35,046 nt of DNA. Source: Candidatus Nomurabacteria bacterium GW2011_GWA1_36_15 (lineage in GTDB: Bacteria; Patescibacteriota; Minisyncoccia; Phycocordibacterales; UBA9973). The translations under genes and the position numbers were made by a program. Below are positions 1 to 35,046 of the stretch, piece by piece (the first letter of the stretch is position 1; the number at the start of each line of letters is the position of its first letter). The stretch lies in contig LBRM01000002.1 in the NCBI GenBank assembly GCA_000991415.1, positions 1-35,046 on the forward strand, given 5' to 3'. A model generated the notes under the pieces. It was given only the letters and a program-made list of their open reading frames with translations, was not told where the DNA came from and searched no databases.

Positions 1-1627
1 CAAACATTTGTCTAGGTAAAATACCGTATAATTTTTCAACTGTTTTTTCCGCTTCTTCCGCTACTTTTCTTTTTGAAACAACCCTAGAAAAAGCAGCTAC
101 TGTTTCTCCTCCGACTATTATATCCAGTCGAGTAACATTTGCTTCGCGCATTTCATCTATTTCATAAGAGATTGAGCCATAACCGGATGAAACACTTTTT
201 AATTCATCAAAAAAATTGCGCATAAGCTCGCGCAGTGACATTTTAACGGATAAAATAGAACGATTGCCTGTTTTGCCGTCGGATAGGTTTCCAAAATTGT
301 CTGTTTCACCTATTTCTGCTTCATGCTCAAAAAGCAACTGCATTATATTACCTATGTATTTTATCGGTGAAATTATTTTTAGTTTTACCCAAGGTTCCAG
401 TACTGTTTGAATATTTCCGTCATCGGGGAAAAAATAGGGAGAATAAATTTTTACTTTTTTACCAGCTTCTCCCGAGCTGGTCGAAGGATTTTTCATTATT
501 ATTTCATAAGTGATAGAAGGGGTGGTGATAACCAATTTTAAATTAAATTCTCGTTTCAACCTTTCTGTAATAATTTCCAAATGCAACATTCCTAAAAAAC
601 CACAGCGAAAACCGCGTCCAAGAGACCTGGAAGATTCTTCTTCATAAGAAAAAGAGGAATCTGAAAGTTTTAATTTACCCAGGGCTAATTTAAGTTCTAA
701 AAAATCATCGGCATCTTCTGGAAAAACAGACGCCCAAACAACAGGCACGGGTTGCATATAACCAGAGAGAGCAGGTAATGGATTTTTTTCTTTGGTAATG
801 GTATCTCCTACGGAAGCGATACCCGGTCTTTTAATACCCGTGATGATATAACCTGTATCTCCGGCTGAAAGAAAATCACGCGCGGTTTCTTCAGGCGAAA
901 AAGTGCCCACTTCCAGAGAATTAAACTTTTCGCCCGATACTGAAAAAATCAAACTTTCTCCTTTTTTAACTTTACCATCCAATAATCGAATAAAAACTAT
1001 CACTCCCTTATGATTGGAATATTTGAAATCAAAAACAAGCGCACGCAAAATATTATCTCCGTGGTAATTTTCTTTAGGTGCTGGAACACGTTTTATAATC
1101 TCATTTAAAAGATTTTCTACCCCTTCACCCGTACGTCCAGAGGCAAAAAGTATCTCGTCAGGATTACAATTCAGAAGATCTATCACTTCTTTTTTTACTT
1201 CATCTATCCGTGCCAGAGACGAGTCAATTTTGGAAAGCACAGGAATAATCTTAAGCCCTCCCTCACGCGCCATATTAAGCGTAGTAAGCGTTTGAGCCTG
1301 TACGCCTTGAGTTGTATCAACTAGTAAAATAGAGCCTTCTACGGCCTTTAAAGCGCGAGAAACCTCATAAGAAAAGTCTATATGCCCGGGAGTATCAATT
1401 AAATTTAGTATATATTTATCGGTTCCTAAGGTATATTCCATTCGCACGGGTTGCATTTTGATGGTAATGCCACGTTCCCGTTCAAGATCCATAGAGTCCA
1501 ATACTTGATCGCGCATTTTGCGTTCCGGAATAGTATGGGTAATTTCCAACATCCGGTCCGCCAAGGTGCTTTTGCCGTGGTCAATATGCGCAATTATAGA
1601 AAAGTTTCTGATATGTTTTAAATCCAT
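1..1627 (-). CDS. lepA: Elongation factor 4 (LepA GTPase), 3' end runs off the window
   Basis: Manual reverse translation from ATG at 1627: MDLKHIRNFSIIAHIDHGKSTLADRMLEITHTI...DSMDLERERGITIKMQPVRM...LIDTPGHIDFSYEVSRALKAVEGSILLVDTTQGVQAQT. G1-G3 GTPase and LepA motifs. Not in the ORF track because it is open at the edge. Confidence 0.96.
   Translation of the reverse strand, partial: MDLKHIRNFSIIAHIDHGKSTLADRMLEITHTIPERKMRDQVLDSMDLERERGITIKMQPVRMEYTLGTDKYILNLIDTPGHIDFSYEVSRALKAVEGSILLVDTTQGVQAQTLTTLNMAREGGLKIIPVLSKIDSSLARIDEVKKEVIDLLNCNPDEILFASGRTGEGVENLLNEIIKRVPAPKENYHGDNILRALVFDFKYSNHKGVIVFIRLLDGKVKKGESLIFSVSGEKFNSLEVGTFSPEETARDFLSAGDTGYIITGIKRPGIASVGDTITKEKNPLPALSGYMQPVPVVWASVFPEDADDFLELKLALGKLKLSDSSFSYEEESSRSLGRGFRCGFLGMLHLEIITERLKREFNLKLVITTPSITYEIIMKNPSTSSGEAGKKVKIYSPYFFPDDGNIQTVLEPWVKLKIISPIKYIGNIMQLLFEHEAEIGETDNFGNLSDGKTGNRSILSVKMSLRELMRNFFDELKSVSSGYGSISYEIDEMREANVTRLDIIVGGETVAAFSRVVSKRKVAEEAEKTVEKLYGILPRQMF
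461..490 (-). repeat. PSTSSG-type element in lepA
   Basis: AATCCTTCGACCAGCTCGGGAGAAGCTGGT encodes NPSTSSGEAG; matches the leuS copy at 7767-7798. Confidence 0.75.
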
Positions 1628-1663
1628 CCTTTAAATATAACAGAGTTTTAGGAAAATACCATT

Positions 1664-3370
1664 TTAAAGTTCTTCTTGAGGTGAAACAAGAACTTTGGTG
1701 CGCCAGAATTTGGTTTTGAAAGTTTTTATGAGATCTTTCAGCTCTTCGTTTTTCAAAAGATACAATATTAAAATACCAGAGCAAATGCCTAAAATTCCGG
1801 AAATAAATCCTTGCAAAAATATTCCCCAGAAAGTGATGGTGCCAAAGATCAGAGAAAAAATATTCAAACTTATATAGGAGACAAGGCCGATAAAAAACGA
1901 AGCTCCCAAACTTTGGAAAAAAGTTTTGGTAATGAAGGACTCATGTTCCATAAAATCTTTTCTAACAAAAAACCACTGCAAAATAAAATTCAGAATAGTT
2001 CCAACAGAATATGCCAGAGGAAGCATCAATACTTCAGTACCGTTGATGTCCTCAACTTTTAACAAAGATTCTATAAAATAACGGAAGGTCGGGACATTTT
2101 CAAAAATATTTAAAAATAAATAAGAAAAAATTATAATCAAAATGGAACAAATTAAGTTGATTGTGAGCGGACGTTTGGTATTGCCTGTGGCATAATAGGC
2201 ACGAGACAAAAGAGCAACCATGCCCTGAGCCAGAACAGAAATAGAAAAAATCGCCAGAGAGGCCGCCACCAGACGAGTATTTTCCCAAGAAAAAGATCCA
2301 GAACCAAGTATCACACGCACGATCTGCGCGCGAAGCACAATAAAAAGAAAGATTACCGGTAGCGACCAAAATACTATCTGCCTGGCAGTAGATTTTAAAT
2401 GGTTTTTAAATTCATCTTTTTTTTGACCGGAAAAAGATTTGACTAAAGTGGGGAAAGCAGCTACCGCATAAGATACTCCAATAATATTAAGTGGCACTGA
2501 CTGCAGATTGAATGAAAAATTAAAAATTGAAATCGAGCCACTTGATAGATAGGAAGCAAAGGCAATAATTGAAATAAGGGCAATACTATTAAAGGAAAGA
2601 CCAAGAGTTCTTGGAAGTGAAATAAGCACTATCTGTTTAATCTCTTTAAAATTAATGGAAATTGCCTCGCCTGTAGGACTACGGCCGAAGGAAAACTTGG
2701 GAGTAAATCCACATCCCCAAGAGGCAGATACTTGAATCAAAAAATGCATAAAGGCCCCTAAAACAACGCCCAACACCAAGCCATTTATTCCAAAAATCGG
2801 ATACAAAAAAATGATGCCGATAATAATACCAAAATTATAAAAAATAGGACTTAAAGAGTAGATAAAAAATTTACGGAAAAGCTGAGTAATAGTGCCAAAA
2901 AGGTTAGAAAGACCCATCAAAATGGGAGAAAACAACATTATGCGCGAAAATAAAATAACTTTTGTTTGCATGAATGGCGTAAAACCCGGGGTAACAAAAG
3001 ATATCAGATAAGGCATAATGAAAAAGGCTACAATAGAAATAATTACCATAACTATAAAAAAGACAGTAAAAACATCATTTAACAATTTGCGCGCTTCATT
3101 TGTAACTTTTTCTCCACTCATTTTTTCTACGATGAATGGAATAAGCACAGTAATAGAAGCAAGAGAGGCAATGGAAATAAAAATAAGATCTGGTACACGA
3201 AAGGCGGCATAATAGGCATCAAGTTCCGGCGACGGACCAATAAAATGGGCGATGTATCGATCGCGAAAAAGCGCCAGAATTTGAGAAAGGAAAGTAAAAC
3301 AACCCAAAAGGAGCGCAGCTTGGTTTATATTTACGTATTCCTTGCTGAAAATTCTCAAGATCCTCTGCAT
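1664..3370 (-). CDS. murJ: Lipid II flippase MurJ/MviN family, polytopic membrane protein
   Basis: 568 aa, many TM helices, MviN-like N-terminus (NINQAALLLGCFTFLSQILALFRDRYIAHFIG, ELDAYYAAFRVPDLIF). Confidence 0.9.
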   Translation of the reverse strand: MQRILRIFSKEYVNINQAALLLGCFTFLSQILALFRDRYIAHFIGPSPELDAYYAAFRVPDLIFISIASLASITVLIPFIVEKMSGEKVTNEARKLLNDVFTVFFIVMVIISIVAFFIMPYLISFVTPGFTPFMQTKVILFSRIMLFSPILMGLSNLFGTITQLFRKFFIYSLSPIFYNFGIIIGIIFLYPIFGINGLVLGVVLGAFMHFLIQVSASWGCGFTPKFSFGRSPTGEAISINFKEIKQIVLISLPRTLGLSFNSIALISIIAFASYLSSGSISIFNFSFNLQSVPLNIIGVSYAVAAFPTLVKSFSGQKKDEFKNHLKSTARQIVFWSLPVIFLFIVLRAQIVRVILGSGSFSWENTRLVAASLAIFSISVLAQGMVALLSRAYYATGNTKRPLTINLICSILIIIFSYLFLNIFENVPTFRYFIESLLKVEDINGTEVLMLPLAYSVGTILNFILQWFFVRKDFMEHESFITKTFFQSLGASFFIGLVSYISLNIFSLIFGTITFWGIFLQGFISGILGICSGILILYLLKNEELKDLIKTFKTKFWRTKVLVSPQEEL

Positions 3371-3384
3371 TTTTAATTACTTAA

Positions 3385-5466
3385 TTATTGCTGTCCAGTT
3401 TTATCGTTATTTGTAGTAGAAGGAGTAGAACTTCCTCCTTTCAAAGAATTAACATATTGAATCAAATCCTGACTATCGGGGGCAAGAGATAAGGCCGTTT
3501 CCGCATAAGAAATAGCAACGGTATTATTGCCATCACTTTTTTCTATCTGAGAAATAGTAATGAGCGCTTCTATATAGTCAGGCTTCAAAGAAAGAGCTTC
3601 TTTGACAAAGTCTTTGGCTTCTTTGATTTTTCCATCAGCAAAATAGACGCGGGCTGTGGCAAGTTTAATTCCCGGATTCAGCGGATTAAGGGTCGAGGCT
3701 GTTTTATATGCTTCAATCGCTTTATCATAAGTACCCTTTACACCAAGTAACCCAACTGTATTATATACAGCCCCTAAGGAATTATAATTCAAATAATTTT
3801 CACTATTATATGCTACTGCCAACTGCGCGCCATTTACTGCTTGGTCAAAACTTGTTTGCAAATCGGCTTTATCTGTTTCAGATAAGGCTGAACCCTTAGT
3901 AACTATGGAATTAATTTTTGTGAGATATACTTGTGTGTAAGTACGTAAATATAAATCGTTTTGATGCAAAGAAATAGCTTTAGTAATGGAATCTTCAGCC
4001 ATTGGAATAGTCGAAGCTGAAAGTGTCTTGCCAAAATATGTAACAGAAGCTAGCCTTTCCACATACTTAAATCCTACAGCCGCAGAAATAATCATCAAAA
4101 TTACAAGAAAAAATATAGAGAAAAAGCTTTTTCTCGGATCATCTAAAAACGACATCGAAATTTCTCCATTGGAACGACCAGCGGAAGATAAACCTATAAA
4201 TATTCCGGTGAAAGCAAAAGCCAATAAAAACATAACTTCACCTGTAGAATAGAAGAAAGATGAAACAAATAAATAAAGAGAAGCCACAAAAAATACTACC
4301 ACTTCCCAATTCATATTATTCTTAATGCTAGCAAAAAGAGATTTTGCGCCAATCATTATAAATAAAATGAAAAATGTGAGCCAGGCTAGAATACCCAGAG
4401 AGCCAGTAGTAGAGGCAAAAGTTGGTAATAAACCTGAACCAGAGTTAAAAGAAGTGTCCCAAAATTGAGTAGCATTGATAACCTGAGGTTTATGCATCGC
4501 CCATACTTCTCCAAATTTATTTGGACCCACGCCTAAGATTGGGTCTTTCATAAGAGCTTTTCCCGTGATTGACATCGTAGCTCCAAAGGAAGGCCTAATC
4601 TCAATATTTGATAAATTTAAACTATTCGGCAATAATTCTCCAATAAATTGGCCGGACATAAAAAACAAAAGTGAGACCATAACTACAGCGAAAGAGAAAG
4701 CCGGAAAATGTTTCTTCTCACTTCCTTCTTCTTGCTTTCTGCCAAAAGAAAAAGAAATTTTATAAATAAAAATAATTAAAGCAAAGATTCCAAGAATTTC
4801 CCAAATCAAGGGGAAATTCACTACTGCGGATAACACAACTGAAAATGCAATCAAAACTCCCAACAACCATTTAATTCCTTTTGGGACCGAAAAAAATTCA
4901 ACTATAAAAAGAGACATAATAGTAGAAAATCCGGTAAAAAGCCCAAGGGCGTTCCAAGACCCTAAAATATTATCGGTTTTTCCCCCTAAAATTCCTAATG
5001 ATAATAAATCAGGCATAAACAGGCGCAGACTCTGGAACAAAAATAGAACAGCAGAGGATATGATTATTCCCCAAAAAACTGTTTTTGCATTTTTTATATC
5101 TTTTAAAACAATAGAAGAGAGCAGCATCAAAAGAAAAGCTCCCAACATAAAATAAAAAGTACCTACGTCCAGCATTATGCCAAAGAGAGATACTTGTAAA
5201 GCTGAAGAAAATAGAGCAGAAATAAGAAATACCAGCAAAACACCAAAAGCAGAAAGTAAAAGCCAGGACTTTGGCAGGTTGATTTTACCATCTGAAAATC
5301 GAGCCGCTATCCAAAAAATAATTGAAATAGCCAAGCCCATCACAAAAAGCAAACCTTTAGAAGTTTCAATTGGAATTTGAGTGAATGGCAAAAAGAAAAT
5401 TGGTAATAGCACAATTACCACAAAAAGCGACCAAAAAGAGATTCTGTCAAAAATATTTGATAACAT
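3385..5466 (-). CDS. O-antigen ligase/polymerase-like membrane protein with C-terminal TPR repeats
   Basis: 693 aa; multiple TM segments, GVGPNKFGEVWAMHKP (Wzy_C-like loop), C-terminal TPR-like helices (AIEAYKTASTLNPLNPGIKLATARVYFADGKIKEAKDFVKEALSLKPDYIEA). Confidence 0.8.
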   Translation of the reverse strand: MLSNIFDRISFWSLFVVIVLLPIFFLPFTQIPIETSKGLLFVMGLAISIIFWIAARFSDGKINLPKSWLLLSAFGVLLVFLISALFSSALQVSLFGIMLDVGTFYFMLGAFLLMLLSSIVLKDIKNAKTVFWGIIISSAVLFLFQSLRLFMPDLLSLGILGGKTDNILGSWNALGLFTGFSTIMSLFIVEFFSVPKGIKWLLGVLIAFSVVLSAVVNFPLIWEILGIFALIIFIYKISFSFGRKQEEGSEKKHFPAFSFAVVMVSLLFFMSGQFIGELLPNSLNLSNIEIRPSFGATMSITGKALMKDPILGVGPNKFGEVWAMHKPQVINATQFWDTSFNSGSGLLPTFASTTGSLGILAWLTFFILFIMIGAKSLFASIKNNMNWEVVVFFVASLYLFVSSFFYSTGEVMFLLAFAFTGIFIGLSSAGRSNGEISMSFLDDPRKSFFSIFFLVILMIISAAVGFKYVERLASVTYFGKTLSASTIPMAEDSITKAISLHQNDLYLRTYTQVYLTKINSIVTKGSALSETDKADLQTSFDQAVNGAQLAVAYNSENYLNYNSLGAVYNTVGLLGVKGTYDKAIEAYKTASTLNPLNPGIKLATARVYFADGKIKEAKDFVKEALSLKPDYIEALITISQIEKSDGNNTVAISYAETALSLAPDSQDLIQYVNSLKGGSSTPSTTNNDKTGQQ

Positions 5467-5486
5467 ATTATTTGTTGTTTATTGAT

Positions 5487-5521
5487 AAAAAAACGCTAAT
5501 AAAGATTTCAATCACTTTATT
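5487..5521 (-). terminator. Weak candidate terminator downstream of leuS
   Basis: On minus strand AATAAAG-TGATTGAAAT-CTTTATT followed by AGCGTTTTTTT. Confidence 0.35.
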
Positions 5522-5569
5522 GATACTTAATATCATACTACAAAATAGTGGTATTTAACAATATCCTAA

Positions 5570-7879
5570 TTAGGGTAGTATGTTAATAACTTTATTTTTA
5601 ACATAAATTATTTTTTTAGGATGTCCATCTATTAAATACTTTAAAACAGTCTGGTCAGAAAGAGCTTTTTTCTTTACCTCCTCTTCTTCTTCGTTCATTT
5701 GAATTATAATTTCAGTCCTAACTTTACCGTTTATTTGCACTGCGATTGTTATTTCCTGATCTTTAACTAAATTTTCGTCCCACTTTGGCCAACTTGAAAG
5801 ATCAATTAAATTTTTTTCTCCAAGCATTCGCCACAATTCTTCCGTTATATACGGTGCAAATGGAGCTAAAATTTGCAAAAATTTCTTATAATCTTCAATA
5901 CTTAAGGCCAGACCTTTTTGAGGATTTAAGGTCTGGCCTTTTTCTAAAGCTTTTTCCATCTCAGTTGTTAGTATCATCATAGCAGAAATAGTGGTATTAA
6001 AATGCATATTTTCTATATCTTCTGAAACTTTTTTGATTGTTTTATTTAAAATTTTTGAAATAGAAGAATTCTGAACGGTGTGGGTCCCACTCGGTACTCC
6101 GGGAAGGGTCAAGCCGGAAGAATTTTTCTGTTTCAAAAATTTATTTCCTATTCTCCAAACTTTTTCAATAAATCTTCTTGAACCAATAATACTTTCCGTA
6201 TTCCATGCTACAGATTCTTCAAAAGGTCCCATGAACATTTCATAAATACGTAAGGTGTCTGCGCCATAAGTTTTTACAATTTCATCCGGGTTTACAACAT
6301 TACCGACTGATTTTGACATTTTTACTCCTCCTTCTCCCAAAATCATCCCATGAGAAGTTCTTTTTTGGTAAGGTTCTGCTGTCGGCACCAGTTTTAAATC
6401 ATATAAAAACTTATGCCAAAAACGCGAATACAACAAATGTAGGGTGGTGTGTTCCATTCCGCCGTTGTACCAATCTACACCACCCTCTTGGGAGCTCGGC
6501 TCCCTCTTGGGAGCCGAGCTCCCAAGTAACCAGTACTTCAAATTTTTCATTGAAGCAAATTCTTTACTATTCTTCGGATCTGTGTATCTCAAATAATACC
6601 AAGAACTCCCTGCCCAGTTGGGCATAGTGTCTGTTTCCCTTTTTGCCTTGCCTTTGCACTTTGGGCATTTTGTATTTACCCATTTTGAAATTGAAGCTAG
6701 GGGAGACTCTCCACTATCTGTCGGTTTATAACTTTTTACTTCCGGCAATTTTACCGGTAAATCTTTTTCCGGCACCGGTATTAGCCCGCATTTTTCACAA
6801 CTAATTATCGGTATCGGTTCTCCCCAATATCTCTGTCTGGAAAAGACCCAATCTCGCAATTTAAAATGAGTAAATTTTTTTCCAAAATCTTCAAAACCCG
6901 CTTTTTTGTAATTTTCTACAATCGGCAGATTATATTTTTCCGCAAATTCCCTATCTCGAGCATCGTCTGCCGGCACACCCATTATAGCCCCGGTACCAAC
7001 TTCCGCCATAACATACTCTGCCTCCCAAACAGGAATTTCTTCCTTGGTTGCAGGATTGGTGACATAACGGCCAGTAAATTTATCTTTCTCTCCCGCTACC
7101 ACCACAAAAGTGGCACCAAAAATAGTTTCCGGCCTAGTGGTAAAAATTTCTATATCATCAAATTTAATTGAAACTCCATTCTTTTTTCCTATCCAATTTC
7201 TTTGTTGTGTTTTTACCCGTTCCGGATAATCAACTAAATTTAAATCCTTATCAAGTCTGTCAGCATATTTTGTAATAGCCAACATCCATTGTTTTTTTTC
7301 TCTTTTTTCTGTTTTACTTCCACAGCGATCGCAAACACCTCCTACAGCCTCTTCATTTGCTAAACCAATTTTACAAGAAGGACACCAATTTATAAAAGAT
7401 TTTGCTTTATACGCCAGACCTTTTTTAAAAAGCTGTAAAAATATCCACTGGGTCCATTTATAATATTTTGGGTCAGTGGTATTTATTTCTCGAGACCAAT
7501 CAAAAGAATAACCAAGAGCTTTTAGCTGTCTTCTAAATGTATCGGTATTTTTTTTGGTAACTATAGCCGGTTTCTTGCCAGTTTTAATGGCATAATTTTC
7601 GGTCGGAAGACCGAAAGCATCCCAACCGATAGGATATAAAACATTATACCCTTCCATCCTACGTTTACGAGAAATGATATCCATAGCGGTATTGCTACGA
7701 ATATGGCCTACATGCAATCCTTCGCCGGAAGGATACGGAAATTCGATTAGAGAATAAAATTTTTTTCCAGCTACTCGCCCTGAGCTCGTCGAAGGGTCTT
7801 TTGCTTGATAAATTTTTTTCTTTTCCCATTCATTTTGCCACTTTTTTTCAATTTTTTTATGATCGTAATTTTTCATCAA
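5570..7879 (-). CDS. leuS: Leucyl-tRNA synthetase
   Basis: 769 aa; HIGH-type YPSGEGLHVGHIRS, KMSKS motif GGVKMSKSVGNVVNPDEIV, TTRPET and VPADDARD editing-domain motifs, LRDWVFSRQRYWGEPIP. Confidence 0.95.
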   Translation of the reverse strand: MMKNYDHKKIEKKWQNEWEKKKIYQAKDPSTSSGRVAGKKFYSLIEFPYPSGEGLHVGHIRSNTAMDIISRKRRMEGYNVLYPIGWDAFGLPTENYAIKTGKKPAIVTKKNTDTFRRQLKALGYSFDWSREINTTDPKYYKWTQWIFLQLFKKGLAYKAKSFINWCPSCKIGLANEEAVGGVCDRCGSKTEKREKKQWMLAITKYADRLDKDLNLVDYPERVKTQQRNWIGKKNGVSIKFDDIEIFTTRPETIFGATFVVVAGEKDKFTGRYVTNPATKEEIPVWEAEYVMAEVGTGAIMGVPADDARDREFAEKYNLPIVENYKKAGFEDFGKKFTHFKLRDWVFSRQRYWGEPIPIISCEKCGLIPVPEKDLPVKLPEVKSYKPTDSGESPLASISKWVNTKCPKCKGKAKRETDTMPNWAGSSWYYLRYTDPKNSKEFASMKNLKYWLLGSSAPKREPSSQEGGVDWYNGGMEHTTLHLLYSRFWHKFLYDLKLVPTAEPYQKRTSHGMILGEGGVKMSKSVGNVVNPDEIVKTYGADTLRIYEMFMGPFEESVAWNTESIIGSRRFIEKVWRIGNKFLKQKNSSGLTLPGVPSGTHTVQNSSISKILNKTIKKVSEDIENMHFNTTISAMMILTTEMEKALEKGQTLNPQKGLALSIEDYKKFLQILAPFAPYITEELWRMLGEKNLIDLSSWPKWDENLVKDQEITIAVQINGKVRTEIIIQMNEEEEEVKKKALSDQTVLKYLIDGHPKKIIYVKNKVINILP
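5904..5940 (-). repeat. 37-bp palindromic element in leuS (AAGGCCAGACCTT-N11-AAGGTCTGGCCTT)
   Basis: Same 13-11-13 layout and AAGGYCNGRCCTT consensus; encodes KGQTLNPQKGLAL in a different frame. Confidence 0.85.
6488..6525 (-). repeat. 38-bp hairpin inserted in leuS (TTGGGAGCTCGGCTCCC-TCTT-GGGAGCCGAGCTCCCAA)
   Basis: Perfect 17-bp inverted repeat, 4-nt loop; each arm is itself a GGGAGC-NNN-GCTCCC palindrome; encodes LGSSAPKREPSSQE. Confidence 0.92.
7767..7798 (-). repeat. PSTSSG-type element near the leuS N-terminus
   Basis: GACCCTTCGACGAGCTCAGGGCGAGTAGCTGG encodes DPSTSSGRVAG; same frame as the lepA copy. Confidence 0.75.
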
Positions 7880-7885
7880 AACTAA

Positions 7886-8914
7886 TTATCTTACATCAGT
7901 TTTAGAAAACGGTGGATATATATCTTTATCTATTGTTCGTTCAAAACAAGTTCGTCCAACCTGATGATCCCAAGATTCATTTATTCCCCCGCCTGGATAC
8001 GGATAAGATATAGTAGCTACATCTTTTTCACCATAAGGCATCATCGGTATAATTCCGCCGCCATCATTATATTCTCTCCAACCCTTTGGTATAGGCAAAG
8101 CAAAAGTGGCGCAAAGCTCAAATTTTAGTTTATCTTTTGCTAAATATTCGTAGGTATTTCCTTTTTCAAATTCTGGGTCAACAGGCAAAGAATAACCTGT
8201 AAGGGGGTTTGGGAGTTCAGTCAAGTTCTCAGGCAATTTTTCTTTCTGTTGCCAATAGTTTATTATCTGATATTGAATACTCAGAAGATCGTTTACTCTT
8301 CTATCATCTAGCCGAAGCAATCTTTGTTCAGCGGGGCTACCCATAATTAAAAAGCTACAAATAACGGCTGCCAAAACCAAAACGGCACTAACAGATGAAA
8401 AAATCGGACCAGCTTTTATATTGAAACCAAATATTTTGTTATTTAAGAGTTCGAGAATGTAATATTTACCTACTATTATGGCTGTTACTAATGTTACTAC
8501 AATCTTTAAAATAAACCTGGTAGTTATTTCGCCAGAAATAAAATATCTTATAAGAGAAACCAAGTCCACCATAAGGACTATAGCCGAAAGAAATAGAACA
8601 ATGTAAATAACCCACTTCCTAATAATTTCATCTATCTGTCCCATTCCCTGCTTCGAAAACTTTTTCCAAAAATAAGAAATCAGAACAAAAACTGGAAAGA
8701 AAATAATAAGGGTGGCAAGCGCCATGCGAATACTTTCGTATTCGTAAGTAAAATATCCATACTGATAGCTTGCATTCAAAACATCCGGAAAACGTTTATC
8801 TAAAGTTTCAAAAACAAGATTAAGAAACGAGGTAACAGAAGTTATTAATGTTATTAAAACCCCCAAAGACAAGAAGAAAAATCCTATATTTAATTTTGGT
8901 TTATTTGTTTCCAT
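7886..8914 (-). CDS. DUF5671-like membrane protein
   Basis: 342 aa, about six predicted TM helices; architecture (TM bundle then small soluble C-terminal region) resembles DUF5671 proteins common in CPR. Confidence 0.6.
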   Translation of the reverse strand: METNKPKLNIGFFFLSLGVLITLITSVTSFLNLVFETLDKRFPDVLNASYQYGYFTYEYESIRMALATLIIFFPVFVLISYFWKKFSKQGMGQIDEIIRKWVIYIVLFLSAIVLMVDLVSLIRYFISGEITTRFILKIVVTLVTAIIVGKYYILELLNNKIFGFNIKAGPIFSSVSAVLVLAAVICSFLIMGSPAEQRLLRLDDRRVNDLLSIQYQIINYWQQKEKLPENLTELPNPLTGYSLPVDPEFEKGNTYEYLAKDKLKFELCATFALPIPKGWREYNDGGGIIPMMPYGEKDVATISYPYPGGGINESWDHQVGRTCFERTIDKDIYPPFSKTDVR

Positions 8915-8947
8915 ACCTTTATTATAGCATAAAAAGTCATAAAAATT

Positions 8948-9016
8948 AAAAGATTTAAAAAGTCGTGGGTCCCCTGTCCTTTTGTCTCCGAGGGCGAAGG
9001 CTCAAAAATCTTTTGA
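8948..9016. repeat. Dispersed intergenic element, copy 1
   Basis: GTCGTGGGTCCCCTGTCCTTTTGTCTCCGAGGGCGAAGGCTCAAAAATCTTTTGA with flanking AAAAGATTT/AAATCTTTT inverted arms. Confidence 0.85.
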
Positions 9017-9045
9017 ATAAAAAATTTCAATTTTGTTTTCCATAT

Positions 9046-9861
9046 TTATATTAAAAATTCTATCACATCTCCATCTTTGACTATATAATCTTTTCCTTCT
9101 GTGCGAACCCACCCCTTTTCTTTTGCTTTTACAAAAGAACCTGCTTCTATAAGTTTGTCATAGGCTACTACTTCCGCTCGAATAAATTTGTCTCGAAAAT
9201 CAGTATGAATTGATTTCCCTGCAATGGGTGCTGTAGCTCCGCGAACAGTAGTCCAAGCACGCGACTCATCTTTGCCGGTGGTAAAAAAAGTAATAAGATT
9301 CAATAAATCGTAACTAGCTTTAATGAGATTATCCAATCCTGTACCAAAAATCGGATCCACTTCTATGTATGGACTGGGAAGTTTAGAAATAAAATCTTTT
9401 TTTATCTTTTCTGCCACTTCTGAAGTATTTAATACATAAAGGGTCGGCTTTTTAATGCCTCCTTGTGCCAATTCAAAATTTATTACTTCTATGTCAAAAA
9501 GTGGGTCAACTTCAGCGTGAACATGAATGATGTTAGGGTCTTCAAAAATTCGCACTACTTCAATTATGGCATCCACTTCGCGAATATGGGAAAGAAATTT
9601 ATTACCAAGTCCCGCACCCTCACTTGCGCCTTTCACTAAACCTGCAATATCTACAAATTCAACTACCGCTGGGATAGTTTTTTCTGATTTAGACATAGTT
9701 GAAAGTTTAAAAAGTCTATCATCCGGCACAGGCACTATTCCTACTGAAGGATCAATGGTACAAAAAGGATAATTTTCCGCCGGCACACCTTTTTTGGTAA
9801 GCGCATTAAAAAGCGTCGACTTTCCAACATTTGGTAACCCCACAATTCCGATACTTAACAT
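9046..9861 (-). CDS. ychF: YchF/OLA1-family ATPase lacking the helical insertion domain
   Basis: 271 aa; GLPNVGKSTLFNALTKKGVPAENYPFCTIDPSVGIVPVPDDRL, DIAGLVKGASEGAGLGNKFLSHIREVDAI, NxxE motif, C-terminal TGS-like domain (AWTTVRGATAPIAGKSIHTDFRDKFIRAEVV). Confidence 0.93.
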   Translation of the reverse strand: MLSIGIVGLPNVGKSTLFNALTKKGVPAENYPFCTIDPSVGIVPVPDDRLFKLSTMSKSEKTIPAVVEFVDIAGLVKGASEGAGLGNKFLSHIREVDAIIEVVRIFEDPNIIHVHAEVDPLFDIEVINFELAQGGIKKPTLYVLNTSEVAEKIKKDFISKLPSPYIEVDPIFGTGLDNLIKASYDLLNLITFFTTGKDESRAWTTVRGATAPIAGKSIHTDFRDKFIRAEVVAYDKLIEAGSFVKAKEKGWVRTEGKDYIVKDGDVIEFLI

Positions 9862-9901
9862 TTCTTGAATATAGCAAAAAGAATATTAAAAAGAAACATT
9901 G

Positions 9902-12586
9902 TTATTTCATGAATATTTGAATCAATTTTCTTCGATAAAATAATTTTCGTGTCTCTTCAATAAACACAATCGACAACGCGACTGGAACAATTATAAACCA
10001 ATCAAATAATTCTAGTGGAACTGTATGTAATATTTTTTGCAAGAATGGTGTATACACAGCTGATAATTGCAAAAGAATAACAATAAATGTTGCCCCAAGT
10101 AAAAACTTGTTGGAGAAAGGATTTAATTGGAAAATTGATTTTGAGTCAGATCGGCAATTCCACGCATTAAACCATTGAAACACCGCAAGTGTCGTAAGAG
10201 AAATAGTCCATGCTTTTTCCATATTTATATCAATATATTTTTGAAAAAGAAAAAGTGTACCGATCATCATAGGAACAGCCATAAAAATCATTCTCTGTAG
10301 CATCAATTTATCGATAAGGTATTTTTTGGGTCGCTCAAATTTACCCAACAAAAGTCCTTTTTCTTTTGGTTCCATTGCCAGAGACATATCAAGAAAACCG
10401 TCTGTTACAAAATTAAGCCAAATAATTTGAGCGGCCAGTATTGGCAACGGCATACCAAAAATCAGAGCTCCAGTTATCGTTAATACTTCACCGATACTGG
10501 TTGAAAAAAGATATAAAATAACTTTCTTTATGGTTTTATAAATACTTCTTCCTTCTTCAACAGCAGACACAATACTGCCAAAATTATCATCAAGAAGAAC
10601 GATATCAGCTGCTTCTTTTGCTACCTCAGTGCCAATATTTCCCATGGCCACACCAATATCAGCGGCTACAAGTGATGGTGCATCATTAACCCCATCACCA
10701 GTCATTGCAATAATTTCTCCACGTTTTTTGAATGCTTTAATAATTTCTAATTTATGCTCAGGTGTCACTCTGGCAAATACAGTCGTACGAGATAACTTAT
10801 CTGAAAGTTCATAATAGTTCATTGCATCAATTTCACTCCCAGTTAGTATCTCATCGCCATCATGATATATGTCTGCTTCACGAGCAATTGCCATCGCAGT
10901 AATCTTGTGGTCACCTGTAATCATAACAACTCTAATACCCGCTTCTTGAGCTCGATCCATTGCATCTTTAACTTCAGGACGCAATACATCTTTCATCCCT
11001 AAAAAACCAACAAAAGTTAGATTCGAAATTGATTGAGAATCAGTTATATTTTTAGCATTTTCTTGGATACCAATAGCAACGACACGTTGTCCTAATAGGG
11101 ACATATTTATTAAAACTTCTTCTAATTTTTTCCTATCTTCTTCTGATATAAAACGAGTATCTTCCACACCTATTATATTTTTTGAAAGCCCAATAATAAT
11201 TTCTGGTGCACCAATTACTGTTAGGAAATTTTTGTTTTCAACTGAATTAATGACCGCACGATATTTGAGTTTATAATCAAATGGCATTTCTTGCACAATT
11301 GGCGACTCAACCAGTAAATCTTCTTTATTAAATCCAATTTTTCTTGAAAAGACCACCATTGCCGCTTCTGTCGGATCGCCAGCTATAGACCAACGTTTTC
11401 CAGTATCAGAAAATAAAAGTCGAGCACTGACACATAGAGCAACAACCTTGCCAACTCTAAGCAACTCCGGATGATTGACTGCATCTATAACATTGTTTTC
11501 AAGCATTACATTTCCCACAGGTTCGTAGCCAACACCACCAACATCAAATAATTTATCTGTCGTCCACACTTGTCGCACGACTAATTCATTTTTTGTAATA
11601 GTGCCAGTTTTATCAACCGCAATAATCTGTGCTTGGCCAAGGGCTTCGACGGCTTGAAGTTTTTTTACTAAAGCATTGCGTTTAGACATTCGCCAGACCC
11701 CTGTTGCCAACACTAGCGTTATTACGATAGGTAACCCCTCTGGGATTATAGATACTGAAAGCGATACTATGACAGTAAACATGGTCCGTATTGATTCACC
11801 AGTTGCTATACCGATACTAAACAGCACTACACAAATTATTCCCACAGTAATAATAATTGCTCGAGATAAATATCGGATATTTGTTTTTAAGGGAATTTCA
11901 GTATCAATAGAGGAAATTTCTTTGGCAATCTTGCCGATAACCGTAGAGGATCCTGTTCCCACAACAACAGCTCTTCCGTTCCCATAAACAATATGTGTGC
12001 CTTTAAATAACATATTTCTTTGATCAGCAACAGAGGATTCTTGTTTAAGAATTTCGGCTATTTTATAAACTGGTTCTGATTCTCCTGTAAGTGATGCCTC
12101 ATCAGCCTTAAGATTTTGCGAAAGAATAACTCGTGCGTCGGCAGATACTTTTTCTCCTTCCTCTAAATTTATAATATCGCCGGGCACTATTTCACGATCT
12201 GGAATAATAAATTCTGTACCATCACGCAGTACTGTTGCTTTTGTTTCAACAAACTTTTTGAGAGCATTAAGAGTGTTTTGGGCTTTACCTTCTTGAATCG
12301 TCCCAACAATTGCATTAAAGATTAGCACAGCTAAGATAATGTATGCATCTGTTGTCCCTCCAATAATATATGTAATGACGCTTGCTAATAACAATATTAA
12401 AATAAGCGGACTATTGAATTGATTAAAGAAAAGACGAATTAGAGAAGTAGGTTTTTTCTCTGGTAAAATATTAAAACCATATTGCTTGATCTTATCTTGA
12501 ACATCGCTTGGGGTAAGCCCATGTAACGACGTGTGAAGCTTTTCAAATATTTGTTCTTGGGATAACAAATACCACTTTGTTTCCAT
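9902..12586 (-). CDS. P-type cation-transporting ATPase (P2, Ca2+-ATPase-like)
   Basis: 894 aa; DKTGTITKNELVV phosphorylation motif, SLTGESEPVYK, IIPEGLPIVITL, MITGDHKITAMAIA, MTGDGVNDAPSLVAADIGVAMG. Confidence 0.93.
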   Translation of the reverse strand: METKWYLLSQEQIFEKLHTSLHGLTPSDVQDKIKQYGFNILPEKKPTSLIRLFFNQFNSPLILILLLASVITYIIGGTTDAYIILAVLIFNAIVGTIQEGKAQNTLNALKKFVETKATVLRDGTEFIIPDREIVPGDIINLEEGEKVSADARVILSQNLKADEASLTGESEPVYKIAEILKQESSVADQRNMLFKGTHIVYGNGRAVVVGTGSSTVIGKIAKEISSIDTEIPLKTNIRYLSRAIIITVGIICVVLFSIGIATGESIRTMFTVIVSLSVSIIPEGLPIVITLVLATGVWRMSKRNALVKKLQAVEALGQAQIIAVDKTGTITKNELVVRQVWTTDKLFDVGGVGYEPVGNVMLENNVIDAVNHPELLRVGKVVALCVSARLLFSDTGKRWSIAGDPTEAAMVVFSRKIGFNKEDLLVESPIVQEMPFDYKLKYRAVINSVENKNFLTVIGAPEIIIGLSKNIIGVEDTRFISEEDRKKLEEVLINMSLLGQRVVAIGIQENAKNITDSQSISNLTFVGFLGMKDVLRPEVKDAMDRAQEAGIRVVMITGDHKITAMAIAREADIYHDGDEILTGSEIDAMNYYELSDKLSRTTVFARVTPEHKLEIIKAFKKRGEIIAMTGDGVNDAPSLVAADIGVAMGNIGTEVAKEAADIVLLDDNFGSIVSAVEEGRSIYKTIKKVILYLFSTSIGEVLTITGALIFGMPLPILAAQIIWLNFVTDGFLDMSLAMEPKEKGLLLGKFERPKKYLIDKLMLQRMIFMAVPMMIGTLFLFQKYIDINMEKAWTISLTTLAVFQWFNAWNCRSDSKSIFQLNPFSNKFLLGATFIVILLQLSAVYTPFLQKILHTVPLELFDWFIIVPVALSIVFIEETRKLFYRRKLIQIFMK

Positions 12587-12677
12587 AATAATTATTATAA
12601 CCTAAACTCATAAATAGTTCTTGTTGGGGATTACAATAATTTTAGTAATGTAAAATACATGTTATTATTAAAATATA

Positions 12678-13979
12678 ATGCAAAACAAAAACCACGGACT
12701 ACAAAGGCGCGCATTTTATGCTACACGTTCGCTGTTTAAGTTTTTTTCTTCAGAAAAAGCAGAACCCTTTCCAACGCCAATAAAAAAAACAGGAATAAAG
12801 GTTGCATTTATACATAACGAAAAACGTATCCATACAGATATGCATACAGGAGCAGCTCAAATCAATCGTTTTATGGCACAAGCCCTTGGGGCATCGGGTG
12901 TACAAGTACGACACTTTTATCCAAGATATCAACTTTCTGATACACCAACACATTTAAGGGGAATAGCAAATATTCTTTTCTTTTATTCAATGCTTGAAAA
13001 CAAAAAGGATATTTTAAAATATGATGTTATTCAAGGAACCACTTATACTCCACTTCCTTTTCTACCTTTTGATACTCCAGTAGTTTGTCATTTCGGTTCC
13101 ACGATTCGTGGTTATCTTACTTCTGTGCCACTTACTAAAAAATTACCTGTAGAAGAAAAATTGATTTTTAAAGAATTGGAAAAACTTAGTATTATTCCAG
13201 AGCTTGATTTAAAAACACGTCGCCCAATGGAAGACATAGCTGACATAGAGATAATAGCTGGGTCACGCGCAACTGCTTGCATTGCAACATCAGAAAAAGT
13301 AAAAGATGAACTAGAAAATATGGGAATACCAAAAGAAAAAATATTTGTCATCCACAATGCAATTGAAGATTATTGGTTTAAGCCACAACGAACTGTTGAA
13401 ATACAAAAACCACATCTTATATTTCTAGGGAGGCTTGGCAACGATGTGTTTACTTTAAAATTAAAAGGACTTTCTAGGTTAGTCAATTTCTATCGTGCTT
13501 TTCCTGAAATTTCAAAAACTACGATATGTATGACCACAAATCGCAAACTTAAAGAATGGTTAAAAGTTTCTTTCCCAAAACATTACATGTATGTAAACTT
13601 GCGCAAAGACCTAATTCCAGGTGCTCTTGCGCCTCTTTTTGGGAGTATCCTTTTTATTTCTTCTAGATATGAGGGTTTTTCTTTAAGTTTAGTAGAAGGT
13701 ATGTCTCAAGGTCTTATTCCGATCTCTTTTTCAGTAGGAGTTGCCCCAGAAATTATACAAAATGGTCAAAATGGATATATTGTTTCAACAGAAAAAGAAG
13801 CTGAAATATATGCACGAGAATTACTTAATAATAATGAGAAACGTCTCTCAATGGCCAATGCAGCGAAAAAAACTGCGGAAAAATTTTGTAGTGCAAATAT
13901 TGCCACGGATTTAATTGCCTTATATCAGAACATTAAAAAAGAAAAAAGGGACAAAAATAAAAATGAAAATAATATTTAG
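12678..13979 (+). CDS. Glycosyltransferase family 4 (GT-B) protein
   Basis: 433 aa; HLIFLGRLGNDVFTLKLKGLSRL, SSRYEGFSLSLVEGMSQGLIPISFSVGVAPEIIQNGQNGYIV. Confidence 0.85.
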   Translation: MQNKNHGLQRRAFYATRSLFKFFSSEKAEPFPTPIKKTGIKVAFIHNEKRIHTDMHTGAAQINRFMAQALGASGVQVRHFYPRYQLSDTPTHLRGIANILFFYSMLENKKDILKYDVIQGTTYTPLPFLPFDTPVVCHFGSTIRGYLTSVPLTKKLPVEEKLIFKELEKLSIIPELDLKTRRPMEDIADIEIIAGSRATACIATSEKVKDELENMGIPKEKIFVIHNAIEDYWFKPQRTVEIQKPHLIFLGRLGNDVFTLKLKGLSRLVNFYRAFPEISKTTICMTTNRKLKEWLKVSFPKHYMYVNLRKDLIPGALAPLFGSILFISSRYEGFSLSLVEGMSQGLIPISFSVGVAPEIIQNGQNGYIVSTEKEAEIYARELLNNNEKRLSMANAAKKTAEKFCSANIATDLIALYQNIKKEKRDKNKNENNI

Positions 13980-14000
13980 TCTTTTTGTTGCCCAGATAAT

Positions 14001-15458
14001 TTATTCGTCAATTATTTTGAAATCATTCCCGATTGCTTCTGAAACAGATTTTCTATTGCGATTACGGATAAAATAAGCGGTGCTCGTTCCAACTCCCAAC
14101 AAAGCAAATAAACCAAATATCCCGTATTTTATATTATTTCCCGTATTGACATCGCTTTTTATAGCTCCAGCTAACAAATTATCAACCGGCCCGCCTAGAC
14201 TCACGCCAGTCGAGACTGGCACATTTATATTTGTATCATTTTCTGATAAATTATAGTCTTTCGTCATAGATATTTTCAGGGGGACAGAATTTTTTGCTGA
14301 TATCCTAATTGGTTTAGCAAAAGAATAATCAAGCACCGTCTCTCCTTCAGAATTTATTAATTTCAGAGTTTCTTTGTCTAAAATGGAAAAATTAGTGGTT
14401 TTAGGAGACACAATTATTTTATTTTTTGACTTAATTATCGTATTCTTCGGAAAAACAAACTTATTTTGATAGCTTATCAGTACCCAGCCGGAAATATCGG
14501 CTTCAAAAGGAGCATTGTTGGAAATTTCTATAAAAAAATCTTTGGCATCGCCTATTTTTGATATGACAACTTCCGAGGAAATGACTTTGACTATAATTTT
14601 ATCAGAACTATCCGGTTCCGCAGAAAGATAACTTTCATAACATTCCAGAGTAACAATATATTCTCCCGGGTAATGGTAAATATGGGAAAATTTTTCCGGA
14701 ATGGGAAATGTTTTTTCTGTCTCTAAAAAATTTCCGTCTCCGAAATTCAAGAAATATTTACCGCAAGATTTATCGGAAACCGTATTGCTTGCTTTAAATT
14801 GAATAGGCAGCCCCACAAAAGCCGGTATCTGAGCGGTAATTTTTGTTTTATTTACCAAGGGAGTTTCTGGTTCTTTAGTTTCAGCTTTTTTACTGCTACC
14901 GGAAGAACCGGTGACTGTATCTTCTGTCTGTTCTTCTTCTCCATTATCTTCTGAAACTTGATTCTCTGCCCCGGGTGTAGATGTGGCAGTAATCCAAGAT
15001 GAACCATCCCATTGCATAGTTTCCTTAGTCTCAGCACTTCCAGCCTGCCAACCTCCTATGGTTCCATCCACCAAATCAACTTCTATCTCACTCGCATTTT
15101 TTAATTGCACGAGATCACTTGTATTATTGAGCCCACTTCCACCAAATACTCCCTGTTCGTGACAAATCCCAGAAAGCGGATTCGGAACACTTGGTGTCGT
15201 TCGGCAAACAAGAAAATATCCACCCGCGGGAATTGTCTCAGAGAGAGAAAATAAAAGTGTTCCACTGTTTTTATATAATTTCCAATCAACAAGAGATACA
15301 CTTTCAGACCCAGTATTTTTTAATTCTATCCACTCTTCATATTGGCTCGTTTGTGTACCCATCCAGGCAACTTCATTTATGACCACATCTGCTCGCGCCA
15401 AATTAAATGAAAATAAAAAAGCAAACCCTACCAAAACTAAAATTGTTTTTTTAGACAT
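14001..15458 (-). CDS. Secreted/anchored surface protein with lamin-tail and PKD-like domains
   Basis: 485 aa; signal peptide, VVINEVAWMGTQTSQYEEWIELKNTGSESVSLVDWKLY lamin-tail domain, PKD-like NFGDGNFLETEKTFPIPEKFSHIYHYPGEYIVTLECY, second LTD-like segment, C-terminal TM GIFGLFALLGVGTSTAYFIRNRNRK. Confidence 0.82.
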   Translation of the reverse strand: MSKKTILVLVGFAFLFSFNLARADVVINEVAWMGTQTSQYEEWIELKNTGSESVSLVDWKLYKNSGTLLFSLSETIPAGGYFLVCRTTPSVPNPLSGICHEQGVFGGSGLNNTSDLVQLKNASEIEVDLVDGTIGGWQAGSAETKETMQWDGSSWITATSTPGAENQVSEDNGEEEQTEDTVTGSSGSSKKAETKEPETPLVNKTKITAQIPAFVGLPIQFKASNTVSDKSCGKYFLNFGDGNFLETEKTFPIPEKFSHIYHYPGEYIVTLECYESYLSAEPDSSDKIIVKVISSEVVISKIGDAKDFFIEISNNAPFEADISGWVLISYQNKFVFPKNTIIKSKNKIIVSPKTTNFSILDKETLKLINSEGETVLDYSFAKPIRISAKNSVPLKISMTKDYNLSENDTNINVPVSTGVSLGGPVDNLLAGAIKSDVNTGNNIKYGIFGLFALLGVGTSTAYFIRNRNRKSVSEAIGNDFKIIDE

Positions 15459-15505
15459 AATCGTTATTTTTATATTTTAAAATAAATGTGTTATGATTAT
15501 ATCAT

Positions 15506-16525
15506 ATGAAAAAGATAGATTTTCTTGCAATTGGGGATATTGTGATAGATGCATTTATAAAAATAAAGGACGCTCATGTGCATTGTAAGATAGACACAGA
15601 AGCTTGTGAACTTTGTTTGCGGTTTGGAGACAAAGTACCCTATGAATCATTGGACGTAATCCCAGCAGTCGGCAATAGTCCGAACGCTACTGTCTGTGCT
15701 GCTAGACTCGGACTAAATACTGCTCTCATGACAACTATGGGAGACGACCAGAACGGAAAAGATTGTCTGGCGGTGTTAGAAAAAGAAAAAATTGATACAA
15801 CATTTGTAAAAATAGAAAAAAATAAACTAACAAATTATCATTATGTGCTCTGGTATGATATAGACAGAACCATCTTGATTAAACATCAGAAATATAACCG
15901 CGAATGGACTGACACTAAAGAATCACAAGAATATCATTCCCCTTCTTGGATTTATTTAAGTTCCATGGGTGAAGATTCATTGCCTTTTCATACTGAAATA
16001 TCAAATTATCTCAAAAGACACGAAAACGTAAAATTGGCATTTCAGCCCGGGACTTTTCAAATTAAATTTGGTACCGAAAATTTAAAAGAAATTTATGCGC
16101 GAACGAATGTTTTCTTTTCTAATTTAGAGGAGGCTCAAAAAATATTAAACACGGAGGATAAGGATATCTTGGTTTTATCAAAAGGCATTCAGGCGTTGGG
16201 ACCTAAAATGGTTGTAATCAGCGATGGCCCTAAGGGGGCTTATCTTTATAAAGGGGGAGAACTGTGGCACAATCCTATTTATCCAGACATTGCTCCACCA
16301 ATAGATCGTACCGGGGCGGGAGACGCTTTTTCTTCAACATTTGCGGTGGCTCTTGCTTTAGGCAAATCTCCTCTCGAAGCATTTTCTTGGGGACCTATAA
16401 ACTCAATGTCTGTGGTTCAATATATTGGAGCGCAAGCAGGACTTCTTACCAAAGAAAAATTAGAAGAATATTTAAAGGTCGCACCAGAAAATTATAAAGT
16501 TAAAAAAATAAATCCACACACTTAG
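15506..16525 (+). CDS. PfkB-family carbohydrate/nucleoside kinase
   Basis: 339 aa; PfkB signature DRTGAGDAFSSTFAVAL and N-terminal GNSPNATVCAARLGLNTALMTTMGDDQNG. Confidence 0.88.
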   Translation: MKKIDFLAIGDIVIDAFIKIKDAHVHCKIDTEACELCLRFGDKVPYESLDVIPAVGNSPNATVCAARLGLNTALMTTMGDDQNGKDCLAVLEKEKIDTTFVKIEKNKLTNYHYVLWYDIDRTILIKHQKYNREWTDTKESQEYHSPSWIYLSSMGEDSLPFHTEISNYLKRHENVKLAFQPGTFQIKFGTENLKEIYARTNVFFSNLEEAQKILNTEDKDILVLSKGIQALGPKMVVISDGPKGAYLYKGGELWHNPIYPDIAPPIDRTGAGDAFSSTFAVALALGKSPLEAFSWGPINSMSVVQYIGAQAGLLTKEKLEEYLKVAPENYKVKKINPHT

Positions 16526-16548
16526 ATTAAGTATGTGGATTTATTTTT
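16505..16548. terminator. Bidirectional intrinsic terminator between convergent pfkB-like and transketolase genes
   Basis: AAAATAAATCCACACACTTA-GAT-TAAGTATGTGGATTTATTTT: 20-bp stem with one mismatch, A/T tracts on both sides. Confidence 0.85.
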
Positions 16549-17537
16549 CTTTTCAATACTTTTTCTACCGCAAGTATAATATCAGGTGTCCCCATTTGGT
16601 AATGTTCTATCAGTTTATCAGGACTGCCTGATTGACCAAATAAATTTTGAACACCGATAAATTCTATAGGTACAGGATAATTTTGGGCGAGTACTTCAGC
16701 CACAGCGCTCCCCATTCCTCCTTTTACCTGATGTTCCTCTACGGTTACTATGGCTCTGCATTCTTTGGCAAGAGCAACGATTGCTTCTATATCTATCGGC
16801 ATAATAGAAGATAAATTCATTACTTTAGTTTTTATTCCTTTTGTTTCTAATTCTTTAGCCGCAAGCATAGCATGATAGGTAAGACTGCCTGTGACTATGA
16901 TACCTACTTGCGCTAACCCCACGTCCGGTACCCAATAAATTTCTGCTTTTCCTATTTGCATAGGAGTTTCTTCTGTAGTAATGATGGGAGTTTTTTCACG
17001 AGCTAAACGTAGATACGCCGGTTTTCCAGTTTTAGTCAACGCCACAGTCGCTTTTTTCGCTTCTATGGCATCACAAGGAGAAATTATATCCATGTTCGGA
17101 ATTACTCTCATCAGAGCAATATCTTCAAGCGCTTGATGCGTGCCTCCGTCCGCTCCGACTGAAATACCGGCATGTGAACCTACTATTTTTACGGGCCTGT
17201 CATTATAGGCTATGGTTGTTCTGATTTGTTCCCAGTTTCTGCCGGGAGAAAACATGGCATAAGAAGAACAGAAAGGAATTTTGTCCATAGCAGCCATACC
17301 TGAAGCCACAGTCACTAAGTTTTGCTCAGCTACTCCCATTTCAATAAATCTCTCTGGAAACTTTTCCTTAAAAAAATGCATTTGGGTGCTTTCGGTTAGG
17401 TCAGCGCAAAGAGCCACGACATTTTTGTCTATTTCTCCCGCCAAAAGTAATCCTTGCCCAAAACCTTTTCGGATGGGTACTTGCTCAACATCTTGATTAA
17501 ATAACTTTGGATTTAATTTTAGTTTGGGATTTAACAT
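16527..17537 (-). CDS. Transketolase, C-terminal (pyrimidine-binding/TK_C) subunit
   Basis: 336 aa; MHFFKEKFPERFIEMGVAEQNLVTVASGMA, HAGISVGADGGTHQALEDIALMRVIPNMDIISPCD. Confidence 0.92.
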   Translation of the reverse strand: MLNPKLKLNPKLFNQDVEQVPIRKGFGQGLLLAGEIDKNVVALCADLTESTQMHFFKEKFPERFIEMGVAEQNLVTVASGMAAMDKIPFCSSYAMFSPGRNWEQIRTTIAYNDRPVKIVGSHAGISVGADGGTHQALEDIALMRVIPNMDIISPCDAIEAKKATVALTKTGKPAYLRLAREKTPIITTEETPMQIGKAEIYWVPDVGLAQVGIIVTGSLTYHAMLAAKELETKGIKTKVMNLSSIMPIDIEAIVALAKECRAIVTVEEHQVKGGMGSAVAEVLAQNYPVPIEFIGVQNLFGQSGSPDKLIEHYQMGTPDIILAVEKVLKRKINPHT

Positions 17538-17565
17538 AATTAATTTATATGAATTACGAAATTCG

Positions 17566-18408
17566 TCATAATTTATTTCGTAATTCTTTTAAAGCCATTT
17601 CGCCTTCTTCCTTATTTGGTGGTATACCGTGCCATTTATAATCTCTTTCAAACTCTTTTACGCCTTTGCCAGGAATGGTATGCACAATAATCACAGTTGG
17701 TTTTTCAAATATTTCTTGAGCTTCTTCCACAGCTTCATTTAAGGCCTTGAAATCATGTCCTCCTACTTCTATCACATGCCAATTAAAAGCTTGCCATTTA
17801 TCCGCTAATGGTTCTAGGGGCATGATGTGTTCAGTGTAGCCATCTATTTGAATATTATTTCTATCCACCACGGCAATTAAATTTCTCAATTTATTTTTCC
17901 CAGCCAGCATTATAGCCTCCCAAGAATTTCCTTCATCCAGTTCTCCATCCGACATAAAACAATAAATAAATCTGTCTTTGTCTTTTTTATCAATTTTGTC
18001 AGCCAGAGCCATACCGATTGCTTGTGAAAGTCCTTCACCTAACGGTCCTGAAGAATTTTCAATAAATGGCAAATATTCTCTATGCGGATGCCCTTGCAGG
18101 CGAGTACCAAACTTACGCAAAGTTTTCAATTCTTCCACCGGGAAATACCCACTGTGCGCCATAGTGGCATACAGCACTGGACAAATGTGCCCGTTGGAAA
18201 GAACCAATCTATCACGTCCTTCCCAAGACGGATTTTGAGGTTTGTGTTTTAAAATGTGAAAATAAAAGAGGGTAAAAACATCAGCCATACCAAGCGGCCC
18301 TGCTGTGTGTCCGCTTTCTGCTTCTACCAGCATTTCAATAATACTCTGACGAATATCATTTGCTTTTTTTTGAAATTCTTTGATTTTTTCGTCCGACAGA
18401 AAAGCCAT
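17566..18408 (-). CDS. Transketolase, N-terminal TPP-binding subunit
   Basis: 280 aa; GHTAGPLGMADVFTLFYFHILKHKPQNP, GPLGEGLSQAIGMALA, MSDGELDEGNSWEAIMLAGKNKLRNLIAVVDRNNIQIDG. Confidence 0.92.
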   Translation of the reverse strand: MAFLSDEKIKEFQKKANDIRQSIIEMLVEAESGHTAGPLGMADVFTLFYFHILKHKPQNPSWEGRDRLVLSNGHICPVLYATMAHSGYFPVEELKTLRKFGTRLQGHPHREYLPFIENSSGPLGEGLSQAIGMALADKIDKKDKDRFIYCFMSDGELDEGNSWEAIMLAGKNKLRNLIAVVDRNNIQIDGYTEHIMPLEPLADKWQAFNWHVIEVGGHDFKALNEAVEEAQEIFEKPTVIIVHTIPGKGVKEFERDYKWHGIPPNKEEGEMALKELRNKL

Positions 18409-18430
18409 TATTTAAATTATAGCACAAGAG

Positions 18431-18468
18431 AAAAGAAAAAATCCCCTTTAAAGAGGATTTTTTCTTTT
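18431..18468. terminator. Intrinsic terminator downstream of the 18494-19093 gene
   Basis: AAAAGAAAAAATCCCCTTTAAAGAGGATTTTTTCTTTT, near-perfect inverted repeat with T-run. Confidence 0.8.
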
Positions 18469-18493
18469 CAACACATAAACATTTATTTTGTGT

Positions 18494-19093
18494 TTAGGGA
18501 GCTTGAACCTGTTGTATATAAGTACTCGTACTTGGTGCTACAGTTGGAGCTAAAGTCTGCATTTTTTGAAGAGTAATTTTATCAACTAAACCTGTTGCAG
18601 TAAGCCCTTGTTTTGTCTGAAATTGTTTAACTGCATTTGTGGTTATTGGACCATAATATCCAGTTGCTGTTGGATAAGTAAATGATCCTTCTTTCTTAAG
18701 AAAATCTTGAATTATTTTCACTCCATCTGTTCCATCTACTGGTTTTGGTCCGTCTGAGCAAATCATACCTTTTCCATTTTCCATATATCTACAACCTATT
18801 GTCCCATTATCAACAGTAGGTACTGGTGTTAATATTGTTCTTGATTCTAAAGCATTTACTCTGTTTTCTAAACTTTTTACTTTATCAGAAAGATCTATAA
18901 CTAAATTAAATACACAAGTAAGCTGATTCCTTAGTGTTTGAATCTCAGTATTTCCGGGTGAAACTGTCATACAACCGCCTGTAAAATAAGAAGACGTATC
19001 TGACGTTGTTGTTGAATCTGTTTGAGCAAACAAAACCACTGGTAAACTAATTGCTAATATTTCTACTAACACTAACATACGCATTTTTATCAT
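18494..19093 (-). CDS. Secreted protein with C-terminal peptidoglycan-binding (PG_binding_1) domain
   Basis: Start taken at MIKMRMLVLVEILAISLPVVLFAQ (signal peptide), not the longer ORF to 19330. C-terminus VKIIQDFLKKEGSFTYPTATGYYGPITTNAVKQFQTKQGLTATGLVDKITLQKM. Confidence 0.75.
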   Translation of the reverse strand: MIKMRMLVLVEILAISLPVVLFAQTDSTTTSDTSSYFTGGCMTVSPGNTEIQTLRNQLTCVFNLVIDLSDKVKSLENRVNALESRTILTPVPTVDNGTIGCRYMENGKGMICSDGPKPVDGTDGVKIIQDFLKKEGSFTYPTATGYYGPITTNAVKQFQTKQGLTATGLVDKITLQKMQTLAPTVAPSTSTYIQQVQAP

Positions 19094-19167
19094 ATTTTTT
19101 ATTTCACACAGAGCTCCTCTGTGTATTAATATACTAATAATAAAGACCTTTTTCTTTAAACACTGAA

Positions 19168-19198
19168 AGTATACCCCCCCCCCGAAGTGTTTTCGCAA
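19168..19198 (-). promoter_or_regulatory. Candidate promoter with G10 spacer tract for the 18494-19093 surface gene
   Basis: Minus strand TTGCGA-N19(including G10)-TATACT. Confidence 0.4.
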
Positions 19199-19214
19199 GA
19201 AAGTTATCCACAGA

Positions 19215-19268
19215 GAAAGTTGTGAGGAAATTGTGAGGAGTTGTGAGGTCTTGCCTAACAACTTTTTA
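19215..19268. repeat. Left REP-like hairpin region of RAYT locus: GTTGTGAGG units followed by GTTGTGAGGTCTTGCCTAACAACTTTTTA
   Basis: GTTGTGAGG/CCTAACAAC stem with TCTTG loop at 19240-19262; about three GTTGTGAGG-like units in tandem upstream. Confidence 0.85.
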
Positions 19269-19285
19269 TTTTGTAATATATAAAT

Positions 19286-19948
19286 ATGTCTATAAGAAAA
19301 ACTTCGTTTGTACCAGGTGAATATTATCATATATATAATAGAGGGAACAGTAAACAGAAAATTTTCCTTTCTAAAAAAGATTACGAGCGCTTCGTTGCTT
19401 TACTTTATGGTATAAATACAAATGAAAGTTTCAACTTTTTTAATTTGGAAAAAGGAGGCGGAATATTTTTGAGAGAAATAGAAAATCCATTGGTATCTAT
19501 TGGTGCATATTGTCTTATGCCAAACCATTTTCATCTTTTAATTACTCCCCTTTCAGAAGAAGGACTAAGTAAATTTATGCAAAAATTATCTACATCATAC
19601 GTTATGTATTTTAACGAAACACATAAAAGAACAGGTGGACTTTTTGAAGGAAAATTTAAATCAATTCACATGAAAACTGACAAGCAATTAAAATATCTTT
19701 TTTCCTATATCCATCTTAATCCAGTGAAATTTATAAATAGAAAATGGAAAGAAAAAGGTATAAGAAATTTAAAAACAACTTTTGAATTTTTGAACACTTA
19801 TTTGTATTCTAGTTTTTTGGATTATAGCGGTCAAAATAGAAGAGAAAATTTAATCATAGATCCTAGGGATTTTCCAGATTATTTTTCTTCTAAAGATTCT
19901 TTTAAAGAAGAAATTATTGATTGGCTGAGATATAAAGAGAAAAGTTGA
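19286..19948 (+). mobile_element. REP-associated tyrosine transposase (RAYT; Y1/HUH, IS200-like) CDS
   Basis: 220 aa; YYHIYNRGNSKQKIF, HUH motif YCLMPNHFHLLITP, GGLFEGKFKSIHM, YLFSYIHLNPVK; flanked by matching hairpin repeats. Confidence 0.92.
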
Positions 19949-19989
19949 GGTTGTGAGGTCTTGCCTAACAACTTCCTAACAACTTTTTA
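19942..19989. repeat. Right REP-like hairpin region of RAYT locus: GTTGTGAGGTCTTGCCTAACAACTTCCTAACAACTTTTTA
   Basis: Exact 25-nt match GTTGTGAGGTCTTGCCTAACAACTT (19950-19974) to the left copy, followed by a second CCTAACAACTTTTTA unit. Confidence 0.85.
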
Positions 19990-20575
19990 CAGTTTCAATC
20001 AGCTCTCCAAATCTGGAAATTATTTTTAGCGGGTTGCCTTTTTCTAATCTTTCTCTTTCGTGATAGCCAAAATCAACAGCAATGGTATTTATGCCTACTT
20101 TATTAGCTTCTAAAATATCCCCCAAGGTATCTGTAATAAAAACGCATTCTTCTTTTTTAAAATTAAAATCATTTAGAACTTTTTTAAATTTGTGACTTTT
20201 AAGTTTGTGTGTTTCAAGACCATACAAAAAAGAGAATAAATTTCCAACTCCATTGGTCTGAAGATAATCTCTAATTCCATACTCATAACACGAAGAAATT
20301 ATGCCCAAAGTATAATCTTCTGATAGATTCTCCAATGTTTTTCTTACCTCATCTTTTATTTTACGTGTTTTTCTTGTGTTGCTTAAACATTTTAAAAAAT
20401 CAAACCCGGTATCTCTGCATTTTAATTTTTCTCTTTCTAAATGAATATTACCTTCATATATTTTCTTATGCTCTTCTCTGGTAAGACAAGAAATTTTTTT
20501 CCCATTCAACTCAAAACTTAGTTCATAGTTATTATCTATCACTCCGTCGAAATCAAACATGATTAATTTAATCAT
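19976..20575 (-). CDS. HAD-superfamily hydrolase/phosphatase
   Basis: 199 aa; MIKLIMFDFDGVIDN (motif I DxD), IISSCYEYGIRDYL, VFITDTLGDILEANKVGINTIAVDFGYHERERLEKGNPLKII. Confidence 0.85.
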   Translation of the reverse strand: MIKLIMFDFDGVIDNNYELSFELNGKKISCLTREEHKKIYEGNIHLEREKLKCRDTGFDFLKCLSNTRKTRKIKDEVRKTLENLSEDYTLGIISSCYEYGIRDYLQTNGVGNLFSFLYGLETHKLKSHKFKKVLNDFNFKKEECVFITDTLGDILEANKVGINTIAVDFGYHERERLEKGNPLKIISRFGELIETVKSC

Positions 20576-20580
20576 ATATT

Positions 20581-21279
20581 TCAGCCTAAGTTTTTAAATT
20601 CTTCTATTGTCCCAACAATATCATCTGTATTAAAAATGGTTGAACCAATAATGAGTTTCATTGCTCCTGCCTCTATCAGTAGAGGCACGGTTTCAAAATT
20701 CACTCCTCCATCAACAGAAATTACAAGATCTGGAAATCTTTCTTTTAATATTTTTATATTTTCTAAAACTTTTTTATTAAACTCTTGTCCCTGAAATCCA
20801 ACTTTTTCTATACCCATAAATTGCACAAAATCAACATTATTAATTAAAGGAAAAATTTGTTCAAGAGATGTATTTATATTAATAGATATGCCTATTTTCA
20901 TCATTTCTCTTATATACATATCTATACCTTCAAGAAAATTCTTAAATTCTTTTAAATCACCTACAGCTTCAAGATGAAAAATAATATTTTTCGCTCCCAA
21001 TTTTGTATAAAGATCAAAATTTTTCACCGCATCTACAACCATAAGATCAAATTCAAAATCAATATCTTCCCAAAAAGGCATTCCTTCTTCCTCATTCAAA
21101 ATTCTATGAAAATTATAATCTTCGGCTCCCCCTGTAGAAAAGGGCCAGGTTTTAGAGGGCACAAAAATCCCATCACAAATATCTATCTGAACAACAGGAA
21201 CTATTCCACGTACTAGTGCGATTTTATTTTTTAAATCTTCGTAATTTTTCGGTAATATGGCTGGAATTATTTCAATCAT
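20581..21279 (-). CDS. Ribulose-phosphate 3-epimerase-like TIM barrel protein
   Basis: 232 aa; IIPAILPKNYEDL, VQIDICDGIFVPSKTWPF, ISVDGGVNFETVPLLIEAGAMKLIIGSTIFN. Confidence 0.8.
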   Translation of the reverse strand: MIEIIPAILPKNYEDLKNKIALVRGIVPVVQIDICDGIFVPSKTWPFSTGGAEDYNFHRILNEEEGMPFWEDIDFEFDLMVVDAVKNFDLYTKLGAKNIIFHLEAVGDLKEFKNFLEGIDMYIREMMKIGISININTSLEQIFPLINNVDFVQFMGIEKVGFQGQEFNKKVLENIKILKERFPDLVISVDGGVNFETVPLLIEAGAMKLIIGSTIFNTDDIVGTIEEFKNLG

Positions 21280-21323
21280 TTTATTAATTATCTGTTCTGT
21301 TTTATTGAAGAGATTTACAAAAC

Positions 21324-24300
21324 CTAATCGCCAAATACTCCAACAAGAAAAGCTCCAAATGCTGACCAGAATGCAGTAAGTGCGTTGGCAAGATTACTTG
21401 ACACACGTTTATTTATTTCTGCGAAGGTGTTCCAGGGGGTATTAGTAGCGTTTGCAGTACTCTTTAAATGTAATACCCAATCGGTTGCTCCTAAAGGTTT
21501 GTTGATAGTTATTGTTGATCCTCCCTGGACATTAGAACTATCAGTAAATACTCCTGTTGCAGGATTATAAAGCTTGACAGTAAATGTGCCTGAAGCTTGG
21601 GCTAGATTTAATGTTATTTGGGAATCGCTCTTCACATACACAAGATAATAATTATTTGTCTTAGAGAGGACCGAATTGACGCCGGAATTGCTTACAAGAT
21701 TATGATTAGGGAACATATCCCAGAATGGAGCGCCCGTCTGTTCGATGAATTTAATAAGGTTGCCATAATAGCGGAGAACATCTGTCCTCACGTTATTTAT
21801 CCAGAAATCTTCTGTGAAGCCACCCCATCCAAATGCGCCACCCGTAAAAGAATACCATGCAGCTGCACGCAAATCATTGGATGATGCCGCCATTATCCCC
21901 GAACCATCAGGATCCTGCATAAACGGATATCCTAAACCTGACAATTCTCCAACACTGGTTTTAACTTCTGACATTGTATCTGGTGTATGTTTTGTCAATC
22001 CATCAGTACTGGATGCTTTTGCGAGACAACCAGATTTTTTATCACAGGAATTTTCAGTAATGGGTATGTCTGTCTTTGATTTTATGTAAGATGCGACTGC
22101 ATAATTCCATTCAGTGGTTGAGCCTAAAAGCTCATTGCCGATTTCATAAAATACATTGTCATAATTGCCTGTTTCTTGAATGACTTTATCAATAAACTTA
22201 CGCTGATATTTTCCTACTCCTACATTATTATTGAAATCTGATACACGATAAAATTCTCCCGCTTGATCGGCATACCCATTATTATTTATATCCAAATCAC
22301 CATAATAAGATTGCTTTTGGTTATCAACATTCCAATATGAATTAACCCACCTATAATCTTCTGAGCCTCCCCTAAAATCAACAGCATCAAATATTGTTAT
22401 ATGGACAATCAATCCTTTTTGCTTTGCGAGATCAAGATAATATTTAAAACCATTCCAGTACACTGTGTCCCATTGGTCTAGATCTGCTTTCCCACTGACA
22501 TATGCAAAAGCAGCACGACACGTATTAATCTTGTTGATACCCAGACTTATCCTGATATAGTTCAAGCCATAATCCTGACTCTTCTGTATCATGTTGGCAT
22601 AAGTACTGGTCATATAACCATAAGGTTCAAAATGATCAATTGTCCCATCAGGGTGTACACAAGCCCAATTATAGTATCCCAGCAAGAACATCGGGGTTCC
22701 TGAAGCACTCTGAAAATAACGTGGATTATTAGGATATATAGAGATTTTTCCTCCAGCTGCACACGCAGCACAATTCCCTCCACAATCAGTATCAACTTCA
22801 TTCTGATTCTTTATGCCATCAGAACATGTAGCAGTTACACCAACAAGAACAAAACTACGAGTAGTTTCAATAACATTAACACTATCAAAAACCTTAATGG
22901 TAAGATTATATGTCGCACCAACATCCTGTAAACTGATGTTTTGAGTATCAGTATTTATTTTAGTACCAGACATTGTAATAGAACCAGAAGAAACACCAGG
23001 AGTTTGAGTAGATTCTTTTATTAAAGCAGATTCAATATTATCTCCCATACGATCAATGTACCAAGAAACAACAAGAGAAGAACTATCTGGATCAGAAATG
23101 GTACCTGAAAAATTTAATGTAGAGTTTAAAGAAAAAGAAGTAACATTGGAAGCAGGGGAAGTTATAGAAACAGTAGGAGAAATATTCTGAGATAGAGCAC
23201 AAATACTTCCATTCCATACAGTACCAGAAACACAATTTGCAGTAATTGTACTTTGTGCTAATAGCTGAGAATTATTGTAAAGATAAAAAGTTTCAGAATT
23301 ATATTTAACAGCAAATGAAACATTGGTACCTGTATTACCATTAGCTACATTGACATTAGTAGGTTTAGTAACGGTAGAGACAGCTTGAGGATTAGTGGTG
23401 GTCCAAGTAAAATTTACATTACAACTACTACTACCAGAAACAATGGTACAAGAAGGGGCTGATGAAGTAAGAGTGCCAGACATTACGGGTTGTGTTTCAA
23501 CAGTCACCGCGGCTGAATTTGAAGTGCTGCCTCCTACTCCACTACAAGTGAGAGTATAAATCTTAGTGGAAGTTAAACTACCAGTTGATTCAGTGCCTGA
23601 AGTTGCTTTAGTTCCTGACCAAGCACCATTGGCAGTACAAGAGGTAGCATTAGTGGCTGACCAAGTGAGAGTGGCAGAATTGTTATACGATACTGAGGTT
23701 GAGTTGGTAGAAATAGAAATAGTGGGAGCAGGAGTAGGGGTTGGAGTACTTCCTCCTCCACCACCTCCACCACCACTTTTCTTACTGCCACTACTGGTAG
23801 TGAAAGTGGTGGTTTGCACTGTGCCATCACATTTACGACCAGTAACAGCACTAAAGCCTAAAGTTGATGAACAGCCGGTTGGATAAGTGGTAATGGTGCT
23901 TCTATTACAAGCTAAACCAGTGAAAGCACTATAACCTGAATTAGAAATACAACCAGCTGGATAGTTTGTCACTACTGGAGTTGGATAATAAGTCATAATA
24001 CCACTTAAGGAAGCACGAGATTTAGTACCGAATATTCCGTCTGCTACTAGACCTTTAGCTCTTTGATAAGCTTTAACGGCTGTGTCAGTAGCTTTACCAA
24101 AATAAGTGGTTTCTAAACCTACTGAACCAGCTCCTATTCTGGATACTATATAACCTTTCTCATTCAAGAATTGTTGCAGATACTTCACTTGAGTATCTTT
24201 CATTCCATACCTTAAAGTTTTAGTGATACTACCATCAACCGCTGAGACTGAAGAGACTCCAAGAAACAGCAACATTGTTAGTATTGCAATCTTCAGCCAT

Positions 24301-24332
24301 AATTCTGATTTTGATGTTTTAGGGGTGGGCAT
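21324..24332 (-). CDS. Large surface protein: peptidoglycan-binding domain, Cys-repeat, Gly-rich linker, Ig-like domains, C-terminal GH-A-type glycoside hydrolase-like domain
   Basis: 1002 aa; signal peptide; LRYGMKDTQVKYLQQFLNEKGYIV...KAYQRAKGLVADGIFGTKSRASL (PG_binding); YPxGCxSxxGxSAxTGxxC twice; (G)8 linker; TIM-barrel-like section with FYEIGNELLG. Confidence 0.75.
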   Translation of the reverse strand: MPTPKTSKSELWLKIAILTMLLFLGVSSVSAVDGSITKTLRYGMKDTQVKYLQQFLNEKGYIVSRIGAGSVGLETTYFGKATDTAVKAYQRAKGLVADGIFGTKSRASLSGIMTYYPTPVVTNYPAGCISNSGYSAFTGLACNRSTITTYPTGCSSTLGFSAVTGRKCDGTVQTTTFTTSSGSKKSGGGGGGGGSTPTPTPAPTISISTNSTSVSYNNSATLTWSATNATSCTANGAWSGTKATSGTESTGSLTSTKIYTLTCSGVGGSTSNSAAVTVETQPVMSGTLTSSAPSCTIVSGSSSCNVNFTWTTTNPQAVSTVTKPTNVNVANGNTGTNVSFAVKYNSETFYLYNNSQLLAQSTITANCVSGTVWNGSICALSQNISPTVSITSPASNVTSFSLNSTLNFSGTISDPDSSSLVVSWYIDRMGDNIESALIKESTQTPGVSSGSITMSGTKINTDTQNISLQDVGATYNLTIKVFDSVNVIETTRSFVLVGVTATCSDGIKNQNEVDTDCGGNCAACAAGGKISIYPNNPRYFQSASGTPMFLLGYYNWACVHPDGTIDHFEPYGYMTSTYANMIQKSQDYGLNYIRISLGINKINTCRAAFAYVSGKADLDQWDTVYWNGFKYYLDLAKQKGLIVHITIFDAVDFRGGSEDYRWVNSYWNVDNQKQSYYGDLDINNNGYADQAGEFYRVSDFNNNVGVGKYQRKFIDKVIQETGNYDNVFYEIGNELLGSTTEWNYAVASYIKSKTDIPITENSCDKKSGCLAKASSTDGLTKHTPDTMSEVKTSVGELSGLGYPFMQDPDGSGIMAASSNDLRAAAWYSFTGGAFGWGGFTEDFWINNVRTDVLRYYGNLIKFIEQTGAPFWDMFPNHNLVSNSGVNSVLSKTNNYYLVYVKSDSQITLNLAQASGTFTVKLYNPATGVFTDSSNVQGGSTITINKPLGATDWVLHLKSTANATNTPWNTFAEINKRVSSNLANALTAFWSAFGAFLVGVFGD

Positions 24333-24798
24333 TTAGATTATCTATTTTTGCTAAACGACGAACATGTCTCTCGTGTCCACTAAAAGGGGTATTAAGCCAG
24401 AGATTGATATCTTCCATCATGTTTTCTTCGGTAAAATATCTAGCGCCAAGAGAAAGAATATTCGAATTATTATGTTGTCTTGACCTGATTATAATATTTG
24501 ATTCATCATCGACAACGGCTTCTGCTTTTCCATAATCAACTACAGCTCTTACATGAGGAAATTTATTTGCTGCAATCGCTTCCCCTTCTCCGGTCCCACC
24601 AAGAATTATACCTCTCACTCCTTCCGGGTTTTTTGAAACTTCTTTTGCAACTGGAATAACAAAATCCGGATAATCATCATCTTCATTATATTCAAAAGCA
24701 CCCTTGTCAATAACTTCATGTCCTTGAAGTTTTAAAAAAGAAACTAATTTTTCTTTAAGTACATACCCTGCGTGATCTGTACCAATAAAAATTTTCAT
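24319..24798 (-). CDS. rpiB: Ribose 5-phosphate isomerase B (RpiB/LacAB family)
   Basis: 159 aa; KIFIGTDHAGYVLKEKLVSFLKLQGHEVIDKG, GVRGIILGGTGEGEAIAANKFPHVRAV. Confidence 0.9.
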   Translation of the reverse strand: MKIFIGTDHAGYVLKEKLVSFLKLQGHEVIDKGAFEYNEDDDYPDFVIPVAKEVSKNPEGVRGIILGGTGEGEAIAANKFPHVRAVVDYGKAEAVVDDESNIIIRSRQHNNSNILSLGARYFTEENMMEDINLWLNTPFSGHERHVRRLAKIDNLNAHP

Positions 24799-24799
24799 A

Positions 24800-25825
24800 T
24801 CATTTTATGGTTTCCCCTGTTTTAATAATATGTTTTACTAAGGTATATGTATACCCCATTTCGTTATCATACCATCCCAATACTTTTACCAGATTTCCTC
24901 CAACCACCCGGGTCATCTTCAGATCTGCAATAGAACCATATTTGTTTCCTAAAATATCGCTTGAAACAAGTTCTTCTTCCGTCGTAGAAAAAATATTTTC
25001 CCACTTTTTATCTTTTGAAGCTTTTCTAAAAATTTCATTCACTTCCTCTGCAGTCGTATTTTTCTTTGAAATAAAAGTAATATCAACAATCGATCCGGCT
25101 ACCACCGGCACTCTCATAGCGATACCATCAAAAAGTCCTTCTAATTTTGTAAATGCCTTCGTTACGGCAATGGCTGCTCCTGTTGAAGAAGGCACAATAT
25201 TTTGGGCAGCCGCCCGACCTTCACGAAAATTTTTTTTATTTGGACCATCAACAATTGATTGACTAGCAGTATAACCATGGACTGTATTTAAAATTGCTTT
25301 TTCTACACCAAGGGTCTCATCTAAAATGGCAATTAAAGGACTACCTGCATTCGTCGTACATGAAGCATTGGAAGTAATATCGCAAGTACCGAATTTTTCT
25401 TCATTCACTCCCATTAAAACAGTTTCACCTTTTATTGTTTCATCTGAACTCTTTACGGGAGCTGTGATCACCACCTTTTTGGCACCAGCTAAAATGTGCA
25501 CGTTTGCTTTAGTATAAGAAGTAAAAAGTCCGGTTGATTCTACCACTACATCAACACTTAAATCTTTCCAAGGAAGCAAAGCGGGGTCTTTTAACGCTAA
25601 AACTTTAATTTTTTTATTATCAATTATTAAAACTTCTCCTTCTATTTTTATATCATGATTCCATTTTCCATAAACTGTATCGTGTTTCAGCAAATATGCC
25701 ATGTTAGCAATATCACCCAGATCATTTACTGCTACTATTTCAATCTCCGGTCGCTCCCAGGCTATTTTCAAAAATGCTCTGCCTATCCTGCCAAAACCAT
25801 TTATACCAACCCTTATTTTTTTCAT
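24800..25825 (-). CDS. gap: Glyceraldehyde-3-phosphate dehydrogenase, type I
   Basis: 341 aa; VGINGFGRIGRAFLK, SNASCTTNAGSPLIAILDETLGVEKAILNTVHGYTASQ, WYDNEMGYTYTLV. Confidence 0.96.
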   Translation of the reverse strand: MKKIRVGINGFGRIGRAFLKIAWERPEIEIVAVNDLGDIANMAYLLKHDTVYGKWNHDIKIEGEVLIIDNKKIKVLALKDPALLPWKDLSVDVVVESTGLFTSYTKANVHILAGAKKVVITAPVKSSDETIKGETVLMGVNEEKFGTCDITSNASCTTNAGSPLIAILDETLGVEKAILNTVHGYTASQSIVDGPNKKNFREGRAAAQNIVPSSTGAAIAVTKAFTKLEGLFDGIAMRVPVVAGSIVDITFISKKNTTAEEVNEIFRKASKDKKWENIFSTTEEELVSSDILGNKYGSIADLKMTRVVGGNLVKVLGWYDNEMGYTYTLVKHIIKTGETIK

Positions 25826-25840
25826 AATTTTAATTATACC

Positions 25841-25931
25841 AAATCATGAAAATAAAAATCTGAGCGTCGTGGGTTCCCTGTCTTTATGACTCCGAGGGCG
25901 AAGGCGCAAAAATTTTTGATTTTCATGATTT
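25841..25931. repeat. Dispersed intergenic element, copy 2
   Basis: GTCGTGGGTTCCCTGTCTTTATGACTCCGAGGGCGAAGGCGCAAAAATTTTTGA with perfect 13-bp outer inverted arms AAATCATGAAAAT/ATTTTCATGATTT. Confidence 0.85.
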
Positions 25932-25996
25932 TACATATAAATTTTAATACATATATTATATCAAAAATAAACGAAAAATGTGCTAATATATTAAAA

Positions 25997-28900
25997 ATGG
26001 AGGAAACCAAAGTAAAATTCATACACTTGCACACCCATTCCCATTATTCCCTTTTAGACGGGCTTTCTAAGCTTAAAGATCTAATTGCCCTTGCAAAAAA
26101 ATTCAAAATGCCTGCTATGGCCATAACAGACCACGGCAATATGTACGGCGCTATTGAGTTTTACAAACTGGCAAGAAAAGAGGGTATCAAACCTATTGTC
26201 GGGGTGGAAGCATATATGACTGCGGGTTCTCGTAAAGATAGGGCAGTTGAATCGGAAGGAGGCAAGCGTTACTATCATCTCACTTTGCTTGCAAAAAATT
26301 TAGAAGGATATAAAAATCTAATAAAGTTAGTCACTATCTCAAATCTAGAAGGATATTATTATAAACCAAGAATGGACAGAGAGATATTGCAAAAACACAA
26401 TGAAGGCGTTATAGCCCTTTCGGGCTGTCTGGGCGGAGAACTTTCGCAAAGCATAGTTCGGAATGATTTAACAAAAGCAGAAAAAATCATCCGAGAATAT
26501 CAAGAAATTTTTGGCAAAGAAAATTATTTCATAGAAATTCAGAATCATCCGTCTGTTGAAAATGACAAACAGGTACGCGAGACCTTGATTAAACTTGCTA
26601 AAAAAAACAATATCCCGATTGTGGCGACACAGGATTCTCATTATCCGTGCAGTGAAGACCACGATGCGCATCATACTCTGCTTCAAATAAATACCCAGGG
26701 AGATAGCAGAGAAGCATCTAAGTTCGAGTTTTCAGATGATGATTTTTCTCTGATTGATACCCCAAAAGCATTAGAGGTTTTTAAAGATATTCCCGAAGCT
26801 GTTACCAATACTCAAAAAATTGCCGATATGTGCAACCTTGAACTGGAGCTCGGTAATTGGGTTTTCCCTGATTTTAAAATTGAGGAGGGAAAAACTTATG
26901 ATCAGAAATTACGTGAACTTACTTATGCTGGTTTCAAAAAACTGGGCATAAAAGAGACACCAGAAATAAAAGAAAGAATAGAATATGAACTTAAAATTAT
27001 TTTTAAAAAGGGCTATTCGCCATATTTTTTAGTAGTGGATGATTTGTTGGATTATGCTAAAGACCACGGTATTTTAACCACCATTAGGGGCTCAGTGGCA
27101 GGATCTATGGTCACTTATCTTTTAGGTATCACCAATGTAGATCCGCTGGAATACAAACTTCCCTTCGAAAGATTTTTAAATCCATTTCGTCCATCTCCTC
27201 CAGATATTGATATGGATTTTGCCGATAACAAACGGGACCAAATGATAGAATACGCCAAACATAAATATGGAGAAGACAAGGTGGCGCAAATTGGAACTTT
27301 CGGCACCATGATGGCGCGTGGCGCAGTACGTGATGTTGCCCGTGCCTTGGGCTATCCTTACAATATGGGTGATAGAATTTCTAAAATGATTCCTACGGGG
27401 TCCCAAGGCTTGCCGATGACCATAGATCATGCTATGGAGATAGTACCGGAACTAAGAGACGCGTACAGAAGCGAAAAGGATACAAAAAAAATAATAGATT
27501 TGGCTCTTAAATTAGAAGGTTGCGTCAGGCATATTTCAGTGCACGCGGCCGGAGTTGTCATTGCTCCCAAGCCTCTCTATGAATATGTGCCTATACAATT
27601 CGACCCCAAGGGCGGGAAAATAATTACTCAATATGATATGTATAGTGTGGAAGAAGCAGGACTTTTAAAATTTGATTTTCTCGGCATTAGAAATTTATCC
27701 ATTTTGGCGGATAGCATAAGTCTAGTAAAAAGATTTTATAATATAAACATAGACATAGAACATATTCCACTTAATGATAAAAAAACTTTCTCACTTTTGG
27801 CAAATGGCCAAACTGAAGGATTGTTTCAATTAAATGGGGCCGGTATGACAAGGTTCTTAAAAGAACTTAAACCTACTTCCATTCATGATATTAATGCAAT
27901 GGTGGCACTTTATCGTCCAGGACCGATGGAATCAATCCCAGAATACATCAAACGCAAACATGATAGAAGTCTGGTGAAATATTTAGACCCGCGAATGAAA
28001 AAATTCTTGAGCGAATCATATGGACTTATTGTTTATCAGGATGATCTCCTTTTCTGCGCTATGGAACTTGCTGGATATAACTGGGAAGAAGCAGATAAGT
28101 TCCGTAAGGCTGTCGGTAAAAAAATTCCTAGAGAGATGGCGGCGCAAAGAGAAAAATTTACTAAAGGTATTATTGAAAATGGACAAACTCTGGAATTCGC
28201 CGAAAAGCTCTGGAAAATTTTTGAACCATTTCAAGCTTATGGTTTTAACAAGGCGCATGCGGCCAGTTATGGCAAGGTTGCTTATCAAACGGCTTACATG
28301 AAAGCAAATTATCCTGTTGAATATATGACTGCTATTCTTACGGCTGAATCAGGAGATATAGAAAAAATATCTGAAATAATTAATGAATGTAAAAATATGA
28401 ATATCCCGGTTCTGCCCCCCAATATCAATGAAAGCTATGGAGGTTTCACCGTGGTTAGAAATGAAGAGAAAAACACCAGTGAAAAAATAAGATTTGGGCT
28501 TTACACCATTAAAAATTTAGGTACTGACATTGCGGACGCTATCATTGCTGAAAGAAAAACAAACGGAAAATTTAAATCAATTACCGATTTTCTAGATAGA
28601 ATCAAGCATAAAAATTTAAATAAGAAATCTATGGAAGCTTTGATTAAATCAGGCAGTATGGACGAATGGAGTGATCGAGGATGTTTTCTTTTTAATCTTG
28701 AAGATATGCTTCTATATAACAAAGAGTCTGGAAATAAAAATGAAAATCAAATTTCTCTCTTTGGCGATTTAGAACAACCGGAAACTCCAACTTTGAAACT
28801 GAAAAATGCCCCACCTGCCACCCAAGCTGAAAAATTATTGTGGGAAAAAGAATTGTTGGGACTTTATATTTCAGGGCACCCGCTTGATCGTATCCGCGGG

Positions 28901-29200
28901 AAATTAGAGAACCGAGATATGAATATTAAAAAAATAAAAGAAAAATTGGAAAATGGCGCGCAAATAACGATAGCTGGGATAATAGATACTGCCAGAGTCA
29001 TTATCACCAAAGGAAATGACCGTATGGCATTCTTAAAAATTTCAGACTTAACTGGTTCCATAGAAGCTGTCGCTTTCCCTAATATATTCAAGGAATCTAT
29101 TGAGATACTTGTTCCTGAAAAATGCATCGCTTTTTCCGGCAAAGTCTCCCTTCGCAACGGCGAAAAAAGCATCATTATAGAGGCGGTGAAGGAAATCTAA
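25997..29200 (+). CDS. dnaE: DNA polymerase III subunit alpha
   Basis: Start reassigned to [26 protein letters not shown]; PHP domain, [66 protein letters not shown], C-terminal OB fold. Confidence 0.96.
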   Translation: [1067 protein letters not shown]

Positions 29201-29205
29201 AAAAT

Positions 29206-29736
29206 CTAATTATACAAGCTCATTACTTTCTCTTTTCCTTCTGTAAAGATAATTTCTAATGCTTGTGCTACTTTTTTAGAAAGTTTTTTGAGTTCATCTA
29301 GTTCATTTTTTTTGTATTCACCAAGTAAGAAATTCAACACTGCCTTCTCTCCTTTCGGCTTTTTTATTTTACCGGATAGAGTGGCAGGTGAAGTTCCAAT
29401 TCTGATACGTAAAAACTCTTCGGACTTTAACGCTTTGATTATAGAACCCAACCCATTGTGACCTCCGGAAGATCTATTAAAAGAAATTTTCATTTTCCCT
29501 AAGGGTAAATCAATGTCATCATAAATTACCACAAGATTCTTTAAATCTTTTTTGGATTTTATTAATGGTGCAATCACTTTACCAGAATTGTTCATAAATT
29601 TGTCCGGTAATACAAACTTAATTTTATCTTTTATATTTAATCTTTTTTCAACTAACCCAACCATAAGCCATCCGGTATTATGTCTGGTGTTTTCATATTC
29701 CTGACCGGGATTTCCTAAACCAACTACTAATTTCAT
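29206..29736 (-). CDS. pth: Peptidyl-tRNA hydrolase
   Basis: 176 aa; MKLVVGLGNPGQEYENTRHNTGW, PDKFMNNSGKVI, VIYDDIDLPLGKMKI, GGHNGLGSII. Confidence 0.93.
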   Translation of the reverse strand: MKLVVGLGNPGQEYENTRHNTGWLMVGLVEKRLNIKDKIKFVLPDKFMNNSGKVIAPLIKSKKDLKNLVVIYDDIDLPLGKMKISFNRSSGGHNGLGSIIKALKSEEFLRIRIGTSPATLSGKIKKPKGEKAVLNFLLGEYKKNELDELKKLSKKVAQALEIIFTEGKEKVMSLYN

Positions 29737-29837
29737 GTTTCTATCATAACAGAAAACAATAATTACGAATTGCCAATTATGAATTACAAAACATAATTCT
29801 GTTTCGTGTCAAGACTTTTTTGTGTTAAAATACAACG

Positions 29838-30395
29838 ATGGAGGAAGAGAAATCTAACAAACAATCATTTTGGGAACTGGCGCGTTTTGCATTGATGGCA
29901 ATAGCCATAGTTGTTCCCATACGCATATTTATTGCTCAACCTTTTATAGTTTCAGGTTCTTCTATGGTCCCTACTTTTGAAGACGGACAATATTTAATAA
30001 TAGATGAAATATCTTACAGATTAAATGATCCAAAGAGAAATGACGTTGTAGTTTTTCGATATCCCAATGATCAGGAAAAGTTTTTTATCAAAAGAATAAT
30101 AGGACTTCCAAATGAAACAGTAGATATAAAAGGTGATGTAGTCATTATATTCAATACAGAATATCCTTCAGGGTTCATACTTGATCAATCTTACGTAAAA
30201 AACACCATAGATAACAATGTTCGTTATGAATTAAAAAACAATGAATATTTTGTAATGGGCGATAATAGATCTGCCAGTTCTGATTCAAGATATTGGGGGG
30301 CGGTATCAAAAAAACTTTTAATAGGAAAAGTATTTCTGCGTTTATTGCCAATAAGTAAGATCGACATCTTACCGGGTAGCTATTCATTAAAATAA
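29838..30395 (+). CDS. lepB: Signal peptidase I
   Basis: 185 aa; GSSMVPTFEDGQYLIID (Ser), NDVVVFRYPNDQEKFFIKRIIGLPNE (Lys), FVMGDNRSASSDSRYWG. Confidence 0.95.
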   Translation: MEEEKSNKQSFWELARFALMAIAIVVPIRIFIAQPFIVSGSSMVPTFEDGQYLIIDEISYRLNDPKRNDVVVFRYPNDQEKFFIKRIIGLPNETVDIKGDVVIIFNTEYPSGFILDQSYVKNTIDNNVRYELKNNEYFVMGDNRSASSDSRYWGAVSKKLLIGKVFLRLLPISKIDILPGSYSLK

Positions 30396-31717
30396 TGAAA
30401 AAGACAAAACCACACACAAGATTCAAAAGTACTAAAACTAAGACTAAAAATTTATTCTCTCCAAGGGGAATGAGGGATATTATAAATGAAGAATATTATA
30501 GTTTCCAAGGATTTTTTGAGAAAGCACAAGAGGTAGCTGTATATTATGGTTTTAAGCCGATCGAAACTCCAATGCTAGAACATGTGGAAACTTTTACATC
30601 AGGTATCGGCAAGGGAACAGATATAGTAGATAAGGAAATGTATACCCTCAAAACTAAAGGCGGAGATCATCTAGCGTTAAAACCAGAACACACAGCAGGC
30701 TTAATGCGGTCTTATATTGAAAAAGGAATGCAAAATATGCCTCAACCTGTAATGTTCTACCAGTATGGTCCAGTTTTTCGACATGATAACCCTCAACGCG
30801 GACGTTATAGGCAATTTTGGCAATTTGATTTAGATTCTTTAGGAAGTGACAAAAGTATCGTTGACGCTCTGGTAATTAAGGTCGGAATGAGTATTTTAGA
30901 AGAAGCGGGAGCGCAAAATATGTCCGTTGATATTAATTCTATCGGCGATAAAGAATGCCGAAATATATATATCAAAGAACTCACAAGTTATTATAGAAAA
31001 CATATAAATGGTTTGGCTCACATTGACCGCGAACGTTTAAAAACAAATCCGCTCCGTATTTTAGATTCCAAGGAAGAAAAAACAAAAGAAATAAATGAAA
31101 ATGCGCCGGATTCAATAAGTTTTCTTTGTGCTTCTTGTAAAAAACATTTCAAAGAAGTATTGGAATATTTGGAAGAAATGAATATAGGATATAATATCAA
31201 TAAAAATTTGGTGCGCGGGCTTTCGTATTACACCCGTACTGTTTTTGAAATAATAGAACAAACAGGTGCAGAAGATGGAACACCATTAACTTTGGCAGGA
31301 GGTGGTCGTTATGATTATCTGGCGCACCAAATTGGTGGTAAAAAAGATGTTCCAGCCGTAGGTTTTTCAATTGGAGTAGATAGAATCATTTCATCTCCTT
31401 GGTATAAAAAACTTTCACCTCGTATATTTAAAAAGCCTAAAATTTGTTTTATCCAACTTGGTTCTGAGGCAAAATTAAAAAGTTTAAATATAATTGAGAT
31501 ACTGCGCAAGGCACATATTCCTATTACTCAATCAATTTCGAAAGATAGTCTTGGCTCTCAATTGGCAATTGCAGAAAAATTAAACGTTCCTTATGCACTT
31601 ATCTTCGGAGTAAAAGAAGCTATTGATGATTCGGTAATTGTACGCGATATGTCTAACCGCTCTCAAGAAACTGTGAAATTAAAAAATCTTTTGGAATATT
31701 TGAAGGAAATCAAGTAA
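30395..31717 (+). CDS. hisS: Histidyl-tRNA synthetase
   Basis: 440 aa; SPRGMRDI, KPEHTAGLMRSYIE, YGPVFRHDNPQRGRYRQFWQFDLDSLG, LVRGLSYYTRTVFEI, GGGRYDYL. Confidence 0.95.
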   Translation: MKKTKPHTRFKSTKTKTKNLFSPRGMRDIINEEYYSFQGFFEKAQEVAVYYGFKPIETPMLEHVETFTSGIGKGTDIVDKEMYTLKTKGGDHLALKPEHTAGLMRSYIEKGMQNMPQPVMFYQYGPVFRHDNPQRGRYRQFWQFDLDSLGSDKSIVDALVIKVGMSILEEAGAQNMSVDINSIGDKECRNIYIKELTSYYRKHINGLAHIDRERLKTNPLRILDSKEEKTKEINENAPDSISFLCASCKKHFKEVLEYLEEMNIGYNINKNLVRGLSYYTRTVFEIIEQTGAEDGTPLTLAGGGRYDYLAHQIGGKKDVPAVGFSIGVDRIISSPWYKKLSPRIFKKPKICFIQLGSEAKLKSLNIIEILRKAHIPITQSISKDSLGSQLAIAEKLNVPYALIFGVKEAIDDSVIVRDMSNRSQETVKLKNLLEYLKEIK

Positions 31718-31734
31718 GTTTCCCGCATATAAAA

Positions 31735-32292
31735 ATGAGAATAATAGTTCAAAAAGAAAATAAAGTTCTGCGCCAGAATACAAAAGATATACTTGTAAGT
31801 GAAATTACAATTCCCAAAATAAAAAAGGTATTAAAAGAAATGTCTATGGCATTAAAAAGCCAAAGTGATGGAGTAGCCCTCGCAGCGCCACAAATAGGAT
31901 ATTTACTGTCTATTTTTATCGTATCTGGAAAAATTTTTCATAAAGATTTTGTCAGAGGAGAACGAAGGTCGGACCTTGAGTCTTCAAAAAGGTCCGACCT
32001 TATACCAAAGAAGGAAATCCCCAAGGATTTAATTTTTATCAATCCCAAAATTTCAAAATTATCCCGCGAAAAAGAATGGTCCCCGGAAGGTTGCCTTTCC
32101 GTCAGGTGGCTATATGGAAAAACTTATCGGTCAAAAAAAGCAATGATTACAGCTTATGATGAAAACGGCAAAAAATTCCAAAGAGGCGCATCTGGTCTTT
32201 TAGCTCAAATTTTCCAACATGAAACAGACCACCTGAAAGGCATACTTTTCATTGATCATGCTAAAGATATTAAAGAGGAATTGCCTAAGTAG
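31735..32292 (+). CDS. def: Peptide deformylase
   Basis: 185 aa; DGVALAAPQIG, SPEGCLSVRWLYG, IFQHETDHLKGILFID (HExxH). Contains an RSDL palindromic insert. Confidence 0.94.
   Translation: MRIIVQKENKVLRQNTKDILVSEITIPKIKKVLKEMSMALKSQSDGVALAAPQIGYLLSIFIVSGKIFHKDFVRGERRSDLESSKRSDLIPKKEIPKDLIFINPKISKLSREKEWSPEGCLSVRWLYGKTYRSKKAMITAYDENGKKFQRGASGLLAQIFQHETDHLKGILFIDHAKDIKEELPK
31965..32001 (+). repeat. 37-bp palindromic element in def (AAGGTCGGACCTT-N11-AAGGTCCGACCTT)
   Basis: 13-bp perfect inverted repeat, 11-nt spacer; encodes RSDLESSKRSDL in frame. Confidence 0.9.
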
Positions 32293-32324
32293 TTTATAAA
32301 GTAAAAAGTTCATAAAGTTATAAA

Positions 32325-33203
32325 GTGAAAAAAGATAATCTAAATTTTATATTTTGGGGAACGCCGGACGTGGCATCTGAAACCTTAGAAATTTTAAAAG
32401 AAAATGGTTATATACCATCGCTTATTATCACTGCCCCTGACAAACCTCAGGGGCGCAAAATGACTATTACTCCCCCACCAGTAAAAGTTTGGGCGATTGA
32501 AAACAATATTCCATACTTGCAACCGGAAGAATTAACAGGCGGGGAAAGGTCGGACCTCTTTAAATTCCTAAGGTCCGACCTTAAAGAGCCTGGAGAAAAT
32601 TTTCGTGGTGAGCAAAATATCCCAGATTTCTTTTTGGTAGTCGCTTACGGAAAAATAATACCAGAAGATATTTTAAATTTACCCAAATTAGGTTCAATAA
32701 ATATTCACTATTCTTTACTACCAAAATACCGCGGAGCTTCACCAGTGGAATCAGCCATTCTAAATGGAGAGACAGAAACAGGCATTACTATCCAAAAAAT
32801 GGAATATAAAATGGATACGGGTCCAATTATGGTTCAAGAAAAAGTGAAAATTGAGCCTGAAGAAAAAGCGGGAGATTTACGTAAACGCTTGATAAAAATC
32901 GGGGGAGAGCTTTTAATAAAAATCTTGCCTGATTTTGTAGATGGAAAAACTAAATTAACTCCACAAAATGAGAACGAAGCCACTTATTGCAAAAAAATAA
33001 AAAAGGAAGATGGAGAAATAAATTTGAGTGATGATTCAGTTAAAAACTACAATAAATTCCGCGCTTATGCTTCTTGGCCTAGAATTTTCTTCTTCAAAGA
33101 TGGCAAAAGAATAATTATTACTGATGCAGAACTCTTAAACGACAAATTTATAATCAAAAAAATTATTCCGGAGGGTGGAAAAGAAATAAATTACAAACTT
33201 TAA
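32325..33203 (+). CDS. fmt: Methionyl-tRNA formyltransferase
   Basis: 292 aa, GTG start; FWGTPDVASETLEILKENG, TAPDKPQGRKM, INIHYSLLPKYRGASPVESAILNGETETGITI. Contains an RSDL palindromic insert. Confidence 0.95.
   Translation: MKKDNLNFIFWGTPDVASETLEILKENGYIPSLIITAPDKPQGRKMTITPPPVKVWAIENNIPYLQPEELTGGERSDLFKFLRSDLKEPGENFRGEQNIPDFFLVVAYGKIIPEDILNLPKLGSINIHYSLLPKYRGASPVESAILNGETETGITIQKMEYKMDTGPIMVQEKVKIEPEEKAGDLRKRLIKIGGELLIKILPDFVDGKTKLTPQNENEATYCKKIKKEDGEINLSDDSVKNYNKFRAYASWPRIFFFKDGKRIIITDAELLNDKFIIKKIIPEGGKEINYKL
32546..32582 (+). repeat. 37-bp palindromic element in fmt (AAGGTCGGACCTC-N11-AAGGTCCGACCTT)
   Basis: Same 13-11-13 layout as the def copy; encodes RSDLFKFLRSDL in the same frame. 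Confidence 0.9.
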
Positions 33204-33244
33204 AAAATAAAGAAACAACTTTTTAAGGGGTTTCTTTATTTTTT
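33202..33244. terminator. Bidirectional intrinsic terminator between fmt and hpf
   Basis: AAAAAATAAAGAAAC ... GTTTCTTTATTTTTT: perfect 15-bp inverted repeat; both stop codons overlap the arms. Confidence 0.85.
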
Positions 33245-33641
33245 AATATTTCGAAGTAAAAGGATTTCGTTTGGAGAGACCCTTCATCATTTTTTTGATA
33301 CTGGCTGCTCCTCGCTTAAATAATGTCTGTCTACGATCTTTGCTTTTTTTAATTTCATTAAAAAGATTTTCCTTTATCTCATCAATTGTTTGGTATAAAT
33401 CTTCTTTATCGGAGCTGGAATAAAATTTCTTTCCGTTTATATTAATCAAGCAATCGGAATGAAAAACAATGCCTGATTTATGGTGCTTAGTGCTCTTGCC
33501 AACTTCAAAATTAACCATTATTTCTCCCCCTCTTGTTTCAATTGTGGATAATAATTTTTCTAAATTAGTAACTCTTTTCAGAATATAATCTTTTATGGTC
33601 TCAGTAAGCTCAAAATTTTTGCCTTGTAAATTTATTTTCAT
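33243..33641 (-). CDS. hpf: Ribosome hibernation promoting factor / RaiA family
   Basis: 132 aa; MKINLQGKNFELTETIKDYILKRVTNLEKLLSTI, SSSDKEDLYQTIDEIKENLFNEIKKSKDR. Confidence 0.85.
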   Translation of the reverse strand: MKINLQGKNFELTETIKDYILKRVTNLEKLLSTIETRGGEIMVNFEVGKSTKHHKSGIVFHSDCLININGKKFYSSSDKEDLYQTIDEIKENLFNEIKKSKDRRQTLFKRGAASIKKMMKGLSKRNPFTSKY

Positions 33642-33671
33642 TTTTCCATTTTACCACAAAATATTATTAAT

Positions 33672-35046
33672 TTAATACTTCAAACTATGGACAAGGGCCT
33701 TTAGGATGACATCTAGTTCCATGGTTGCAACACCAACCACTCGATCGCCCCCGCCATAATAAATATAAAGTAATTTGCTTTTTAGAACCATGCCGCAGGG
33801 AAATACTACATTATTAACAATCCCATTCTTTTCATATTGCTCCTCCGGTTCAAAAATCGGTTCCGTACTGCGCGCCAGCACTATGGCGGGATCTTTCAAA
33901 TCAAGTAAAACACATCCAATACGGTAAATATTGTGACTTTTTGATACGCCGTGATAAAGCAAAAGCCAACCATATTTAGTTCTGATAGGTGGAGCAGAAA
34001 CACCTACTTTATAACTATCCCACATGTTTATTCGAGGTCCGATGATTCTTAAGCATTTTTTCACGGTTTCGTTTTTAAAATCAAGTGAATTCAAATAATC
34101 ACCGCAAATTTCATTGCCTACACGATGTAAAATAAAATAACCCAGAGGAAACTTTTTAGGAAAAAGGCAAGCATCTTTATCATCAAGACCCTGGGGAGTA
34201 ATAAGAAATGGTTTTTCCCATTTCCAATGGTGAGAAATAAAATCTTTTTCTGTGATGGATGAAATAGCCACTCGCGGAGGACCGATACCATCATAAGCCG
34301 TATAACATAAGTAAATATTTTTGCCAATTTTAGTTAATCTTGGGTCCTCACAACCGGAATTCTTATTGTCGATTTTTTTATTCTCAAAATCTTCCCGCGG
34401 AATATAAATGGGTAAAAATAATCGCTTTATTATGTCTGTTCCATTTTTTGTCATAGCATATCCGAAGGTAGATATATTGTCCAAGGACATTGCACGATAA
34501 ACGAGATGAATCTTTTCGTTCAATAATATGGCCCCGGGATTAAAGGTTGCTCGTGCTTCCCAATTATTTTCTGTTTTAGGAACAATAATCGGGTTTTTAA
34601 GAGAACGCTTGAAATGAAAACGGTCTCTGTATTCATAGTGCATGCTAAAAATGAGATCCGTCAAATTAACCCGCGCAGAACATACGGTCGTGTCAGCTGC
34701 ACCGTAATATATGGTAAGGGTATTCTTTTCAACCAAAGCACCGGTCGGAAAAATCACATTCGGAACATAGCCTGAGAGTTCATAAGATTCTTCCGGTACA
34801 AGCAACGGGCCATTAGTTCGCCCAATTATTTTCCGGGGATCTTTCAAATCAAGCAAAACAGCCTCTATGCCAAAAATTCTTTCAGAACCATTCGGCGACG
34901 GAAAATAATTCTGAATATGAGAATAAATAATCAGCCAACCATATTTGGTTTTAATGGGCGGAGCTCCTACTTCTATATGGTCATAAGGTGAACGTTTTAA
35001 ATCAATCGTATAATTATTCACCTTCTTTTCCCATTTTTCCCAAAAC
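33672..35046 (-). CDS. GH130-like glycoside phosphorylase/hydrolase; frame open to the right edge, 5' end probably outside window
   Basis: GTG at 35021 is only one candidate start; the frame continues upstream (FWEKWEKKV...) to the edge. Motifs GCEDPRLTKIGKNIYLCYTAYDG, NPGAILLNEKIHLVYRAM, VGVSAPPIRTKYGWLLLYHGVS. Confidence 0.85.
   Translation of the reverse strand, partial: FWEKWEKKVNNYTIDLKRSPYDHIEVGAPPIKTKYGWLIIYSHIQNYFPSPNGSERIFGIEAVLLDLKDPRKIIGRTNGPLLVPEESYELSGYVPNVIFPTGALVEKNTLTIYYGAADTTVCSARVNLTDLIFSMHYEYRDRFHFKRSLKNPIIVPKTENNWEARATFNPGAILLNEKIHLVYRAMSLDNISTFGYAMTKNGTDIIKRLFLPIYIPREDFENKKIDNKNSGCEDPRLTKIGKNIYLCYTAYDGIGPPRVAISSITEKDFISHHWKWEKPFLITPQGLDDKDACLFPKKFPLGYFILHRVGNEICGDYLNSLDFKNETVKKCLRIIGPRINMWDSYKVGVSAPPIRTKYGWLLLYHGVSKSHNIYRIGCVLLDLKDPAIVLARSTEPIFEPEEQYEKNGIVNNVVFPCGMVLKSKLLYIYYGGGDRVVGVATMELDVILKALVHSLKY

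Follow-up and report, generated by a model that had tools for sequence, protein, structure and literature searches.

A probable REPtron in a Nomurabacteria-type genome: a RAYT gene between cognate palindromes, the left of which probably carries part of its promoter

The closest described relatives of the locus presented here are the REPtrons, in which a TnpAREP transposase (RAYT) is associated with REP sequences (Nunvar 2010, PMC2817692; PMC8266576; Quentin 2018, PMC6006769). Dispersal of the repeats is usual in these systems but not required, REPtrons having been reported in species without the repeat family. It is an open question how RAYTs come to be expressed, and another how their specificity follows changes in the palindromes; the clade described below bears on both. 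REP-driven expression has been judged unsupported, REPtron layouts being variable (Di Nocera 2013, PMC3733652). The available part of the main text of the 2018 survey (PMC6006769) contains no mention of Parcubacteria, Nomurabacteria or Candidatus, and a search of open-licence papers found no literature on RAYTs in the Nomurabacteria group.

The window (the whole 35,046-nt stretch of DNA analysed) comes from a bacterium with a very small genome, one of the candidate phyla radiation; it belongs to a Nomurabacteria-type genus, and its nearest relatives among named genomes are Candidatus Nomurabacteria and kin. In the window and assembly sequence, a RAYT gene is flanked on both sides by an identical 25-nt quasi-palindrome in direct orientation. 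The two copies of GTTGTGAGGTCTTGCCTAACAACTT (19240-19264 and 19950-19974) match at 100%, as the initial annotation had reported; each reads GTTGTGAGG-TCTTG-CCTAACAAC, its stem containing a single G.A mismatch. The same annotation correctly described about three left-arm units in a row (at 19219, 19230 and 19240) and one extra right-arm unit (19975-19983), and the span that it gave to the element, 19204-19989, is fair: it opens roughly 15 nt ahead of the first unit and closes with the right T-run. The features are as follows.

18494-19090, minus strand: peptidoglycan-binding-domain protein, between tktN and the RAYT gene; missing from the empty site in genomes G003 and G028
19219-19227, plus strand: extra left half-arm 1, GTTGTGAGG
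19230-19238, plus strand: extra left half-arm 2, ATTGTGAGG, with one mismatch
19240-19262, plus strand: left palindrome, GTTGTGAGG-TCTTG-CCTAACAAC, with core AGGTCTTGCCT at 19246-19256; relatives carry homologous left palindromes
19251-19256, plus strand: probable -35 box TTGCCT in the palindrome apex, suggested by relatives
19274-19279, plus strand: probable -10 box TAATAT (weak match, 4/6) after a 17-nt spacer and 6 nt ahead of the start codon (leaderless), suggested by sequence and relatives
19286-19948, plus strand: RAYT, a TnpAREP-type Y1 HUH transposase of 220 aa
19950-19972, plus strand: right palindrome, same as the left, in direct orientation
19975-19983, plus strand: extra right half-arm, CCTAACAAC, overlapping the last codons and stop of the minus-strand HAD gene
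19976-20575, minus strand: HAD hydrolase, neighbouring gene
20581-21279, minus strand (operon): ribulose-phosphate 3-epimerase (rpe), next after HAD

REPtrons or TIRtrons, as Quentin 2018 (PMC6006769) and Di Nocera 2013 (PMC3733652) describe them, have this layout. Folded as DNA, the 23-nt palindrome gives a hairpin of 5+3 bp in which one G.A pair is mismatched; its energy is -4.6 kcal/mol (z -3.4). At the left end the outermost half-arm makes another fold possible, with -6.7 kcal/mol for the end as a whole, and the nested alternative hairpins proposed earlier are therefore real on paper. The T-rich flanks and the intergenic position in the window could also be those of transcription terminators or transcript-protecting RNA hairpins having no link to the transposase. 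We hold this to be very improbable: a terminator scan found no terminator-like site and an Rfam search no match, the two ends match each other in an element-specific way and co-evolve with the protein, and relatives have palindromes inside coding genes.

The transposase matches Pfam Y1_Tnp (1.1e-8), no other Pfam domain being found, and NCBIfam REP_Tyr_transpos (NF047646; 3.1e-12). The latter score, 46.6 bits, lies below the cut-off of 80, which is a property of the model and not a defining biological feature; the clade is a divergent one. The HUH motif (H81-F82-H83) and the catalytic Y141, within YIHLNP (Y141-IHL-N145-P146), are made of conserved residues, and Y...NP is given as the class-2 signature in PMC6006769. 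Direct sequence searching found no homologous solved structure. The AF2 model (pLDDT 88.7) has as its top PDB match 4er8_A (rank 1, E 2.1e-6), a RAYT bound to a REP hairpin. By motif and modelled fold, the enzyme is a class-2 TnpAREP. Family, fold and relatives agree on a RAYT with cognate REP-like hairpins, and we put at about 80% the probability that the unit is a REPtron, composed of a class-2 Y1 HUH RAYT and its own cognate palindromes as the two ends.

Among relatives, 100 non-redundant loci were compared, each by its 150 nt upstream against its 150 nt downstream of the gene; these loci were picked by protein similarity and are not independent. The longest word common to both ends has a median length of 21 nt within an element and 8 nt between elements, and reaches at least 14 nt in 81% of the former comparisons against 3% of the latter. 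The ends are direct in 38 loci and inverted in 43. The palindrome counts given here cover palindromes with a shared centre at both ends, loci with a decayed end being left out. The initial annotation had named absence of the repeats from relatives' RAYT loci as a sign against its reading; the related loci in fact carry matching palindromes of their own. Their loop-proximal stem is nearly always AGG/CCT (core AGG-loop-CCT), while every element has outer arms of its own. Counted from the apex, positions 6-10 are paired in 90-98% of elements; shuffling the arms among elements brings this down to about 30%. Arm similarity between elements declines with transposase identity. On the RAYT tree (a quick one), loop type and core change 18 times, compared with 36 after shuffling (0/200 shuffles as low). 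The outer arms, then, drift fast yet stay paired and equal at both ends, and we infer that core and inner stem are probably what the enzyme recognises. In each palindrome a single DNA strand would fold into the hairpin that the enzyme presumably binds; most of what it reads there would be the conserved core and the inner stem, and cleavage and rejoining of DNA would take place beside the hairpin.

In most loci the left palindrome stands at a nearly constant distance from the gene. In the group with the TTGCCT core, most loci have the start codon 28-31 nt past TTGCCT and most members a TATAAT-like box 16-18 nt after it, the commonest arrangement being TTGCCT-N16-17-TATAAT. Palindrome centre and start codon are 33.5-36.5 nt apart in most of 64 loci, and 31 of these 64 have an exact TATAAT no more than 25 nt before the start (3.9 expected from shuffles). 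Where the arms are of the CCTTGACA type, it is the right arm that holds the best -35 hexamer, which can be as good as a perfect TTGACA. The window's own boxes are weak (TTGCCT-17-TAATAT, 8/12), and a consensus promoter scan of the window did not list the pair. The TATAAT excess and the fixed spacing in relatives make it probable that the RAYT transcript is leaderless and has its -35 box in the left palindrome, though the fixed distance could come partly from shared descent. Because this box would lie at the palindrome apex, hairpin binding could shut off the gene; such autorepression is a guess that follows from the promoter overlap.

Promoter spacing also bears on the extra half-arms. At the mismatched position the extra left units have G, the left-arm letter, and the extra right unit has A, the right-arm letter, which indicates that each unit was copied in tandem from the arm on its own side and is not the reverse complement of the opposite arm. 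We take the units for tandem duplications that proceed from the foot of the hairpin in the direction of its apex. Half-arms of this sort, with no second complete palindrome, accompany 19/126 RAYT palindromes but only 2/100 of the remaining palindromes in the own genome (P=8e-4); a third match among the latter was not counted as control, being itself RAYT-associated. At left ends, an extra left arm precedes the palindrome in 6 cases and an extra right arm follows it in 1; right ends show 6 of each. Duplicating the right arm of a left-end palindrome would move -35 and -10 further apart, which accounts for the asymmetry described in the initial annotation; in the single exception, L010, the spacer is indeed longer. 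Solo palindromes can have such half-arms as well (C4:64341 in the own genome; G001). The counts are consistent with a left end that would tolerate extra left arms but not extra right arms, which would separate -35 from -10. Alternatively, the half-arms could be functional: outer and inner half-arm might compete to pair with the opposite arm, the outer one serving as guide or switch for cleavage. Their enrichment over other palindromes would suit such a role, as would the alternative fold possible at the window's left end. So would their presence on two solo copies in G001 and, in L014 and L047, at each end of the element. Yet 107 of the 126 palindromes lack them, spacers and register vary, and promoter spacing accounts for the left/right bias, so a function in cleavage seems unlikely to us.

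The host locus is a minus-strand operon, tktC-tktN-HAD-rpe. Comparison with the empty site in relatives, a check proposed in the initial annotation, supports insertion: G003 and G028 have the syntenic tktC-tktN-HAD-rpe with nothing between tktN and HAD, whereas the window carries the peptidoglycan-binding protein gene and the RAYT there. Target duplication is not evident. The right end of the element abuts the HAD frame, whose final codons and stop lie inside the extra right half-arm; the HAD C-terminus reads VKSC* in the window and VKNLN* at the empty site. A RAYT 78% identical to that of the window sits between tktN and rpe in G034, another (76%) adjoins rpe in G059, and the three form a clade with full SH-aLRT support. 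Strict vertical descent of the tkt-rpe RAYT was considered and not adopted, since the G034 RAYT is 78% identical while the adjacent rpe is 66%, and since G003 is without the RAYT though its rpe is 78% identical; transfer or loss is possible. The tkt-rpe region (window 18494-21279; L183, L176) holds different RAYTs or RAYT pieces in G000, G034, G059, G019 and G027, and is a possible insertion hot spot.

In its own 617,508-bp assembly (22 contigs), the 23-nt unit occurs only twice, both times at the gene, even with 3 mismatches allowed; the search for non-autonomous hairpins suggested earlier yielded no copy beyond those two. A third genomic AGGTCTTGCCT, at C15:7494, is without matching arms and appears to be a chance occurrence. 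The absence of further copies, named beforehand as an argument against the REP interpretation, is thus real in this genome, but sister genomes have cognate dispersed copies. The AGGTCTTGCCT core is found 16 times in G034, 26 in G030, 16 in G001 and 30 in G012 (0-2 for the control pattern). G034, which has the sister transposase, contains about five solo copies whose arm is of the TCGTTAGG type found at its tkt-rpe RAYT; one of them has the same G.A mismatch as the window palindrome. Other relatives have up to 15 dispersed copies, many in frame in housekeeping genes, and G030 has several inverted doublets that are REPIN-like. Open frames contain 35/55 solo loci (64%; 73% for random own-genome windows), which means that the palindromes are not extragenic. 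A single frame, giving -RQDL- or -RQGL-, is used by 23/35 in-frame solo loci (tallied by hand); judged by eye from conserved motifs, the host proteins look like RsmA, LigA, RsmI, RNase HI, TsaD, RuvB, LeuRS and others. Solo AGGCAAGACCT palindromes read in frame as -RQDL- are seen in numerous housekeeping genes, at L206-L245 and L271-L286 (G034, G030, G001, G040, G046, G059). One site in an RsmA loop (L217, L276, L288) has a palindrome in G034, G046 and G004 with different arms, which may reflect arm turnover or repeated insertion; other genomes hold other short repeats there.

Five RAYTs are present in the genome, the other four at most 48% identical to that of the window and each with its own palindrome. 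The palindrome of the C5 RAYT (G000 C5:16441-16917), ACTTGGGAGCTCGGCTCCCAAGT, also occurs in frame inside its own gene (YQLGSRAPKSSK); a REP inside the RAYT reading frame is described for subclass 2.4 of Quentin 2018 (PMC6006769). Inverted doublets of the C5 family are found at C3:26650 and at 6487-6526 of the window. The latter lies in leuS (5570-7879, minus strand), where LLGSSAPKREPSSQEGG replaces the TP of the relatives' KYWTPVDWY; some relatives carry other repeats at this site. The initial annotation held the REP sequences to be unrelated to the in-frame palindromes. The two do belong to different sequence families, but since the leuS palindrome is one of the C5 RAYT family, the palindromes in frame likewise count as REPs, cognate to another of the genome's RAYTs; moreover, the AGGTCTTGCCT family itself is in frame in genes of relatives. 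Solo RAYT-type palindromes with no RAYT nearby are also present in G000 at C4:61403, C7:16790 and C4:64341, one with a duplicated half-arm.

A pair of RAYT copies in L317 (G004 C3:96000-100600) is 95.5% identical, the common part starting exactly at the left palindrome. The pair is a young duplication and adjoins another perfect 312-bp repeat. This duplication speaks for the earlier description of the unit as autonomous, while the lack of dispersed copies and the divergence of the other RAYTs speak against it. The duplication would also be expected of an insertion sequence of the IS200/IS605 kind, moving whole and having the subterminal hairpins simply as its ends, and so would an HUH Y1 enzyme with a hairpin at each end and an empty site without evident target duplication. 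We nevertheless regard such an element as quite unlikely here, given that the Y...NP motif and the fold match TnpAREP best, that the multiple near-identical whole-element copies typical of IS200/IS605 are absent from the genome, where the other RAYTs have diverged from this one, and that palindromes disperse without the gene.

Under the REPtron reading, the element is a lone, non-proliferating copy in its own genome, and related elements have spread their palindromes. More tentatively, at rather less than even odds, the observations may be joined into a single scheme: a promoter built into the element's own REP hairpin, so that binding site, element end and -35 box coincide, would make a self-limiting selfish element, the palindromes of which enter essential genes in frame, their arms changing in step with the resident transposase and rewriting host residues. 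The clade is large and of fairly constant layout, with the left palindrome over a probable promoter. Its roughly one hundred diverged natural enzyme-hairpin pairs with private arms, from uncultured bacteria with very small genomes, offer a panel for tests of specificity and autoregulation; the promoter in the hairpin and the in-frame dispersal are the parts most worth testing.

Among known systems, Quentin subclass 2.6 (RAYT group 5, mostly Bacteroidetes), compared by its description in the available text, similarly has atypical flanking hairpins without GTAG and copies elsewhere, in a different lineage. TIRtrons (TIRYT; Di Nocera 2013, PMC3733652) share with the locus a RAYT-like enzyme between matching non-GTAG repeats, some self-complementary and often not dispersed. 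Many TIRtrons, however, share GGGGWSAS, and most are of subclass 2.1 with a C-terminal HTH extension (PMC3733652); here the protein has 220 aa, Pfam gives Y1_Tnp alone, the ends lack the GGGGWSAS motif, and the palindromes are of AGG-loop-CCT type with ends direct about as often as inverted. With REPtrons the locus has in common the class-2 Y1 enzyme, the gene placed between cognate palindromes, one palindrome type per enzyme, low enzyme copy number and palindrome-enzyme co-evolution, as well as inverted doublets and in-frame REPs in relatives. It differs in its near-perfect palindromes with AGG-loop-CCT core and private arms, in the overlap of the left palindrome with the probable promoter, in its Nomurabacteria host, and in a REP that is dispersed in sister genomes but not in its own. 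Neither end has GTAG or GTRG at the 5' hairpin foot, which is not constant in relatives either, so this is not a GTAG REP. Rickettsia palindromic elements are palindromes lying in frame in genes. In both cases housekeeping proteins encoded by small genomes carry palindromes in frame (here, proteins of relatives and that of leuS); the present palindromes, in contrast, match those flanking a transposase gene.
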